Origin: Bacteroidota bacterium
GTDB lineage: Bacteria > Bacteroidota > Bacteroidia > Chitinophagales > Chitinophagaceae
Length of the DNA: 64,000 bases
Reading direction: 5' to 3'
Assembly (NCBI GenBank): GCA_018267955.1
Contig: JAFDXL010000008.1
Span: forward strand, 310,001 to 374,000
Position numbers and translations under genes: made by a program. Of this stretch, positions 1 through 64,000 are shown one piece after another. The notes under the pieces are model-generated. The model was not told the origin of the DNA and made no database searches. It worked only from the letters and a program-made list of their open reading frames with translations. Each line of letters begins with the position of its first letter. Position 1 is the first letter of the stretch.

Positions 1-570
1 GAACCTAAAGTGATAGCATTTGAACCACCTAAGCAATTACCTAAACCTGCATGGCAGAGAGCTGCCGTTTGGGCTGCCGTAGTGGTTAGCGTTGGTACCA
101 ATTTCATCCTGCTTTCTCAGCGAAATAAGACCAACCAGGAATATAAAGCACTTGCTGCCAAAGTAGATTCTATGAACAGCAGCCAGTCGCAGATGTTGGC
201 TAAGGTAGAAGCCTACGATCATGAGCGCGCCATGCTAGCTGATACGGCAATGAAGACTGTTATTATGCGCAGTGCCCAAGCCGGAAAGCAAATGACAGGA
301 ATGATATTCTGGAGCAAAGCTAAGGGTGAGTCTTATGTTGCCATACACAATATGCCGATGCCACCGCAGGGCAAGCAATACCAGCTTTGGGTAATACAGG
401 ATGGTAAGCCGGTGAGTATGGGTGTTATTGATAATCAGTTAGTGGCCAATGCAGGTACTATGTACAAAGTGCCCATGACCATTACGGCAGGCCAGGCATT
501 TGCCATATCTCTTGAAAAAGAAGGTGGAAACCCGACCCCTACAGAAGTAATGGTTGTAGGAGCGATATAA
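1..570 (+). CDS. Anti-sigma factor, RskA-type C-terminal domain (5'-truncated by window edge)
   Basis: The frame is open from base 1, and GTG at position 10 is only an internal codon, so the gene begins upstream of the window. What remains is a hydrophobic helix (AAVWAAVVVSVGTNFILL), a short polar/heptad stretch, and a domain carrying the signature 'GKQYQLWVIQDGKPVSMGVID' class of residues typical of the anti-sigma-K factor (RskA) periplasmic domain. In this family the missing N-terminal part is the cytosolic zinc-type or helical sigma-binding domain and the membrane helix lies between the two. The partner ECF sigma gene is therefore expected just upstream, outside the window. It ends 4 nt from the convergent chain-length-factor gene. 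The family call is firm; the identity of the sigma factor cannot be seen. Confidence 0.82.
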   Translation, partial: EPKVIAFEPPKQLPKPAWQRAAVWAAVVVSVGTNFILLSQRNKTNQEYKALAAKVDSMNSSQSQMLAKVEAYDHERAMLADTAMKTVIMRSAQAGKQMTGMIFWSKAKGESYVAIHNMPMPPQGKQYQLWVIQDGKPVSMGVIDNQLVANAGTMYKVPMTITAGQAFAISLEKEGGNPTPTEVMVVGAI

Positions 571-574
571 GCGT

Positions 575-1645
575 TTAGTTCCCTTTCAATAATAAGATAC
601 TAGCGCTGTTGAGGATGTAATGATTGACAATCAGCACGTTCTTAATTTCTGAATGAATACCTTTTTTCAGCGTAATTATTTCCGGGATTTCCTGCCTTTT
701 GAATAATTCTGTTGCTAGCCAGACTGCAAAGCCTGTAGAAGTATCATATTCACCTGTCAAATGTTTGAAGGCTGCTATGGAAGTACGGGCAGTGAACCCG
801 GTAAGGATATTTGTATATAAAGGTTGAAACCTGGAATCGCCACTCATACCACAAAGCACCAAGTCTATGTCTTTTATGTTCAGATGATGACTTTGCAGTA
901 CGTTTTCGATCGTTGTGTTAATTTCATTCGTGCCCGGATCCTGCGACATCCTGATATCTTCTATGCTGCAGAGTGTATTTTCTCTATCATTTGTGACGGT
1001 AAAGAAAGCAGCTCCTTCACCTCCGATGCTACCTTCAGTGTCTGAGTGATTTAGCAAGTCAAGGCTACCGGACATAGGCTTTTTCCAATACGCTTTTTTG
1101 CTTTTTACAAGAAAGTATTCGTCGGTCATTTCATCAAATGCGCCAACTAGGTAAGTCTTTTTCGAGTTCGTTTCATTGAGCAGCATTTGCGCATCCAGCA
1201 ATGCCATTTCCAGCGAATGCCCGCGATGCACGTAAGTCTGGTTATAGCCATTGCATTTGGTTTGCATAGCCAGCCAGCCATTTACGGAGTTGTAGGTAGA
1301 TTGTATGAAGTAAGTGGGGTTGAGTGTTTCTTCTTTCAGGCGAATCATATCACCGAGGAATATTTCCATATCCCTCATGCTACCACGCCCTGTACCTGTG
1401 ATGATACCATCAGGTGACTGGATGCCGGCAAGCTGCATACATTTCATACCTGTGCTGATGCCCATTTTCAGCAACCTGCTCATGCGGCGTATAGCTACGG
1501 GATTGATAAACTTGCTATAATCCGCATCCGTCACAAACAACTTTCCGTTGTCCGAACTTCTTACGTTCTGCAATAATTCATCTGCATCAAAAGTATATTG
1601 CGGTGATAAGGCGGCAGCTGCTGATATGTAAACAGGGTTCATCAT
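575..1645 (-). CDS. Beta-ketoacyl synthase-like chain length factor
   Basis: A 356-residue thiolase-fold protein, shorter than a full ketosynthase, encoded directly after an active ketosynthase; the start overlaps that gene's stop (ATGA at 1642-1645). At the position where active enzymes have TACSSS, this protein reads TYVHRGHS (about residues 137-144), so the nucleophilic Cys is absent. That is the hallmark of chain length factors (KS-beta), which pair with a catalytic KS-alpha to set polyene chain length in flexirubin, aryl polyene and type II polyketide systems. A second in-frame ATG follows immediately (start at 1642). Inferred role: heterodimer with the 1642-2850 product. Which product the pair makes cannot be told from three genes. 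Confidence 0.8.
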   Translation of the reverse strand: MMNPVYISAAAALSPQYTFDADELLQNVRSSDNGKLFVTDADYSKFINPVAIRRMSRLLKMGISTGMKCMQLAGIQSPDGIITGTGRGSMRDMEIFLGDMIRLKEETLNPTYFIQSTYNSVNGWLAMQTKCNGYNQTYVHRGHSLEMALLDAQMLLNETNSKKTYLVGAFDEMTDEYFLVKSKKAYWKKPMSGSLDLLNHSDTEGSIGGEGAAFFTVTNDRENTLCSIEDIRMSQDPGTNEINTTIENVLQSHHLNIKDIDLVLCGMSGDSRFQPLYTNILTGFTARTSIAAFKHLTGEYDTSTGFAVWLATELFKRQEIPEIITLKKGIHSEIKNVLIVNHYILNSASILLLKGN

Positions 1646-2850
1646 GCCTTACTGAATATTAAAGACACGTTATTGCCACCAAAGCCAAAAGAATTGCTGA
1701 GCACATGCGTTATTGAAGCATTGGTTAAAGTTGCATTAGGCCGAACATTTACATCTTCCATTGGGGTTTGATAATTCAGATTGGGTAATGCAAATTGTTG
1801 CTGTAAAGCCATAATACTGAAAATGGCTTCAATAGAGCCGGCCGCTGCTAACGTATGACCAGTATACGGTTTTGTAGAACTAAACAGGGGCGCCTGTTCC
1901 CCGAACACGCGCTCAATTGCTTTTGCTTCTGCTGCATCGTTACTTAATGTAGCAGTGCCATGCGCATTTATGTAATTAATATCCGCAGGAGCAAGGCCCG
2001 CAGAATCAAGAGCTAATTTCATTGTGTTATAAGCTCCATCTCCATTAGGCGATGGGGCAGTAGGATGGTAAGCATCATTAGTATTACCGTAGCCAGACAA
2101 CACAGCTAATATTTCCGCACCACGTTCTTTAGCGGCAGTTTCCGTCTCCAGTAATACATATCCTGCACCTTCACCAAGGTTCAGGCCAAAACGATTTTGG
2201 TCAAAAGGACGGCAAGCTTCTTTATCTACATTCTTTAGAGAGTTGAAGCCATTTAGTGTAAATCTGCTCAACGCATCACAACCTCCGCAGATAGCACGCT
2301 TTACAATACCATGCCTGATAAGCCTGGCGCCTAAAATGATGGAATTGGCAGATGAGGAGCATGCTGTGCTGATGGTTGCTGTAAAGGGTTTTAAGCCAAA
2401 ATAACGGGCTACATTCAGGGTGCTTTCTGCACAGTCTAATGTGTCGATATATTGAACGTTATCACCAACGTAGTCCTCAGACAGGAAATCCTCGTACATG
2501 TTCTCTACAGAACACATGCCGCCAACCGTATTGGCGTTGATAAATGCAAAACCTTCGTCCTGTAGCAGGTCCTTATCGATGCCCTGCATCAGTTCCTGCA
2601 TGGCTACCAATGCAAGCAGGGTAGTTCGGGTATATCCGTTTTCTCCTATCGGCAAGCCAAGTAATGTTGCTAATTCATCATTACTCTTATCTACCTCTCC
2701 CAGCAGAAAATCATTGGCGTGTATCGTTTGCAAGTGAGCGGGATAATGCAACCCACTTTTCAGCCCCTTTAGAGAATGAAGTGTTTCTGTGGTTCCCCTG
2801 CCAATTGCAGACAAAATGCCAATGGAAGTAACAACTATTTTTTCTGCCAT
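1642..2850 (-). CDS. Beta-ketoacyl-[acyl-carrier-protein] synthase (FabF-like KS-alpha)
   Basis: A 402-residue condensing enzyme with a complete Cys-His-His triad: C164 in STACSSS, H297 in NAHGTAT and H332 in YTGHTLAAAGS. The C-terminal SFGFGGNN motif is also present. It would catalyse decarboxylative Claisen condensation of malonyl-ACP onto an acyl-ACP. Because it is flanked by its own ACP (12 nt upstream) and a Cys-less partner (4-nt overlap downstream), it is more likely a pathway-specific ketosynthase of a polyene or dialkylresorcinol pigment system than the housekeeping FabF. No ketoreductase, dehydratase or acyltransferase accompanies it here. Confidence 0.9.
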   Translation of the reverse strand: MAEKIVVTSIGILSAIGRGTTETLHSLKGLKSGLHYPAHLQTIHANDFLLGEVDKSNDELATLLGLPIGENGYTRTTLLALVAMQELMQGIDKDLLQDEGFAFINANTVGGMCSVENMYEDFLSEDYVGDNVQYIDTLDCAESTLNVARYFGLKPFTATISTACSSSANSIILGARLIRHGIVKRAICGGCDALSRFTLNGFNSLKNVDKEACRPFDQNRFGLNLGEGAGYVLLETETAAKERGAEILAVLSGYGNTNDAYHPTAPSPNGDGAYNTMKLALDSAGLAPADINYINAHGTATLSNDAAEAKAIERVFGEQAPLFSSTKPYTGHTLAAAGSIEAIFSIMALQQQFALPNLNYQTPMEDVNVRPNATLTNASITHVLSNSFGFGGNNVSLIFSKA

Positions 2851-2862
2851 GCAGTAAGGCAG

Positions 2863-3120
2863 TTATATTTTTCTGTGTTGCTGAATATAATCGGCCATGG
2901 AAGAAACAGACTCCAGTACTTTACGACCCTCACGCGCATCTTCTATTTTAATGCCATAATTACGTTCCAGCAACACCATCAGTTCTAGTGAATCAATGCT
3001 GTCCAGCCCCAGACCTTCGCCAAATAAAGGTGCATTATCATCAATATCAGCAGGTGTCATGCCTTGCAGGTTCAGCGACTCAATAATTTGTTGCTTTAAC
3101 GTTAATTTCAAATCTTCCAT
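2863..3120 (-). CDS. Acyl carrier protein
   Basis: An 85-residue acidic helical protein with the phosphopantetheine attachment motif LGLDSIDSLEL; the modified serine is S41. Length and fold pattern match type II ACPs. It is the first gene of a three-gene operon with a ketosynthase and a chain length factor, so it is probably dedicated to that pathway rather than being the general AcpP. A promoter-like -7 box lies 19 nt upstream of the start. Confidence 0.92.
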   Translation of the reverse strand: MEDLKLTLKQQIIESLNLQGMTPADIDDNAPLFGEGLGLDSIDSLELMVLLERNYGIKIEDAREGRKVLESVSSMADYIQQHRKI

Positions 3121-3139
3121 ATCAATACAGGATGTGCGG

Positions 3140-3147
3140 CAAAAATA
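3140..3147 (-). promoter_or_regulatory. Candidate -7 box for the ACP-KS-CLF operon
   Basis: On the minus strand this reads TATTTTTG, a full match to the Bacteroidota -7 consensus TAnnTTTG, 19 nt before the ACP start. An imperfect -33 match (TTTA) lies about 21 nt further upstream. The call rests on pattern and position only. Confidence 0.4.
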
Positions 3148-3259
3148 GTATAAACAGGGTTATTTATGTAAATCAGGTTTTACACGTTATATATATTATT
3201 GTATTTTAAATAGAATTTATTTCGTATTAAAACCGATATAGATTCCTTAGTTTTCCGGC

Positions 3260-4618
3260 ATGTGGTTGCAAAGATACCAGAAACTAATCGCCTATGTCTT
3301 TGGCTCATTGATTTTTCTGGCCATTGGTATTTATGATGGCTATCCATTACTAAATAGTGATAGTAATACCTATATCAACAGCGGCTTTGGATTATTTGTA
3401 CCTACCGACCGCCCTATAGTTTATGGACTTTTTTTGCTGATAACCTCATTGGGGTGGACCTTATGGCTTTCTGTTATTATACAGGCAGTGCTCCTAAATT
3501 TGCTGCTTTACCGTTTTTTTGAAAACAAGGTTGGCGAAGGCAAGGTATGGTGGTACCTTTTAATTGTTTGTATCCTGTCTGCCGGTACCACAGCCAGCTG
3601 GTATGCTTCTATGATAATGCCTGATGCGTTTACAGCTGTTTTGGGGCTTGCATTACTGAACTTGTACTGTAATACAAATAGCCGCAAGCAGCAGTTGTTC
3701 TATATCATCATTGCTTTTTTTGTTGCACTAACACACAATTCGCATCTTATTGCACTTACTCTTTTTTCCTTACTCATGTTTTTTCTATTCCTTTTTATAA
3801 GGAATCATAAAAATGTACTTAAGAAAAGCAGAACATTGTTATTGGCAAGTGTGATAGCATGGCTGGTGACATGCCTTATAAACTTAGCAGGAGGCAATAG
3901 CTTTACACCAAGCAAAATGACGCCGATATTTCTTGTAGGTAAATTTGGTGAAAACGGCCTGCTTACTGCGTACCTAAAAGAAAACTGCGATCAGAAACAT
4001 TACACACTTTGTAACTACCAGGACTATTTTCCCCAACCGGCATTCGCTTTTCTGTGGTTTGACGACAGCCCGCTGCAAAAAAGCGGTGGCTGGGATAAAA
4101 ACAGGCATGAGTGTGCCAATATAGTAGATGATATTGTAACAAGGCCCAGATATCTTTTTAAATGGGCGTTTTTAGGTGTAGATGATATGATGCACGAAGT
4201 AATGATGACGGAGCTTGATGGCTGGTATTGCATGCCTTGGTGCAAATTTGATCAAGAGACAGCTGTTTATAAAGCTATTAAAGAGCATATGGGAGATGCA
4301 GAAGTGAAGCATATGATTGACTCAAAGCAGAACACGGTGAAGCTAAACACGCTTTTTTTTAACAATGCTACCAAGTTTGTGATATTAATAACTTCGCTGG
4401 CAGTGGTGTTGCTGGCAATGCGCAGAGGCAATAAGGAGTTATTGTATATTTATTCTGTATTAATGGTGTTTTTGCTGTTGAATGCTTATGTAGTGGCAAA
4501 TTTTGCGAATGTGCTTGACCGGCTGAACTCAAGAGTAATATGGTTGCTCGCTGCAATAAATATGATCATGATATGTAATATGCTGACTAAAAATAAAAGC
4601 CTTGTTGCAAATGAATAA
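3260..4618 (+). CDS. Polytopic membrane protein of unknown function
   Basis: A 452-residue protein with about nine or ten hydrophobic helices and one large soluble loop (about residues 220-365) between the first group of helices and the last three. An acidic 'NSDSNTYINSG' segment follows the first helix, and a 'SMIMPDAFTAV' segment is embedded in the membrane part. The arrangement of an acidic first loop and a multi-helix bundle resembles GT-C type glycosyltransferases, but I see no diagnostic motif and do not assign that function. The final 8 nt overlap the start of the downstream TMEM175-like gene, so the two are probably co-transcribed. Confidence 0.7.
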   Translation: MWLQRYQKLIAYVFGSLIFLAIGIYDGYPLLNSDSNTYINSGFGLFVPTDRPIVYGLFLLITSLGWTLWLSVIIQAVLLNLLLYRFFENKVGEGKVWWYLLIVCILSAGTTASWYASMIMPDAFTAVLGLALLNLYCNTNSRKQQLFYIIIAFFVALTHNSHLIALTLFSLLMFFLFLFIRNHKNVLKKSRTLLLASVIAWLVTCLINLAGGNSFTPSKMTPIFLVGKFGENGLLTAYLKENCDQKHYTLCNYQDYFPQPAFAFLWFDDSPLQKSGGWDKNRHECANIVDDIVTRPRYLFKWAFLGVDDMMHEVMMTELDGWYCMPWCKFDQETAVYKAIKEHMGDAEVKHMIDSKQNTVKLNTLFFNNATKFVILITSLAVVLLAMRRGNKELLYIYSVLMVFLLLNAYVVANFANVLDRLNSRVIWLLAAINMIMICNMLTKNKSLVANE

Positions 4619-5195
4619 AACCAGGTTAGAAGCATTTAGTGATGGTGTATTAGCTATTATAATTACTATCATGGTGCTGGAAATAAAAGTTCCCCATGAG
4701 CCAACAGTAGAGGCACTATGTGACCTTGCACCGGTATTTCTCAGCTACACAATTAGCTTTGCGTATATAGGTATATACTGGAATAATCATCATCACCTAT
4801 TGCATACGGTTAAAAAGCTGTCGCCTGCTATCATGTGGAGCAATCTGAACCTTCTGTTCTGGTTATCGTTAGTGCCATTCAGTACCGCATGGATGGGAGA
4901 GAATAATTTTAAGACCATTCCCGTAGCTGTATATGCGTCGATGCTGCTGATTTGTGGTATAGCGTATGATATCCTACGCAGGAACATCATGGCTGAGTAC
5001 AGGGATGATTCTGTATTGAAACATGCGCTATTAAAGCAAAAGGCTAAGGCATTAATTTCTACAGCCTGCTACCTGGCAGCGATTCCATTGGCATTTTTGC
5101 ATACAGCGATATCCATTTGCTTATTTGTATTTGTAGCCATTATATGGTTTATACCCAGCAAAGAGATAGAGCAGGGGCTGGAAGAGAAATCATAA
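4611..5195 (+). CDS. TMEM175/DUF1211 family potassium channel-like protein
   Basis: A protein of 194 residues with about six hydrophobic helices. The N-terminal signature RLEAFSDGVLAIIITIMVLE matches the R-x3-FSDG pore-helix motif of the TMEM175 (DUF1211) family, whose bacterial members form potassium-selective channels. I chose ATG at 4611 over TTG at 4602 because the motif normally starts within a few residues of the initiator; this start overlaps the upstream stop by 8 nt, suggesting translational coupling. Its stop overlaps the convergent gene's stop by 6 nt. The family assignment is secure; ion selectivity is not tested by sequence. Confidence 0.88.
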   Translation: MNKTRLEAFSDGVLAIIITIMVLEIKVPHEPTVEALCDLAPVFLSYTISFAYIGIYWNNHHHLLHTVKKLSPAIMWSNLNLLFWLSLVPFSTAWMGENNFKTIPVAVYASMLLICGIAYDILRRNIMAEYRDDSVLKHALLKQKAKALISTACYLAAIPLAFLHTAISICLFVFVAIIWFIPSKEIEQGLEEKS

Positions 5196-5756
5196 ATGAC
5201 ATTGCAGACCAACTAATACAGGGAAATTAAATCCTGTATCGTAATAATAACCTGACCATTCGTCCTGGTACCAGGACCGGGTTCCAACCTTGCCAAACCT
5301 GGGACCTGCGGAAATGTATAAATCCGTTAGCTTGCCCAGTGGAATGGAGCAGCCGGCATGCAATCCTATATTATAACCGGTTTGTTGATTTTTATAATGT
5401 GATTCATTTTGCTGCCAAAATAAGTATCCCCCCATAGCCCCAACAAAGAGGTCTAAATTTTTCAGATGTATTTTTCGGTTAGCGATAAGTCCGAAAGTAG
5501 GGCTTAAACCATATAAAGTTTCCACAGCGCCATATTCTAGCATCGCACCGGCTTCCCATCTGCTATTTAGCTGGTATCGCGCCTGTAAAGAGACGCCCAG
5601 GCCGCGATTGATAAAGTTGCCGCTTTTATAATCGCCATAAGATGTACTGATGGGGGAATTAAAAATATAACCCCCTTGCAGGCTAATATTGATGTGTTGT
5701 GCAAAAATGCCTGTTGTTGAAAATACGAATAGCAATAGGAGCGTAAGCTTTTTCAT
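5190..5756 (-). CDS. Small outer-membrane beta-barrel protein
   Basis: About 188 residues, starting with a clear signal peptide (MKKLTLLLLFVFSTTGIFA followed by Q). The mature part alternates hydrophobic and polar residues in short strands rich in Gly and aromatics (ISLQGGYIF, LGVSLQARYQL, DLFVGAMGGYLFW, LYISAGPRFG) and ends in a strand with a penultimate histidine, consistent with an 8-stranded OmpA/PorT-like barrel. The start is placed at the ATG before KKL rather than 15 codons upstream because the signal peptide begins there. No specific function is recognisable. It lies downstream of sucA but beyond that gene's terminator. Confidence 0.72.
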   Translation of the reverse strand: MKKLTLLLLFVFSTTGIFAQHINISLQGGYIFNSPISTSYGDYKSGNFINRGLGVSLQARYQLNSRWEAGAMLEYGAVETLYGLSPTFGLIANRKIHLKNLDLFVGAMGGYLFWQQNESHYKNQQTGYNIGLHAGCSIPLGKLTDLYISAGPRFGKVGTRSWYQDEWSGYYYDTGFNFPVLVGLQCHL

Positions 5757-5799
5757 AGAATAGAAGTGGATTGTTATCACTAAATATAGACATAAAAAC

Positions 5800-5826
5800 A
5801 AAGCCTGCCGTTGGTTGGCAGGCTTT
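5800..5826 (-). terminator. Intrinsic terminator of sucA
   Basis: A perfect 10-bp inverted repeat (AAAGCCTGCC / GGCAGGCTTT) with a 7-nt loop, 22 nt past the sucA stop. On the minus strand the second arm is followed by GTTTTTATG. Confidence 0.8.
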
Positions 5827-5847
5827 GAATATGGAGAAGATGATTAT

Positions 5848-8598
5848 TTATATACTAAATGCATCATCAACAAGTTTTTGTTGCTCCTTAGCGTGGAATT
5901 TGCTAAAGCCCGTGGCAGTTGCTGCTCCCGCTGGGCGAGAGATATATTTCATTGGAATAGCATCCTGATTCAGCATAAGGAAGGCTAATGCGCCCATATT
6001 CCTTGGCTCTTCCTGAACCCATACCCATTCTGCTTTTTTGTATTTCGCCTGCAGTTCTTTCAACTGATCTACCGGCAAAGGATATATCTGTTCCAGCCTT
6101 ACAATGGCAATATCCTGTCTGTTCTCAGCAATTTGTTTTTCGCTAAGGTCGAAGTACATTTTACCACTGCACAGTAATACACGCTTAACAGTACTTGCTT
6201 TTTTAATGAACGGATCATCCAGCACTTCGCGGAAGCCACCTGTGGTAAGCTCTTCCAGGGCAGAGTAGGAGCGTACGTGGCGCAGATTTGCTTTTGGAGA
6301 GAAGTTGATCATTGGCTTGCGGAACTCCCACTTCAATTGACGGCGCAATCCATGGAAGAAGTTTGCCGCGGTAGTGATGTTAGTTACCACCATGTTGTAT
6401 TCTGCGCTCATTTGCAAAAAGCGCTCTATGCGGCCGCTGGAGTGCTCCGGCCCTCCGCCTTCATATCCGTGCGGCAGCAACATCACCAGGCCATTCATTG
6501 TTGCCCATTTTTGCTCACCACCCGTTATATATTGGTCAATGATCGTTTGCGCGCCATTGGCAAAGTCGCCATACTGGGCTTCCCAAATCACCAGGTTGTT
6601 AGGGTTGGCCATTGCATAACCATATTCAAAACCCAGTACCGCAAATTCACTCAGCAGTGAGTTGTAAATATGGAAGTCGCCCTGGCCTTCCTGTAGATTC
6701 GACAGGCGATTGTAAGAAGCGTTTGTATTTTCGTCGTAGATCACAGCATGACGGTGAGAGAAAGTACCTCTCTTTACGTCTTCACCACTCAGGCGCACCT
6801 CGTGCCCTTCGGTAAGCAGGCTTGCATAAGCAAGCAATTCACCGGTAGCCCAATCTATTTTACCTTCAGTTTCGAATAGCTTTGTTTTATCATTCAGCAG
6901 TTTTTCTATTTTCCTCAAAGGCTTGAAACCTTCGGGCCACTGCATCATCTTCGTTACCAGCGTTTTTACAAGTTCTGCGCTAATGCCTGTTTCCGGAGAT
7001 TTATTAAAATCAGTTGCTGTAGCGCGGCGTAATGCCTGCCACCATAACTCCGGTTTTTGATAAGTGTACGGAAGCGGTTTTTGTTTTACCTCGTCAAGGC
7101 GCTCTTGTAGCACATCCCAGAATTTCTTCTCCATCTGCTTAGCCAGGTCCTGTGCATCAGTCTCGCCATTATTCAGCAGGTATTGTGTATATACTTCGCG
7201 AGGATTGGCATGTTTGTCGATCAGTGCATACAGCTGCGGCTGCGTAAACTTGGGTTCATCGCCTTCGTTATGTCCGTGACGGCGATAGCAAACCATATCC
7301 ACGAAAATATCCTCATTGTACTGCTGGCGATATTTTACTGCCAGCCTGCACGCTTTTACTACAGACTCAGGATCATCGCCATTAACATGCAATACAGGAG
7401 CCTGTACCATAGAAGCAATGCTGGTGCAATAGTCAGCAGAGCGGGCATCATCAAAATCAGTAGTAAAACCTATCTGGTTATTGATAACAAAGTGTATGGT
7501 GCCGCCTGTTTCGTAACCGGCGAGTTTGCTCATCTGTAACAGCTCATAGATAATGCCCTGTCCGGCAACTGCAGCATCACCATGTATCAGTATAGGTAAT
7601 ATCTTATTGTTCTGCTGATCGTAGAGCGTATCCGCTTTAGCACGTGTGAAGCCTAAGACTACAGGGTCAACCGCCTCCAGGTGTGAAGGGTTGGGCGCCA
7701 GTTGCAGGTTAACGGTTTTGCCATTAGGCGTTGTAATATTTGAGTTGAACCCGAGGTGATATTTTACATCACCACTGCCCATTGTCATATCCGGTGGCAT
7801 ATTGCCTTCGAATTCTGAGAATATCTGCTCGTAAGTTTTACCTAGTGTATTTGCAAGCACATTCAGGCGGCCGCGGTGGGCCATGCCAATCACCACCTCC
7901 TGTACGCCGGCGTCCGCAGCTTCTGTAATAATAGCATCCAGGCCGGGTATTGTGCTTTCGCCACCATCTAAGCCAAAGCGTTTTTGACCGATGTATTTGG
8001 TATGCAGGAATTTTTCAAAGATCACGCCTTCATTCAGCTTCTCAAGTATGCGCTTTTTTTCGCTGATAGAGAGTGTGAGTTCCTGCAGAGTTTCAAATTC
8101 TTTTTGAACCCACATGCAGGTATCGTAGTCATTGATATACGTATATTCGATACCGATGTTGCCGGTATATAGCTTTTTCAGTTTAGCAATAATATCGCTC
8201 AACTTAGCCTTACCCAATCCTACAAAAGCGCCTGCACTGAATTCTGTATTCAGATCGGCATCTGTAAGATCGAAGTCTGATAATGCCAGATGCGGTTTAC
8301 GGTCTTTACGTGGGCGGATAGGATTGGTAGTAGCTACCAGGTGTCCCCGTTTCCAGTAAGAACGTATCAGCCTGTAAACATTCAGTTCTTTCGCAACCTG
8401 CTCATTGCTAACAGGCGATTTGTCAATTGTAATGGTTGCTACAGACCCGTTGCCATTGGGCTTGGTTACTGCAAAATCAAAACCTTCAAAAAACTTCTTC
8501 CATTCAGGGTCAACTGCTGATGAGTCTTTTACATAATCGTTATACATAGACTCTATGTAGGCAGGGTGTGAATTCATCACGTACGAAAAATCTTTCAT
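5848..8598 (-). CDS. sucA: 2-oxoglutarate dehydrogenase E1 component
   Basis: A 916-residue thiamin-diphosphate decarboxylase of the TCA cycle, normal length for the family. It has the N-terminal E2-binding segment (residues 1-45, SHPAYIESMYNDYVKD), the HRGRLNVLAN motif, the central TPP site (GDAAVAGQGIIYE ... INNQIGFTT) and the transketolase-like QYGDFANGAQ region. It would form the E1o subunit that converts 2-oxoglutarate to succinyl-dihydrolipoyl-E2. The usual partner sucB is not adjacent: the next downstream gene is an unrelated barrel protein behind a strong terminator, so sucA is monocistronic here. A -7 box lies about 84 nt upstream. Confidence 0.97.
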   Translation of the reverse strand: MKDFSYVMNSHPAYIESMYNDYVKDSSAVDPEWKKFFEGFDFAVTKPNGNGSVATITIDKSPVSNEQVAKELNVYRLIRSYWKRGHLVATTNPIRPRKDRKPHLALSDFDLTDADLNTEFSAGAFVGLGKAKLSDIIAKLKKLYTGNIGIEYTYINDYDTCMWVQKEFETLQELTLSISEKKRILEKLNEGVIFEKFLHTKYIGQKRFGLDGGESTIPGLDAIITEAADAGVQEVVIGMAHRGRLNVLANTLGKTYEQIFSEFEGNMPPDMTMGSGDVKYHLGFNSNITTPNGKTVNLQLAPNPSHLEAVDPVVLGFTRAKADTLYDQQNNKILPILIHGDAAVAGQGIIYELLQMSKLAGYETGGTIHFVINNQIGFTTDFDDARSADYCTSIASMVQAPVLHVNGDDPESVVKACRLAVKYRQQYNEDIFVDMVCYRRHGHNEGDEPKFTQPQLYALIDKHANPREVYTQYLLNNGETDAQDLAKQMEKKFWDVLQERLDEVKQKPLPYTYQKPELWWQALRRATATDFNKSPETGISAELVKTLVTKMMQWPEGFKPLRKIEKLLNDKTKLFETEGKIDWATGELLAYASLLTEGHEVRLSGEDVKRGTFSHRHAVIYDENTNASYNRLSNLQEGQGDFHIYNSLLSEFAVLGFEYGYAMANPNNLVIWEAQYGDFANGAQTIIDQYITGGEQKWATMNGLVMLLPHGYEGGGPEHSSGRIERFLQMSAEYNMVVTNITTAANFFHGLRRQLKWEFRKPMINFSPKANLRHVRSYSALEELTTGGFREVLDDPFIKKASTVKRVLLCSGKMYFDLSEKQIAENRQDIAIVRLEQIYPLPVDQLKELQAKYKKAEWVWVQEEPRNMGALAFLMLNQDAIPMKYISRPAGAATATGFSKFHAKEQQKLVDDAFSI

Positions 8599-8681
8599 CG
8601 TAAAAACCAGCGAGTGGCAGATTATTCTTTTATCAAAAAATCTTTAAAACAATGCTAACGATAGCCATTAGCGGCGGGTCA

Positions 8682-8689
8682 CAAAGTTA
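8682..8689 (-). promoter_or_regulatory. Candidate -7 box for sucA
   Basis: Minus strand TAACTTTG, a perfect TAnnTTTG match 84 nt upstream of the sucA start. No clean TTTG is seen at -33 spacing. The implied leader is about 75 nt. Confidence 0.4.
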
Positions 8690-8750
8690 ATGCAAATTGT
8701 AAAAGGTAAAAGTTTAAATAAACTTATAAGGCAATTTGTAATGTGTATGT

Positions 8751-10784
8751 TTAATTGAGCAGTATCCAGTTAAAACCAAAACGTATGGATAAATTTTGTG
8801 CTGCGTAACCGGGGGCTAAAATGGTATTGGTATAGCTTAGCTGCTGAAACTGATCGGCCATGATGTAAGCGCGGAATCTTTTGATCTGAAAATTGAAGAA
8901 AACGGCTGCCTGGGGCTTGTTGCTCAGGTAATACCCACCCTGGTAGTAGTAGCGGTTAAAAAAGGGTGAGTAGCCAGCCGCATTGTAGGCACTATGGTAA
9001 CTTACTTCTACACCTGTGGCGATCTTCAAAACACTTTTGAACAGATTGGTTTCTATACTCAACTGGTGACGGCCCATCAATTGCGGAATATTAACCGGGG
9101 CGCCTGCAGTAGCAACCTGGTAGAATAATTCATTATCCAGTACGAGGATTTTCCACCGGAACGCCTTTCTTAGAAACGCCTGTGTAATATTGAATGTGCC
9201 TGCATATTGATCCGGTAATTGCTTTTCATTAAGGTAGATATAGTTATTAACCAGGTAGTTTTTTACTCCAAATCCCAGATGCCATTTTGGGCTATACCAA
9301 TTGCCATATACCTGCGTTATGTTTTCTTTTTCAAAACCTTTACTAATGGTATCGTATTGATTGATATAAGTGGTGTAGTTGTAGGGCGCGTTGTTGATGT
9401 TTTGGCTTAGCCCTATTGAAATACTTCCCAATGACGTTCCTATATCCTTACCCAGTTTGGCATTTAGCGCAGTGTTTCCGGCAGCTTCACCGGTAAAATA
9501 AGTGAGAATATCTGCACCATAAAACCATTTGCCTGAAAGCAGCGCTTCTTTGTTTATGGATGCGACAAAGTAATTGCTTACGAGTTTGCTTACCGACTTA
9601 TCTACAAGAAAATTAGTTGTAAAACGATCAAAACGATTACCCAGACCTGCGCTGAATAAAAGTTGGTTCTCATGCTTGCCCAGGAAACCATTTAAAGTAA
9701 AGCGATTATCAATTTTCAGCCAGTCTTGCCTGCTGTAAACAGAATCTGCACCACCCCCCGCAAAAGGATAGTTGAAGAATGGGGAATACCGTAATGAATC
9801 AGGACGAAGGTCTTTATACAAATGCCGGGAATCGCTTAGCTCAAAACGGTGCGCTATGCTAAACCTGGGGGTAAGCTCAAAGCTATAGCGGGTGCTGTCT
9901 TCATTATAGAGCGTATCGATCCTCCCCCACGTATATGCGTGATTTACGAGTATAGTATAATCGCGCAGCATGTTTGTTACAGAAGAGCGCTGTGTGGTTG
10001 TCCCTGTACCAAAGCCATCGTTCCTAAAGTTTACAGGTATTGTTCTCCTGTCGGTATAATTAGGGTCGGTAAGAAATGTATCACTGGTCATACCACCATT
10101 CTCATCTTGTTGCTCTTTATTATATACCAGTCCGCCAAACAATTCGTAATGGAGTTTTTTGCTTTGATAATGGGTAGATAGGTTGGCATTATCGTGATTA
10201 GTACGCTGAATATTGTAAAACCCAGGTGAATTGATCTTGCGATATCCGATAGCAAAATTCCAGTTGGGCTTGATGTTTTGCGTGTGCATCAGGTTGGCCA
10301 GCTGTTCCAGCTTGGCGCCGAGCTGATAAGTGAAAAAAGAATAAGGGCGGTTTGTATTGTAATAATTCAGGCTATCGGCATTATATCTGTAAACATCATA
10401 AACATGATAGCCAAGCGTTGGCCCTGTCCTGTTCTCAGGAGTGAAGAAAAGGTTTTGAACAGGGCTGCCGCTGTTGCCAAGATCGCGCAGGGGCAACGAA
10501 ACAAACCGCCTGTGAAATGTATGCAGATCAGAATCAGGAGAAAATACCTGGTTTGAATATTGACGCCTGTAGAATATCCTTACGTTTTCTTCTTTCCAGT
10601 CTGCATTGTTGGTTTTAAACTGGCTGCTATCTCTTTTTGGGTCTTGCAAGTTGGCTCCGGTGCCGGGAGGTTGTATTTGAGCCAATGTTTTGAAAACAGT
10701 GACTAAAGACAGCAACGTGAATAATATAATCGGCTTGTATATTTCCCGGGCGTATTGCAATGAATATAATTTGATAGCGGGCAA
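8751..10784 (-). CDS. Putative outer-membrane porin, Porin_10 family
   Basis: Up to 677 residues: a hydrophobic signal segment (KPIILFTLLSLVTVFKTLAQ), then a long beta-strand-rich chain with the N-terminal pattern typical of the Bacteroidota 'putative porin' family (YRRQYSN ... RRFVSLPLRDLGNSGSPVQNLFF ... PTLGYHVYDVYRYN). It ends in a barrel-like terminal strand (LSIRFGFNWILLN). Members are predicted outer-membrane channels of unknown substrate. The first available start, TTG at 10784, lies inside a perfect -7 box (10782-10789), so TTG at 10760 is the better candidate and leaves an intact signal peptide. The gene is 17 nt downstream of punA and may be served by both promoters. Confidence 0.82.
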   Translation of the reverse strand: MPAIKLYSLQYAREIYKPIILFTLLSLVTVFKTLAQIQPPGTGANLQDPKRDSSQFKTNNADWKEENVRIFYRRQYSNQVFSPDSDLHTFHRRFVSLPLRDLGNSGSPVQNLFFTPENRTGPTLGYHVYDVYRYNADSLNYYNTNRPYSFFTYQLGAKLEQLANLMHTQNIKPNWNFAIGYRKINSPGFYNIQRTNHDNANLSTHYQSKKLHYELFGGLVYNKEQQDENGGMTSDTFLTDPNYTDRRTIPVNFRNDGFGTGTTTQRSSVTNMLRDYTILVNHAYTWGRIDTLYNEDSTRYSFELTPRFSIAHRFELSDSRHLYKDLRPDSLRYSPFFNYPFAGGGADSVYSRQDWLKIDNRFTLNGFLGKHENQLLFSAGLGNRFDRFTTNFLVDKSVSKLVSNYFVASINKEALLSGKWFYGADILTYFTGEAAGNTALNAKLGKDIGTSLGSISIGLSQNINNAPYNYTTYINQYDTISKGFEKENITQVYGNWYSPKWHLGFGVKNYLVNNYIYLNEKQLPDQYAGTFNITQAFLRKAFRWKILVLDNELFYQVATAGAPVNIPQLMGRHQLSIETNLFKSVLKIATGVEVSYHSAYNAAGYSPFFNRYYYQGGYYLSNKPQAAVFFNFQIKRFRAYIMADQFQQLSYTNTILAPGYAAQNLSIRFGFNWILLN

Positions 10785-10789
10785 AGTTA
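10782..10789 (-). promoter_or_regulatory. Candidate -7 box for the porin gene
   Basis: Minus strand TAACTTTG, a perfect consensus match in the short punA-porin gap, identical to the box upstream of sucA. It overlaps the most upstream possible start codon of the porin and so argues for initiation at TTG 10760. Confidence 0.4.
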
Positions 10790-10801
10790 ATTGAATAACG
10801 G

Positions 10802-11614
10802 CTACATTTCTGCTATCATTGCGGAAACGAGGGTGCAGAGCTTGGGCGCTGCTTCGTTGGCGGCAGCAAGCACTTCTTCATGAGATACGGTATTCACCTG
10901 CCCGGTAATGCCCAGGTCTGTGATGATGCTGGCGGCAAAAACACGCATCCCACCATGTTTTGCCACAATATTTTCAGGCACGGTGCTCATTCCTACTGCA
11001 TCGCCACCAATTATTCGTAGCCATGTGTACTCGGCCGGTGTTTCAAATGTAGGGCCCTGCAAGCCTATATATACACCCGTTTGAACAGGTAAGGATTGTT
11101 TTTGAGCAATCTCTTTGGCAAGAGCCAGTAATTTGTGATCGTAGGGCTCGCTCATATCCGGGAAACGGGTGCCTAAACGTTCATCGTTTGGGCCTCTTAG
11201 CGGGTGCTCAGGGAAGAGGTTAATGTGATCTTTTATCAGCATAATGTCTCCTATTTTGTAAGATGGATTCATTCCGCCTGCAGCATTGCTCAGGAAGAGC
11301 GCCTCTACACCTATGGCCTTCATCACTCTTACAGGAAAGGTTACTTCCTGCATCGTATAGCCTTCGTAATAATGCGTACGACCTGCCATTACAACAACGG
11401 TTTTACCACCTAGCTTGCCAATTACCATTTTACCGGAATGCCCCTGCACTGTAGAAACCGGGAAATTCGGAATATCATGATAAGGTATTTCCGCTTCCGG
11501 TTCTATGGCATCTGCAAGGCTGCCAAGCCCGCTGCCTAATATAACACCAACGGTAGGGGTATTACTGATCTTTGACCTTATATAAGTTGCAGCTTCGTGT
11601 ATTTGTTCGTACAT
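10802..11614 (-). CDS. Purine nucleoside phosphorylase (trimeric, PNP-I type)
   Basis: About 270 residues. It would catalyse phosphorolysis of (deoxy)inosine and guanosine in purine salvage. Signature elements are the phosphate-binding GVILGSGLGSLA near the N-terminus, GHSGK, MAGRTHYYEGY, the family signature LSNAAGGMNPSY, and the base-binding segment with GPTFETPAEY and MSTVPENIVAKH. Together these identify the mammalian/trimeric class rather than hexameric DeoD. I chose ATG at 11614 instead of TTG at 11632 because the TTG lies within a promoter-like -7 box. The porin gene follows 17 nt downstream. Confidence 0.95.
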   Translation of the reverse strand: MYEQIHEAATYIRSKISNTPTVGVILGSGLGSLADAIEPEAEIPYHDIPNFPVSTVQGHSGKMVIGKLGGKTVVVMAGRTHYYEGYTMQEVTFPVRVMKAIGVEALFLSNAAGGMNPSYKIGDIMLIKDHINLFPEHPLRGPNDERLGTRFPDMSEPYDHKLLALAKEIAQKQSLPVQTGVYIGLQGPTFETPAEYTWLRIIGGDAVGMSTVPENIVAKHGGMRVFAASIITDLGITGQVNTVSHEEVLAAANEAAPKLCTLVSAMIAEM

Positions 11615-11629
11615 ATAAAAAAATGATCG

Positions 11630-11637
11630 CAAAAATA
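11630..11637 (-). promoter_or_regulatory. Candidate -7 box for the purine nucleoside phosphorylase gene
   Basis: Minus strand TATTTTTG, a perfect TAnnTTTG match 15 nt upstream of the ATG, implying a leader of only about 10 nt. Confidence 0.4.
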
Positions 11638-11652
11638 GGATTACGGCAATAA

Positions 11653-11679
11653 AAAAGGGATAGCATTGCTATCCCTTTT
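11653..11679 (-). terminator. Intrinsic terminator after the tandem ELWxxD genes
   Basis: A perfect 12-bp stem (AAAAGGGATAGC / GCTATCCCTTTT) with a 3-nt loop, followed on the minus strand by a T-rich run. It ends the 13247-14746 plus 11699-13207 transcription unit before the PNP promoter. Confidence 0.85.
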
Positions 11680-11698
11680 ACCGGAATGGCAGATTTTT

Positions 11699-13207
11699 TT
11701 ATTGTTTTAGCAAACGACCACTGAACATCATACTACCTGCTTCATTATGCAGGGTAAATAAATAAATGCCCGGTGCAAGATCTGATACCGGAACAACTAT
11801 CTTATTTGATCCGCTACTGTAGCCGGTTACAGGTACAGTGTACACTACACGGCCATTCATGTCAAGTACGTTTACGCTAAGCTTCTGAGATTGCTGCAAA
11901 TTCACATCAATTGTCGCAACCGAAGTAGCCGGATTAGGATAAACTTTTACATCCGCATTGAATTTTACATTTTGTACAGCCAAAATAGAAGAATCATACA
12001 ATTTGTAAAGTTCTACACCGGTGGCACTGTCGTAGGCACTGAAGTAAAGATTTTTACCCCATTGACGGAATTCTGCCGGTGAACTGCTGCCAGCGCCTGC
12101 CCTGATATCAGCTACGAGAGTAGGGATGCCTGACCCTGTGTACATCCATAATTCATTGCCGGCAGCAGTGTTATTAGCGCTGAAATACATTTTACCCGCG
12201 TACATGGTCATATTTGAAATGACGCTGCTGCCCGTAGGATTCGTTTTATATACCAGGGAAGTAATGCCGGTTTTAGAATCGTACTTGTACAGATGGCCGG
12301 AGTATGTTCCGTCTTCGCCGGATAAATATATAGCATCGCCCATGCCTACTATTTTGGATACACCTGTTGCAGAAAATGCCATACCGTTTCCACTTCCGGA
12401 AACCAGGTCAGTCAGCCTTTGTACGTTGCTACCATTGTACATATACAATTCGCGGCCGTATGTAGTAGTAGATGCGCTGAAGTATAGCTTGCCATTGATA
12501 ATGGTGAAGTTATTGGGGCTGGAACTGGAAACTCCCGGATCAATATCTAACACTATTGAGGTGCTGTTAGTAGCAGGATCGTAGCTATACAATTCGGCAC
12601 CGGTTGTGCTGTTATAGGCAGAGAAATATATTTTGCCGTTGTAAGCTATAATGGACGAAATAAAACTGCTGTTAGCCCCTGCATAAATATCGCTGAGTCG
12701 TGTTGCCATAGCAGTTGCTGTATCGTAGCTCCACAATTCCTGCCCATACGTTCCGTCATTAGCATCAAAATATAATTTACCGTTCATTTCCACTATTTCA
12801 TCTATAGACGAACCGGATGCACCAGCCATTATTTCTGCTACAAGTGCAGGCGCATCTCCTGTTTTGCCGGACCAGCTATAAAGTTCCGTACCTGATGTAC
12901 CATTGTCTGCAGGGAAGTAGACGTTATTTCCCAAAACAGCCATTGTACGATTATAGACAGGAATGATACTGCTGGATGTAGATGGATTGATGTTATATGC
13001 TATTTGAGTGAGGCTATCCGTCATGGACCAAAGCTCTTCACCGTTAGTGCCGTCATTAGCGCCAAATACCATTTGATGGCCAAATGGGGTAAGGCGTACC
13101 GGGTAGCTGGAACCTGTACCGGGATTAATATCCTGCACCAACTTTGTTTGTGCATTGGCCGCCATTGCTGACGTTATAAGTGCTAAACCAAGTAAACTAC
13201 GTTTCAT
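11699..13207 (-). CDS. ELWxxD-repeat T9SS substrate with type A sorting domain
   Basis: A 502-residue secreted protein. The signal peptide (MKRSLLGLALITSAMAANAQ) is followed by about eight repeats of roughly 45 residues built on GTxGxELWxYD / GKLYFxAxD motifs (for example NGTNGEELWSM, GTSGTELYSW, GTYGQELWSYD, GTYGRELYMYN). These ELWxxDGT-like repeats are expected to form a beta-propeller. The last 80 residues (VKVYPNPATS ... GIYLFTLHNEAGSMMFSGRLLKQ) form a type A T9SS C-terminal sorting domain, so the protein is probably exported and surface-anchored or released. It is the second gene of a tandem pair, 39 nt after a close paralogue. Ligand unknown. Confidence 0.88.
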   Translation of the reverse strand: MKRSLLGLALITSAMAANAQTKLVQDINPGTGSSYPVRLTPFGHQMVFGANDGTNGEELWSMTDSLTQIAYNINPSTSSSIIPVYNRTMAVLGNNVYFPADNGTSGTELYSWSGKTGDAPALVAEIMAGASGSSIDEIVEMNGKLYFDANDGTYGQELWSYDTATAMATRLSDIYAGANSSFISSIIAYNGKIYFSAYNSTTGAELYSYDPATNSTSIVLDIDPGVSSSSPNNFTIINGKLYFSASTTTYGRELYMYNGSNVQRLTDLVSGSGNGMAFSATGVSKIVGMGDAIYLSGEDGTYSGHLYKYDSKTGITSLVYKTNPTGSSVISNMTMYAGKMYFSANNTAAGNELWMYTGSGIPTLVADIRAGAGSSSPAEFRQWGKNLYFSAYDSATGVELYKLYDSSILAVQNVKFNADVKVYPNPATSVATIDVNLQQSQKLSVNVLDMNGRVVYTVPVTGYSSGSNKIVVPVSDLAPGIYLFTLHNEAGSMMFSGRLLKQ

Positions 13208-13246
13208 AAATTGTGGTTTTTGTTTACGATTATTTTGTTGAGTGAG

Positions 13247-14746
13247 TTATTGTTTTTGAATTTTGCCCGCGGCAAGCATTTTGCCGGAATTGTCTGCTAT
13301 CCTGTAGATGTAAATTCCCGGTGTAGCCTGTTGCAGTGGTACATCGATGATATGCTCTCCGGAAGTATAATTCTTAACAGGAATGTTTAATATTTCTTTG
13401 CCTGTAATGTCGGTAATAAGTACTACCATAGCCTGATCATGTTGTAATTCTATGGCAATATGCGTTTCAGAAGTTGCAGGATTAGGATATACCTTAACAG
13501 ACGCATTGAACTTTACGTTTTGAACACTTAAGGCGGCAGAGTCTAATAAAACATATAGTTCTCTACCGGATGCTGTTGTTGATGCGCTAAAATAAAGATG
13601 TGTACCATACTGAGTCATGTCCATAGGGCTGCTTGCGTTCATGCCCGAGTCTATATCACCTACCATGTACGGTTGTAATTTGCCATCATAAGCCCAGAGT
13701 TCATTTCCATGTACGCCATCGTCAGCTGAGAAGAATAATTTGCCTGCATATTCTTTAAAGTTCGACGGGTCACTATTCCCAAGCGGGTTCATCATAAATA
13801 CCATTGAAGTAACGCCGTTTGTAGGATTGTATTGATATAACTGATTGCCGCTGAGCCCGCTATTACCGGAGAAAAGTATCATGTTTTTGTAGTTAATGAT
13901 GCCGGTTTGTCCGTTTGCAACTGCAGCCGCGCCATCGTTGGCTCCATTATCAACATTGGTTAGGCGAACTATACTTTTGCCATCGAACATGTATAATTCT
14001 CTGCCATAGGTAAATGTGCTAGCTGTCAGGTATAGTTTATCGTTAATAACCGTCAATGCCTGCGGGTTGCTGCTTCCAATTCCCGTATATATATCAGTGG
14101 CCAGGGTGGTAGCATTGGTAGCGGGGTCATAACAATAAAGTTCGATGCCTGTACTGCTGCCTGTAGCAACGAAATATAGCTTTCCCTTATACGCAACAAA
14201 ATCGTGTGGATTGCTGCTATTCGTTCCGTTTGCAAGGTCGGTTAGGCGTTGAGCGGTATTGGTTGCTGGATCATATGTCCACAACTCGTTACCATTGATG
14301 CCATCATTTGCATTAAAATATAATTTGTCATTAAAGGCAATAACCTCATCCGGATCGCTGCCCGATGCCCCGGCACGTACTTCGGCTACCAGGGTAGGCT
14401 GTCCGGAACCACTCCATTTATATAGTTCCATACCGGTATTGCCATTATCGCCGGGGAAATATATATCATTCTTTACCTGTGCCATTTTTCTGAAGCTGGA
14501 GGAGGGGCCTCCTGCAGAGATTGGGTTCAGATCTGCAACTACTGCAATAGCTGTATCGTTAAATGCACATAATTCGTTGCCATTAATACCATTATCTGCA
14601 AAAAAGAGGAGCTTGTTATAATATCCCGTTAACCAGCAAGGATTAGAGCTGCTGCTGTCGATCCGGTTAAAATCGCTAACCATAACCGGCTGTGCCTGCG
14701 CGCATACACCCGCAAGTAGCAAAGAGCCTAGTAAAGTTGACTTCAT
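13247..14746 (-). CDS. ELWxxD-repeat T9SS substrate with type A sorting domain (tandem paralogue)
   Basis: A 499-residue paralogue of the downstream gene with the same architecture: signal peptide (MKSTLLGSLLLAGVCAQAQ), about eight propeller-type repeats (NGINGNELCAF, GNTGMELYKW, GINGNELWTYD, FTYGRELYMFDGK, GVHGNELWAYDGK), and a type A sorting domain beginning VKVYPNPATSE and ending YRIADNSGKMLAAGKIQKQ. The linker before the sorting domain (VQNVKFNA) is almost identical in the two proteins, showing a tandem gene duplication. It is the first gene of the pair. I found no consensus -7 box directly upstream. Confidence 0.88.
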   Translation of the reverse strand: MKSTLLGSLLLAGVCAQAQPVMVSDFNRIDSSSSNPCWLTGYYNKLLFFADNGINGNELCAFNDTAIAVVADLNPISAGGPSSSFRKMAQVKNDIYFPGDNGNTGMELYKWSGSGQPTLVAEVRAGASGSDPDEVIAFNDKLYFNANDGINGNELWTYDPATNTAQRLTDLANGTNSSNPHDFVAYKGKLYFVATGSSTGIELYCYDPATNATTLATDIYTGIGSSNPQALTVINDKLYLTASTFTYGRELYMFDGKSIVRLTNVDNGANDGAAAVANGQTGIINYKNMILFSGNSGLSGNQLYQYNPTNGVTSMVFMMNPLGNSDPSNFKEYAGKLFFSADDGVHGNELWAYDGKLQPYMVGDIDSGMNASSPMDMTQYGTHLYFSASTTASGRELYVLLDSAALSVQNVKFNASVKVYPNPATSETHIAIELQHDQAMVVLITDITGKEILNIPVKNYTSGEHIIDVPLQQATPGIYIYRIADNSGKMLAAGKIQKQ

Positions 14747-14983
14747 ATTGTGGTGTTTTGTGATTTTGATATTGTGTTTATTGCTTATAAATATAAAAAT
14801 TATTAAGAAAATATTACATTATTGTTACTAAAAATCCTTTTCAAATTGGTAGTTCCTTTTACGTGGTTTTCATGTATATGATGAGATGCCTTTGTTAATC
14901 GCTCGTTAACCGCTTGCTAATTACGGGTTAAGGAAGCCTGAAAATTTCTGTATGCGGCCACCATGCCCCCATATTTGCATCAT
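14747..14983. other. Divergent intergenic region between the ELWxxD operon and the small secreted protein
   Basis: About 240 nt of AT-rich DNA with no convincing reading frame. It should hold both divergent promoters. The only promoter-like site I see is CATATTTG at 14970-14977 on the plus strand (7 of 8 to TAnnTTTG), just before the A/C-rich leader. Nothing is recognisable for the minus-strand operon. Confidence 0.4.
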
Positions 14984-15044
14984 CAAACGAACAAACAACA
15001 CAAACGAACAACAAACCATAACAACACAACAAACAACAACTAAA
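14984..15044 (+). promoter_or_regulatory. A/C-only 5' leader of the 15045 gene
   Basis: The 61 nt before the ATG consist almost entirely of A and C, in AAC/ACA-like units, with only two G and two T. The RNA would be essentially unable to fold and has no Shine-Dalgarno sequence. A 7-of-8 -7 box (14970-14977) ends just upstream, so this stretch is probably the whole 5' untranslated region. Unstructured A-rich leaders favour high translation in Bacteroidota, where Shine-Dalgarno pairing is little used. Confidence 0.5.
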
Positions 15045-15593
15045 ATGAAAAAGTTAATCGCCATCGCAGCTATCCTTACTTCAGCTTACGCAGCAAATGC
15101 CCAGGTTTCTTCTACAGCAACACAAACTGTAAACCTGAACCTGGCTAACGCTATCGAACTTACCTTCACAGGAACAGGTAATGCTGATGGAGCAGATGTT
15201 AACCTGGCATTCAATACTGTAAATGATTATGCAAACGGTGTTACATCGGGCGCACAGGAACTGAAAGTACGTTCTAATAAAAACTTCAGCGTAACTGTAA
15301 AATCAAGCGCTGCAAGCTTTTCTTATACAGGTTCTACTACACCGGCACCAGTTATGCCTGTAAGCGGTGTATTAGCCCTTAAAGTAAGTGCAAATGCTAC
15401 CAGCGGAACAGTAGCTACTCCGTTCTCTACTACAGCTTATGCAGGTTTGACAAGCACCAACCAAAACCTGATCACCAACGGTAGCCGTGGCGGTAACCAA
15501 ACATTCAGCGTAATGTACCAGGCTACACCGGGCTTCAGCTACCCAGCAGGTACTTATACTACTGATGTAGTGTACACTGCTACACAACTGTAA
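15045..15593 (+). CDS. Small secreted beta-sandwich protein, pilin/coat-like
   Basis: A 182-residue protein with a textbook signal peptide (MKKLIAIAAILTSAYAANAQ). The mature part is Thr/Ser/Ala-rich, with alternating strand patterns (QTVNLNLANAIELTFTG, KVRSNKNFSVTVKSS, GVLALKVSANA) and a C-terminal strand ending YPAGTYTTDVVYTATQL. This layout is like DUF4402-type or fimbrial/spore-coat U-type beta-sandwich subunits, but I cannot name a family with confidence. The upstream in-frame codons to 14952 belong to the leader and lack coding character. Its own terminator and A/C-only leader suggest a strongly expressed single gene. Confidence 0.78.
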   Translation: MKKLIAIAAILTSAYAANAQVSSTATQTVNLNLANAIELTFTGTGNADGADVNLAFNTVNDYANGVTSGAQELKVRSNKNFSVTVKSSAASFSYTGSTTPAPVMPVSGVLALKVSANATSGTVATPFSTTAYAGLTSTNQNLITNGSRGGNQTFSVMYQATPGFSYPAGTYTTDVVYTATQL

Positions 15594-15615
15594 TCAATAT
15601 TAAATAATGAATATT

Positions 15616-15646
15616 GCAAAAGTCCTTCCTAAAGAGGGACTTTTGC
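15616..15646 (+). terminator. Intrinsic terminator of the small secreted protein gene
   Basis: A perfect 10-bp stem (GCAAAAGTCC / GGACTTTTGC) with an 11-nt loop, then TTTTTTG, beginning 22 nt after the stop codon. Confidence 0.82.
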
Positions 15647-15682
15647 TTTTTTGCTTAGTTTAGCAGCTTATATTGTTGCCTC

Positions 15683-17023
15683 ATGAAAAGATACTTACTG
15701 CTGCTGACAGCGCTTTTTACAGTTCATATTTCGGCATACGCAAAGGATTACCGGAAAGAAATAGACTCAGCGCTTACTACTTTTAGCAAGCAGGGAAAGT
15801 TTAATGGCTCTGCCCTAGTTACACAATATGGCAGTATGATCCTGGAAAAAGGTTATGGCTATAAAGACCTGAAGCAAAAGACCCTTAATGACAGCAATAC
15901 CATATACCAGATAGGATCAGTTACCAAAACATTTACTTCTACAATGATCCTGATGTTGCAGGAGCAAGGTAAACTTAGCGTGAAAGATAAATTATCAAAG
16001 TATTATCCTGATTTTCCCGAAGGAAATGATATTACTGTTGAGAACCTCCTGGCTCATACCTCCGGCATTTTCAACTACACCGAGGACAGCGCCTTTATGG
16101 CAAAAGAAGCATTCAGACATCATTCAAAGACAGAAATGATGCAGTACTTTAAAGACCACGCCATACAGTTTGCGCCTGGCAGTAAATTTGGTTACAGTAA
16201 CTCTAATTACAGCATACTTGGGTACATTATAGAAGATGTTACAGGCAAGACTTACTTCTCTGCATTACGGGAAATGATATTGGAGCCTTTAGGCATGAAA
16301 CATACGGGCTGTAATTTTGCCGGATTAAAAGATAAAAATAAAGCCACGGGTTACTACGCTATTGACGGAAGCAGGGGAATGATAGCACCAAAGGTAGATT
16401 CGTCTGTTTCTTTTGCAGCAGGTTGTATATATACCACTGTTGGCGACCTTAACAAATGGGCCGTGGCTATGTTGCACAATCAGTTGATCACAAAAGCCGA
16501 CTGGCAGATTGCAACCACTATCAACCAGGAAAATTACGGTTATGGCTGGATGATAGGAGATAATTATGGAAGAGTAAGCATCGGCCACAACGGAGGCGTA
16601 CACGGCTTCATTGCCAATTTGTTTATGACTCCGGATGATGCAAGCGTCATTGTTTTATTGTCTAATGATATGGGCAATGACCTCGCCGCTATCAGGCGTA
16701 CCATATCGGCGATCATCAACGATAAGGAATATCAACTACCGGCCGGGCATAAGGAAATAATGATGGCCACAAAGCAATTGCAGGAATATGCCGGCAATTA
16801 CGAACTGGCACCCGGATTTGTAATGAAGGTGTTTATGGACGGGAACAACCTGATGGGACAGTTGCCTGGCCAGAATGCTTTTCAGCTATATCCTTCGGCC
16901 CAAAATGAATTTTTCTTAAAAGTGGCCGAGGCAGAGCTGCGTTTTCTCAGAGATAAAAACAACAAGGTGGAGCGCGTATTGCTGAAACAAAATGGCCGTG
17001 CTATACCGGGTGTTAGAAAGTAA
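15683..17023 (+). CDS. Serine hydrolase of the class C beta-lactamase/DD-peptidase family
   Basis: A 446-residue exported protein: signal peptide (MKRYLLLLTALFTVHISAYA), then the beta-lactamase-related fold with catalytic S79-V-T-K82, Y171-S-N173 and an HNGG motif near residue 309 in place of the KTG box. The C-terminal 100 residues form a small beta domain (DUF3471-like: YAGNYELAPGFVMKVFMDGNNLMGQLPGQ) often appended to these enzymes. Likely a periplasmic peptidase or esterase; substrate unknown and beta-lactam resistance is not implied. It shares its fold but little sequence with the serine hydrolase at 62185. Confidence 0.9.
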   Translation: MKRYLLLLTALFTVHISAYAKDYRKEIDSALTTFSKQGKFNGSALVTQYGSMILEKGYGYKDLKQKTLNDSNTIYQIGSVTKTFTSTMILMLQEQGKLSVKDKLSKYYPDFPEGNDITVENLLAHTSGIFNYTEDSAFMAKEAFRHHSKTEMMQYFKDHAIQFAPGSKFGYSNSNYSILGYIIEDVTGKTYFSALREMILEPLGMKHTGCNFAGLKDKNKATGYYAIDGSRGMIAPKVDSSVSFAAGCIYTTVGDLNKWAVAMLHNQLITKADWQIATTINQENYGYGWMIGDNYGRVSIGHNGGVHGFIANLFMTPDDASVIVLLSNDMGNDLAAIRRTISAIINDKEYQLPAGHKEIMMATKQLQEYAGNYELAPGFVMKVFMDGNNLMGQLPGQNAFQLYPSAQNEFFLKVAEAELRFLRDKNNKVERVLLKQNGRAIPGVRK

Positions 17024-17098
17024 ATATCTAAAAAGATAGGCCTTGGATCAAGGTTCGGATAGATGTAATGGACATTATTTTAAAGTTAATTTTAATAT

Positions 17099-17132
17099 TT
17101 TGTCTATATATCAAGTATATACTGTATCTTTG
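17099..17132 (+). promoter_or_regulatory. Promoter candidate for the DEAD-box helicase gene
   Basis: TTTG at 17099-17102 and TATCTTTG at 17125-17132 (a full TAnnTTTG match) are separated by 22 nt. The predicted transcription start, near 17139, gives a leader of about 25 nt. This is one of the better promoter matches in the window. Confidence 0.55.
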
Positions 17133-17163
17133 CGCCTCATTTTATAAAAAAGTTCTTTTCTAG

Positions 17164-18897
17164 ATGATTTCATTTTCGAGCCTCTCGCTTAGAGAGGAAT
17201 TGACTCGTGCCGTATCGGACATGGGCTTTGAGACGCCGACCCCTATTCAACAAAAAGTTATCCCGCAACTCTTATCTCAACCTTCTGATATCATTGGACT
17301 GGCGCAGACCGGAACCGGTAAAACTGCTGCCTTCGGACTTCCGCTACTGCACCACATGGACGTTGCACAGAAACATGTGCAAGCTCTTGTATTGAGCCCT
17401 ACACGCGAATTGTGTATGCAAATACAGGAAGAATTTAAAAAGTATGGTTATTACATGCGTGGTCTGCGTACCACAGCTGTGTACGGTGGTGTGCCTATTG
17501 GTGGGCAGATCCGCGAAGTAAAGTCGCACCCGCAAGTAATCGTTGCAACACCAGGCAGGTTAATAGACCTCCTGGAGCGTAAAGCACTCTCCCTGGAGCA
17601 GGTACAATATGTAGTATTGGACGAAGCTGATGAGATGCTGAATATGGGTTTCCGCGAGGATATTGAGTTTATCCTTAAAAATACCCCTGCGCGCCAATAT
17701 ACATGGTTGTTCTCTGCGACGATGAACAATGATGTACGTAACATTGCTAAGCGCTTTATGAGCAAATGGCAGGAATTTGCCGTTGCTAAAGAAAACGTAA
17801 CTAACGAAAATATCGATCACCAATATTACGTTACCAGCCATCACAATCGTTTTGAAACACTGCGCCGCCTGCTGGATTTTACACCCGGTATTTACGGTAT
17901 CATCTTTACACGTACCAAGCAAGATTGCCAGGATATATCTGAGAAACTGATGAAGATGGGCTATCATGTAAGCCCGCTGCATGGTGATATGGACCAAAAG
18001 ATGCGTAGCAAAGTAATGGAGCGTTTTAAAAACAAACAGCTCCAGGCGATTGTAGCCACAGACGTTGCTGCGCGCGGAATTGATGTGAATGACATTACAC
18101 ACGTTATAAACTACGAATTACCCGATGATCCGGAAGTGTACACGCACAGAAGCGGACGTACGGCAAGGGCTGGTAAATCCGGTATTTGTATGTCTATCGT
18201 TTCACCGAAGGAAATATCCAACATCCGCCAAGTAGAGCGCATATCTAAAACACGTTTTAATAAGAGCGATATACCTGATGGGGCAGAAGTGATCCGTAAA
18301 AAATTGTTCTATTACCTGGAACAAATTGAAACAGCATCGCCAGAGGAAGATTTCGGACGCGTGTACCAGGCTTCGATCCATGAACGCTTTGCCGATATGG
18401 AAAAGGATGAGCTGATCCGCAGGCTGATATGGTTGCAATTAAAAGAAACCATTGCTGCCTACGGTGATGCCGAGGATCTGAATGCAGGTTATAATACCCA
18501 GGAGCCGAAAGGTAAAGCCCGCTCAGGAAGTGTACGACTCTTTATTAATGTAGGTATTAAGGATGGCATTGGCAGCAATGAAAAACTGCTTCACTTCATA
18601 ACTGAATCTACAGATATTGAGGCTGGCCAGATAGACCGGATAACGGTTCGCGATCTAAGTAGTTTCTTTAACGTAAGCTCTTCTGCTGCTGAATATATCA
18701 TCCAGGTGATGAGCCAGAAGAAATTCAAAGGCAGGAAAGTGCGTATAGAAGAGGCTGAACAACGTGACAGGGAAAGGGGTGGATATGCATCAAAAGGTTC
18801 ATCTTCAACACGTTATGGTGGTGGATCGGGTAGGGCGCCTCGTAGTCATTCAAGCGGAGGTTCACAAAAAGTTAACAAGAGATATTACGATAAATAA
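17164..18897 (+). CDS. DEAD-box ATP-dependent RNA helicase (DeaD/CsdA type)
   Basis: A 577-residue helicase with every core motif in order: Q motif (GFETPTPIQQ), I (AQTGTGKT), Ia (PTRELC), Ib (TPGRL), II (DEAD in VLDEADEML), III (SAT), IV (IIFTRTK), V (ATDVAARGIDV) and VI (HRSGRTARAG). A DbpA-type RNA-binding domain follows (about residues 455-540: VRLFINVGIKDGIG ... FKGRKVRIEEAE), then a Gly/Ser/Arg-rich tail. It remodels structured RNA in ribosome assembly, mRNA decay and cold adaptation. It stands alone with its own promoter; the RlpA-like gene begins 58 nt downstream. Confidence 0.95.
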   Translation: MISFSSLSLREELTRAVSDMGFETPTPIQQKVIPQLLSQPSDIIGLAQTGTGKTAAFGLPLLHHMDVAQKHVQALVLSPTRELCMQIQEEFKKYGYYMRGLRTTAVYGGVPIGGQIREVKSHPQVIVATPGRLIDLLERKALSLEQVQYVVLDEADEMLNMGFREDIEFILKNTPARQYTWLFSATMNNDVRNIAKRFMSKWQEFAVAKENVTNENIDHQYYVTSHHNRFETLRRLLDFTPGIYGIIFTRTKQDCQDISEKLMKMGYHVSPLHGDMDQKMRSKVMERFKNKQLQAIVATDVAARGIDVNDITHVINYELPDDPEVYTHRSGRTARAGKSGICMSIVSPKEISNIRQVERISKTRFNKSDIPDGAEVIRKKLFYYLEQIETASPEEDFGRVYQASIHERFADMEKDELIRRLIWLQLKETIAAYGDAEDLNAGYNTQEPKGKARSGSVRLFINVGIKDGIGSNEKLLHFITESTDIEAGQIDRITVRDLSSFFNVSSSAAEYIIQVMSQKKFKGRKVRIEEAEQRDRERGGYASKGSSSTRYGGGSGRAPRSHSSGGSQKVNKRYYDK

Positions 18898-18955
18898 TTA
18901 TTTAATGTTGCTTTTTAGGGAATAATGCCCGTTCTTTGCAGTCAGCAAAAAAATT

Positions 18956-19420
18956 ATGAGTATGAGGTTGATGTTACTATTCGCATTATTGCTATTACCT
19001 TTTTCTAAAATCAATGCGCAGGAATCTTCGCTTGATAAACTGGATAAGGTGATCACTAAAGTTAGAAACGGCATAGCCAGTTATTATCACGACAAATTTG
19101 AAGGACGCATAACTGCTACCGGAGATGTGTTTGATAATGATAAGTTCACGGCTGCCAGCAATAAGCTGAAGCTGGGTTCTTACGTTAAGGTTACTAACCT
19201 GTCTAACGGAGAAGTAGTATATGTGAAGATCAACGACCGCATGGCAGCTGATAATAAACGCCTTATAGACCTGGCAAGCATCGCAGCCAAAAAGCTGGAT
19301 TTTAAAAATAAAGGTGTAGCTAAGGTTAAAGTAGTAGTAGTTTCTGAAGATGAGGGTAAAATTGGCATCCTTGCACAGAATAACCTGAAAGGCGCTACTA
19401 TGGCAAAATCAGAATTGTAA
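18956..19420 (+). CDS. RlpA-like double-psi beta-barrel protein
   Basis: A 154-residue exported protein: signal peptide (MSMRLMLLFALLLLPFSKINAQ) and a single RlpA-like DPBB domain with the expected signatures GIASYYHDKFEGRITATGD, FTAASNKLKLGSYVKVTN and VKINDRMAADNKRLIDLA. RlpA proteins are septal lytic transglycosylases that act on stem-peptide-free peptidoglycan. Here there is no SPOR domain, and the conserved 'H-x-L-P-G' element of typical RlpA is replaced by SNKLKLG, so catalytic activity is uncertain. A second ATG two codons in could also serve as start. Confidence 0.88.
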   Translation: MSMRLMLLFALLLLPFSKINAQESSLDKLDKVITKVRNGIASYYHDKFEGRITATGDVFDNDKFTAASNKLKLGSYVKVTNLSNGEVVYVKINDRMAADNKRLIDLASIAAKKLDFKNKGVAKVKVVVVSEDEGKIGILAQNNLKGATMAKSEL

Positions 19421-19440
19421 AATATACCATATTGTTTTAA

Positions 19441-19475
19441 AAGAGAATGCCTGATGATTCATCAGGCATTCTCTT
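19441..19475. terminator. Bidirectional terminator between convergent genes
   Basis: A 17-bp near-perfect inverted repeat (AAGAGAATGCCTGATGA and its complement) around a tiny loop, with T-runs outside both arms (CTCTTTTTTA on plus). It serves the RlpA-like gene and the convergent 19481-20302 gene. Confidence 0.85.
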
Positions 19476-19480
19476 TTTTA

Positions 19481-20302
19481 TTAATAATCATAAGACCATT
19501 TACGAGAGAATGGCAATATTACAAGAGATAAGATAAGGTCCGGTGATCCCTGTATGGTATAAGTACCTTGGATGTCCGGTGATCTAACAATATTTCCATA
19601 GCTGTTATGATATTGTGTTGGTATTTCATAGCTGCCATCTTCATCATAATTCATACTTTTAAGAGAGCAGGTGGCGCGTATCTTCATTGCAATACCCGCA
19701 AAGAAACCAAACTCTGCTTTTACAAAGGGAGTTACACCGATATAGCCAGACTGTCGGGAGCTTTCGCAAATATAGGGATAAGCACCAAACCCAATGTTAA
19801 ACATCGATTTTAAGTTCCTGGTATAGATTGCATCTGCGCCATACTTAAAATCAAGGCTAACCGGAAAATAAATGCAGGTATAGGATAGCGGAGAGAAGTA
19901 TTTATTAGGTGATATTAAAATGGGTTTAGACGGGGAGAGTGTAAAAACATTCCCCATAAATGCGGAAGAAATAGCGAGACAAGTTTTCTTCCCGGATGTT
20001 AAAGGGAATGACATGCTTACGCCAGCCCCCCATGCCTTACTTACAGTAAGAGTATGTAGCGTCTTTTTAGACATACTGACTGTCTGAGTCTCAGGATCAA
20101 AAACCTCGTATTGAGTTTCAATAAACGCTTGTGGCAAGGGGTATGAAACACACAATTCCATACGGCTCTGGTCGTACCATTTACTTCCATCCTCATCACT
20201 TAAGGCACCCCGGACAAATCCTTGCCATTGTGCATTTGACGAAAAGGAGGCCAGTGTAAAGATTAAATAAAGAACATTTCTAAAGATTGATTTTAGATTC
20301 AT
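19481..20302 (-). CDS. Exported protein of unknown function, barrel-like
   Basis: A 273-residue protein with a signal peptide (MNLKSIFRNVLYLIFTLASFSSNAQ). The mature sequence has repeated amphipathic strands (FNIGFGAYPYIC, FVKAEFGFFAGIAMKIRAT, ACLAISS-like segments) and ends in aromatic residues (RKWSYDY), consistent with an outer-membrane barrel or beta-sandwich protein. I recognise no family. It is transcribed alone toward the bidirectional terminator at 19441 and diverges from the SET-domain gene. Confidence 0.65.
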   Translation of the reverse strand: MNLKSIFRNVLYLIFTLASFSSNAQWQGFVRGALSDEDGSKWYDQSRMELCVSYPLPQAFIETQYEVFDPETQTVSMSKKTLHTLTVSKAWGAGVSMSFPLTSGKKTCLAISSAFMGNVFTLSPSKPILISPNKYFSPLSYTCIYFPVSLDFKYGADAIYTRNLKSMFNIGFGAYPYICESSRQSGYIGVTPFVKAEFGFFAGIAMKIRATCSLKSMNYDEDGSYEIPTQYHNSYGNIVRSPDIQGTYTIQGSPDLILSLVILPFSRKWSYDY

Positions 20303-20358
20303 AAAGATTTAAGTTGTAGGTGGTGCAAATAAAATGCAAAAAAATTGCATTTACAATG

Positions 20359-20366
20359 TAGTTTTG
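20359..20366 (+). promoter_or_regulatory. Candidate -7 box for the SET-domain gene
   Basis: TAGTTTTG, a full TAnnTTTG match only 5 nt before the ATG at 20372, implying a leaderless transcript. Just upstream is an inverted repeat (ATGCAA at 20334-20339, TTGCAT at 20345-20350) that could be an operator. No TTTG lies at -33. Confidence 0.35.
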
Positions 20367-20371
20367 ATTGG

Positions 20372-20758
20372 ATGATATCTTGCGCCTTGTATATAGATCA
20401 TATTGCCGGCAAAGGGCGGGGTATTTTTGCAGGAGAAAATATACCCATGGGTACCATCGTCGAAACCTCTCCCGTAATTGTAATGACTGCCGAAGAGCGA
20501 TTATTGCTTGATAAAACGCTGCTGCACGATTATATTTTTGAGTGGAAACCGGATGGGCAAGCTCTTTGTTGCATGGCACAAGGTTATATATCGGTTTACA
20601 ACCATTCCTATACTTCAAACTGTGAATACTTCATGGACTATGAGAATGAAACGATCACCATAAAGACTGTGCGCGAGATAGAGTTGGGCGAGGAGCTTAC
20701 CATTAATTATAATGGCGACTGGGATGATGCTACACCCGTGTGGTTTGATGTTTTCTAA
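20372..20758 (+). CDS. SET-domain protein (putative protein lysine methyltransferase)
   Basis: A 128-residue stand-alone SET domain. Visible elements are the N-terminal GKGRGIFAGENIPMGTIVE, the AdoMet/knot motif YNHSYTSNC (equivalent to the NHS motif of eukaryotic SET enzymes) and the C-terminal GEELTINYNGDW. There is no pre-SET or cysteine-rich post-SET region. Such small bacterial SET proteins are probably AdoMet-dependent lysine methyltransferases, but their substrates are mostly unknown. I chose ATG at 20372 over TTG at 20345, which lies in the promoter region. The pterin dehydratase gene follows after 26 nt, so the two are probably co-transcribed. Confidence 0.87.
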   Translation: MISCALYIDHIAGKGRGIFAGENIPMGTIVETSPVIVMTAEERLLLDKTLLHDYIFEWKPDGQALCCMAQGYISVYNHSYTSNCEYFMDYENETITIKTVREIELGEELTINYNGDWDDATPVWFDVF

Positions 20759-20784
20759 ATAATAGTTACTAAATTGGAAACTAT

Positions 20785-21018
20785 ATGTGGCAAGAAATAG
20801 ACGATACCTTAGTTAAGACCTTTACATTCAAAGATTTTTCAGAAGCATTCGCTTTCATGACGCGTGTTGCCTTACTTGCAGAGCAGATGAACCATCATCC
20901 GCTTTGGACTAACGTCTGGAACAAAGTAGATATCCGCCTGAGCACACATGATGCGGGCGACGTGGTTACCGAAAAAGATAGAAAGCTAGCAGCGGCTATC
21001 GATAAACTTCTTGCCTAG
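20785..21018 (+). CDS. Pterin-4a-carbinolamine dehydratase (4a-hydroxytetrahydrobiopterin dehydratase)
   Basis: A compact 77-residue protein carrying the family core: [27 protein letters not shown], with the catalytic His pair, then [23 protein letters not shown]. It dehydrates 4a-hydroxytetrahydropterin during tetrahydropterin recycling or suppresses side reactions of pterins. No phenylalanine hydroxylase gene lies nearby; many Bacteroidota carry this gene without one. It ends 1 nt before the convergent M14 peptidase stop. Confidence 0.93.
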
Positions 21019-21019
21019 G

Positions 21020-22738
21020 TTATTCTATTCTGAAAACCGGGTAACGCGCGTAAGTCGGCTCGAAGTAAGGGGAGTGCTTATACACAAAATCAAGCTGCGC
21101 CTCTCCATCTGTACCAAAATTAGAATCTGCTTTTTGTTTTTCTTCCACCACGTGCTTTAGTTCTGGGTTCTGTTTCAAAAGCTCGGCTGCCTCATCTTCA
21201 AATACATAGTCGCTGTATCCTTCCTTTTGCTGCAGGATAGCGTCGAAAAATCCCCATGCAAAAAATCCATCAGGGGCTGTAGGCTCTAGTGTCTCTAATA
21301 TATAGCGCTTTGCAGGTTGATTGGTCGAAATGATATAGTCACCTTTCAATACTCGTACCTCTTTGTGGATGGAATGTACTTTAATATTACTATGCAGATA
21401 GTGGCCCTCGTAAGGCTTTTTCACCGTTTCATAGTCGTCAATATAATTCGCCGTTATGAGAATGGTTGTGTCTGCAGGAATTATATCCATTTTCACTCCG
21501 TTGATCTTTAGTCTGTTTATGACATTTGTCCAGCCGCGGCCTATGATGTAAGCTCTAGGTACAGATGCAGATTGCGCAGGTGTGTAGGAATCGTGCAATG
21601 GAATTTGCTTAGTGTAAGGTTTACTGCGGTCATAAAATAGTCGTGGCTGGCCAGATACCTCGCTGGGTTTATATCCGGCCTCATATCCTTTAAAAGTTAT
21701 TGTAGTATGCTTCGATGTATCTACCAGCCAGTAAAGCGGCACTTTTGTAGCTTTTTCGTAATGTTCTTTTTGCTCAGCTCTTGTTGATATGATCTCATTA
21801 GCATGGCTGGACGAGAAGGAGATAAAACTTTGCATTATTGCATAGGTAGCCTCTACACGTTGCATAAAAGGCTTCAGCATATGCGTTTCCGTTACGAATG
21901 CGTATGTATGAAACAATGCCGCAAAACCGCTCATGAAACGTGGCCCGTCATAAAAAGAAATCCACCCTTTATCGGGGGTATGCCCCCAATGGTTAACATA
22001 AGGAACCAGGTCATACCCGCGATTTTTCATGTCAGCATAGATAAGCGGTTCGAAAGTAGTACGCATATAATAAGCCATAGATCCACCTAGTTTATCGTGC
22101 AGGGTTGGTAACAGGGTCATCACATGCTGATAATCTGCACCATCGCTTACATGGTTGTCAATAAAAACATCGGGATCGAGCTGGTGGAATACTTTTACCA
22201 ATGAGCGCGTTTCTTTCGCATCCATTTTGATGAAATCACGATTTAAATCCAGGTTTTTACTATTGCCACGAAAGCCATATTCTTCCGGTCCATCCTGGTT
22301 GGCGCGACTATAGCTACTACGATTGAGCATGCCGCCTATATTAAACACAGGAATTACAGCGAGTGCTACGTTGTCCGGTATCTTAAGCTTACCCTCTGCT
22401 GCATCTCTTAATAGCATCATACTTGCATCTATGCCATCGGGTTCTCCCGGGTGAATACCATTATTAATAAGGATGACTATCTTTCGCTGATTCTTCCACG
22501 TTCTGATATCAAAACTTGCGTCATTGCTATAGTAAACAACATGTAGGGGATAGTAAGCATCGGTTGGGCCAGCCTGTTCCATTTTAATGGTGCTATAATT
22601 TTCGTCCAGTTGCTTATAAAAAGCAATAAGCTCTTTGTATGTTACCGATCTCCTACCATTGGAAAGTTCAAAATCAGTTTTACGTGCAAGGGATACGATA
22701 GAGGACAGTATTAAAAAAACGAAAAGTACTTTTCTCAT
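21020..22738 (-). CDS. M14 family zinc carboxypeptidase, exported
   Basis: A 572-residue protein with a signal peptide (MRKVLFVFLILSSIVSLA) and an M14 carboxypeptidase domain. The zinc ligands are visible as H-x2-E in NNGIHPGEPDG and the later His in FIDNHVSDGADYQH, with substrate-binding Asn-Arg in LDLNRDFIKMDAKE and the probable catalytic Glu in FVTETHML. The C-terminal 200 residues form an additional beta-rich region found in this Bacteroidota subfamily. Likely a periplasmic metallo-carboxypeptidase; substrate unknown. It is a single gene, with no obvious terminator in the 1-nt gap to the convergent gene. Confidence 0.92.
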   Translation of the reverse strand: MRKVLFVFLILSSIVSLARKTDFELSNGRRSVTYKELIAFYKQLDENYSTIKMEQAGPTDAYYPLHVVYYSNDASFDIRTWKNQRKIVILINNGIHPGEPDGIDASMMLLRDAAEGKLKIPDNVALAVIPVFNIGGMLNRSSYSRANQDGPEEYGFRGNSKNLDLNRDFIKMDAKETRSLVKVFHQLDPDVFIDNHVSDGADYQHVMTLLPTLHDKLGGSMAYYMRTTFEPLIYADMKNRGYDLVPYVNHWGHTPDKGWISFYDGPRFMSGFAALFHTYAFVTETHMLKPFMQRVEATYAIMQSFISFSSSHANEIISTRAEQKEHYEKATKVPLYWLVDTSKHTTITFKGYEAGYKPSEVSGQPRLFYDRSKPYTKQIPLHDSYTPAQSASVPRAYIIGRGWTNVINRLKINGVKMDIIPADTTILITANYIDDYETVKKPYEGHYLHSNIKVHSIHKEVRVLKGDYIISTNQPAKRYILETLEPTAPDGFFAWGFFDAILQQKEGYSDYVFEDEAAELLKQNPELKHVVEEKQKADSNFGTDGEAQLDFVYKHSPYFEPTYARYPVFRIE

Positions 22739-22872
22739 ACTGATAAAAATACTCGTATTTCCACGTTAAATAGTTAATCTGCCAAAAACTGCGTCAACAG
22801 AATGGATTTTAGACGTTTTATAGGAGTATTTATGGAAAAACGTTATTTTCCGTCTTACAATAAAGTATCGGA

Positions 22873-23442
22873 TTGAAATATGAGGCATACATAGGAGCGT
22901 CCGATGACGATCTGTTGCATTTATTTAAAACAACAGGCGATACTGTAATGTTGGGAATTCTCTTGCAGCGCTATACACTGCTATTGTTAGGGGTTGCCAT
23001 GAAATATCTGAAAGATAAAGATGAAGCGCAGGATGCCGTGCAACAGGTGTTTGAAAAAGCCATAAAAAATCTGCCGGCAGGTGATATTCAAAATTTTAAA
23101 GGATGGTTGTATGTGCTGATGCGCAATCACTGTTTTCAGCAGCTAAGAGATAAAGAATATCATATTGATGCAGATGCGATGACTGACCTGAGCAATGAAA
23201 CTGCTGACTTAGAGAATCTTTGGTGGAAGGATAAGGCCTTGGATGATGTGCAGGCGGCGCTTGCGCAATTGGAAGAAGCACAACGAATAACGATCACCAT
23301 GTTTTACCTTGAGGATAAATCCTACAAGCAGATCATGGACCTGACGGGTTTTAGCTTTTCACAGGTGAAAAGTTACATTCAAAACGGGAAGAGAAACTTA
23401 AAGCTATTATTGACAAAAAATAACAATGGGCGAGCTGAGTAA
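22873..23442 (+). CDS. ECF-type RNA polymerase sigma factor
   Basis: A 189-residue sigma-70 family protein with region 2 (LLQRYTLLLLGVAMKYLKDKDEAQDAVQQVFEKAIKN ... GWLYVLMRNHCFQQLR) and a region 4 helix-turn-helix (YKQIMDLTGFSFSQVKSYIQNGKRNLK). The start is TTG at 22873: an in-frame stop lies four codons upstream, and the next ATG would remove part of region 2. The rare start may keep expression low. The anti-sigma-like gene overlaps its 3' end by 17 nt, the usual ECF/anti-sigma arrangement. An inverted repeat GGAAAA/TTTTCC lies 21 nt upstream. Confidence 0.9.
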   Translation: MKYEAYIGASDDDLLHLFKTTGDTVMLGILLQRYTLLLLGVAMKYLKDKDEAQDAVQQVFEKAIKNLPAGDIQNFKGWLYVLMRNHCFQQLRDKEYHIDADAMTDLSNETADLENLWWKDKALDDVQAALAQLEEAQRITITMFYLEDKSYKQIMDLTGFSFSQVKSYIQNGKRNLKLLLTKNNNGRAE

Positions 23443-23776
23443 TATATGGAATGATCCTGCAGGGAAGTTGCCTGAAGATAAGCTCTTAGCTTACCTGGAG
23501 GGTAGATTGTCGCCCGACGAGCAGCATGAGGTGGAGCAATGGCTTGCCCGGGAGGGTATGGAATCCGATGCCGTTGAGGGGCTTAAAGCCCTGCGCGCAG
23601 ATGAAAGTAAAGAGACTGTAAGCAGGATAAATTACAGATTAAGGCAGGCTTTAGGTACTAAAACTAAAAGGCGTACAAGTACTATAATAGAAAATAAATG
23701 GGCATTGCTGGCGGTAGTAATCGTTTTGCTGCTTTGCATAGTGGGTTATATTGTAATTAACCTAACTAAGAAATGA
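23426..23776 (+). CDS. Probable anti-sigma factor, single-pass membrane protein
   Basis: A 116-residue protein: a cytosolic N-terminal part (residues 1-85) with the pattern LLAYLEGRLSPDEQHEVEQWLAREG that opens many Bacteroidota anti-sigma factors, a basic stretch, and one C-terminal membrane helix (ALLAVVIVLLLCIVGYIVINL). There is no periplasmic domain, so signal perception would need a partner. It overlaps the upstream sigma gene by 17 nt and the downstream membrane protein gene by 4 nt, indicating a tightly coupled operon. The function is inferred from sequence pattern and position. Confidence 0.78.
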   Translation: MGELSNIWNDPAGKLPEDKLLAYLEGRLSPDEQHEVEQWLAREGMESDAVEGLKALRADESKETVSRINYRLRQALGTKTKRRTSTIIENKWALLAVVIVLLLCIVGYIVINLTKK

Positions 23777-24471
23777 TCATCTATAAAATAAATTCACGAG
23801 ATCAATTGCGATCGGCACTACCTAATCTTTTGTTATCGGGAATATTTCTCGTTATAGCATTAGTAGTAGCAGGCGCCAATATTAAACGGTATTCTAGTCT
23901 TGTGGTTATAATACCAGTCTTCTTAATATTTGGATTGCCGGCAATTATACTGCATATTATTTATTGGAGGTATAATAAAGGAATGATTGTCTCTATCGAA
24001 AACGACGAAATTAATATTCAAACGCACGCTGGCATTTACACGTATAAACTGACTGATATTATATTGGCAGAAAAAATTATCAATGGTAGTCCTGCGGCAA
24101 AAGAATATAGTAGGCAATTGGTTGAAAATTATGGTTATATAAAATTGGAGATGAAAAATGGTGAAATGTTCTACCTAACGTCACTAATGCTTGATCCTAA
24201 AAAGTTCGACATAATTGCCACTGATACTATTTACAGTCCATTCCCAATTCCGAATAAACGTAATTACAAACAAAAACAGCGGTTGATACAACAAGAAAAA
24301 GACTTTGACAAGCGGGATAAAGAAGCCGCTGTTAATCGGTTTGTCGAACAGTTCAAGAGTATGAGCGATGAGAGGTTACGTGAGAAGTTAATATCCGGGA
24401 AAAACTATAGACCGGAAGCTATGGAAGCAGCTAAACGTATTTTAGAGCAGCGTAAAACCTCCTCGATATAA
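23773..24471 (+). CDS. Membrane protein of unknown function in ECF sigma operon
   Basis: A 232-residue protein with two N-terminal membrane helices (about residues 16-35 and 42-64), a beta-rich soluble segment (IVSIENDEINIQTHAGIYTYKLTDIILAE) resembling a PH-like domain, and a charged helical C-terminal tail (KQKQRLIQQEKDFDKRDKEA and a short amphipathic end). I recognise no family. Its start overlaps the anti-sigma-like gene by 4 nt. Given the operon, it may be the sensor or accessory component of the sigma system, but this is inference only. Confidence 0.65.
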   Translation: MIIYKINSRDQLRSALPNLLLSGIFLVIALVVAGANIKRYSSLVVIIPVFLIFGLPAIILHIIYWRYNKGMIVSIENDEINIQTHAGIYTYKLTDIILAEKIINGSPAAKEYSRQLVENYGYIKLEMKNGEMFYLTSLMLDPKKFDIIATDTIYSPFPIPNKRNYKQKQRLIQQEKDFDKRDKEAAVNRFVEQFKSMSDERLREKLISGKNYRPEAMEAAKRILEQRKTSSI

Positions 24472-24507
24472 AAAACGTACCTTGCAATAGCTATTAGATA
24501 GATATTC

Positions 24508-25728
24508 ATGCAGTTAGCAGGTAAAAAAATAGTATTAGCGGTAACAGGTAGCATTGCAGCCTATAAAACCCCGCAGCTGGTAAGATTATTGATAAAAGCA
24601 GGTGCGGAAGTACGAGTGCTTGTTACTGACGCTGCAGAGGCTTTTGTTAGCCCCTTGTCATTGGCAACAGTTTCTAAACATCCTGTATTAAGCAATATAG
24701 CTGATGGGGCGGCCTGGAATAATCATGTTGAGCTCGGCCGGTGGGCAGATGCAATGCTCATTGCACCTTGCAGCGCAAATAGCCTGGCAAAACTGGCTAA
24801 CGGCCTTTGTGATAACCTGGTTTGTGCCGTATATCTGTCAGCTGTATGCCCTGTGTTTGTAGCGCCGGCTATGGACGAGGATATGTGGCATCACGGAAGC
24901 ACAAAGCATAATCTTGAAAAGATAAAGACTTACGGCAATAATGTCATTCCCGTAGCGCATGGTGAACTGGCAAGTGGGCTTGTTGGTGATGGAAGAATGG
25001 CAGAGCCGGAAGATATCGTTCATTTTCTCGATAGCTTTTTTTCAGGAAAGAGTAATAATCTGCCACTGAATGGAGTAAGAGCCCTGGTAACCGCAGGCCC
25101 TACTTACGAGCGCATAGATCCCGTACGTTTTATAGGTAATTTTTCTACCGGTAAGATGGGCGTTGCTATTGCCGAAGAACTGGCGAATAAAGGTGCTTCT
25201 GTTACACTTATTTTAGGCCCTTCTCAAATAAAGGTGAGCCATCCGGGTATACGATTGGTGAGTGTGGAGAGCGCGGATGAAATGTTTAATGCAGCAACCG
25301 CAGCTTATGAAACAACGGATATTGCCGTATTGGCCGCAGCCGTTGCTGATTACCGGCCGGATCAAATGGCTCCGGAGAAAATAAAGAAGGCTGGTGATAC
25401 GTTAGATATCAGGCTGGTAAAGAATAAAGATATATTGGCAACATTTGGCCGGCAAAAGAAGGATAGCCAGGTTTTAGTGGGTTTTGCTCTGGAGACCAAT
25501 AATGAAATGGAACATGCAGTAGGTAAAATGAAGGCAAAGAATGCCGACATGATTGTTTTAAATTCGTTAAATGATAAGGGCGCAGGCTTTGGTCATGATA
25601 CCAATAAGGTAACTTTGTTATTTACCGATGGCAGCAACAAAGCACTGCCGCTTCAAAGTAAAAACCTTGTTGCAGAAGCTATTGTAGATAATATTGTTCA
25701 ATTAAGAGATGCGAAAAAGACTGTTTAG
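24508..25728 (+). CDS. coaBC: Bifunctional phosphopantothenoylcysteine decarboxylase / phosphopantothenate-cysteine ligase
   Basis: A 406-residue fusion enzyme of coenzyme A synthesis. The N-terminal CoaC flavoprotein half (1-180) shows VTGSIAAYKTPQLVRLL, the catalytic His in WNNHVELGRWAD, and a substrate-recognition clamp APAMDEDMW; the last has Asp where E. coli has the Asn of PxMNxxMW, a change I recall as common in Bacteroidota. The C-terminal CoaB half (from about 185) shows VTAGPTYERIDPVRFIGNFSTGKMG and AAVADYRP. It ligates Cys to phosphopantothenate using CTP and then decarboxylates the product. The porD gene overlaps its 3' end by 20 nt. Confidence 0.96.
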   Translation: MQLAGKKIVLAVTGSIAAYKTPQLVRLLIKAGAEVRVLVTDAAEAFVSPLSLATVSKHPVLSNIADGAAWNNHVELGRWADAMLIAPCSANSLAKLANGLCDNLVCAVYLSAVCPVFVAPAMDEDMWHHGSTKHNLEKIKTYGNNVIPVAHGELASGLVGDGRMAEPEDIVHFLDSFFSGKSNNLPLNGVRALVTAGPTYERIDPVRFIGNFSTGKMGVAIAEELANKGASVTLILGPSQIKVSHPGIRLVSVESADEMFNAATAAYETTDIAVLAAAVADYRPDQMAPEKIKKAGDTLDIRLVKNKDILATFGRQKKDSQVLVGFALETNNEMEHAVGKMKAKNADMIVLNSLNDKGAGFGHDTNKVTLLFTDGSNKALPLQSKNLVAEAIVDNIVQLRDAKKTV

Positions 25729-26626
25729 TGTTGCATTGTTACTTACCGTTTCCGCTTGCAGCTATGCCCAGGAGCTTAACTGCAAAGTGAAAATAATGCA
25801 TGAAAAGATCCAGGGGGTAGATAAGGAAGTATTTAACAGTATGGAACGTAATATCACAAGTTTCATAAACACCAGGAAATGGACTAACGATCAGTTTCAG
25901 ACAAACGAGCGTATAGATTGTAATATCATGATAAACCTGGTTAACAAACCAGACGAGGATATCTTTGAAGCCACTATGAACATACAGGCTACCAGGCCGG
26001 TGTATAATACAGGCTATACAAGCCCGCTAATCAACTTTATTGACAAAGATTTTAAATTCAGGTATAATCAGTTTACGCCATTGCAATTTGATGATAACCG
26101 TGTAGCGGGTAATGAACCCTACGCCGCTAATCTCACAGCCATGATAGCGTATTATGCTTACCTGATACTGGGTTTGGATTATGATAGTTTCGCGCTGAAT
26201 GGTGGTTCGGACTTTTTCAAAAAAGCGCAAAATGTAGTGAACAATGCACCCGAATCAGGTAAATCTATTACAGGGTGGAAGGCAGTTGACGGAAATAAAA
26301 ACCGCTATTGGATCATAGACCAATTGTTGAGCCCGCGGTATAAAGACTTCCATGATATATGGTACACTTACCATAGAAAAGGTATGGATAACATGGCTTC
26401 GAAGCCGGAAGAATCAAGGAAGGTAATACTGGAAACATTGCCCAAGCTGATCCAGATGAACAGGGAAAACCCGGGATCGATATTGCTTCAGTTTTTCTTT
26501 AATGCCAAGAGCGATGAATATGCCAGTATAGTCTCGCAAACAGATCCCGGAGAACGTACCCGCTACCTGGCTATGTTGCAACAGGTAGATGTGCAGAATG
26601 TTCAAAAATATAATAGCATTAAATAG
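25709..26626 (+). CDS. porD: Type IX secretion system protein PorD (DUF4835)
   Basis: A 305-residue exported protein: signal peptide (MRKRLFSVALLLTVSACSYAQ), then the DUF4835 sequence with typical landmarks ELNCKVKIMHEKIQGVDKEVF, FINTRKWTNDQF, NEPYAANLTAMIAYYAYLILGLDYDSF and the basic DIWYTYHRKGMD region. PorD is a periplasmic accessory factor of the T9SS. The gene overlaps coaBC by 20 nt and is followed after 2 nt by a DUF4296 gene, the arrangement expected in Bacteroidota. It provides the secretion link for the four CTD-bearing substrates in this window. Confidence 0.92.
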   Translation: MRKRLFSVALLLTVSACSYAQELNCKVKIMHEKIQGVDKEVFNSMERNITSFINTRKWTNDQFQTNERIDCNIMINLVNKPDEDIFEATMNIQATRPVYNTGYTSPLINFIDKDFKFRYNQFTPLQFDDNRVAGNEPYAANLTAMIAYYAYLILGLDYDSFALNGGSDFFKKAQNVVNNAPESGKSITGWKAVDGNKNRYWIIDQLLSPRYKDFHDIWYTYHRKGMDNMASKPEESRKVILETLPKLIQMNRENPGSILLQFFFNAKSDEYASIVSQTDPGERTRYLAMLQQVDVQNVQKYNSIK

Positions 26627-26628
26627 GG

Positions 26629-26979
26629 ATGAGAACTATTCTTACCGCTTTTATGGTTTGCGTCATACTGTCGTCGTGCAACGAAAGTAAACCCAAGGAT
26701 ATCTTAGATGCTCATCAAATGGAGGCAGTGCTCACCGATATATACCTGGCGGAAGCTAATAGTACGCTGGTAAACGACAGCGCCCACACAATTCGCAATA
26801 GGAATATAGATTCTCTTGCCGTTTATTACAAAGCTATTCTTACCCATCACAATATCAGTAAAGAAAAGCTTACCAAAAGTGTAGATTGGTACAAAAGAAA
26901 CCCTGAAGATCTTGATACCATATATGCACGTGTGATTACAGACCTCAGCAGGTTGCAAAGCCAGCATCCTCAGAAATAA
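26629..26979 (+). CDS. DUF4296 lipoprotein
   Basis: A 116-residue lipoprotein: a short signal peptide with lipobox (VCVILSSC, Cys at about residue 17), then a helical DUF4296 domain (MEAVLTDIYLAEANSTLVND ... YYKAILTHHNISKEKLTKSVDWYKRNPEDLDTIY). The function of the family is unknown. It starts 2 nt after the porD stop and is the last gene of the coaBC-porD operon, which fits an envelope role. Confidence 0.85.
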   Translation: MRTILTAFMVCVILSSCNESKPKDILDAHQMEAVLTDIYLAEANSTLVNDSAHTIRNRNIDSLAVYYKAILTHHNISKEKLTKSVDWYKRNPEDLDTIYARVITDLSRLQSQHPQK

Positions 26980-26985
26980 TAAAAC

Positions 26986-28176
26986 CTACTTGAGTTTCGA
27001 TAAGGCTGCAGCCATACGTTCCATGGCAACGCGGAGCTTATCCATAGAAGTAGCAAAAGACAGGCGAATACAGTTGTCATTGCCAAATGCTCCTCCGTTT
27101 ACGGTGCTGATATGTGCGTTATACATCAGGTACATAGAGAAGTCCTCATCGTTTTTGATGATGGTTTCTCCGTCTGATTTTCCGAAGAATGAACTGATGT
27201 TAGGAAAAGCATAGAAAGCCCCTTCCGGCACATTGATAGAAATGCCCGGTATTGCTCTTAGCGCTTCGATCACGTAGTCCCTGCGTTCGCGAAATGCATC
27301 ACGCATTTTATAGGTTTCTTCAAGGCTTGAGGTAAGTGCTGTAATAGCAGCACGCTGTGTGATGGAGTTGGCTCCCGATGTAAACTGTCCCTGGAATTTT
27401 TCGCAAGCCTGTACGAGTTCCTTAGGGCCGGCAAGATAGCCAAGGCGCCATCCTGTCATCGCAAAGCCTTTTGATAACCCGTTCACAATTATAACCCGAT
27501 CTCTCAATTCAGTAAACTGGCCAATGCTTTCGTGCCTGCCCTTGTAATTAATATATTCGTATATCTCGTCGCTGATAATAGCAACCTGTGGATGCCGATT
27601 AAATACTTCAGCTAAAGCAGCTAATTCGTCTTTTGAATAGACACTGCCGGTAGGGTTGCAGGGAGAAGAAAATATGAATAACCTGGTTTTTGGCGTTATA
27701 GCTTGTTCTAACCTGTCGGCAGTAAGCTTAAAGTCTGTATCGATGGTACACGGCAGGAATTTATTGATGCCCTCTGCCAGGGATACCAAAGCACCATAAG
27801 TTACCCAATATGGGGTAGGTATAATTACTTCGTCGCCCGGGTTTATGATGGAAAGTATTGCATTGGCCAGAGATTGCTTGGCGCCTGTAGATACTATAAT
27901 CTCATCAGCACTATATTCAAGATCATTATCACGTTTTAACTTCTTACTGATAGCTTCTCTCAATTCAGGATAGCCCGCTACAGGAGGATATTTAGTGTAT
28001 CCTTGTTCCATAGCCAGTGTTGCTGCATCATCAATAAATTCAGGTGTGGCAAAATCAGGTTCTCCCAGGCTCAGATCTATTATATCAATTCCTTTAGCTC
28101 TTAATTCGCGGCTCAATTTGGCCATTTTTATCGTCTGTGGCTCGGCGATACGATTCAGTCGTTGTGCTAATTGCAT
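26986..28176 (-). CDS. PLP-dependent aminotransferase, aspartate aminotransferase class I
   Basis: A 396-residue fold-type I enzyme of the AspC/prephenate aminotransferase (1-beta) group. Landmarks are SLGEPDF near the N-terminus, YTKYPPVAGYPELREAI, the cofactor-binding SSPCNPTGSVYS and SDEIYEYI, the PLP lysine K236 in NGLSKGFAMTGWRLGYL, and a C-terminal RLSFATS with the carboxylate-binding Arg. It probably transfers the amino group between glutamate/2-oxoglutarate and aspartate/oxaloacetate or related acids. It converges on the DUF4296 gene with a 6-nt gap. A -7 box match (TAAATTTG, minus strand, 28200-28207) lies 23 nt upstream. Confidence 0.94.
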   Translation of the reverse strand: MQLAQRLNRIAEPQTIKMAKLSRELRAKGIDIIDLSLGEPDFATPEFIDDAATLAMEQGYTKYPPVAGYPELREAISKKLKRDNDLEYSADEIIVSTGAKQSLANAILSIINPGDEVIIPTPYWVTYGALVSLAEGINKFLPCTIDTDFKLTADRLEQAITPKTRLFIFSSPCNPTGSVYSKDELAALAEVFNRHPQVAIISDEIYEYINYKGRHESIGQFTELRDRVIIVNGLSKGFAMTGWRLGYLAGPKELVQACEKFQGQFTSGANSITQRAAITALTSSLEETYKMRDAFRERRDYVIEALRAIPGISINVPEGAFYAFPNISSFFGKSDGETIIKNDEDFSMYLMYNAHISTVNGGAFGNDNCIRLSFATSMDKLRVAMERMAAALSKLK

Positions 28177-28248
28177 GTGTAATACTGCCGTTAAAGCGAC
28201 AAATTTAAGTAAGAATACCTGTTAAATTGATTTTCCTCCTGTTAAAAA

Positions 28249-28764
28249 CTACATGTGTGTATACGCAGTAGTAAAGAAAAAGAGATACAATGCAACTATT
28301 ACGATGATACCTATTACTACAGAAAGAAACAGGATAGTTTTTTTATAAGCGCCGTTGATCGTTTTTATGCGATGCAGCTCACTTACATTGTTCAGGATGT
28401 TTTCCATGCGTGAAAATGCAGTTTCTCCTTTTACAACGTAATCATAGGCCCCATATTTCATACTGTCAATAGCTACATCGATCTTGTCTTGCCCGGAAAG
28501 CATAATTACTTGTGTTGCCGGGCTTTTTTCCTTTATCCTTTTCAGGATGGAAACCCCGTTTTCGGCATCAGGCTTATGAGCATTCAGGTGAAAGTCCAGT
28601 ACAATGACCTCCGGGTTGAGATTCAGATTACTTATTGCTTCTTCCCCATTGTCGAAAGTTTTAATATTATAAAGGAACCTTTCTGACAGATAGTCTTTGA
28701 GCATTTCATTCTGGATAGGTTCGTCGTCTACCAGAAAGATGTAACGTGAATGTTCTGTAGCCAT
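28249..28764 (-). CDS. Response regulator receiver protein with a C-terminal membrane anchor
   Basis: A 171-residue protein with a receiver domain (1 to about 125): acidic pair in LVDDEPIQNEM, phospho-acceptor D57 in VIVLDFHL, the switch Ser in VIMLSGQD and the conserved Lys in DYVVKGE. There is no DNA-binding output domain. Instead a short linker leads to one hydrophobic helix (ILFLSVVIGIIVIVALYLFFF, written here in part, residues 145-166) and five terminal residues, so the protein should be tail-anchored in the cytoplasmic membrane with the receiver inside. No kinase is adjacent; the hybrid kinase at 35094 is the nearest candidate partner. Confidence 0.88.
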   Translation of the reverse strand: MATEHSRYIFLVDDEPIQNEMLKDYLSERFLYNIKTFDNGEEAISNLNLNPEVIVLDFHLNAHKPDAENGVSILKRIKEKSPATQVIMLSGQDKIDVAIDSMKYGAYDYVVKGETAFSRMENILNNVSELHRIKTINGAYKKTILFLSVVIGIIVIVALYLFFFTTAYTHM

Positions 28765-28838
28765 TGATGATTCAATTTCGTGAAAAATAGAAAAAATATT
28801 TAAAAGTTAAAAGGTGTTTGGTCAGTATTCAAAAATAA

Positions 28839-28862
28839 AAGAGCCCCGATTTCGGGGCTCTT
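28839..28862 (-). terminator. Intrinsic terminator of the 2004-residue T9SS substrate gene
   Basis: Perfect stem AAGAGCCCCGA / TCGGGGCTCTT with a 2-nt loop, 18 nt past the stop codon; on the minus strand it is followed by TTATTTTTG. Confidence 0.85.
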
Positions 28863-28880
28863 CATATATTAATAAATGGT

Positions 28881-31800
28881 TTATTGTTTTGTGAATAGTG
28901 TTGATGTAGATATCTGTTCCGACAGATTAACAACCTGCAGTGTATAAACCCCTGCTGCTAATCCACTTACATCTAGTGTTGTAGCCCTGGTGTTATTAAA
29001 GTCCACGGTAACAACCTTTACAACCTGGCCCACCTTGTTCAGTACCCTGATATCTGTTTTGCCATGTATCGGGTTACTAAAACTGATGGTAAGTTTGGCA
29101 TCGGCAACCGGGTTAGGGTATACGGATAAAGTATTCTTTTCATTGCCGGCTACACTATTTACACTTAATGCAGGATCTACAATCAGTGTTGTCACTGTAC
29201 TCGTTGTAGTGAGCGGCGCACATGTGGTGCCTTTAACAACACAGCGGTAGGTGTTTTCACTCATGTCAAAACCAACAGGACTGATGGTGAGCGCATTCGT
29301 TTGTGTACCGGAATACGGCGGTGTTTCCTGCAGGTCTGTAAAGCCGGTATTGTTATGGTTTTCCTGCCATTGGTATTCAGTAGCCGTATTAGGAACTGTA
29401 AAGGTTACAGACCCAAAGAACGGTGCAACTTCCTTAACTGGTAATGCCACCGGTTTCAGGTTTACTTTCACAGGTATATCTGTTGTATATACTGTCTGAT
29501 GGCAGAACACCGTTTCAGTAACCATACATCTGTATATAGTACCATCGGCAGTTCCCGGTGTATTTGTGAAAGTGAGTGTGGCAGTATTAGCACCAGAATA
29601 TGGAGGAATGTTTACTATGTCCGTATAAGAACCATTCGATTCTTTTATTTGCCATTGGTATAGCAGTCCACCACCATAGGCGCCTACGCTAAGGCTGGTA
29701 TTCGCATTCTCACAAACGGTATCGGTAAGCGGTTGTGATGCAATGCCAACAGGGTCGTATACACCTAATGTCAGCGCCTGTGATGTAACGGATGGAGAGC
29801 AGTTGCCACTTACCACACAACGGAACAGATAACCGTTCATATTGCTGCTGACAGACACAATCTTCAGTACCGGGTTGGTTTGTCCCTGGTATTGCGGCGT
29901 GTTAGGCACATTCACAAAGCCAGCGCCCATATTTACCTGCCATTGATAATTCAGGCCTGAGCCAACTGCGGCAACATTGAAAGTAACTGCAGATTTAGGG
30001 CAAAGCATTGCAGGGCCTGATTTACTTACATTTACGATCATTGGCAGATCATACATCGTAAGTATGGCATCATTTGATGTAATGCTTGGCGCACATCCTG
30101 TAGATACGATACAACGATATTTATTATTGTATAATGGAATGTTTGCTGTAACCGTAAGGCCTCCGGTTGTAACGCCGCTATAAGTACTGTTATTGGACAG
30201 GTTTACATATCCCGATCCGTCATCAACCTGCCATTGGTAAGTGTAAGAAGGGTATGCCTGTCCGCCTACACCAATGGTAAATTGGGTAACCCCACCGGCA
30301 CAAACTACCTTATCAGATGGTTGGGTAGTGATGGTTGGCGGAGTATTAACATGGAGCAATCGTGTAGTACTGGTAACGGCGGGGCTGCATATGCCAGATA
30401 TAATACAATGATATCTGTATCCATTCATGGTTGCCGGTACGCTGCTCATCGTTAATGTTGCAGAGGTGGCGCCACTGTATGTTGCATTATTTGTTATTGC
30501 CGTAAAGCCAGATCCGGTGTTCACTTCCCATTGATAGGTAAGGCCGGTACCAATAGCAGCAACAGTCATGCTGGCATTATTGCCTGCACACGTCACAGCA
30601 TCAGATGGGTTAGTATTGATGAACGGCAGTTGGTTTACTGTAAGCCTTGCTACATTTGACGTTACAGTAGGGGTACATGTACCCGATATAATGCAACGAT
30701 ATTGTGTGCCATTCAGGTAGTATGGCGTATTGGTAATGGTGAGTGTCGCCGTAGTAATATTTGAAAACGGAGCACCGACATGTACATTGGCCCAGGTAGC
30801 GCCATTATCTGTACTAACCTGCCATTGGTATGTAAGCGCTGTTCCGGTAGCGGTAACACTAAATGTTGTAGTAGCTGTACCTTCACATGCAGTTGTGGTG
30901 GCCACCGGTTGGGTAGTGATTAACGGCGAAGTATTTACAGTAAGTGTTACTGCATTAGATGTTAACGTTGGTGCACATATTGCAGTACCTACACATCGAT
31001 AAATATATCCGTTCATAGTTGCAGGCGGAGCGGTAAGTGTAAGTGTGCTGGTTGATGAGCCACTATAAACTCCTCCATCGCTTAATGCAGTGAAACCTGA
31101 ACCGGTATTTACATACCACTGATAAGTAAGTCCGGATCCTGTGCCTGTAAATGAGAATGATGTATTGCTACCGAAGCAGATAGTCTTGTTTGTAGGTTGA
31201 CTAACGATAGCAGGTATCGTGTTTACGGTAAGTGTGGCAGTTGTTGTGTTAACTATAGGGCCGCAAACACCAGTCAATACGCATCTGTACTTATACCCAT
31301 TCTTTGCAGCTATAACATTTGTCAGAGTTAATGATGTTGTAGTGCTGCCGCTATAAATGCCTGTTGTATCTGACAGATTAGCGAAGCCGGAGCCGTTATC
31401 TACCTGCCATTGATAGCTGATAGATGTGCCCGTTGCAGTAACTGTAAAACTGGTATTGGAGCCGACGCACACCGATTGGTTAGCAGGAGATGCAGATAGT
31501 GTAACAGGACTATTTACTGTAAGTTTCACGGTATCTGAAGTAATCACCGGTGAACAAGTACCGGTAACAACGCACTTGTACAAGTTGCCGTTCAATGCGG
31601 TTGGAGGTGTTGTTAATGATAACGTGCTTGTTGCAGATCCACTATAGACACCGCCATCATTCAATGCTACAAAGCCGCTGCCGGTATTTTCATACCACTG
31701 ATAAGAGAGGCCTGTACCTGTAGCATTATAAGTAAATGAAGCATTGCTGCCCAGGCATATAGTGCTGGAAGAAGGCTGTGTTGTTGCTCGTGGGATACTA

Positions 31801-34800
31801 TTTACAGTAAGTGCAGCAGCAGTGCTGGTAACTGAAGGTGTACAAATGCCACCTACTATACAGCGATATTGGTAGCCGTTATAAGCAGGAGCAGGATTGG
31901 TTAATGATAAAGTAGCAGTTGTAGCACCGCTATAAATACTGTTGTTTATAACATTTGCAAATCCTGAACCGTCATCTACCTGCCATTGATAGGTGCTATC
32001 TGTACCTGTTGCAGTAACAGAGAAGCTGGTATTAGCGCCTTCACATATAGTGCTATTGACAGGCGAAGAAGTGATTGCAGGTAATTGATTTACTTTTAGT
32101 GTTACAGGTACATACAATCCATCGGTACAAGATTGATACCTGATCACCCCGTTGAAAACGCGTGGTGAGAAGAATCCTCCGCCGACACCGAATATACCTT
32201 GCGATCCCTTTCCCTCTTTTATCTGTAAGTCTACATTTTGCGCATATACATTGCCGATGGCTGTACCGTTGGTGTAGTTAATATAAATGCCGGGGTTGGA
32301 TGATACTATATAGAATGCGTAGTCATTGTTTGCAGAGAGGCTAAGTTGCAGGTTGACCGGAATAGAAAGGGCAATTCCGGCGGTACCTGATACCACGGAC
32401 GATGCCAGCAATGTCCAGTTAGCCGGTGTATATTCAGAACCAACATGGGTGCCTGTTTTATAGTATATCTGGAAATTAAATGTTCCTGACTGATTAGGCA
32501 TTACATCAAAGCCTGTAACAATAATATTGCGTTTAGCATGAACATCATACATAATACCATCCTGCCTGTTGCCACCTGCATAAGTTGTAAACAGGTTGCC
32601 TAATGCAGTAACAGATTGTGCGTAGTATGTTGCGTTGGTGGTAACACCAGGTAGCGTCAGTGTATCTCCGAACGCCACTGATGATCCGCCATTAGAGGCT
32701 GCGTACCATACGGTCAATCCGGTAGGTGAGTTTGTGGCAACCAGGTGGGCTGTGCTACCGCTACAAACAGTATCATTTTTAGTAGATACTATATGCGGAA
32801 GTGTGGTAACGGTTAAAGTGTCTTCGTTCGTAGTTACTGATGGCGAACAAGTGCCGGAGATAATACAACGGTAGATGTAACCGGACATAGCTGTGGTAAC
32901 ACTGCTGATCGTTAATTCACCGGAAGTGTTAAGTGAATAAGGGCTGGCAATAGTTAGGTTAGAAAAGCCACTACCAGTATTGATCTGCCATTGGTAACTT
33001 AAGTTTGTACCGGTTGCTCCAAGTGTAAAGGCCGCACCGCTGCCACTACAAGCCAATACATTTCCTGGTTGTGAAGTTATTGCGGGAGCAGTATCAACAT
33101 TTAAAGTAACAGTATCTGATACTAATGTGTCGTTACACTGGTCAATAGCTTTGCAAATAAATTTGTAGCCGTTCATAGAGGCTGTTGCAGCCGTGATGTT
33201 TAATGTAGCACTTGTAGTATTAGAATATGGAGCGGAGGCCGGTACATTGGCATAACCTGCTCCGCTATTTACCATCCATTGGTATGTTACGCCGGTTGTA
33301 GTGCTCAATCCCATCGTAAAAGATGTATTGGATCCTTCGCAGATGGTTACTGAAGATGGGTTAGATACGATAGAAGCGGGTGAGTTAATTGTAGCGGTAA
33401 CTACGTTTGTTGTGTCTATTGTAGCACAGTAGTTTTGAACGATACAACGATACATACGGCCTGAATATGCGGATGTAATGTTGCTAATGATCATCTGCGA
33501 ATAGCTTGTTGTAGAAGTAAGTGCAACATAATTTGTCGCAACATTAACTCCTGAAAGTGTATGCCATCCGGACCCGGAATTTTCTTGCCAGATATAATAA
33601 TTACCTGCTCCCGAAGAATAAGTACTTGCGGATATCATGCCGCCCAGGCATGCGGCCATATTTGTAGAGTCTGGCTGGGTAGTAATAACAGCAGGAGTGC
33701 TTACTACTATGTTTACTGCATTCGAAGTAACTGTTTTTCCGCATGCGCCAATTGCATTGCAACGGAAATAGTAACCGTTCATTGATGGGTTTACAGCGCT
33801 TACGTGTACATAGTTGGACGTGCTGCCACTAATTACGCCGGTATCACTAAGGTTTACCCAACCTGAGCCTGTATTTATTTGCCACTGGTAAGCTGTTGCA
33901 CCTGTAGCGGTGATGCCAAAGTTAACGATGTCGCCATCGCAAAGATTAGCGCCCGATGGCTGGTTGACGATAGTTACATAATTGGTGTCCCCAACATAGT
34001 AAGTGGGAGTAGCTGTAATGTTGGTATTGGTATCTAGTGTATAAAAGTGGAAATCGGGATATCCGTAGTGGTAATTGCTTAAGGTGCTTGTAGGGAATGT
34101 GGTTTGAGTACAGCTATTACAATACCTCATATCGTAGTAGGTAAGAGCTGAATTGATTTGACTACTATTGCCAAAATAATATCCATCAGAAGAGCCCTGG
34201 TAAAGTTCCAGTACGTATTGTTGGTTCTTATTTAGCCAGATAGGTGAAGCAAGTGGACCGTATACATAGGTACCGGCGGAACCTGATACCTGCGACTGCT
34301 GAACTACACCTTGTGTTGAATAGTCGAATAAAGTAACATAACGCGTGGTACCCGTCGGTTCTCTTTTACCAAATTCGGTAACAATTATGGTAGAGTTTGG
34401 CGAAAAACGGAAACCACGTTGGCTATTCCCTACGCCTCCCGCGCTTCCGCTAGCTACAGAATCTGTTGCAGAAAATGGGCCGAAGAATGTTGCAAGTGTA
34501 GATGCCGCGCTGGCTCCTGAATTCCCATAGAACATATAAACAACCTGGCTGGAAGCAGCTTTTAAGCTATCTATCCTGATCCATATCTTGGTCATAGACG
34601 AATTCATGCCAGAGTCTATATAATAGCTATATAGCTTCGACATGCTACAATCGCTGCTAAACCTGATATCTCTACCATCAGACTGCATATAACCTGCAGA
34701 TACCAGTGATGCGGTGTTAACATAGATTGGAACCTGGTAATTTACTAATAATGGGTTTGCATTATTATCTATACGTATAGGTATAGAATAAGACCATTGT

Positions 34801-34895
34801 CCATTTGCTGCAGACGATACTAACAAAAACAATACAATGTAAATGTTAAGGATACGTACACGCGAAAGGAATACACCGCGTAGATGTCTCTTCAT
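28881..34895 (-). CDS. Giant Ig-like-repeat T9SS substrate with DUF2341 and type A sorting domains
   Basis: A 2004-residue secreted protein. A signal segment (RILNIYIVLFLLVSSAANGQ) is followed by a DUF2341 domain (WSYSIPIRIDNNANPLLVNYQVP ... VVYMFYGNSGA, about residues 33-145), then about fourteen Ig-like repeats of 85-95 residues. Each carries a CxG-x-N(T/A)SF strand, a YQWQVNxGSGF core, SGxxTxTLTLT and MNGYxYRCxVxGxCxPxVTS. One divergent repeat (around residues 700-780) precedes a non-repeat insertion of about 150 residues. The C-terminus is a type A T9SS sorting domain (LSVYPNPVAD ... STSTLFTKQ). Paired cysteines in each repeat suggest disulphides. Probable surface adhesin or matrix protein; ligand unknown. 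Confidence 0.9.
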   Translation of the reverse strand: MKRHLRGVFLSRVRILNIYIVLFLLVSSAANGQWSYSIPIRIDNNANPLLVNYQVPIYVNTASLVSAGYMQSDGRDIRFSSDCSMSKLYSYYIDSGMNSSMTKIWIRIDSLKAASSQVVYMFYGNSGASAASTLATFFGPFSATDSVASGSAGGVGNSQRGFRFSPNSTIIVTEFGKREPTGTTRYVTLFDYSTQGVVQQSQVSGSAGTYVYGPLASPIWLNKNQQYVLELYQGSSDGYYFGNSSQINSALTYYDMRYCNSCTQTTFPTSTLSNYHYGYPDFHFYTLDTNTNITATPTYYVGDTNYVTIVNQPSGANLCDGDIVNFGITATGATAYQWQINTGSGWVNLSDTGVISGSTSNYVHVSAVNPSMNGYYFRCNAIGACGKTVTSNAVNIVVSTPAVITTQPDSTNMAACLGGMISASTYSSGAGNYYIWQENSGSGWHTLSGVNVATNYVALTSTTSYSQMIISNITSAYSGRMYRCIVQNYCATIDTTNVVTATINSPASIVSNPSSVTICEGSNTSFTMGLSTTTGVTYQWMVNSGAGYANVPASAPYSNTTSATLNITAATASMNGYKFICKAIDQCNDTLVSDTVTLNVDTAPAITSQPGNVLACSGSGAAFTLGATGTNLSYQWQINTGSGFSNLTIASPYSLNTSGELTISSVTTAMSGYIYRCIISGTCSPSVTTNEDTLTVTTLPHIVSTKNDTVCSGSTAHLVATNSPTGLTVWYAASNGGSSVAFGDTLTLPGVTTNATYYAQSVTALGNLFTTYAGGNRQDGIMYDVHAKRNIIVTGFDVMPNQSGTFNFQIYYKTGTHVGSEYTPANWTLLASSVVSGTAGIALSIPVNLQLSLSANNDYAFYIVSSNPGIYINYTNGTAIGNVYAQNVDLQIKEGKGSQGIFGVGGGFFSPRVFNGVIRYQSCTDGLYVPVTLKVNQLPAITSSPVNSTICEGANTSFSVTATGTDSTYQWQVDDGSGFANVINNSIYSGATTATLSLTNPAPAYNGYQYRCIVGGICTPSVTSTAAALTVNSIPRATTQPSSSTICLGSNASFTYNATGTGLSYQWYENTGSGFVALNDGGVYSGSATSTLSLTTPPTALNGNLYKCVVTGTCSPVITSDTVKLTVNSPVTLSASPANQSVCVGSNTSFTVTATGTSISYQWQVDNGSGFANLSDTTGIYSGSTTTSLTLTNVIAAKNGYKYRCVLTGVCGPIVNTTTATLTVNTIPAIVSQPTNKTICFGSNTSFSFTGTGSGLTYQWYVNTGSGFTALSDGGVYSGSSTSTLTLTAPPATMNGYIYRCVGTAICAPTLTSNAVTLTVNTSPLITTQPVATTTACEGTATTTFSVTATGTALTYQWQVSTDNGATWANVHVGAPFSNITTATLTITNTPYYLNGTQYRCIISGTCTPTVTSNVARLTVNQLPFINTNPSDAVTCAGNNASMTVAAIGTGLTYQWEVNTGSGFTAITNNATYSGATSATLTMSSVPATMNGYRYHCIISGICSPAVTSTTRLLHVNTPPTITTQPSDKVVCAGGVTQFTIGVGGQAYPSYTYQWQVDDGSGYVNLSNNSTYSGVTTGGLTVTANIPLYNNKYRCIVSTGCAPSITSNDAILTMYDLPMIVNVSKSGPAMLCPKSAVTFNVAAVGSGLNYQWQVNMGAGFVNVPNTPQYQGQTNPVLKIVSVSSNMNGYLFRCVVSGNCSPSVTSQALTLGVYDPVGIASQPLTDTVCENANTSLSVGAYGGGLLYQWQIKESNGSYTDIVNIPPYSGANTATLTFTNTPGTADGTIYRCMVTETVFCHQTVYTTDIPVKVNLKPVALPVKEVAPFFGSVTFTVPNTATEYQWQENHNNTGFTDLQETPPYSGTQTNALTISPVGFDMSENTYRCVVKGTTCAPLTTTSTVTTLIVDPALSVNSVAGNEKNTLSVYPNPVADAKLTISFSNPIHGKTDIRVLNKVGQVVKVVTVDFNNTRATTLDVSGLAAGVYTLQVVNLSEQISTSTLFTKQ

Positions 34896-34931
34896 TTTTG
34901 GGCTTTTTAAAAGAAAGTTAAAACTCTATAT

Positions 34932-34955
34932 GTGCGTTAAATGCGCACAAATATA
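34932..34955 (-). promoter_or_regulatory. Promoter-like -7 box and leader hairpin of the giant T9SS substrate gene
   Basis: Minus strand TATATTTG at 34955-34948 is a full TAnnTTTG match 53 nt upstream of the start. Immediately downstream on the transcript, GTGCG-CATTTAA-CGCAC could form a small 5' hairpin that might stabilise the long mRNA. The -33 element is weak. Confidence 0.35.
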
Positions 34956-35093
34956 ATTAAAGCCAAATAATAAAGATTTATTTAACGGTTAAAGTATTTG
35001 TTATTAGCTCGTTAACGGATATGATAAGTATTTCAATGTGAAATATTGAATTATTAACTTTTGGCTAAAATTAATCATTGATTAAAGTCAAGG

Positions 35094-37727
35094 TTAGTTT
35101 AATCCGGATTGTAACTCGTCAAATGCCTTCTCGCAAACCCTGCCCAGGTTTGTAATTAGTTGTGGAAGCCTGTCGAAATGCGCTGCTTCTCCTGCCGCTT
35201 GTTCAATTAGAAATATATGGCTTACCTCTTCCTTCACACCCATGTAAGATAACTGTGGTTTCATTGAATGCGCGGCGATTTTTATAGCAGGGTAGTCTTT
35301 TTTCTCAAGCCCTTGCTGGATAGCGTGCAATAGTTTTGGCCCGTTTTCCAGGAACATGTTGATATACTTGGCCATCTTTTCCGGGGTATTACCGGTAAAT
35401 TGTTTCAAAAATGTTTTATCTGTTATCACGTCCGGCAAAGTTGGTAAAGGCGGTTGCATACTTACACGCTGGTGTTGCTCTACATTTGCATTTTCTGTGT
35501 TGTTTTGTAAAACGCCAGACATCTTTAAAAGCAGTTCATCTGTAAGAAAAGGTTTTGACACGTAAGCATTCATCCCGGCATTAAAATACTCTTTTACATC
35601 ATCTTGTAATACATTGGCCGTCATCGCAATGATCTTTACATCCCTTGCAGGTGAGGGTAGAGTAGTGCGGATAGTTCTTGTTGCCGTAACCCCGTCCATC
35701 ACCGGCATTTGTATATCCATCAGTACAATATCATAGTTTTTTGCCTGTACCTTATCCACGGCCTCACTTCCGTTTATGGCAACATCAATGGTTATATCCG
35801 GTAGTAATTCACGAAGTGTATCTTCGGCCACCATCCTGTTAAATTCGTTATCCTCTACCAGCAGCAGGTTTATATTGTTAAGGCGTTCCATTAGTTTTTG
35901 ATCGATGCCTGCATTGCTTGTAATAGCTTCCTGTAATGCAGATATTTCCATCGGTATCACAACAGTAAAAATAGTGCCTGTGCCTAAAGTGCTTTTTACT
36001 TCAATGGTTCCTCCCATTAATTCTACCAATTGGCGCGATATGGTAAGACCTAGACCTGTACCACCGAATTTTCGCGTTACATCTGTACCCGCTTGTGTAA
36101 AGCTGTCGAAAATAACATTGATCTGTTCCGGAGCTATTCCTATACCAGTGTCTATAATGTCAAACTGTATAGGTAGTTTATTCCCCGTCATTGGCTGAGT
36201 GCTTACTTTCACTTCAACATGTCCATGATCTGTAAACTTAACTGCATTACCGGCCAGGTTAATAAGTACCTGGTTGATCCTGGTAGGATCGCCCAGCAAT
36301 CGGTTAGGGATATCATCAGTAATAGAAATGCGAAAATCTATCTTCTTTTCTTCCGCCTTCAGCAAAAGCATATCACGTATGCTTTGTAAAACGTCTCTTA
36401 TAGCAAAATCTGTTTGTTCGATGATGATCTTGCCTGCTTCTATTTTTGAGAGATCCAGGATGTCGTTGATGATAACTAAAAGGTTATCTGCTGATAATTG
36501 AATAGCATTGAGATATTTTAATTGTTCCGGCTTAGGATCCTTGCTTAGCAACAGCCTAGTCATACCCACAATAGCATTCATCGGGGTACGGATCTCGTGG
36601 CTCATATTGGCCATGAATTGCTGTTTCAATTGTGCTGTTTTCTCAGCAACCTCTTTTTCTTTCTGCGCCAGCTCTACCTGTTGTCTTGTTTGCAGGCTTC
36701 GTATCTTATTGAATGTTGTCTGCTGAAATATTTCTTCTTTGAGCTCCTCGTAAGCTTTCAGGTGGTAAAAGGCCTTGGGAATATCCCCCATCTTATCATA
36801 CAACATGGAAAGGCCTTCATGCACACTCATTACGTCGTGTTTCCGCATGTATTCATCTGCCAGTTCAAATGCTGCATTCATATGCTGCAAAGAGCTGCGA
36901 TAGTTGCCTTCATCCATCATCATTCTGCCGATATAAAAATGGCAGATGATCTGCACTTCCACACTATTTAGATCTTCTGAAAGTTTTAAGGCGCTGACAA
37001 GGTATTCCCGGGCATGGTCAAAATCATGCATTTTGTAGTAAACTTTTCCTAAGCCGCTAATAGCCATCGCATAGGAAACAGTTTCGGGTTCGCTCAGCTG
37101 TAGGTTTTCTTCAAAATACCTGAGTGCCTCGGTAGATTGTTCCTGCTTAAAATAAATGTTACCCAAAATATGGTATAACGTATTCAGGCGGTGTACATCC
37201 TGCGCCTTTTGGAAAATAGGCAGGCATCTTAGGGCAAATTCCAGCGCATTTTCATAATCGTTGAGATCATACAGAAGGTAAGCAATTGAAGAAAGGTTTA
37301 CAGATTGGGCTACTTCATCCCCCGTTATTTCATTGATCTTTAACGCTGCCTCAAAGTGGTTCAGCGCATCAGCCAGGTCACCACGGTCTCTGTATATATA
37401 GCCAAGATTGTTTAGTACGCGCGCCTCCAGCGGGTTATTATTAATGTCGCGGGCAATTTTGAGTGCTTCCTGCAATATATCAATCCCTTCATCATATTCT
37501 CCTTGCTGCCAAAGGCACCAGCCCTTCAGGTTCATACCACGCCCACGGCCTATTTTGTAGCCTATGGTTTCAGATCGGCGCATAATGTCATCTGCCATAT
37601 CCATGGCCTGCTCTACGTCTATATTACGTACCTCAAGGGCCATTTCAATAAGGATATCAATACGTGCTCTTTCATCCTTTAATGTATCGTACTCCTGCTG
37701 CAGTTGCTTATACCTTGGCGTATCCAT
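35094..37727 (-). CDS. Cytosolic TPR hybrid sensor histidine kinase (TPR-HisKA-HATPase-REC-Hpt)
   Basis: An 877-residue protein with no signal peptide or membrane helix. Residues about 50-330 form six or more tetratricopeptide repeats ([30 protein letters not shown] is a canonical unit, quoted in part by pattern). A coiled segment leads to HisKA with MSHEIRTP, HATPase_c with [11 protein letters not shown] and [18 protein letters not shown], a receiver domain with phospho-acceptor D671 in IVLMDIQMP, and an Hpt domain with H820 in [13 protein letters not shown]. All phosphorelay residues are intact. The final acceptor regulator is not adjacent; the tail-anchored receiver at 28249 is a candidate. 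TPR input suggests sensing through protein contacts inside the cell. Confidence 0.94.
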
Positions 37728-37760
37728 GCTTGCTTGTTTAAGACCAATATAAAATTAAAA

Positions 37761-37784
37761 ACCTCTTGCTATACTGCAAGAGGT
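37761..37784 (-). terminator. Intrinsic terminator of the 2TM-domain gene
   Basis: Perfect 9-bp stem ACCTCTTGC / GCAAGAGGT with a 6-nt loop; on the minus strand it is followed by TTTTTAATTTTAT, 24 nt past the stop. Confidence 0.78.
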
Positions 37785-37807
37785 TATATAATAACTAGGT
37801 TAGATGA

Positions 37808-38059
37808 TTATCCGTTTACTTCCTGGCGCTTGTATTCCTGGTGGCCTTTATCTTCAACGCTGAAGAATGTTGCGCAACCGTGGCCCAGCAGCGAAAGTGC
37901 CCACGCGGCAATGATCCATGCATGCCATGGATAAGCCCAATGCTCACGTCCTTGTTCTTTGTGTATCATTACCATTACTACCGTGGCAATTGCAAACACT
38001 ATAACATGAATAAAGAAAATTGACTTTTGACGGCCTGTTGGTTTTATTTTCTGAGGCAT
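37808..38059 (-). CDS. 2TM-domain membrane protein
   Basis: An 83-residue protein with two hydrophobic helices (IFFIHVIVFAIATVVMVMI and WHAWIIAAWALSLLGHGCATFF) joined by a short loop containing the W-x-Y-PWHAW signature of the 2TM domain family common in Bacteroidota. The function of the family is unknown; similar domains often sit next to LytTR regulators or histidine kinases, and here a hybrid kinase lies downstream beyond a terminator. The start is ATG at 38059, not the non-ATG codon at 38080, which overlaps a promoter-like box. Confidence 0.82.
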   Translation of the reverse strand: MPQKIKPTGRQKSIFFIHVIVFAIATVVMVMIHKEQGREHWAYPWHAWIIAAWALSLLGHGCATFFSVEDKGHQEYKRQEVNG

Positions 38060-38077
38060 TATTACCGTGATTTTGTG

Positions 38078-38085
38078 CAAATATA
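38078..38085 (-). promoter_or_regulatory. Candidate -7 box for the 2TM-domain gene
   Basis: Minus strand TATATTTG, a full TAnnTTTG match 18 nt before the ATG at 38059, implying a short leader. The -33 element is not clear. Confidence 0.38.
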
Positions 38086-38118
38086 ATACCCAATCCTGAA
38101 AAACTAAAACAGCATTAT

Positions 38119-38457
38119 TTAATATACCAACGTATAGTTATTGAACAGTGTATCTTCCTGTTCTGCGGCGCAGGCAGCTAATTCATATGGGTTGTTATTA
38201 TATCCATATTTTAATGAAAGTAATGAATATCTAAGGATGAATGGTATGGTACCTGCTGTTTCATACTGTTGTATATGTTTGAGCTCATGTAATACCCATT
38301 TTGTATTTCTAAGGAAATTCTTTGCAGAAACATTGTGCAGATATATTGTTTTGCTAAATACAATAGCAACACGGTCGGTTTTAAGTATTCGTGCAGCTAT
38401 TTTAGCTGCCAGCGCATTTTCTTTGATAAATACTTTTTTCACATAATAACGATACAC
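38119..38457 (-). CDS. Small HExxH putative metallopeptidase (DUF4157-like)
   Basis: A protein of about 112 residues whose central motif VLHELKHIQQYE contains a zinc-binding HExxH, followed by LSLKYGYNNNPYELAACAAE, whose Glu residues could supply the third ligand. This combination resembles small DUF4157-type predicted metalloproteases. There is no signal peptide. The start is uncertain: GTG at 38457 is the longest choice and lies only 6 nt from the upstream gene's terminator (38463-38487); GTG at 38442 is an alternative. No promoter is apparent, so expression may depend on read-through. Confidence 0.66.
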   Translation of the reverse strand: MYRYYVKKVFIKENALAAKIAARILKTDRVAIVFSKTIYLHNVSAKNFLRNTKWVLHELKHIQQYETAGTIPFILRYSLLSLKYGYNNNPYELAACAAEQEDTLFNNYTLVY

Positions 38458-38462
38458 AAAAA

Positions 38463-38487
38463 AGATGCCCCGATTAACGGGGCATCT
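38463..38487 (-). terminator. Intrinsic terminator of the DUF6580 gene
   Basis: Perfect 10-bp GC-rich stem AGATGCCCCG / CGGGGCATCT with a 5-nt loop; on the minus strand it is followed by TTTTTTGTG. Confidence 0.85.
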
Positions 38488-38511
38488 AAAGAGTAAGTAA
38501 TATTATATAAA

Positions 38512-39060
38512 TTAAGCTTGTTGCAGTTTAGGTGCAAAGGCACGTTGTCCCAGGGAGTATAGTCCAAACAGTGCTACACTACCTATCAGTTCACTTACGA
38601 TTGTGTTTTTAAAGAATGGGATAGCAACTGTATAAGTTGTCATCAGCCCCTTAAGATCATAGCCATACCAGCCATTCAGGTAAGAACCGAAGTTGGAAAC
38701 GATGAAAAACAGTACAGATCCCGTCAGAGAATAGCCCACTACCTTAGCAGGGGTAATATTACCCATTTTAGAGCCTAGGAAGGTTACGGCAGCCATTGCA
38801 GCATATACCAAAACCTGCTCTACACCATAAAAACCTGTTACAGAGGTAAAGAACTGGAAATAAAGATCAGCAATAAACATGCTGAACAATGGCATCAGAT
38901 ATGCCATGCGCTTATCTTTAATTACAGAGCCTGCAAAGATACCAACTGCGCCAATCGGGGCAAGGTTGTAAAGATGTAGTTCCCTGTTTACAATACGTAA
39001 TGTTGCAGCTGCCAATATCAGCACTATTGCTAAAAGAATATTTACCTGGTTGCGTTTCAT
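38512..39060 (-). CDS. DUF6580 family membrane protein (ECF-transporter S-component-like)
   Basis: A 182-residue protein with about five hydrophobic helices. The N-terminal sequence NLAPIGAVGIFAGSVIKDKRMAYLMPLFSMFIADL is characteristic of DUF6580, a Bacteroidota family annotated as putative transport proteins and resembling substrate-binding (S) subunits of energy-coupling-factor transporters. No ATPase or T-component lies nearby, and the substrate cannot be told. ATG at 39060 is supported by the promoter at 39070-39100, which excludes the longer frame to 39099. Confidence 0.82.
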   Translation of the reverse strand: MKRNQVNILLAIVLILAAATLRIVNRELHLYNLAPIGAVGIFAGSVIKDKRMAYLMPLFSMFIADLYFQFFTSVTGFYGVEQVLVYAAMAAVTFLGSKMGNITPAKVVGYSLTGSVLFFIVSNFGSYLNGWYGYDLKGLMTTYTVAIPFFKNTIVSELIGSVALFGLYSLGQRAFAPKLQQA

Positions 39061-39069
39061 AATTGTCGT

Positions 39070-39100
39070 CAAAATTAAAAAGTCAAACTGCAAAAGCAAA
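39070..39100 (-). promoter_or_regulatory. Consensus promoter of the DUF6580 gene
   Basis: Minus strand TTTG (39100-39097), exactly 19 nt, then TAATTTTG (39077-39070): a full match to both Bacteroidota promoter elements with ideal spacing. The ATG at 39060 lies only 9 nt further on, so the mRNA should be leaderless or nearly so. Confidence 0.6.
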
Positions 39101-39152
39101 ATAAAATACTTGCGTTGGTATTGTCTAATTCACAAGATATTCAGTACCAATA

Positions 39153-42100
39153 TTACAGGCCTTTGCCGTGGCAGCTTTTATATTTTTTACCGCTACCGCA
39201 AGGGCAAGGATCATTCCTTCCTATTTTAGGTCCCGTTTGCACAGGTGTACGCCTTACGGCAGTTTGGTCGTTATACATATCATGTTCATCAGCAGCATAA
39301 TCCTGGCCTGCATCATCTATCTCATCTTTATTCATGTGCATCTGGCTCATGTCTGTATGCTGCTGCGGTATTTCGTTAACAGCTTGTGCAGGAACTTCTT
39401 CCTGTTGCATCGGTATGCCGGCACGTAATAAGAAAGAGATGATATTCTTGTTAGTTTCCAGCATCATTTGTTTGAACAGGTTGAACGCTTCAAACTTGTA
39501 TATCAGCAATGGATCTTTTTGCTCATAAGAAGCCATTTGTACTGAATTGCGCAAATCGTCCATTGCACGCAGATGATCTTTCCATGCATCATCTATCAAC
39601 GACAGCGTGATCCCTTTTTCCAGGGATTGGACTACCGGCCTTGCTTGTTCGGCTACAGATTCTTTCAGGTTAGCATAAACCTGCATACCCCTGATGCCAT
39701 CTGTAAATGGTATCACGATGTTTTCAACGCGATCGCCATTTTGTTCCAGTATTTGTGTCAATGGCCCTATCATTTGCTCACGTACAGCAGTCCATTTGCG
39801 ATGATACAGGTCTTTAGTCTGATCGTAAAGCTGTTCGCCAAGCTGAGTAGTGTTAATTGTTTTAAACTCATCAGCAGTAATGTTAGCCGGCTCCATGGCC
39901 ATATGCTTCATTACCTCTATACGGAAGGCTTCAAAATCCCTGTTATCTTCAAACTGGCCTGCAAGATCTGCGCAAACATCATACATGGCATTATCTATAT
40001 CCAGCGCAAGTCTATCGCCAAACAGCGCGTGATTGCGGCGTTTGTAGATAACATCGCGTTGCGCGTTCATCACATCATCATATTCCAGCAAACGTTTACG
40101 TATGCCAAAGTTGTTTTCCTCCACTTTTTTCTGCGCACGTTCAATGGATTTGCTGATCATGCTGTGCTGCAACACTTCGCCATCCTTATGGCCCATTTTA
40201 TCCATTAAGGAAGCAATACGTTCTGAGCCGAAAAGACGCATCAGGTCGTCTTCCAGGGACACAAAGAACTGAGATGTACCGGGATCGCCCTGGCGGCCTG
40301 CACGGCCACGTAACTGGCGATCAACACGGCGGCTCTCGTGGCGTTCTGTACCGATAATGGCAAGGCCACCTGCGTCTTTCACGCCGGGCCCCAGCTTGAT
40401 ATCCGTACCACGGCCGGCCATATTGGTAGCGATTGTTATAGCGCCTGCCATACCGGCTTCCGCTACTATTTGCGCTTCCCTTGAGTGTTGTTTCGCATTC
40501 AATACATTATGTGGTATCTTTTTTTGCTGCAGCATACGGCTTAGCAATTCAGATACTTCTACAGACGTAGTACCTACCAGTACCGGCCGGCCTACGCCGC
40601 GCAAAGCTTCTATTTCGTCGATAACAGCTTTATATTTCTCACGTTTGGTCTTATATACCAGGTCTTGCTGATCCTTACGGGAAATAGGCAGGTTGGTTGG
40701 TATGCCTACTACTTCCAGTTTGTAGATTTCCCAGAATTCACCTGCTTCAGTTTCCGCAGTACCGGTCATACCACACAGTTTGTGGTACATACGGAAATAG
40801 TTTTGCAGTGTAATGGTCGCAAATGTCTGAGTGGCTGCTTCTACTTCTACATTTTCCTTCGCTTCGATAGCCTGGTGCAATCCATCGCTATAGCGGCGTC
40901 CATCCAGGATACGGCCGGTCTGCTCATCTACGATCTTCACCTTGCCATCCATTACTACATACTCTACATCCTTATCAAATAAGGTGTAGGCTTTAAGTAG
41001 TTGTTGTATAGAGTGTATACGATCTGCTTTTGTCGCATATTCCTGAAGCAGGGCATCCTTGCGTTGTGCTTTCTGTTCAGGAGTGCCTTCTGATTTTTCG
41101 ATCTCAGTCAGTTCTGTAGCGATATCAGGCAGTATAAAGAAGTTTGGATCTTCGCCTGATTGAGTGATGAGTGCCAAGCCTTTCTCTGTAAGGTCAACAC
41201 TGTTATTTTTTTCTTCGATAGTGAAGTATAGTTCAGCATCGACTACAGGCATATTTCTTTTCTGCTCACCGATGTAATAATTCTCAGATTTTTGCAAGAT
41301 CTGTTTATTACCATCTTCACTTAGGTATTTAATGAGAGCAGTATTTTTAGGTAAGCCACGGAAAGCGCGGTATAGGTGCAAACCACCGGAGTCTTTATCT
41401 GCCTTACCTTCAGCTATCAGCTTTTTAGCTTCTGTAAGACTGCTATTGATTACCCGCTTTTGTGCTTCTATCAGTTTTTCTATACGCGGTTTCAGCAAAT
41501 GGAATTGCTGTTCGTCACCTTTAGGAACGGGGCCGGATATGATCAAAGGCGTACGGGCATCATCCACAAGTACGCTATCCACCTCATCCACCATTGTAAA
41601 GTGATGTTTGCGCTGCACTTTTTCATCCGGGTGATGCACCATATTATCACGCAGGTAATCAAAACCAAATTCGTTATTGGTACCATAAGTGATATCGGCC
41701 ATATAGGCATTACGCCTCATCGGTGAGTTGGGTTGATGTTTATCAATACAGTCAACCGTAATGCCAAGGAATTCAAATATTGGTGCGTTCCATTCCTGGT
41801 CACGTCGTGCCAGGTAGTCATTCACCGTTACAATATGCACGCCCTGGCCTGCAAGTGCATTTAGGTAAGCTGGCAGGGTAGAAACCAATGTTTTACCTTC
41901 ACCGGTTGCCATTTCAGCGATCTTGCCCTCGTGCAGCGTAATACCACCTATCAACTGCACATCATAATGCACCATATTCCATGTTACCGTATTACCGGCA
42001 GCATTCCAGGTATTACTATATATGGCTTTATCGCCGTCTATACGTATGTAATCACGTTCCAGCGTCAGCTCCTTATCCAAATCTGTTGCCGTTGATACGA

Positions 42101-42482
42101 TCTCTGTATTTTCCTTAAAGCGGCGTGCAGTTTCTTTTACTACAGCAAAAGCCTCCGGCAGTATTTTTTCCAAAATTACTTCCAGTTGCTCATCGCGCTT
42201 TTTTATGAGTTTATCAACTTCATTATATATAGCTTCTTTAGAATGGGGATCGTCATTTTCCTCTTCTGCTTTAGCCTTCAGAGTATTGATCTCAGCGTCG
42301 ATATCTTTTAAATGTTCTGCTATCCGGCCCCTGAATTCCTGGGTTTTATTGCGGAGTTCGTCAATGGATATCGACTGAAGGGTATTATAAATACGGTTTA
42401 TTTCGGCAACAATGGGCTCTACACGTTTTACATCTTTATCAGACTTGCTGCCACCGAATAATTTTGAAAGAAAACCAATCAT
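39153..42482 (-). CDS. secA: Preprotein translocase ATPase SecA
   Basis: The 1109-residue motor of the Sec pathway, in the long form usual for Bacteroidota. Visible features: Walker A MATGEGKT (191-198), Walker B and [20 protein letters not shown], a C-terminal helicase-like domain with [16 protein letters not shown] and [14 protein letters not shown], and the zinc-binding tail [14 protein letters not shown]. An extended linker with coiled character ([15 protein letters not shown]) lies in the N-terminal region. It pushes the signal-peptide proteins of this window through SecYEG. It is a single gene on the minus strand, 92 nt from the DUF6580 start; no terminator hairpin is seen in that gap. 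Confidence 0.98.
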
Positions 42483-42754
42483 CTTTTTTAGTTAATACTT
42501 GTATAGTTAAATAGTGCCGGAAATGTCAATCTTTGACACCGCAGACGGTATTCCTTTAATGTATCAAAGCCTGTGCTAAATTTTAAAACTGCCAGCCTGA
42601 CACACAAAGGGCTCCAAAACTACGCCAAATGCCCGATTTGAACAAGCCAAAACGGTTTGATAACAAGCGGTTTAAAAAAAAATACCCCAACCTCTTGCAA
42701 GGCAAGAAAATTTTTATGTATTTTGGAAACGATTTAGAAAAAACGCGCTTAATT

Positions 42755-43294
42755 ATGAAAAAAACCTTCATCCTCATTACAACTGTGCTGGCTTCGGTTT
42801 TTATAGCTAATAAAAGTTTTGCACAGGACGATGAATTAGTAAAGGTATACCGTTGGTATAATCCAAATGACCAAAATTACGTAACAGTTGCTGAAGGAGA
42901 ATATCAGGAAGGCCAGATGTTGAACTGGAACTGGAAAGATAAAACTTCTATGTTTAGTGCGTATCGTAATCCCGGCGCTGACCGTGTTGCTGTTAATAGC
43001 TGGTACAACCCTGATACAAAGGATTATGCGAGCATTGCCGAAGATGAATTTACTGATGATGCGATGATAAAGATGGGCTATACAAATAAGCACCTTCAGT
43101 TCTATGCATTGACACGTCGTGGTCCTAACACGGTAAGTGTTTATCGTTGGTATGTTCCTAAAAACCACGATTGGGTTACTGTGTCTGAAGACGGAGATAC
43201 AGATGCTTACTATAAAAAAGGGTATCGTCGTAAAACATTCCAATATTTTGGTATAGCACGTAGCTCTGATACACAGATATACAACCAATTATAG
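42755..43294 (+). CDS. Small exported protein with three RWYxP repeats
   Basis: A 179-residue protein with a signal peptide (MKKTFILITTVLASVFIANKSFAQ). The mature part consists of three repeats of about 48 residues: VYRWYNPNDQNYVTVAEGE..., VNSWYNPDTKDYASIAEDE... and VYRWYVPKNHDWVTVSEDG..., each ending in a GYxxKxxQFYAxxR-like strand. The pattern resembles DUF5648-type repeats in bacterial secreted proteins, but I make no firm family claim. Three units would suit a small beta-trefoil, suggesting a binding role. The in-frame codons from 42629 are not part of the gene, since the signal peptide begins at 42755. Confidence 0.8.
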   Translation: MKKTFILITTVLASVFIANKSFAQDDELVKVYRWYNPNDQNYVTVAEGEYQEGQMLNWNWKDKTSMFSAYRNPGADRVAVNSWYNPDTKDYASIAEDEFTDDAMIKMGYTNKHLQFYALTRRGPNTVSVYRWYVPKNHDWVTVSEDGDTDAYYKKGYRRKTFQYFGIARSSDTQIYNQL

Positions 43295-43316
43295 TCTGAG
43301 TTAATCTATAATATTT

Positions 43317-43340
43317 AAAACCCCGCAATTGCGGGGTTTT
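43317..43340. terminator. Bidirectional terminator between convergent genes
   Basis: A 24-bp perfect palindrome AAAACCCCGCAA/TTGCGGGGTTTT followed by CTTTTT on the plus strand and by AAATATT on the minus; it serves both the three-repeat protein gene and the convergent methyltransferase gene. Confidence 0.85.
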
Positions 43341-43344
43341 CTTT

Positions 43345-44517
43345 TTACATCACCTGTACGATAAGGAACTTTAAATATTGTGTGCTGGGCACATGCCAGA
43401 GAATAGGATGGTCTGATGCCTGCGTTTGCCAGGTCACCTGTCGTATTTTCCTTTTTGCATCCTTGGCTGCCATGTCTATTATCTTAAGAAACATATCCGG
43501 CGGAACGAGGTTGGTACAAGAAGCTGTAACGAGAAAGCCCCCCGGTTTTGTCAGTTTCATACTACGCAGGTTGATTTCTTTATAGCCGGTGATTGCTTTT
43601 TGTATGTTTTCCCTGCTTTTGGTAAACGCAGGAGGATCGATCATAACAACGTCGTACCTTCTGTTATCCTTGCCCCATTGTTTCAGCACATCAAAAGCAT
43701 TCACTGCATCAAACTTACAGATGTCCTGCAGGCCATTCAATTCTGCATTGCGGCGGGCTGTTTTTACTGCGTTTTCAGAGATATCAAGGCCTAATACACT
43801 CTTAGCGCCATAGTGCGCAGCGTGTAAAGAAAATGTCCCTGTATAACAGAAAGCTTCAAGCACATCTGCACCTTTTACAATATGTTGTATGGCCCGGCGG
43901 TTATCTTGCTGATCGAGAAAATAGCCTGTCTTCTGGCCATTTTCTATGTCGACATGAAACTTTAGGCCATTCTCGTTCAAAATGATATTTGTATCAAATG
44001 GCTCAGATAAAAACCCTTTTTGCTGTGCCAATCCTTCTAGCTCCCGCACGGGTACATCATTGCGTTCATATATGCCCTTGGGTTTGAATATTTTTTGCAA
44101 TGCATCTACAATTGCCGGTTTCCACTTATCAATACCCAAAGCCAGGGTTTGCAGTACCAGGTAATCGTTGAATTTATCAATAATCAAGGCAGGCAAGCCA
44201 TCTGCCTCGCCAAAAATAAGACGGCAATTTTCTATGTATCCAATGGACTGGCGATAAGCCCATGCCTCATTAATACGGTTATAAAAGAATTCGTCGTTGA
44301 TTTCTTCACTTTTATTTCGGGAAAGTAGGCGTATACGTATTTGTGAAGCAGGATTCACGTATCCTTTACCAATAAAAGAACCATTGTAAGAATAAAGTTC
44401 TACTATATCACCTGCTTCATATTCTCCATCGCTATCTCCTAATTCGTTTGCAAAAACCCAGGGGTGGCCGTTAGCAACACGGTCTCCCGCTTTTTTTCTT
44501 AAAAAAAACTTAGCCAT
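43345..44517 (-). CDS. Class I rRNA methyltransferase, RlmI family (m5C)
   Basis: About 390 residues. The N-terminal PUA domain (MAKFFLRKKAGDRVANGHPWVFANEL ... IRIRLLSR) and Rossmann methyltransferase domain have the AdoMet motif VLEAFCYTGTFSLHAA, the acidic VLGLDISENAV, and the catalytic loop MIDPPAFTKSR followed by VTASCTN with the conserved Cys. This is the YccW/RlmI family, which methylates 23S rRNA C1962 in E. coli. Start ATG 44517 is favoured because the codons up to 44544 overlap the promoter region. It diverges from recN. Confidence 0.92.
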   Translation of the reverse strand: MAKFFLRKKAGDRVANGHPWVFANELGDSDGEYEAGDIVELYSYNGSFIGKGYVNPASQIRIRLLSRNKSEEINDEFFYNRINEAWAYRQSIGYIENCRLIFGEADGLPALIIDKFNDYLVLQTLALGIDKWKPAIVDALQKIFKPKGIYERNDVPVRELEGLAQQKGFLSEPFDTNIILNENGLKFHVDIENGQKTGYFLDQQDNRRAIQHIVKGADVLEAFCYTGTFSLHAAHYGAKSVLGLDISENAVKTARRNAELNGLQDICKFDAVNAFDVLKQWGKDNRRYDVVMIDPPAFTKSRENIQKAITGYKEINLRSMKLTKPGGFLVTASCTNLVPPDMFLKIIDMAAKDAKRKIRQVTWQTQASDHPILWHVPSTQYLKFLIVQVM

Positions 44518-44521
44518 CGTG

Positions 44522-44563
44522 CAAAAATAACATACTGCACACACCGGGGGTTAATTATTTTTG
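44522..44563. promoter_or_regulatory. Divergent -7 boxes for the RlmI-type methyltransferase gene and recN
   Basis: Two copies of TATTTTTG face away from each other: minus strand 44529-44522, 4 nt before the methyltransferase ATG, and plus strand 44556-44563, 15 nt before the recN ATG. Both are full TAnnTTTG matches; neither has a clear TTTG at -33. The methyltransferase transcript would be leaderless. Confidence 0.42.
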
Positions 44564-44578
44564 CGGTATCACGCTTGT

Positions 44579-46240
44579 ATGCTTAAGAAACTAATTATTA
44601 ATAATTACGCGATCATAGATCACCTGGACCTGGAGCCCGATGCGAACCTGAATACGGTTACCGGGGAAACAGGAGCCGGGAAAAGTATCATCCTGGGGGC
44701 ACTATCTCTAATATTGGGAGAAAGGGCAGATACGAGTGTATTGATTAACAAAAATGAGAAATCTATTATCGAGGCATGGTTTGATGTGGCGGATAATGCT
44801 TCTTTTGCAGCCATAATGGCAGAAGAGGAGCTGGATAATGATGACCTTTGCATTATCAGACGCGAAATCAGTACTACTGGCAAATCAAGAGCATTTGTGA
44901 ATGATACACCTGTAACGTTGAGTGTCTTAAATAAGCTTACGTTGTTGCTGGTAGATCTGCAGCAGCAATTTGGCCACCTGGCAATGGAAGATGATAATTT
45001 TCAAATAGACGTTGTAGATGCCATTGCCCAAACCGCGGAGTTGAAAAAGGATTATCAGTCTTTATACAATAAGTACAAGAAAATATCTGCGGCCTTATCT
45101 GCTTTGATGGAACAACAGGCGCAATGGCAAAAAGAGGCCGATTATAAGCAGTACTTGCTGAATGAATTGTCTGAAGCGTCGTTCAAAGAAAATGAAATAG
45201 AACAGGCAGAACTGCAATTGAAGCAAATGACGCATGCCGAAAGGATATTAGGCGTTTTGCAACAAGGGCAGCAAATGTTAGCAGAAGGGGAGCAACCACT
45301 TGTTAACGAGATAAAGCGCTTATTGCAACAAGTTCAGGGCATTGCAGACGTTTTTGATATGGCGAAGCCGTTGCAGGATAGAATTGCTTCGGCCTGGGCT
45401 GAGCTTAAAGATATAGCTGATGAATTTGAGGTGTTGTCTGGCAAAGTGAATCTGGATGCGTCTCTGATGCAGCAGTTGCATGAACGTATAGATATTGGCT
45501 ATAAATTACTGAAGAAGCATAGCCTACAGACTACACAAGAATTGCTGGAATTGCAGCAACAATTGCAGGATGATCTAAAAGCAAGCCTTGATCTGGATGA
45601 ACAAATTGATTCGCTCGCTTCAGATAAAAACAGCTTATACCATGATCTTATAAACAAGGCAAAAATATTATCAGCTAAGAGAGGTGCCGTTGTTCCCGAC
45701 TTTGAGCATAAAATACAAGAGCTGTTAATCTTGGTTGGTATGCCTAATGCCCGAATCAAGATCGTGCAAAATTATTTAGCTGAACCGGCTGCTACTGGCA
45801 TGGATGAAATAGCCTTTATGCTGGACGCTAATAAGAGTGGGCAGTTTTTAGTGCTGCATAAAGCTGCATCGGGCGGAGAAATGAGCCGTATTATGTTATG
45901 CATCAAAGCACTGACGGCAAAGGCCATGGAGCTGCCAACCTTGATATTTGATGAGGTGGATACAGGTATATCCGGTGAAGCTGCGAGGCAGGTGGGCATA
46001 CTGCTCCGCGAATTGGCTGAATATCACCAGGTGATATGTATTACGCATCAACCGCAGGTGGCGGCAAAAGGCACCCGGCATTTTTATGTATACAAAAATG
46101 AAGAAAAAGACGGGCGCATTACTACTAAGGTAAAGACTTTGACTAAGGATGAGCGTGTGCAGGCAATTGCCCGGATGATAGGTGGAGAAAGGCCTAGCGA
46201 GGCGGCGTTGCTCAACGCCAGGGAATTGGTTGGTGTATAA
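44579..46240 (+). CDS. recN: DNA repair protein RecN
   Basis: A 553-residue SMC-like ATPase: Walker A TGETGAGKSIILGAL near residue 35, two long coiled-coil arms (about residues 150-350, with LELQQQLQDDLKASLDLDEQ), the ABC signature KAASGGEMSRIMLCI and Walker B LIFDEVDTGISGEAA, then the His switch ICITHQPQVAAKG. It helps align and join broken DNA ends in recombinational repair. In many Bacteroidota recN follows porD, but here it stands apart. ATG 44579 gives the canonical MLKKLIINNYAIIDHL start. Confidence 0.97.
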   Translation: MLKKLIINNYAIIDHLDLEPDANLNTVTGETGAGKSIILGALSLILGERADTSVLINKNEKSIIEAWFDVADNASFAAIMAEEELDNDDLCIIRREISTTGKSRAFVNDTPVTLSVLNKLTLLLVDLQQQFGHLAMEDDNFQIDVVDAIAQTAELKKDYQSLYNKYKKISAALSALMEQQAQWQKEADYKQYLLNELSEASFKENEIEQAELQLKQMTHAERILGVLQQGQQMLAEGEQPLVNEIKRLLQQVQGIADVFDMAKPLQDRIASAWAELKDIADEFEVLSGKVNLDASLMQQLHERIDIGYKLLKKHSLQTTQELLELQQQLQDDLKASLDLDEQIDSLASDKNSLYHDLINKAKILSAKRGAVVPDFEHKIQELLILVGMPNARIKIVQNYLAEPAATGMDEIAFMLDANKSGQFLVLHKAASGGEMSRIMLCIKALTAKAMELPTLIFDEVDTGISGEAARQVGILLRELAEYHQVICITHQPQVAAKGTRHFYVYKNEEKDGRITTKVKTLTKDERVQAIARMIGGERPSEAALLNARELVGV

Positions 46241-46269
46241 AAGATGTAGAACTTCTAAGCTATCGTATA

Positions 46270-46306
46270 AAATTAAAACAGCCTCTTAAAGAGGCTGTTT
46301 TAATTT
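46270..46306. terminator. Bidirectional terminator between recN and the S46 peptidase gene
   Basis: A 16-bp perfect inverted repeat (AAATTAAAACAGCCTC and its complement) with a 5-nt TTAAA loop, U-rich on both outer sides, placed between two convergent genes. Confidence 0.85.
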
Positions 46307-46309
46307 AAA

Positions 46310-48490
46310 CTATTTTTTCTTGTTATTAACGATCTTCATTTCTTTGAGCAGCCATCCGGCATTGCCAAACTTTTCTACAATGAAGAGAGTATAGCGAATA
46401 TCAAGCGAGATATTACGGCAAAGATTCGGATCAAAATACAGGTCGCTCATGGTGCCCTCCCAAACCCGGTCAAAGTTGGTACCTATCAACTCACCTTTTG
46501 CATTTAATACAGGGCTCCCTGAGTTTCCCCCGGATGTATGATTACTTGCTATAAACGCGACAGGTACAGTGCCATTGACAGCCCAACGGCCGTAATCTTT
46601 TTTGGTATACAGCTCTTTTAATTTTTGCGGCACTTTGAATTCATCAACATCAGGATTGTCTTTTGCAATAACGCCATCTAATGTGGTTTGATAAGAATAT
46701 CCTGCAGGCCCATCGGGGTCAATACCATCTATTTTTCCATAGGTTAATCTCAATGTGAGATTAGCGTCTGGGTAAAATATTTTATGCTTATCCAATTGCA
46801 TTTGGGCATTCATATAAAGCCTGTTTAGATAAGCCATATCGTTGTAGTAGCGGTTGATATTGGGAGTGAGATAAGTACTCCTATATTGATTGGCGGCATT
46901 GTAAAGAATCCATGCAGGATCGTTTTTGATCTTATTAGAATCAGCCGCAGCAGAGTTATCAGCAAAGTGAGCTATATCTTCACTACTTGCAACTATAGAC
47001 GAAAAAACGTAGTCACCCCATCGTGAATAATTTTTGCCTTGCTCATTGTATTGTTTCGTAAACGTGGCTGGGATACGTCCCGCACATTTATTCATAAAAA
47101 GTGGCATCAACACATCAAACACGTGTTTGTCGGTTTCTGCATCATAGTTTTTATAGAACCCGCCTGATGCTTTTGATAATTTTATAAGACTGTCCTTCAA
47201 TGCACTTCCATTCAACCCCGAACGCATCACTTGTAACATTTTATCGAGAAGCGATGCCTGTTGGACGAGTTCTACTCCGTAAACAGCCTCCTTAAAATAT
47301 TCATCAGTTTTAAGAATGTCATTTATAGAAAGAGATTTTGCCGCCATCTGGCTAAGCAGGTCATCGGCATAGGGCAAGCTATTATCTGTAATAGCCCATT
47401 GTTGGAAATTTCTTTCATAATCCTGTTTTTTGCCCAGGGCATCATTCAGCTTCAGGCCCCTTACCTCGCCTTGCCATTTCTTCCAGCCGTTGGCAACCCC
47501 AGCGCGTTTAGAGGTATATTTAAGGAATACTTCCCTGTTTTTTTGCATTTGTTCCTGCCAGGCATTCAGTCTTTTTGTACGGGCTTCTATGCGTATAGGA
47601 TCAATAATAGAATATATCTGGTTAAGCTGGTACGATGATATATACTCATTGGTAGTGCCGGGGAAGCCATAGACCATTGTAAAATCTCCTTCTTTGTAAC
47701 CGGAAATATTAAGTGTGAAGTATTCTTTTGCTTCATACGGTTTATTGTCTTTTGAATAATCCGCTGGTTTATTGTTCTTGCCTGCATATACCCTGAACAT
47801 ACTAAAATCGCCGGTATGCCTTGGCCAGCTCCAGTTGTCAGTATCCCCGCCAAAGGTTCCAATACCGTTTGGTGGAAATCCCACCAGCCGTATATCTCTA
47901 TAGGTCTCTGATAATATTACCCAGTATTGATTACCATTGAAGTATGGTTTGATGGTGGCATCCAGCCCTGACGAAACTTTGTAACCTTTTTCGAGATTTT
48001 TTATACGGGTGTTGACGATATTATTGCGGTCAGCTTCAGGTATTGTATCTGTTAGTCCGGTTGTTATTTTGTCCGTAACATTTTCCATACGGCGTATGAA
48101 TGTCACTGTCAATCCGCCACAGGGCAATTCTTCACTGTTGTTCTGCGCCCAAAAACCATTAGCAAAATAGTCATGTTCTTTGCTGCTAAGCCCTTGCACG
48201 GTTCCATATCCACAATGATGATTGGTTAATATTAGTCCTTTTGAGGATATGATCTCGCCTGTACACCCCTTTCCAAATAACACTACCGCATTGTTTAGTG
48301 AGGTTCCCGATGTATTGTAGATTTGCTCTATGGGTATTTCGAGTCCCATTTTTTGCATGTCTGTTTCCCTGCTTTTCAGGGTAGGGGGCAACCACATACC
48401 TTCTTTGGCAAAAACATGACAATTAGCGCCAACGAATGATAATAATACAGATGTCTTAATAATTGAAGAAAAAAGGGAAGACTTTAGCAT
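46310..48490 (-). CDS. S46 family dipeptidyl-peptidase, DPP11-like
   Basis: About 726 residues, close to the length of known DPP7/DPP11 enzymes. The signal peptide (MLKSSLFSSIIKTSVLLSFVGANCHVFA) is followed by the S46 catalytic core: His in LTNHHCGYGTVQ, Asp in the SWPRHTGDF region, and Ser in HTSGGNSGSPVLN. The specificity segment reads GTNFDRVWEGTMSD: the Arg after FD corresponds to the residue reported to give DPP11 its preference for Asp/Glu at P1, where DPP7 has Gly. It would release acidic dipeptides from periplasmic oligopeptides. I chose ATG 48490 over 48547 because the signal peptide starts there. Confidence 0.93.
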   Translation of the reverse strand: MLKSSLFSSIIKTSVLLSFVGANCHVFAKEGMWLPPTLKSRETDMQKMGLEIPIEQIYNTSGTSLNNAVVLFGKGCTGEIISSKGLILTNHHCGYGTVQGLSSKEHDYFANGFWAQNNSEELPCGGLTVTFIRRMENVTDKITTGLTDTIPEADRNNIVNTRIKNLEKGYKVSSGLDATIKPYFNGNQYWVILSETYRDIRLVGFPPNGIGTFGGDTDNWSWPRHTGDFSMFRVYAGKNNKPADYSKDNKPYEAKEYFTLNISGYKEGDFTMVYGFPGTTNEYISSYQLNQIYSIIDPIRIEARTKRLNAWQEQMQKNREVFLKYTSKRAGVANGWKKWQGEVRGLKLNDALGKKQDYERNFQQWAITDNSLPYADDLLSQMAAKSLSINDILKTDEYFKEAVYGVELVQQASLLDKMLQVMRSGLNGSALKDSLIKLSKASGGFYKNYDAETDKHVFDVLMPLFMNKCAGRIPATFTKQYNEQGKNYSRWGDYVFSSIVASSEDIAHFADNSAAADSNKIKNDPAWILYNAANQYRSTYLTPNINRYYNDMAYLNRLYMNAQMQLDKHKIFYPDANLTLRLTYGKIDGIDPDGPAGYSYQTTLDGVIAKDNPDVDEFKVPQKLKELYTKKDYGRWAVNGTVPVAFIASNHTSGGNSGSPVLNAKGELIGTNFDRVWEGTMSDLYFDPNLCRNISLDIRYTLFIVEKFGNAGWLLKEMKIVNNKKK

Positions 48491-48590
48491 TTGTAAGTGT
48501 TGATTACAGAAATAAAAATACTGCTTTGCTATAAAAGTTTTATCCAAATTGTTATATTAGCCCATAGAAAGTGAAACTCTTTTCTGCCTT

Positions 48591-50618
48591 ATGAGAAAAT
48601 GCCTACTTCTTGTAGCACTTATAATAGTGTCACAACTTAATGTATTAATAGCCCAGCCGCTTTTTAATTCGCCGGATACGGTATGCCCAAAGCAACTGGT
48701 GCAGCTAACAACCAATGTGCCCAATGCCAAGAGCCACTACTGGGGTTTTTGTTCGGGTTATCTGTTTAACACACCGGTTGCAACAGCATTGACTAAAAAC
48801 GGGTTGGATGCACCTACTGCGGTAGAAGTAGAAAAGGATGGCAACAACTATTATGCATTTGTAGTTAACAGGGGAAATAACGGAGCAAGGCAGTCATTAA
48901 TTCGTCTGGAGTTCGGTAATAGCCTTGATAATCAGCCTAAAATCACAAATTACGGAACAATGGATGACGTGCTTCCGAAGGATCCATCATCGCTGTATAT
49001 TATTAAAAATGAAACCAATGGCAACTGGCATGTATTTGTTGTAGGCGGCACAACTGTGGGAGCTTCGTCCCTGGCTCGCCTTGACTTTGGTAAATCTTTA
49101 GGCAATGTACCCAATATCGTAAACTTTGGTAACTGGAACAATATGCTTGACGGGCCAAGCGGATTGTTTTTTCAGCAGGAAAACAAACTTTGGTATGGTT
49201 TTACATTTAACAAGAACACAAACGATCTGCTGCGCATAGAGTTCGATTCGTTGCTTTCTTTGACCCCTACATATGTAAATCTGGGTAAGCTGCCGTACAT
49301 CAAAAAACCTACAGACTATACATCAATTTTAGTAAATGGCGTTTGGTACTTTTTTGTAACCAACGAAGGTAGCGATAGCATCACTCGTGTAGACCTAGGC
49401 CCTAAGTTGGCAACCACTACGCCTGCGTCTGCAACAATAGGTTCTTTGAATAAAAACGTTACTAACGCCGATGGTATCAGTATCATCAGGGACTGCGATA
49501 GTTTCCATTTGTTTTTTGTAAACCGGGGGTCCAGTGACTTTGTGAAAGTGGATATGACTTCCATTACGGGGCCTTATACAGCAGCAAACTTCAATACTTT
49601 CAGTTCTACGTTGTTTGGACCGACCGGGTTGACAAGGCCAATTCGTGATCATGATAATATCTACTTGTTCACCACCAACGATGGAGACAGCAACCTGGTA
49701 AAAGTAACATTCCAGCAATGCAGCAATGCCAGCATCCAGTCTTCTACAACTATGATGCCTGCTCCTTATAGTTATGATACTGCGGGTACTTACAATATCT
49801 ACTATATGGTGAATGAGGGTATGCCGGATATGCAGGTGCAATGTAAGATAATCACCGTATTGCCTACTCCAGACATCTTTATGTCTAACGACACCACAAT
49901 CTGTAGTGGGGATACGATTAGTTTACGCTTGATTTCTACAGCTGCAATTAACCAAACCTGGTCTCCTGATTACAATATTGATAATACGACACAACAATAC
50001 GTTAGGGTTTGGCCGCAATACTCTACAAACTACCATGTACTGTTGCCTTATAAGTCAGGTTGTATTGTAGATACGTTGATTAAAGTAAAGGTTTTCAAAG
50101 TGCAGTCTGACGCAGGACCGGACAGGACAATAGCAGACGGTGCTACTACCGTACTAGGTGGGCCGTTTACCAGCGATGGCATAAACTATTCTTATCTATG
50201 GTTTCCCGACAGGTATATGAGTAATAACAATGTACCTAATCCAAGTGTTACACCTCCTAACGACTATACTTATTATTTGCAGGTAAGAGACAATAACTCT
50301 GGCTGCGCTGCATTAGATACAGTTATAGTACATGTTAGCTGCGATGATATTAACTTGCCAAATGCGTTTGCTCCAAATGGCAATTCTTCGATGAATCGTT
50401 TTGGACTTGCTAATTCACAGATAGTGAGATTAGTTGCATTCAGGATATTTGATCGTTGGGGTAAGGTAGTATTCGAAACAACAGACCCTGCACAGCAGTG
50501 GGATGGTAAAGTGAACGGAGCAGATGCAGCGCTTGGTGTTTATGTGTGGGAGGCAGAAGGGTATTGCATATCAGGCAAAAGGATCAAGAGCTCCGGTAAT
50601 GTTACCCTTATCCGGTAA
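48591..50618 (+). CDS. Propeller-repeat T9SS substrate with type B (gliding-associated) sorting domain
   Basis: A 675-residue secreted protein: signal peptide (MRKCLLLVALIIVSQLNVLIAQ), then about six repeats of 50-55 residues (for example DAPTAVEVEKDGNNYYAFVVNRGNN, SSLYIIKNETNGNWHVFVVGG, DGISIIRDCDSFHLFFVNRGSS, all with a trailing RLDFGxSL strand) that suggest a beta-propeller. A PKD-like region (about 430-590) follows with paired Cys. The C-terminus (NLPNAFAPNGNSSMNRF ... LVAFRIFDRWGKVVFETTDP ... GVYVWEAEG) is a type B T9SS sorting domain. Unlike the type A substrates here, it carries the gliding-motility-associated signature. No partner PorP/SprF-like gene lies next to it. Confidence 0.9.
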   Translation: MRKCLLLVALIIVSQLNVLIAQPLFNSPDTVCPKQLVQLTTNVPNAKSHYWGFCSGYLFNTPVATALTKNGLDAPTAVEVEKDGNNYYAFVVNRGNNGARQSLIRLEFGNSLDNQPKITNYGTMDDVLPKDPSSLYIIKNETNGNWHVFVVGGTTVGASSLARLDFGKSLGNVPNIVNFGNWNNMLDGPSGLFFQQENKLWYGFTFNKNTNDLLRIEFDSLLSLTPTYVNLGKLPYIKKPTDYTSILVNGVWYFFVTNEGSDSITRVDLGPKLATTTPASATIGSLNKNVTNADGISIIRDCDSFHLFFVNRGSSDFVKVDMTSITGPYTAANFNTFSSTLFGPTGLTRPIRDHDNIYLFTTNDGDSNLVKVTFQQCSNASIQSSTTMMPAPYSYDTAGTYNIYYMVNEGMPDMQVQCKIITVLPTPDIFMSNDTTICSGDTISLRLISTAAINQTWSPDYNIDNTTQQYVRVWPQYSTNYHVLLPYKSGCIVDTLIKVKVFKVQSDAGPDRTIADGATTVLGGPFTSDGINYSYLWFPDRYMSNNNVPNPSVTPPNDYTYYLQVRDNNSGCAALDTVIVHVSCDDINLPNAFAPNGNSSMNRFGLANSQIVRLVAFRIFDRWGKVVFETTDPAQQWDGKVNGADAALGVYVWEAEGYCISGKRIKSSGNVTLIR

Positions 50619-50650
50619 TGTTTCTATGAAGTTTAAATAAAAGAGTTATA

Positions 50651-50678
50651 AAAACGCCACCTTCACGGGTGGCGTTTT
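50651..50678 (+). terminator. Intrinsic terminator of the type B T9SS substrate gene
   Basis: An 11-bp stem AAAACGCCACC / GGTGGCGTTTT with a 6-nt loop and a T-run, 32 nt after the stop. The following 230 nt up to the kinase stop hold nothing I can recognise. Confidence 0.85.
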
Positions 50679-50911
50679 TTATTATACAACTGCTCTAAAT
50701 AGATTAGAAAGTTTTTTCGCCGAGCGGAATAGCAGATAAGGGGAGGAAGATGGGTAGTCAATAATACAATAACGTTTCTTACCAGGTAACATTATTTGAT
50801 GCCTGTGCAATCATTTACGCTATTTGATTAACGCTGCACAGAACTTGATCTGTTTCATTGAAGTGTCTGTAAGCTGATGTCATCTATCAGCCCCAGGTAT
50901 CAGCGTTGTTC

Positions 50912-52192
50912 CTATACCAACGGCATCAGTACAGTAAACGTACTGCCTTTGCCAATGGTGCTTTCTACGGTCACCTTGCCCTGGTGAGCTTCTACTGTGG
51001 CTTTAACATAGCTAAGTCCTAACCCGAAGCCTTTTACATTGTGAATATTGCCGGTGTGGGCGCGGTAGAATTTTTCAAATACGCGAGACTGCGTTTCGCG
51101 GTTCATTCCAATGCCGTTATCTGCTATCTTAATAGCAAGCATACTGCTTACATTGGATGTGCTTACTTCGATATGGAGATTATTTTTAGAGTACTTAATA
51201 GCATTGTCGAGCAGATTGAAGATGATATTAGAAAAATGCACTTCGTCAGCTTCTATTATATGCCTGTCGGCATCTAATTTCAGCGTTATAGTGCCATTTT
51301 TCTCCTGTATTTGTAACGATAGGTTGTTAGCTACTTTGTTAATGAGGTCATGCGCATCAAGTTTTTGAAGGTTTAGCTTAATGTCCTGTTTTTCTATACG
51401 CGCTGCCTGCAATATCTTCTCTACCTGTTTGTTCATCCTCTTGTTCTCATCCTTTATCATCCCGCTGTAGTAGCGGATTTTGTCTGAGTCATGGATTACC
51501 TTCTCATTAGTTAATGCATCAATAGCCAGCGAGATGGTTGCTAATGGCGTTTTTAGCTCATGGGTCATATTATTGATAAAGTCAGATTTGATCTCAGAGA
51601 GTTTCTTCTGGTTGAACATGGTGCGCACAGTGAGGGCAAATGCTGAAATAATAATAACCGTAAATAGGATAGAGGAGCCAATGATCCAACCCATTTTGTT
51701 CAAAATATAATTTTTATCGTCCGCTATATGCAGGTAAAAAGTTTCCGGTCTGCTGCTTTTATTTGGATCAGATGTTAAAGGAGATGCGGTACTTGAAGTA
51801 AAATATTCCGTTTTAAAGCCCGGAGAAGACATAATTGGAACATTGAAAATGTTGGTGACACAATATTCATAGTTCTCCTTTATGTTATATTTCTTCATTG
51901 CCTTGCTCACTATGGTGCTCATTTCATCCGTAGTGAGCATCTGCACCGTAAAATCTTGCAAGTAATAGTTGCGCGACTCTTCATCCATATAGCCAATATT
52001 GCCCGATTTAGTAAGGTACAGTTTTTGCGCTTGTTCCTTTATCTGGCTGATGGCATATTCAATATCAAGTGTACGTTGGTTTTGGCGCAGTTTAATAGCG
52101 TCCCGTATCCATGACATCTGAATGAATATAATGCCTAATACGGATAGAGTAATAAGGAATACGATTAAGGGGAAAACTCTTTTCATGCTCAT
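50912..52192 (-). CDS. Membrane sensor histidine kinase
   Basis: A 426-residue kinase with two membrane helices (VFPLIVFLITLSVLGIIFIQ near the N-terminus and IIGSSILFTVIIISAFALTV about 170-190) enclosing a periplasmic sensor region of about 140 residues with no recognised fold. There is no HAMP domain. HisKA has the phospho-acceptor in MTHELKTPLATI; HATPase_c shows NLLDNAIKYS, ADNGIGM and GFGLGLSYVKATVEAHQG. No response regulator is adjacent, so it is an orphan here. ATG 52192 or 52186 can serve as start; a -7 box lies almost on top of them. Confidence 0.93.
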   Translation of the reverse strand: MSMKRVFPLIVFLITLSVLGIIFIQMSWIRDAIKLRQNQRTLDIEYAISQIKEQAQKLYLTKSGNIGYMDEESRNYYLQDFTVQMLTTDEMSTIVSKAMKKYNIKENYEYCVTNIFNVPIMSSPGFKTEYFTSSTASPLTSDPNKSSRPETFYLHIADDKNYILNKMGWIIGSSILFTVIIISAFALTVRTMFNQKKLSEIKSDFINNMTHELKTPLATISLAIDALTNEKVIHDSDKIRYYSGMIKDENKRMNKQVEKILQAARIEKQDIKLNLQKLDAHDLINKVANNLSLQIQEKNGTITLKLDADRHIIEADEVHFSNIIFNLLDNAIKYSKNNLHIEVSTSNVSSMLAIKIADNGIGMNRETQSRVFEKFYRAHTGNIHNVKGFGLGLSYVKATVEAHQGKVTVESTIGKGSTFTVLMPLV

Positions 52193-52194
52193 AC

Positions 52195-52202
52195 CAAAGA
52201 TA
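52195..52202 (-). promoter_or_regulatory. Candidate -7 box for the histidine kinase gene
   Basis: Minus strand TATCTTTG, a full TAnnTTTG match, 2 nt before the first and 8 nt before the second possible ATG. It implies a leaderless mRNA starting at or near MKRV. Confidence 0.4.
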
Positions 52203-52339
52203 TATATGATATACTGCTATCGCGGTCTTCTCAATTGGTTTAACGGCAATTTAACTGATGCAAACCAATCAATTAATGAAAATACAATTTTTCGCCGGTT
52301 TGCGAACTATAGTCATATTACACTGTTATTTTGCATTAA

Positions 52340-53275
52340 ATGGCAACCGAGATAATTGAAGCCAGGAGACTCACCAAATCTTTCGGCAGTTTTAAGGCAG
52401 TAGATGATTTGTCGTTTACGATAAATAAAGGGGAAGTATATGGATTCCTGGGGCAAAATGGTGCCGGTAAAAGTACCACGATGCGCATGTTGCTTGGCCT
52501 AATATATCCTGATAACGGAGCGGTGTATATCCGCGGTATGGAATTTAATAATAGGACAAGGCACTTACTAGCATATATAGGCGCAGTGATAGAGCGGCCC
52601 GATCTGTACCTGTATCTTACCGGCTGGGAAAACTTAAAGTTGTTTGCGCATTTAAGTGGCAAAGAAATAACTAGCGCACGAATGCATGAAGTCCTGGATA
52701 TAGTAGGGCTGAGTGGCAGAGAAAAAGATAAGGTGAAGGGTTATTCGCAGGGAATGAAACAAAGATTGGGTATTGCTATCGCGTTGATTCATGATCCTGA
52801 ACTGTTGATACTGGATGAGCCTACTAACGGGCTAGACCCTCAAGGCATTGCGGAAATGAGGTTTCTTATCAATAGACTGAGCAAAGAGCTCGGTAAAACA
52901 ATAATGATATCTTCCCACCTGTTGCACGAAATAGAGCAGGTCGCTACTAATATGATCATTCTTCACAGGGGCAAAAGGATTGTAGAAGGGAAGGTTGCAG
53001 ATCTGCTCAGTCCCGCGGATACATCGGTAAAGATCAGACTAACGCCGGATGAAGCTGTAATAGCTCAATTGAAGAATAGTGAATGGAAGGCGCAAATAAG
53101 TTCAACGCAGTTGGGGCAAATTACATTCAAAACAGATCCGGAAAATGTTCCTGCAATAAATAACTGGTTGGTCAATCATGGTGCCTCGGTGTTGCAAATA
53201 AATGTTACCCATTCGCTCGAAGATTATTTTTTATCCTTAACATCTGAAGATCATGTTGCGGCTGGAACTATTTAA
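52340..53275 (+). CDS. ABC transporter ATP-binding protein
   Basis: A 311-residue ATPase: Walker A GQNGAGKSTT, signature YSQGMKQRLGIA, Walker B LLILDEPTNGLDPQG and the His switch SSHLLHE, followed by a C-terminal domain of about 90 residues typical of CcmA/DrrA-type exporters. It would energise the ABC-2 permease whose gene overlaps it by 23 nt. Weak promoter elements (TTTG 52299-52302 and TTATTTTG 52326-52333) precede it. Substrate unknown. Confidence 0.93.
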   Translation: MATEIIEARRLTKSFGSFKAVDDLSFTINKGEVYGFLGQNGAGKSTTMRMLLGLIYPDNGAVYIRGMEFNNRTRHLLAYIGAVIERPDLYLYLTGWENLKLFAHLSGKEITSARMHEVLDIVGLSGREKDKVKGYSQGMKQRLGIAIALIHDPELLILDEPTNGLDPQGIAEMRFLINRLSKELGKTIMISSHLLHEIEQVATNMIILHRGKRIVEGKVADLLSPADTSVKIRLTPDEAVIAQLKNSEWKAQISSTQLGQITFKTDPENVPAINNWLVNHGASVLQINVTHSLEDYFLSLTSEDHVAAGTI

Positions 53276-54083
53276 GATATTCAAACGGCCGCGTACGTAC
53301 ATCAGCTTTGGTATTGTAGCGGCCATAGCATTAGTCATAGAATTGGCGATGTATGCAGATGGAAAGAACTTTATAAACTTTGCATTGCAAGGCATCAACG
53401 AGCAGTTTGATATGCGGGGGAATATACTTAATGGCTACCTGATTACTTACATTATTCTGCAGACTTTGCTGGTACAAATTCCTTTATTGGTGGCCCTGGT
53501 GGCGGGGGATGCGATTGCTGGCGAAGCAAGTATGGGTACGTTGCGGCTGTTACTTACCAAGCCTCAGTCACGCAGCAAGGTGATCATTGTCAAATTTGTT
53601 GCCTCCTTGTGTTATGCATTGCTTCTATTGCTATGGCTGGCAATTGTAGCGTTGGGACTTTCTGTATTAATATTTGGGGCTGGGGATATGATCAACCTGA
53701 AAAGTGATGCGATGGTGATTATTTTGAAAGACGATGTTCTTTGGCGTTATGTAGCTGCCTTTGCCTTCGCAGCCCTGGCAATGGCTACGGTTGCGGCATT
53801 AGCGTTGCTATTATCCTGTTTTGCAGATAATTCAATAGGACCTATAGTGGGTACTATGGGCATTATTATTGTGTTAATGATATTTTCAACACTCGACTTG
53901 CCTATATTCTCTGTAATCAAGCAATACCTGTTTACAACTCATATGGTAGGGTGGAAGGGCTTTTTTGACGACCCGGTTCCATATAAAGCTGTGGGTACAT
54001 CTGCAATGGTATTGCTGGTTTATACATTTTTGTTTTTGGGAGCTTCGATAGTGTGGTTCAATAAAAAGGATATACAATCATGA
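53253..54083 (+). CDS. ABC-2 type transporter permease
   Basis: A 276-residue permease with six hydrophobic helices and the ABC-2 pattern: short cytosolic N-terminus (LRLELFKIFKRPRTYISF), the GEASMGTLRLLLTKPQSRSKVIIVKF cytosolic loop, a conserved interface with the ATPase, and C-terminal helices ending in WFNKKDIQS. Its ATG lies 23 nt inside the ATPase gene and its stop overlaps the next ATG (ATGA), so the three genes are a coupled operon. Likely an exporter; the substrate may be a lipid or lipoprotein, judging by its LolA-like neighbour. Confidence 0.9.
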   Translation: MLRLELFKIFKRPRTYISFGIVAAIALVIELAMYADGKNFINFALQGINEQFDMRGNILNGYLITYIILQTLLVQIPLLVALVAGDAIAGEASMGTLRLLLTKPQSRSKVIIVKFVASLCYALLLLLWLAIVALGLSVLIFGAGDMINLKSDAMVIILKDDVLWRYVAAFAFAALAMATVAALALLLSCFADNSIGPIVGTMGIIIVLMIFSTLDLPIFSVIKQYLFTTHMVGWKGFFDDPVPYKAVGTSAMVLLVYTFLFLGASIVWFNKKDIQS

Positions 54084-54793
54084 TCAGGATATTTTCTGTG
54101 GTGTTTTTTTGTATGATGAGTGCAGTAAGCTTAGCTCAGCCATTAACTGCAAACCAGCTTTTTCTAAAGCTTAGAGCAAGGCTGGACGCGGTGAAAGATT
54201 ATGAGGCCGATGTCTCTATGAAGATTGATATCCCATTCATAAAAGTGCCGAGGCTTAAAGGCAAATTGTACTTCAAGGCACCGGATAAAATGAAGCTGGA
54301 GCGAAATGGCGGGATCTCCATTTTGCCCCGGAACGGAGTAAACCTAACTATGAATAACCTGGTGCCCAACGCTGACGCAGCTGTTATAGATGCCGGCAAA
54401 GGCATATTAAACGGGAAGGAAGTACGATTAATAAAAGTAATACCTGCTAACGAACAGGATCCTATTATCCTCACTAAGATATGGGTAGATGAAAATAAGA
54501 TACTGGCTTTGAGAACGGAAACTACCACCCGCGATAACGGTACAGTAAAAATGGACCTTGATTATGGCCGTTTTGAGAAGGTTGGCTTACCTGATAAAGT
54601 GCAGTTTCAAATGGATGTGAAAGATTTTAAATTGCCCAAGGGTGTTACCATGGATTATGACGGAGATACCAAGCCGGCTGCACAGAAAGCAACTGCCGGC
54701 GGGCGAAAAAAAGGCCGTATCGAGATAGATTACCAGGATTATAAGGTTAATAAAGGTATTCCTGATAAGGTTTTTGCAGAAAAGAGGCAATAA
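54080..54793 (+). CDS. LolA-like outer-membrane lipoprotein-sorting/carrier protein
   Basis: A 237-residue exported protein: signal peptide (MIRIFSVVFFCMMSAVSLAQ), then a LolA/LppX-type half-barrel: RLDAVKDYEADVSMKIDIPFIKVPRLKGKLYFKAPDKMKLERNGG is the typical opening strand set (quoted by pattern), and ILTKIWVDENKILALRTET a later one. Proteins of this fold carry lipids or lipoproteins across the periplasm. It is unusual that the gene overlaps an ABC-2 permease by 4 nt. It might collect the cargo that the transporter releases; this is inference. Confidence 0.8.
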   Translation: MIRIFSVVFFCMMSAVSLAQPLTANQLFLKLRARLDAVKDYEADVSMKIDIPFIKVPRLKGKLYFKAPDKMKLERNGGISILPRNGVNLTMNNLVPNADAAVIDAGKGILNGKEVRLIKVIPANEQDPIILTKIWVDENKILALRTETTTRDNGTVKMDLDYGRFEKVGLPDKVQFQMDVKDFKLPKGVTMDYDGDTKPAAQKATAGGRKKGRIEIDYQDYKVNKGIPDKVFAEKRQ

Positions 54794-54862
54794 ATTAGTC
54801 GCAAATCTTTTGCATCACCAAGATAATGATTAGTTTTAGGTGATTAATTCGTATAATAGGTT

Positions 54863-55381
54863 ATGAAATATTTTCTGTTGGCATTGTCGGCCATTTGTAT
54901 CATTACTTCGTGCAAAAAAACGGAAACACCGATGAGTCAGGCCCAAAAATTAGAACAATCTCAGTGGGTGCCCGTGACGTTAAATATTACATATTTGAGC
55001 TATACAGGTGGAGACTCGCTCACCAACCCTGTTTGGGAAAAGGTTTCAACAGTTGATCCTACAAAAGGACAGGACACAAGACCTGAATGCATCAAAGATG
55101 ATTATCTGAAGTTTAAGATGTATAACCAGGGCGACCATATTACCGGTGGCACTAAATGCTCTGATAACGAAACCGATGATATGGAATTTACCTGGGGATT
55201 GTCTGATAATGATAAGAAAATGTATATATATGGCCTGTTTTCATTGTTAAAGCAGGATGCCAATGGCCTTTTGCAGGATCCAACAGACGATAAATTTGTT
55301 TTTGCATATCCCGGCCAGGTTAAGGATGCAGATCAAAAAGATATTACCGTAAGGTACACGATGACTTTTAATAAAAAATAA
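54863..55381 (+). CDS. Small lipoprotein, lipocalin-like, unknown function
   Basis: A 172-residue lipoprotein with lipobox LSAICIITSCKK (Cys at about residue 17). The mature sequence contains SQWVPVTLNITYLSYTGGDS and FVFAYPGQVKDADQKDITVRYTMTFNKK, a strand-rich pattern like DUF5004/lipocalin-like lipoproteins of Bacteroidota, but I cannot assign a family. Two Cys (ECIKDD and GTKCSDN) may pair. It lies 69 nt after the LolA-like gene and ends in its own terminator; it could be transcribed with that operon. Confidence 0.72.
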   Translation: MKYFLLALSAICIITSCKKTETPMSQAQKLEQSQWVPVTLNITYLSYTGGDSLTNPVWEKVSTVDPTKGQDTRPECIKDDYLKFKMYNQGDHITGGTKCSDNETDDMEFTWGLSDNDKKMYIYGLFSLLKQDANGLLQDPTDDKFVFAYPGQVKDADQKDITVRYTMTFNKK

Positions 55382-55401
55382 TCGGTAAAACAGGTATTTA
55401 T

Positions 55402-55432
55402 ACCCACCGGTTACTTTTCCGGTGGGTTTTTT
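55402..55432 (+). terminator. Intrinsic terminator upstream of thrS
   Basis: 9-bp stem ACCCACCGG / CCGGTGGGT with an 8-nt loop followed by TTTTTT; it insulates the lipoprotein gene from thrS. Confidence 0.85.
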
Positions 55433-55446
55433 AATTCGTACATTTG
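55416..55446 (+). promoter_or_regulatory. Promoter candidate for thrS
   Basis: TTTC (55416-55419, 3 of 4 to TTTG), 19 nt, TACATTTG (55439-55446, full -7 match). The -33 element overlaps the upstream terminator. An AAGGAG Shine-Dalgarno-like motif (55460-55465) precedes the ATG at 55477 by 11 nt, unusual for this phylum. Confidence 0.5.
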
Positions 55447-55476
55447 GTGCCAAATTTTTAAGGAGTAATTAAGTAT

Positions 55477-57423
55477 ATGATTCATATTACATTGCCCGAT
55501 GGGGCAGTAAGGGAATACCCGGATGGGGCTACTGCGTTAGATGTGGCTAAGTCTATCAGTGAAGGACTGGCGCGCAAAGTGCTGGCTGCAGAAGTTGATG
55601 GAGAAGTGTGGGATGCTACCAGGCCTATTAATAAAGATGTAAAACTCAAGTTGCTAACATGGGATGATAAAGGTGGAAAATCTACCTTTTGGCATTCGTC
55701 TGCACACCTTATGGCCGAGGCGCTGGAGCAACTGTATCCCGGGGTTAAATTAGGCATAGGCCCCTCTATAGAAAATGGGTTTTATTATGATGTAGACCTG
55801 GGCGGAAGAGCTATTAATGAAGAAGAGCTGAAAAAGCTGGAAGATAAAATGAAAGAGCTGGCAAAGCACAATAGTGTTTACCAGCGCAAAGAAGTGTCTA
55901 AGGCCGATGCTATCAGTTATTTTACTGAGAAGGATGATCCCTATAAATTGGAATTGATCCAGGATCTGCAGGATGGTAATATTACCTTTTACACACAAGG
56001 AGGATTTACAGACCTGTGCCGTGGGCCACATATCCCTAACACCGGGTTTATAAAAGCCATTAAGCTTACAAATATTGCTGGGGCTTATTGGCGAGGCAAT
56101 GAGAAAAATAAAATGCTCACCCGCATATATGGTGTTACCTTCCCGGCGCAGAAAGAACTGGATGAATACCTGACCTTGCTTGAAGAAGCCAAAAAGCGCG
56201 ATCACCGGAAATTGGGCAAGGAGCTGGAGCTGTTTACTTTTTCTGAAAAAGTGGGTAGCGGGTTGCCTTTGTGGTTACCTAAAGGCGCTATGCTGCGCGA
56301 ACGTTTGCAACAGTTCCTGCAAAAGGCCCAGTTAGATACCGGTTACCTTCCGGTTATTACACCGCATATCGGCAGTAAGCAATTGTATGTAACATCCGGC
56401 CACTGGGAAAAATATGGTAAAGACAGCTTCAGGCCTATAACTACGCCGCAGGAAGGCGAAGAGTTTATGCTGAAGCCCATGAACTGTCCGCACCATTGCG
56501 AGATATACAAATCATCCCCAAGATCTTATAAAGACCTGCCACTTAGGTTGGCCGAGTTCGGTACTGTTTACCGTTATGAACAATCTGGTGAGTTGCACGG
56601 ATTAACCCGCGTAAGAGGGTTTACCCAGGACGATGCTCACTTGTTCTGCCGTCCGGACCAGGTATTAGAAGAATTTAAAAAGGTAATAGACCTGGTGATG
56701 TATGTGTTCAGGTCTCTTGATTTTGAAAACTTTACTGCCCAGGTATCGCTACGAGACCAGGAAGACAGAAGCAAATATATAGGCAGCGACGAAAACTGGG
56801 AGATCGCAGAACGTTCTATCATGGATGCTGCGGCTGAGAAAGGGCTGAAAACAGTAGTAGAGTACGGGGAAGCAGCATTTTATGGCCCTAAGCTCGACTT
56901 TATGGTAAAAGACGCACTGGGACGCAGCTGGCAATTAGGCACTATACAGGTAGATTATAACCTGCCGGAGCGCTTTGAGCTGGAATATGTAGATAGCGAT
57001 AACAGCCGTAAACGCCCGGTAATGATACATCGTGCTCCGTTTGGTTCTATGGAGCGTTTCATAGCTGTATTGTTAGAGCATTGTGGCGGTAATCTTCCTT
57101 TGTGGCTGGCACCTATACAGGTAAAAGCATTACCGATCAGTGATAAGTTTGGCGATTATGCTAATTCTGTTGTTGCCAAATTAAAAGATGCAGGCATCCG
57201 AGCCGAGGTTGATGACCGCAACGAAAAAATAGGTAAGAAGATCAGGGATACGGAGCTTATGAAAGTGCCTTATATGCTGGTAGTAGGTGAGAAAGAAATG
57301 AACGAAGGAAAAGTTGCCGTACGCAAGCATGGAGAAGGGGATAAAGGGGCTGTTACGGTTGATGATTTCCTGGTAGATACATTGGAGATTATTAAAAAGC
57401 AATTGGCGGGAAAGAAAGATTAA
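55477..57423 (+). CDS. thrS: Threonyl-tRNA synthetase
   Basis: A 648-residue class II synthetase of standard domain order: TGS domain ([28 protein letters not shown]), the editing N2 domain ([16 protein letters not shown] with catalytic/metal His), the catalytic core with the zinc Cys in [34 protein letters not shown] (class II motif 2, quoted by pattern), motif 3 [13 protein letters not shown], and the C-terminal anticodon-binding domain. It charges tRNA-Thr and hydrolyses Ser-tRNA-Thr. infC follows 66 nt downstream with its own -7 box. Confidence 0.98.
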
Positions 57424-57460
57424 TGCATACCTGCTAAATATAGAATTGAAATAAATACAC

Positions 57461-57468
57461 TAATTTTG
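57461..57468 (+). promoter_or_regulatory. Candidate -7 box for infC
   Basis: TAATTTTG, a full TAnnTTTG match 21 nt before the infC ATG; no good -33 element. It would allow infC expression independent of thrS. Confidence 0.4.
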
Positions 57469-57489
57469 CCATCATTTTAAAAATATTGA

Positions 57490-58041
57490 ATGCAAAGAAG
57501 AGGTAAACCAAATTTTAAACCAAAACAAGTACAAAACGAACACCGTTTAAATAGAGAGATCACTGCACCTGAAGTGCGCTTGATAAGTGATGGGATGGAA
57601 CCGGCAGTATACCCTTTAGCAGAGGCTTTAAAGCTTGCAGAAGAGCAGGGTGTTGATCTGGTTGAGATATCTCCTAATGCGGTTCCTCCGGTTTGCCGTA
57701 TAATAGATTATCGCAAGTTTCTTTACGAGCGCAAAAAGAAAGAAAAGGAACAAAAGGCTAAAGCAAAGCAGTCAGAGGTGAAGGAAATACGTTTTACTCC
57801 TAATACCGATGAGCATGATTTTGACTTTAAAGCCAAACATGCCGAAAAATTTCTCCAGGAGGGTAACAAGGTTAAATGCTACGTTCAATTTAAAGGACGT
57901 GCCATCATGTTTCAGGAGAGAGGCGAATTATTACTGCTGAAGTTTGCAGAACGTCTTGCAGAGGTAGGTTCGTTAGAATCTATGCCGAAAATGGAAGGAA
58001 GGCGTATGCTGGCAATTTTTACCCCTAAGAAGAAGAAATAA
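57490..58041 (+). CDS. infC: Translation initiation factor IF-3
   Basis: 183 residues: the N-terminal domain NREITAPEVRLISDGMEP...LVEISPNAVPPVCRIIDYRKFLYE, a lysine-rich linker helix, and the C-terminal domain VKEIRFTPNTDEHDFDFKAKHAEKFLQEGNKVKCYVQFKGR (both by pattern). It monitors start-codon and initiator-tRNA choice on the 30S subunit. The start is ATG, with an in-frame TGA directly before it, so the AUU-based autoregulation known from E. coli does not apply. The usual downstream neighbours rpmI and rplT are missing; instead a hairpin overlaps the stop codon and 344 nt of noncoding DNA follow. Confidence 0.97.
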   Translation: MQRRGKPNFKPKQVQNEHRLNREITAPEVRLISDGMEPAVYPLAEALKLAEEQGVDLVEISPNAVPPVCRIIDYRKFLYERKKKEKEQKAKAKQSEVKEIRFTPNTDEHDFDFKAKHAEKFLQEGNKVKCYVQFKGRAIMFQERGELLLLKFAERLAEVGSLESMPKMEGRRMLAIFTPKKKK

Positions 58042-58060
58042 TTATTTCTTCATCAGGGGT
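58021..58060 (+). terminator. Long hairpin overlapping the infC stop codon
   Basis: ACCCCT (58021-58026) pairs with AGGGGT (58055-58060), enclosing a perfect 20-nt palindrome (58032-58051) that contains the TAA stop. The downstream sequence is T-rich (ACTATTTTATC) but has no clean T-run. Probable infC terminator or 3' stabiliser. Confidence 0.5.
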
Positions 58061-58181
58061 TAACTATTTTATCAAAATTTTTGCAGATTATTTTAAAATG
58101 TACTTGTTTAGAATCAAAAGGCAATGTACATTTGCAGGTAGAAAGAGACCATATCTACGCGTAAGCGTTTTTATATAAGAA

Positions 58182-58242
58182 GTTTTCATGGTGATAGGGT
58201 TTATAGGGGCTGGCCTGTTCTCAGGCTGGCTTTTTTATTTTA
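58182..58242 (+). repeat. Tandem 61-bp element, copy 1 (sRNA- or attenuator-like, ends in a terminator)
   Basis: It begins GTTTTCATGGTGATAGGG and ends in a stem-loop GCTGGCCTG (58209-58217), TTCT loop, CAGGCTGGC (58222-58230), then TTTTTTATTTT. In RNA the stem has nine pairs, two of them G-U. It matches copy 2 at 58 of 61 positions. With the promoter-like site at 58127-58134 it would give an RNA of about 95 nt. A 28-codon frame (ATG 58188 to TGA 58274) also runs through it; see findings. Confidence 0.7.
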
Positions 58243-58300
58243 AGAAAATATTTGCAAAAAAAATTTTGTTGTGAATTAATCTACGTTTATTTTTACGTCA

Positions 58301-58361
58301 GTTTTCATAGTGATAGGGTTTATAGGGGCTGGCCTGTTCTCGGGCCGGCTTTTTTATTTTA
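58301..58361 (+). repeat. Tandem 61-bp element, copy 2
   Basis: 58 of 61 bases match copy 1, 119 bp downstream of it. The stem is 58328-58336 with 58341-58349 (GCTGGCCTG / CGGGCCGGC), same TTCT loop, same T-tract. The three differences from copy 1 are one base before the conserved GTGATAGGG and two in the 3' arm of the stem; both stem changes still pair (U-A to U-G, and G-U to G-C). It ends 24 nt before the start codon of the 58386 gene, so it may act as that gene's attenuator or leader. Confidence 0.7.
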
Positions 58362-58385
58362 TATTTACTCCCTCAAACACCCGCA

Positions 58386-59480
58386 ATGCCCCGTTTATTT
58401 TTCTTAGCACTATTATTGTCTGTTTGCACAGCCGGCGTATTCGCCCAGCCTTTAGCGTACTATGTTAATCTCCAGAACCAGGTAATGGTTTGGGATAAAG
58501 GCATGATCAGAAAAGTTGATTACCTGGAGCCAACAGAAGTAAAGACCGGCAGGGTAGCAATTCCATACCTTGATAATTCCCGTTCGTTCAAAATTTATTA
58601 TGGTGGTGGTGTACGTACGGTTAATATAGGCTTTACCAATGAATTCCAGGTGAGCGATAACCTTGTAGCTTTTCTCAATAGTAAATCATTAAATGTTTTC
58701 GAAAAGGGAACTGTCAAAAACCTTTGTACTTATTGCACACAGTATTTTGTAGGTGATAGTGTTATCTTATTTTTTGATGGAGTAAGAAATGAATATAAGG
58801 CTTATTATGGGGGGCAGATATACCCGATAGAAGGTTTCCTTGCCGGCAATCCATTGGAGGTAATTAAGGTGTCAGATAATATTATTGCCTACGATAATTA
58901 CGCCAACCAGTTTCGCATATTCTATGATGGTAACATCATCAAGCAGGAAGACTATGCTGTAAATAGCTTTGATGCAGGGCGTAATACGGTCAGTTACGTA
59001 GATATCAATAAGCAATTCAAAATATTCCATGCAGGGCAAACATTTGTAGTAGAAGATTTTGCACCGCTCAGTTCGCAGGCAGGCGACAATGTGGTAGCTT
59101 ATACATCAAGCGACGGGTACTTTAAAATTTTCTATGGCGATAGCATTCATGTAGTAGGGTACTTTACGCCAACTGATGTAAGGGTAGCCGATAATATAGT
59201 AGCCTATCGGGATCCAAGCGGCTATTTCAAAGTGTTTTATAAAGGCGTTACTTATAGTCTCGAAAACTATTATCCTGATAAATATGTAGCGCAGTATAAT
59301 TCTCTGGCTTACGTAAATGCAGCCGGGATACTAAGGCTATTTTCAGAAGGAGAGCTTTATGATGTTACTACTTCCCAACTGGATAGTTGGGAGCTTAATT
59401 ATGACGTGATCAAGTATCAGATAGGCAAAAACATGTTCCGTATATATTATAAGGGACAGGATTACGACGATAACGAATAA
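58386..59480 (+). CDS. Exported repeat protein of unknown function, propeller-like
   Basis: A 364-residue protein with a signal peptide (MPRLFFLALLLSVCTAGVFAQ). The mature part is built of about seven repeats of 42-48 residues with the core DNIVAYxDxxGYFKIFYxGxxYxVExYxP (for example SDNIIAYDNYANQFRIFYDGN, GDNVVAYTSSDGYFKIFYGD, ADNIVAYRDPSGYFKVFYKG). The repeat period suggests a beta-propeller. There is no T9SS sorting domain, so it is probably periplasmic. I recognise no named family. It begins 24 nt after the second tandem element and converges with the NlpC/P60 gene, 2 nt apart. Confidence 0.8.
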   Translation: MPRLFFLALLLSVCTAGVFAQPLAYYVNLQNQVMVWDKGMIRKVDYLEPTEVKTGRVAIPYLDNSRSFKIYYGGGVRTVNIGFTNEFQVSDNLVAFLNSKSLNVFEKGTVKNLCTYCTQYFVGDSVILFFDGVRNEYKAYYGGQIYPIEGFLAGNPLEVIKVSDNIIAYDNYANQFRIFYDGNIIKQEDYAVNSFDAGRNTVSYVDINKQFKIFHAGQTFVVEDFAPLSSQAGDNVVAYTSSDGYFKIFYGDSIHVVGYFTPTDVRVADNIVAYRDPSGYFKVFYKGVTYSLENYYPDKYVAQYNSLAYVNAAGILRLFSEGELYDVTTSQLDSWELNYDVIKYQIGKNMFRIYYKGQDYDDNE

Positions 59481-59482
59481 TG

Positions 59483-60268
59483 CTAGAATAAGCGTTTAAC
59501 AAGTCGCAGATGATGCGTGCGCCTCTTTAGCCCAACACTTATAATTCCTCCCTGGTCTATCTTGTCTATAACTACTCGTCCGCTGGTTTCAGTAGCATGG
59601 ATGATGGTAGATTTATCGAGCAGGATACCTACATGCACGATCTTACCATCTTCATTGTTGAAAAATGCCAGGTCGCCACAATGTGCATGTTGCAGAAAAT
59701 CTACCAGTTCGCCCTCATTTGCCTGCTGGCTGGCATCCCTGTGGATAGCTTTACCGCAGAGCTTAAATGCCATTTGGCTGAGTCCGGAGCAATCTATACC
59801 CGCCATCGTGCGCCCGCCCCATAAATAAGGAGCATGGAGGTACTTTAAGGCCGCATTATGTATATTCTCACAGTTAAGCTCCAGTTGGTCAATCTTCAGC
59901 TTCTTGCCCTTGAACTTTGCTATGTTGTTATATATGGATATTTGGCCGCCTTTAAAGCCGAATAATTCGCTTCCCATAGGCATCCATTGCTGGCCCGAAT
60001 CGAAAACGAGCCTGTCTGTATGGGTTGCGGCCATTGCCTTGGGAATCTTCTTGTATTCTTTCCTGTTAATCAACGATAATTGCCCCAGCCGGCACCAGCC
60101 TTCGTACATATCCCATTCGCAACGGATGCGTACCCATTCTTTGTCATTCACTTCCAAAACCTCGCACCGCTCCCCAAAAAGCATCTCATTTACTTGCTCA
60201 GCACGGTGAGAGGGCTCAGACCGCATAGGCATTACCGAAACATTACAAAAAGCGTAGGACAAAACCAT
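59483..60268 (-). CDS. NlpC/P60 family cysteine peptidase with SH3-like domain
   Basis: A 261-residue protein: an N-terminal bacterial SH3 domain (SVMPMRSEPSHRAEQVNEMLFGERCEVLE ... VRIRCEWDMYEGWC by pattern), a linker, and a C40 peptidase domain with catalytic Cys in GIDCSGLSQMAF and His in KIVHVGILLD. The third polar residue (His/Asn) is probably in ATETS. Such enzymes cleave D-gamma-glutamyl-diaminopimelate bonds in cell-wall peptides. No signal peptide is visible, so it may recycle peptides in the cytosol like YkfC. Its 3' end lies 2 nt from the convergent repeat-protein gene. Confidence 0.92.
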   Translation of the reverse strand: MVLSYAFCNVSVMPMRSEPSHRAEQVNEMLFGERCEVLEVNDKEWVRIRCEWDMYEGWCRLGQLSLINRKEYKKIPKAMAATHTDRLVFDSGQQWMPMGSELFGFKGGQISIYNNIAKFKGKKLKIDQLELNCENIHNAALKYLHAPYLWGGRTMAGIDCSGLSQMAFKLCGKAIHRDASQQANEGELVDFLQHAHCGDLAFFNNEDGKIVHVGILLDKSTIIHATETSGRVVIDKIDQGGIISVGLKRRTHHLRLVKRLF

Positions 60269-60473
60269 TAAAACTTAATAAGGTGCGCAATATTACATTG
60301 TATGCAGCAAATTAGGGCCGAAGTCAGCAGGTTTTCTTAACAGAAATCTTTTACTAACTTAGCAGGCTAAATTACGCCATACTACATTTATTATAAATTA
60401 ATATAAAGATAATGAATGAAAGGCTGGTAGAAATGGAAATAAAAACTGGACTAAAAGTTAGAAAGCATTATTT

Positions 60474-62051
60474 ATGGACTCAAGTGCAATACTCGTTGCC
60501 ATCGTTGCGGTGGCAGCTATATCAATAGGGATCTTTCTCGGGAAACTCTTATTTGCTAAAAACACTCAAAGACAAGTAGAAGAAGCAGAACAATCTGCAA
60601 AGAAGATAATTGAAGACGCTAAAACTCACGCAGAAACACTCAAAGAAAAAAAGATACTTGAAGCAAAAGAGAATTTTTTAAGATTAAAGAGCGAACACGA
60701 GAAAGAAGTACTGGTACGCAACCAAAAAGTATCTGAAGGCGAGAATAAGCTGAAGCAGATGCAGCAGAGCATTAACGATAAAAATGCTTCGCTTCAAAAA
60801 CAAATTAATGAGAATCAGCAGCTTAAAGAAAATTTAGATAAGCAGCTGGAAGTGGTGAACATCAAACGCACCGAGTTGGAACGCCACCAGGAAGAACACA
60901 TCAAGCGCCTGGAAAAAGTATCTAATCTCTCTGCCGAAGAAGCAAAAGCTGAGCTTATTGAATTGGTGAAGGAAGAAGCCCGCACGGCTGCTATGGCGCA
61001 CGTGAAGGAGATAATGGAAGAAGCCAAGGCCAACGCCACTAAAGAAGCTAAAAAGATTATTATTCAGACGATACAGCGTACCGGTGCAGAACAAACCATC
61101 GAAAATGCCATTACGGTATTTAACCTGGAAAGTGATGAGATCAAAGGCCAGATCATTGGCCGCGAAGGTCGTAACATCCGTGCGCTGGAAGCTGCTACCG
61201 GTGTTGACCTGATCATCGATGATACTCCGGAAGCAATTGTGTTAAGCTGCTTTGACCCACTGCGCCGCGAAGTAGCTCGCCTTTCTCTGCAACGCCTTGT
61301 GCAAGACGGACGTATCCACCCGGCTCGTATTGAAGAAGTGGTTGAAAAAACCAAAAAGCAACTGGAAGAGCAGGTAATGGAGATAGGAGAGCGTACCATT
61401 ATTGAACTGGGTGTACATGGTTTGCATAAAGACCTGGTGCGCATGGTAGGTAAAATGCGTTTCCGTTCATCTTACGGCCAAAACCTGCTAATGCACTCCA
61501 AAGAAACTGCAAACCTTTGCGGTATCATGGCTGCAGAATTAGGGCTCGGTCAAAAAGTAGTGAAACTGGCAAAACGTGCAGGCCTGCTCCATGATATTGG
61601 TAAAGTTCCTGATGAAGAAACAGAACTGAGCCACGCATTATTGGGCGCTAAACTGGCAGAAAAATCGGGAGAGCATCCTGCAATAGTAAATGCGATCGGA
61701 GCTCACCACGATGAGATGGAAATGGCCTATATCATTTCACCAATAGTGCAGGCGTGCGATGCTATCAGCGGTGCGCGCCCGGGTGCTCGCAGGGAAATGA
61801 TGCAAAGCTATCTACAGCGTATCAAAGACCTGGAAGCGTTAGCTATGGCCTACAATGGTGTAGAAAAAGCATATGCAATACAGGCAGGACGTGAACTGCG
61901 CGTGATAGTAGAGGCTGATAAAGTGAGCGATGCTGATAGCGATCGCCTGTCTTTTGAAATAGCAGATAAGATTCAAAAAGAAATGCAATATCCCGGACAG
62001 GTAAAAGTTACCGTGATCAGGGAATTAAGAGCGGTAAATATTGCCCGCTAA
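60474..62051 (+). CDS. rny: Ribonuclease Y
   Basis: A 525-residue endoribonuclease: an N-terminal membrane anchor ([23 protein letters not shown]), a long coiled coil (about 30-190), a KH domain ([23 protein letters not shown]), and an HD domain with the metal ligands in [11 protein letters not shown] and GAHHDEMEM. It initiates mRNA decay at the membrane. A 7-of-8 -7 box (TAACTTAG 60355-60362) with TTTC 18 nt further upstream is a weak promoter candidate. The gene is monocistronic, with a good terminator. Confidence 0.97.
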
Positions 62052-62080
62052 TACATCTTTTGGGTTAGTTAAATAAAACG

Positions 62081-62107
62081 GCTCCGGATTTTTCCGGGGC
62101 TTTTTTT
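62081..62107 (+). terminator. Intrinsic terminator of rny
   Basis: 8-pair stem GCTCCGGA / TCCGGGGC (one G-U) with a short T loop, then seven T, 30 nt after the stop. Confidence 0.82.
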
Positions 62108-62184
62108 ATTAGCGCAATTGAATATAAAATCCCCCTTTTGGGGCAGAACATATTTTATAATTTCAAAAGCCAAACCCAATGTAA

Positions 62185-63318
62185 ATGAAGAAAGTCTTAA
62201 AGGTTGTCGGTATCATCCTCCTTGTACTTGTAGTATTAATAATAGGCACGATCTTCTATTTGAGGTATCATATAACTCACATCAAAGACAGTCATGATCT
62301 GCAGGCGCAGGTAGATGCAATAGGGGACGATTTCATTCAGAAGAAATTTGCTCCTGGCATCTGCGTAGGGATAGTAAAGGGAAATACAGTGATGATTAAA
62401 GGATATGGGACGACAGATAAGAACGGCGGGCAGATTCCCGACAGCAATACGATTTTTGAAATTGGATCCATCACTAAGGTGTTTACTGCAGAGATAACAC
62501 AGCGTCTCGTAGATGATGGGTTACTGCACTGGAATGATCATATCCAGGCTGTATTACCCGATAGTGCGAAACTTAAATTTGATGACAGCAGCACATTATT
62601 GAATTTAGTTAATCATACTTCAGGTTTTGCAAGGATACCGGACTCTATTCTGTTGTTGCTAAAGAATGAATGTGATCCATATAGCACGCTTACTAATGCG
62701 GATATTGCCAGGTATTTAAGGACTTGTACGGACAAAAAGAGGCCTGATCTGCATCACTATGACTACTCTAATTTTGGCACCGCATTGTTAGCTAATATTG
62801 ATGAATACAGAACAGGTAAAAGCTATGAAACACTTTTACAGGAGTTGATATGCGTTCCTTTGCATATGTCGCATACTTCTTTGTTTGTTAAAGACAGCAG
62901 CAAATTTGCAACCGGCTACGATGAAAAAGGAAATAAAACCTGCCATTGGAATTTTGGTGCCATGTATGGATGCGGAGCTATCAGGTCTGATATTGCCGAC
63001 ATGGTAAAATTTCTAAAAGCAAATATGGATAGTACTAATCTTCTTTATAATTCTTTTCATAAAACACAACAGGAGACCGCTTTGATACCGACCGGTGGCA
63101 TTGCTTATGGGTGGCATATAGATAAGATGAATGGTGTATTCTCCGGAATATTCAAGATCATATGGCATAATGGCGGTACCGGAGGTTTTAGATCTTACAT
63201 GGGTTTTGACCCAAAGAGAAAAACAGGTATCATTATCATCGCTAACCAGGCTACTGATGAGGTGGATAGGGCCGGTATTGATATATTAATCAAGGCCTGT
63301 ACTACGTCATGGCAATAG
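62185..63318 (+). CDS. Membrane-anchored serine hydrolase, class C beta-lactamase family
   Basis: A 377-residue protein with an N-terminal membrane helix (VVGIILLVLVVLIIGTIFYL) that may be an uncleaved anchor. The catalytic domain carries S95-I-T-K98, Y194-S-N196 and an HNGG motif (IWHNGGTGGFRSYM) in the KTG position. Without a lipobox or clear cleavage site, it is likely a periplasm-facing membrane enzyme, a peptidase or esterase of unknown substrate. It is the second family member in the window after the 15683 gene, but lacks that protein's C-terminal beta domain. Confidence 0.9.
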   Translation: MKKVLKVVGIILLVLVVLIIGTIFYLRYHITHIKDSHDLQAQVDAIGDDFIQKKFAPGICVGIVKGNTVMIKGYGTTDKNGGQIPDSNTIFEIGSITKVFTAEITQRLVDDGLLHWNDHIQAVLPDSAKLKFDDSSTLLNLVNHTSGFARIPDSILLLLKNECDPYSTLTNADIARYLRTCTDKKRPDLHHYDYSNFGTALLANIDEYRTGKSYETLLQELICVPLHMSHTSLFVKDSSKFATGYDEKGNKTCHWNFGAMYGCGAIRSDIADMVKFLKANMDSTNLLYNSFHKTQQETALIPTGGIAYGWHIDKMNGVFSGIFKIIWHNGGTGGFRSYMGFDPKRKTGIIIIANQATDEVDRAGIDILIKACTTSWQ

Positions 63319-63325
63319 TGTGCGA

Positions 63326-64000
63326 CTAATCAATACCCAGCCACCATTGTTTATGTTCGTTTTTGCCATTAATATTTACTGCTTCCCCGATCATTGGGTG
63401 CAGAATAGGCATCTCCATTTTGCTTGCCTCTGCAACCACTCTTGTAATCGGTTCATCCCAGGCATGTAGCGAAAGCGAGAACTTGGCCCAATGTACAGGC
63501 AACAAAACTTTTGCTTTGAGGTCTATAGCAGCCTGCACTGTTTCTTCCGGCATCATGTGTATATACTTCCAGTATGCATTGTACTGGCCGCATTCCAGTA
63601 TCACGAGATCAAATGGTCCGTGCTGTTCACCGATGAGTTCAAAATGAGTGTCGTACCCCGAATCTCCGCCGATAAATATTTTCATAGTTGGGGTTACAAG
63701 CACCATAGACAACCATATAGATTGATTCCGCTTAAAGCCCCTGCCTGAAAAATGTCTGCCGGAAGTAGTAAATATTTTAAACCCATCTCCCAGGTCTTCT
63801 TCTTCATCCCAGTCTTTTTCTGTGATGATCTTATGATCAAAGCCCCATTGCTCAAAATGAGCCCCGACACCTAAACCTGTAATAATTCGTTTTACTTTGC
63901 TTTTGAGTTTAATGATCGTTTCATAGTCAAGATGGTCATAGTGATCGTGTGTGATGATCAGATAATCGATCTCGGGCATGTCTTCCGGTGTATAAACATC
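63326..64000 (-). CDS. MBL-fold metallo-hydrolase, UlaG/NAPE-PLD-like (5'-truncated by window edge)
   Basis: 225 codons are visible and the frame stays open to base 64000, so the true start lies beyond the window; ATG at 63979 is internal. The metal-binding motif THDHYDHLD is intact, with later ligands in GGDSGYDTHF and PVHWAKF. The GRHFSGRGFKRNQSIWLSM segment after it is typical of the Zn-dependent hydrolases related to NAPE-phospholipase D and UlaG. Reaction not predictable. The stop is 7 nt from that of the convergent serine hydrolase. Confidence 0.88.
   Translation of the reverse strand, partial: DVYTPEDMPEIDYLIITHDHYDHLDYETIIKLKSKVKRIITGLGVGAHFEQWGFDHKIITEKDWDEEEDLGDGFKIFTTSGRHFSGRGFKRNQSIWLSMVLVTPTMKIFIGGDSGYDTHFELIGEQHGPFDLVILECGQYNAYWKYIHMMPEETVQAAIDLKAKVLLPVHWAKFSLSLHAWDEPITRVVAEASKMEMPILHPMIGEAVNINGKNEHKQWWLGID

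Follow-up and report, generated by a model that had tools for sequence, protein, structure and literature searches.

Tandem candidate small RNA genes downstream of infC in a Chitinophagaceae genome, and the multicopy, probably FopS-like family to which they belong

The window, i.e. the whole stretch of DNA analyzed, comprises 64,000 nt of contig JAFDXL010000008.1 (assembly GCA_018267955.1; genome G000, referred to below as the home genome). On its forward strand, infC (IF-3; positions 57490–58041; Pfam IF3_N and IF3_C) is followed by a direct repeat and then by a gene for a 10-bladed beta-propeller protein (58386–59480; Pfam PF21734 10_blade, E 3.3e-138) with a signal-peptide-like start, as judged by eye. 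Both neighbours are kept in relatives, where they form clusters of 103 upstream-gene and 104 downstream-gene entries, respectively. Bacterial infC usually has rpmI and rplT directly on its 3′ side. In the window, neither gene directly follows infC (58042–58385) and the next gene is that of the propeller protein, as is also the case in relatives. The repeat consists of two 62-nt units (58181–58242 and 58300–58361; spacing 119), identical at 59 of 62 positions (95%), and the propeller start codon lies 24 nt past the end of the second unit. The first-pass annotation had counted 58 identities in 61 positions (58182–58242 versus 58301–58361), and a recount gave the same value.

Each unit, read on the forward strand, is composed of a 5′ block and an intrinsic terminator. 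In copy 1 the block (58182–58208) reads UUUUCAUGG, which is antisense to CCAUGAAAA-type starts, followed by GAUAGGGUUUAUAGGG with two UAGGG motifs; the terminator (58209–58236) has a stem at 58209–58217/58222–58230 and a T-tract at 58231–58236. Copy 2, whose 5′ end would lie near 58301, carries the UUUUCAUAG variant of the block (58301–58327; assigned from an alignment of 63 distinct copies) and a terminator at 58328–58355 (stem 58328–58336/58341–58349, T-tract 58350–58355). The two copies score 90.0 and 87.1 bits, respectively, with a model (R1) built from an alignment (A1) that includes them both. The 9-pair stem, TTCT loop and T-tract described previously are indeed present in both copies, and three G-U pairs lengthen the stem to 12 pairs. 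The two substitutions within the stem (U-A to U-G and G-U to G-C) both leave the bases paired, and the same pattern recurs in the 63 distinct copies from related genomes. Folding of copy 2 yields a z-score of −4.1, and that of copy 1 a weaker −1.9; these values, together with homologues at unrelated loci of many genomes, place the element above the level of chance.

Boxes were found in both intervals proposed earlier as promoter-like (58102–58134 and 58265–58295), and they are kept at the same places in relatives. The putative promoter of copy 1 (58104–58134, forward strand) comprises TTG at 58104–58106, a 20-nt spacer and TACATTTG at 58127–58134, while that of copy 2 (58265–58295, forward strand) comprises TTTG at 58265–58268, a 19-nt spacer and TATTTTTA at 58288–58295, the latter box having one mismatch to TAnnTTTG. 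The transcript of copy 1 would carry a 5′ extension (58140–58181, forward strand), suggested by AAGA, which is enriched at −5 to −2 before copies of its class (class B, see below). The AAGA junction that adjoins the element is perhaps a processing site. Within this extension lies a small tetraloop hairpin, ACGC-GTAA-GCGT (58157–58168, forward strand), which was noticed by eye, without counting, in many relatives.

The home genome contains four intact copies, namely the window pair, C3:244780–244839 and C1:67700–67759, as well as a decayed copy (C1:64704–64763, 35.4 bits) situated 3 kb from the intact one on C1. A search of 99 genomes gave matches in all 15 genomes of the genus (the home genome included; E ≤ 8.6e-24) and in 8 of 45 genomes of other Chitinophagaceae genera (E ≤ 1e-10), and none at the latter threshold in 39 genomes of other families of the order (best E 3.1e-5). 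Relatives carry the element at unrelated loci in many genomes. The exact 18-mer GATAGGGTTTATAGGGGC occurs in at least 118 stretches of named genomes, which, among the matches listed, are mostly those of Flavipsychrobacter, Taibaiella, other Chitinophagaceae or 'Bacteroidetes' MAGs; it had no match among viral contigs. One oddly labelled match (L152) is a true copy (81.4 bits), and four others (L098, L167, L163 and L156; at most 27.8 bits) are probably due to chance. Contigs labelled Azovibrio restrictus (L142), uncultured Bacteroides (L128) and Phycisphaerales (L152) carry this Chitinophagaceae element, and their labels or bins look wrong.

The fetched loci contain 199 copies distinct by flank, or 194 by an 85-nt core, so that about five may be counted twice; the largest number of matches in one related genome (G040) was 12 at E ≤ 0.01. 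The infC locus accounts for 117 of the 199 copies, in 69 loci, 44 of which have two copies. The 82 dispersed copies have flanking genes in all orientations (++ in 27 cases, +− in 22, −+ in 17 and −− in 9, with one flank unknown in 7), which favours an RNA acting in trans and disfavours a general attenuator. Another kept position lies between a parB-like gene on the 5′ side and a cysteine-cluster gene on the 3′ side (L032, L140 and L152; names from translations). Three further loci (L126, L059 and L061) hold additional copies at most 2 kb apart, with diverged hairpins in the last two, as if the family had expanded there by local duplication.

The first 67 loci yielded 83 copies, of which 63 distinct ones were aligned as A1 (a partial copy of L026, one N-containing copy of L066 and exact duplicates were omitted). 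A covariance analysis of this alignment supports the terminator hairpin: columns 27–38 and 44–55 are paired in 99.5% of 753 cells, and both sides have changed in 7 of the 12 pairs, giving 48 double-change cells, although these counts are non-independent events because the paralogues are related. None of 500 shuffles reached the number of paired cells, the number of double-change cells or the covariation score, and one reached the seven pairs; stems slid out of register were 28–65% paired. The terminator forms the 3′ half and the main stable structure of the element, as in members of the FopS family of Bacteroides small RNAs considered below. The 5′ block is the same across all genomic contexts in the alignment, being nearly invariant. 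Both UAGG motifs are retained in 59 of the 63 rows, UUUUCAU is exact in 46 (both window copies included) and UUCAU is found in 55, and therefore antisense to the start codon is not essential to every copy. In the larger set described next, 176 of 196 copies have UUCAU in position, so the 5′ seed antisense to a translation start that characterizes FopS is present here as well.

The promoter analysis covered 196 of the 199 copies, three lying too near the start of their locus. Class A (66 copies) has TAnnTTTG, with at most one mismatch, at −14 to −12 relative to the G of GTTTTCAT; an exact box is most frequent at −13, where 37 copies have it, and a logo of 50 de-duplicated copies shows TTTG at −36 to −33 and TAnnTTTG at −13 to −6. 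Since a box at −14 to −12 defines the class, independent support comes from the peak at −13 and the upstream TTTG only. Class B (110 copies, among them copy 1) has no near box and carries AAGA at −5 to −2. For the infC-locus copies of this class (51, or 48 once near-duplicates are removed), 45 of 48 show a perfect TAnnTTTG in the interval from infC to the element, compared with 5.5 ± 2.1 in shuffled sequences, and in 43 of these 45, as counted from the listing, it lies 44–66 nt upstream. The copies without UUUUCAU (class C; 20 of 196, or 22 of 199) include 14 of 22 in which the box is shifted to just before GATAGGG, near which the RNA would then begin. Judged by sequence alone, the family has its own promoters of the Bacteroidota (sigma-ABfr) type, as does FopS. 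Both window copies appear to possess their own lineage-conserved Bacteroidota promoters, that of copy 2 at its 5′ end and that of copy 1 approximately 50 nt upstream. Because of these near and far boxes, the RNA of copy 2 is predicted to start at the 5′ block, and that of copy 1 is most likely longer and possibly processed.

No family of Rfam 15 reached its cut-off in the scanned stretches of the window or in six further loci. Several candidates obtained at E up to 10, including DUF3800-I, STnc340 and the L10 leader, scored below their cut-offs, share little with the element beyond AT-rich flanks and a terminator hairpin, and were rejected. The L20 leader (RF00558) scored 27 and 21 bits, below its cut-off of 58.7, the match consisting of an AT-rich leader plus hairpin, and was rejected because there is no rpmI/rplT directly downstream, the next gene being that of the 10-bladed propeller. 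FopS (RF04319) matched the window copies end to end with 20.4 and 20.5 bits, short of its cut-off of 56. The FopS model gave no match at E ≤ 0.01 in the home genome, and in a class-level search it exceeded its cut-off in 4 of 149 genomes; there the genes read TAnnTTTG, then GTGTTTTTCATrGTATTAGATTTAAGG-hairpin-T. The window model scored at most 11.7 bits on these FopS loci. In genome G145 (L072, 1440–1620), the reverse strand of a FopS-model match reads TTAAATCTAATACTATGAAAAACC, like a start-codon region with which FopS could pair. Of 20000 shuffles of each kind, 15 (mononucleotide) and 301 (dinucleotide) attained the local score between the 5′ blocks of the window family and FopS; beyond UUUUCAU the likeness is not significant (2309 and 10231 of 20000 shuffles, respectively). 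Homology to FopS is therefore unproved by the 5′ blocks alone, since their likeness rests on UUUUCAUGGU.

A weak match in genome G258 (38.4 bits) turned out to be an intermediate sequence (L349, GGTTTTTCATAGGATATAGGATTTATGGGC). Its score against the window block was reached by 1 of 20000 mononucleotide shuffles, and that against FopS by 4 of 20000; beyond UUUUCAU, it resembles the window block significantly (69 of 20000 shuffles) but not FopS (1891 of 20000). Searching 39 genomes with L349 revealed a second multicopy family, GGTTTTTCATAGGATATTGGATTTTAAAAACGGGG-hairpin-T (GGTTTTTCATAGGATATTGG...), with up to 11 matches per genome. This sister family shares the layout of the window type and is likewise multicopy, but it differs in block sequence, which contains UAGGAUA, and has no infC neighbour: no thrS, infC or propeller homologue was found at the 78 sister loci tested. 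A TAnnTTTG box (at most one mismatch) lies at −12 in 52 of 67 copies. In the aligned sister set (A2, from which L376 and L382, with no clear T-run, L373, at a contig end, L384, below the match cut, and exact duplicates were omitted), the stem is 91.6% paired with 15 double-change cells, and neither value was reached in 500 shuffles.

Ten sister loci scanned with the FopS model yielded nothing at E ≤ 1. The sister model (R2) matched each of the 18 FopS loci (15.8–21.3 bits, E 0.0024–0.054), which come from four genomes and are not independent. Applied to the window, R2 gave 10.8 bits (E 0.93) for copy 1 and 12.2 bits for an unrelated place, and copy 2 was unlisted. Among 244 Chitinophagaceae genomes, the window type (E ≤ 1e-9) was present in 48 and the sister type (E ≤ 1e-6) in 166, so that 214 have one type or the other; none has both (32.7 expected; Fisher p 1.5e-30, uncorrected for phylogeny) and 30 have neither. 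With E ≤ 1e-6 for both types, two genomes (G030 and G258) have both, and at E ≤ 0.01 the window model alone matches 153 of the 244. The exclusion may just reflect two clades.

Strong R2 matches in a class-level search of 395 genomes were confined to Chitinophagaceae; weak ones outside the family (L404, TTTTTCATAGG... plus terminator) serve as leads only. In a class-level search with the window model, this model reached at best 36.8 bits outside Chitinophagaceae and, among the matches listed, those at L243–L260 mostly resemble plain terminators; weak matches (E ≤ 0.1) occurred in 158 of the 395 genomes, a count that also covers members of the family. The order-level search identified two genomes of another family (f19) that carry GTTTTCATGGTTATAAGTTTT plus a hairpin (39.4 bits; L347 and L348, near 1501–1556), possibly a further, third branch. 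These elements lie shortly 3′ of an apparent stop codon.

UUUUCAU is the complement of AUGAAAA, and ATGAAA starts 101 of the 643 genes called in contig C10 of the home genome. One SusC of this genome exceeds the family cut-off. Near-perfect targets were sought in this genome as 21-mer complements of the 5′ block at ATGAAAA with at most three mismatches, and the six matches proved to be the four copies and two relics. Duplex prediction (RNAduplex) on 688 genes, from 800 kb of C10 plus the window, gave no enrichment at starts (180 of 688 genes, compared with 198 for 12 shuffles), and mid-gene and stop regions fell below the shuffles (224 versus 300 ± 43 and 140 versus 237 ± 40, 12 shuffles). A start-locked test on the same genes gave a weak signal, its mean being reached by 3% of 500 shuffles. 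In a three-genome test, the z-scores of the window seed in G000, the sister seed in G018 and the FopS seed in G170 were 1.63, −0.99 and 2.24, respectively; the FopS seed scored equally well in the other two genomes (1.98 and 2.78), so the test shows neither a home-genome effect nor power, and the FopS control is no clearer. A search of 864 kb of the home genome for RNAs with TTTTCAT plus a terminator retrieved 5 of 330 terminators, two of them known copies (2.0 ± 1.4 in shuffled sequence), and so lends no support to a wider class of such RNAs.

With respect to a possible protein partner, the home genome has three RRM_1 matches. No RRM_1 match was found in G028, yet this genome has two weak sister-like copies with CATAGGATATGG, which speaks against a strict requirement for an RRM protein. 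Two genomes (G018 and G043) with seven RRM_1 matches each have the sister type instead of the window type, which also argues against a strict link.

We consider it probable, at roughly two chances in three (0.66), that both units are independently transcribed small RNA genes of a multicopy, lineage-specific, FopS-like family acting as follows. Each RNA would consist of a near-invariant 5′ block followed by a 3′ half that is a Rho-independent terminator. Its leading UUUUCAUrG, antisense to AUGAAAA... starts, would pair in trans with translation start regions and block initiation; we infer this pairing from FopS, since the target searches gave no clear answer. The adjoining GAUAGGGUUUAUAGGGG, with its two UAGGG, may serve as the binding site of a modulating RRM-1 (RbpB-type) protein, a proposal in line with the three RRM_1 matches of the home genome and with the UAGG-type motifs of RbpB and hnRNP A1 cited below. 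Copy 2 would give an RNA of approximately 55–60 nt with its 5′ end at GUUUUCAU, and copy 1 a precursor (approximately 58140–58236) that may be processed to a copy 2-like form. The initial suggestion of tandem sRNA genes outside any known RNA family is well supported at the sequence level by the promoter-like boxes of the copies, the conserved 5′ block, the covarying terminator, the dispersed paralogues and the lack of an Rfam match at cut-off in the scanned stretches.

Several other readings of these data were weighed against that of FopS-like small RNAs. The RNAs could be sponges in which the GAUAGGGUUUAUAGGGG block titrates an RNA-binding protein, of the RRM-1 type or another, pairing with mRNA being minor. 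The retention of this block, with its two UAGGG, in copies without UUUUCAU and the negative or weak target tests point in this direction, as do the preference of hnRNP A1 RRMs for UAGG reported in PMC5503513 and the in vitro binding of RbpB to GUAGGAUA (Adams 2021, as quoted in PMC12119571). A mere sponge, however, would have no need for UUCAU, which is in place in most copies, or for a UUUUCAU common to FopS and the sister family; moreover, two loci (L353 and L354) lack the second UAGG, and the sister-like copies of G028 occur without an RRM_1 match. We regard this explanation as unlikely, though not negligible. It is very improbable that the pair is a double transcription attenuator, or leader, of the propeller gene at 58386, as was originally considered for this locus. 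The pair does sit between infC and the propeller gene in relatives too, and close to the start codon, but attenuation is not supported as a general role: 82 of 199 copies are dispersed among flanks of all orientations, with no fixed gene on their 3′ side (a same-strand gene within 150 nt in 20 of 82), separate boxes precede the infC copies and the 5′ block is alike in all contexts. Copy 2 may act locally on the propeller gene, because a separate promoter for this gene could not be shown (a box with at most one mismatch in 25 of 42 loci, versus 22.0 ± 3.3 in shuffles).

Two further readings were weighed. That the element encodes a short hydrophobic peptide is suggested by an open frame in copy 1 (ATG GTG ATA GGG TTT ATA GGG GCT GGC CTG TTC TCA GGC TGG CTT TTT TAT), by the 52 of 63 rows free of an indel or early stop in frame, and by whole-frame variation that is slightly higher at third positions (0.116, versus 0.091 at first and 0.054 at second). 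Just 36 of 63 rows have the ATG, however, with ATA in its place in copy 2; indels occur in four rows and early stops in eight. Within the conserved block, third positions are no more variable than the first two (0.011, 0.023 and 0.011), and the frame crosses the terminator, where changes follow base pairing. Such a peptide is extremely unlikely, and we give equally little credence to mobile or repetitive DNA (REP-like or integration-site repeats) with no RNA function. Copies are dispersed, one (L002) adjoins a tyrosine-recombinase-like gene (read from its translation), C1 carries a decayed copy 3 kb away from an intact one, and 10 of the 82 dispersed copies overlap an open frame; against this stand the absence of the 18-mer from viral contigs and also the position of the promoters, the covariation of the terminator and the kept position after infC, which together indicate selection for a transcript.

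In the open-licence literature on small RNAs of Chitinophagaceae, Flavipsychrobacter and Chitinophaga, we found, among the matches listed, no earlier description of either family. The FopS-like kind of multicopy sRNA is already known; both families and their distribution appear to be new. According to PMC12119571, none of Hfq, ProQ and CsrA is present in Bacteroides. FopS together with RbpB provides a recent case of regulation by sRNAs in this genus. Should FopS-like sRNAs be present throughout the family in environmental Chitinophagaceae, the system would be much older and more widespread than described so far. The aligned sets (A1 and A2) can be used at once to design probes and covariance models, and they point to an RNA-protein motif (UAGG) that lends itself to testing; the two mutually exclusive types offer a natural experiment on the joint evolution of seed and protein site. 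As a conjecture that we rate somewhat below even odds, FopS could represent, in gut Bacteroides, one branch of an ancient class of multicopy sRNAs spread across the Bacteroidota that combine a universal AUGAAAA antisense (5′ UUUUCAUrG) with a lineage-specific block for an RRM protein; its two mutually exclusive Chitinophagaceae versions would then act as a riboregulatory hub, independent of Hfq, for proteins that start with MK and are mostly exported.

Among known systems, the L20 leader resembles the window copies in having a terminator with T-tract near infC. The comparison with FopS extends further. As described in PMC11697453, FopS comprises 14 paralogues in Bacteroides with the R1′ seed at the 5′ end, which repress susC through pairing at the start codon and are subject to RbpB binding and antagonism; its range is given by these authors as Bacteroidaceae plus one phage. 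GibS of Bacteroides, compared here by its description in that paper, has in common with FopS the R1 seed and differs in a second seed (R2) and another promoter type. Like FopS, the window family is a multicopy paralogous family of short elements with a Bacteroidota promoter right upstream and a terminator as 3′ half, and its 5′ end corresponds to the FopS UUUUUCAUrGU, with the same A/G alternation. It differs from FopS in its hosts, in the box approximately 50 nt upstream of the copy 1 class and in what follows UUUUCAUrGU, which is GAUAGGGUUUAUAGGGG in the window family and AUUAGAUUUAAGGUUAA in FopS. These features suggest that the window family is probably a diverged branch of the FopS group, of which the sister family would represent a second branch, in most other Chitinophagaceae.
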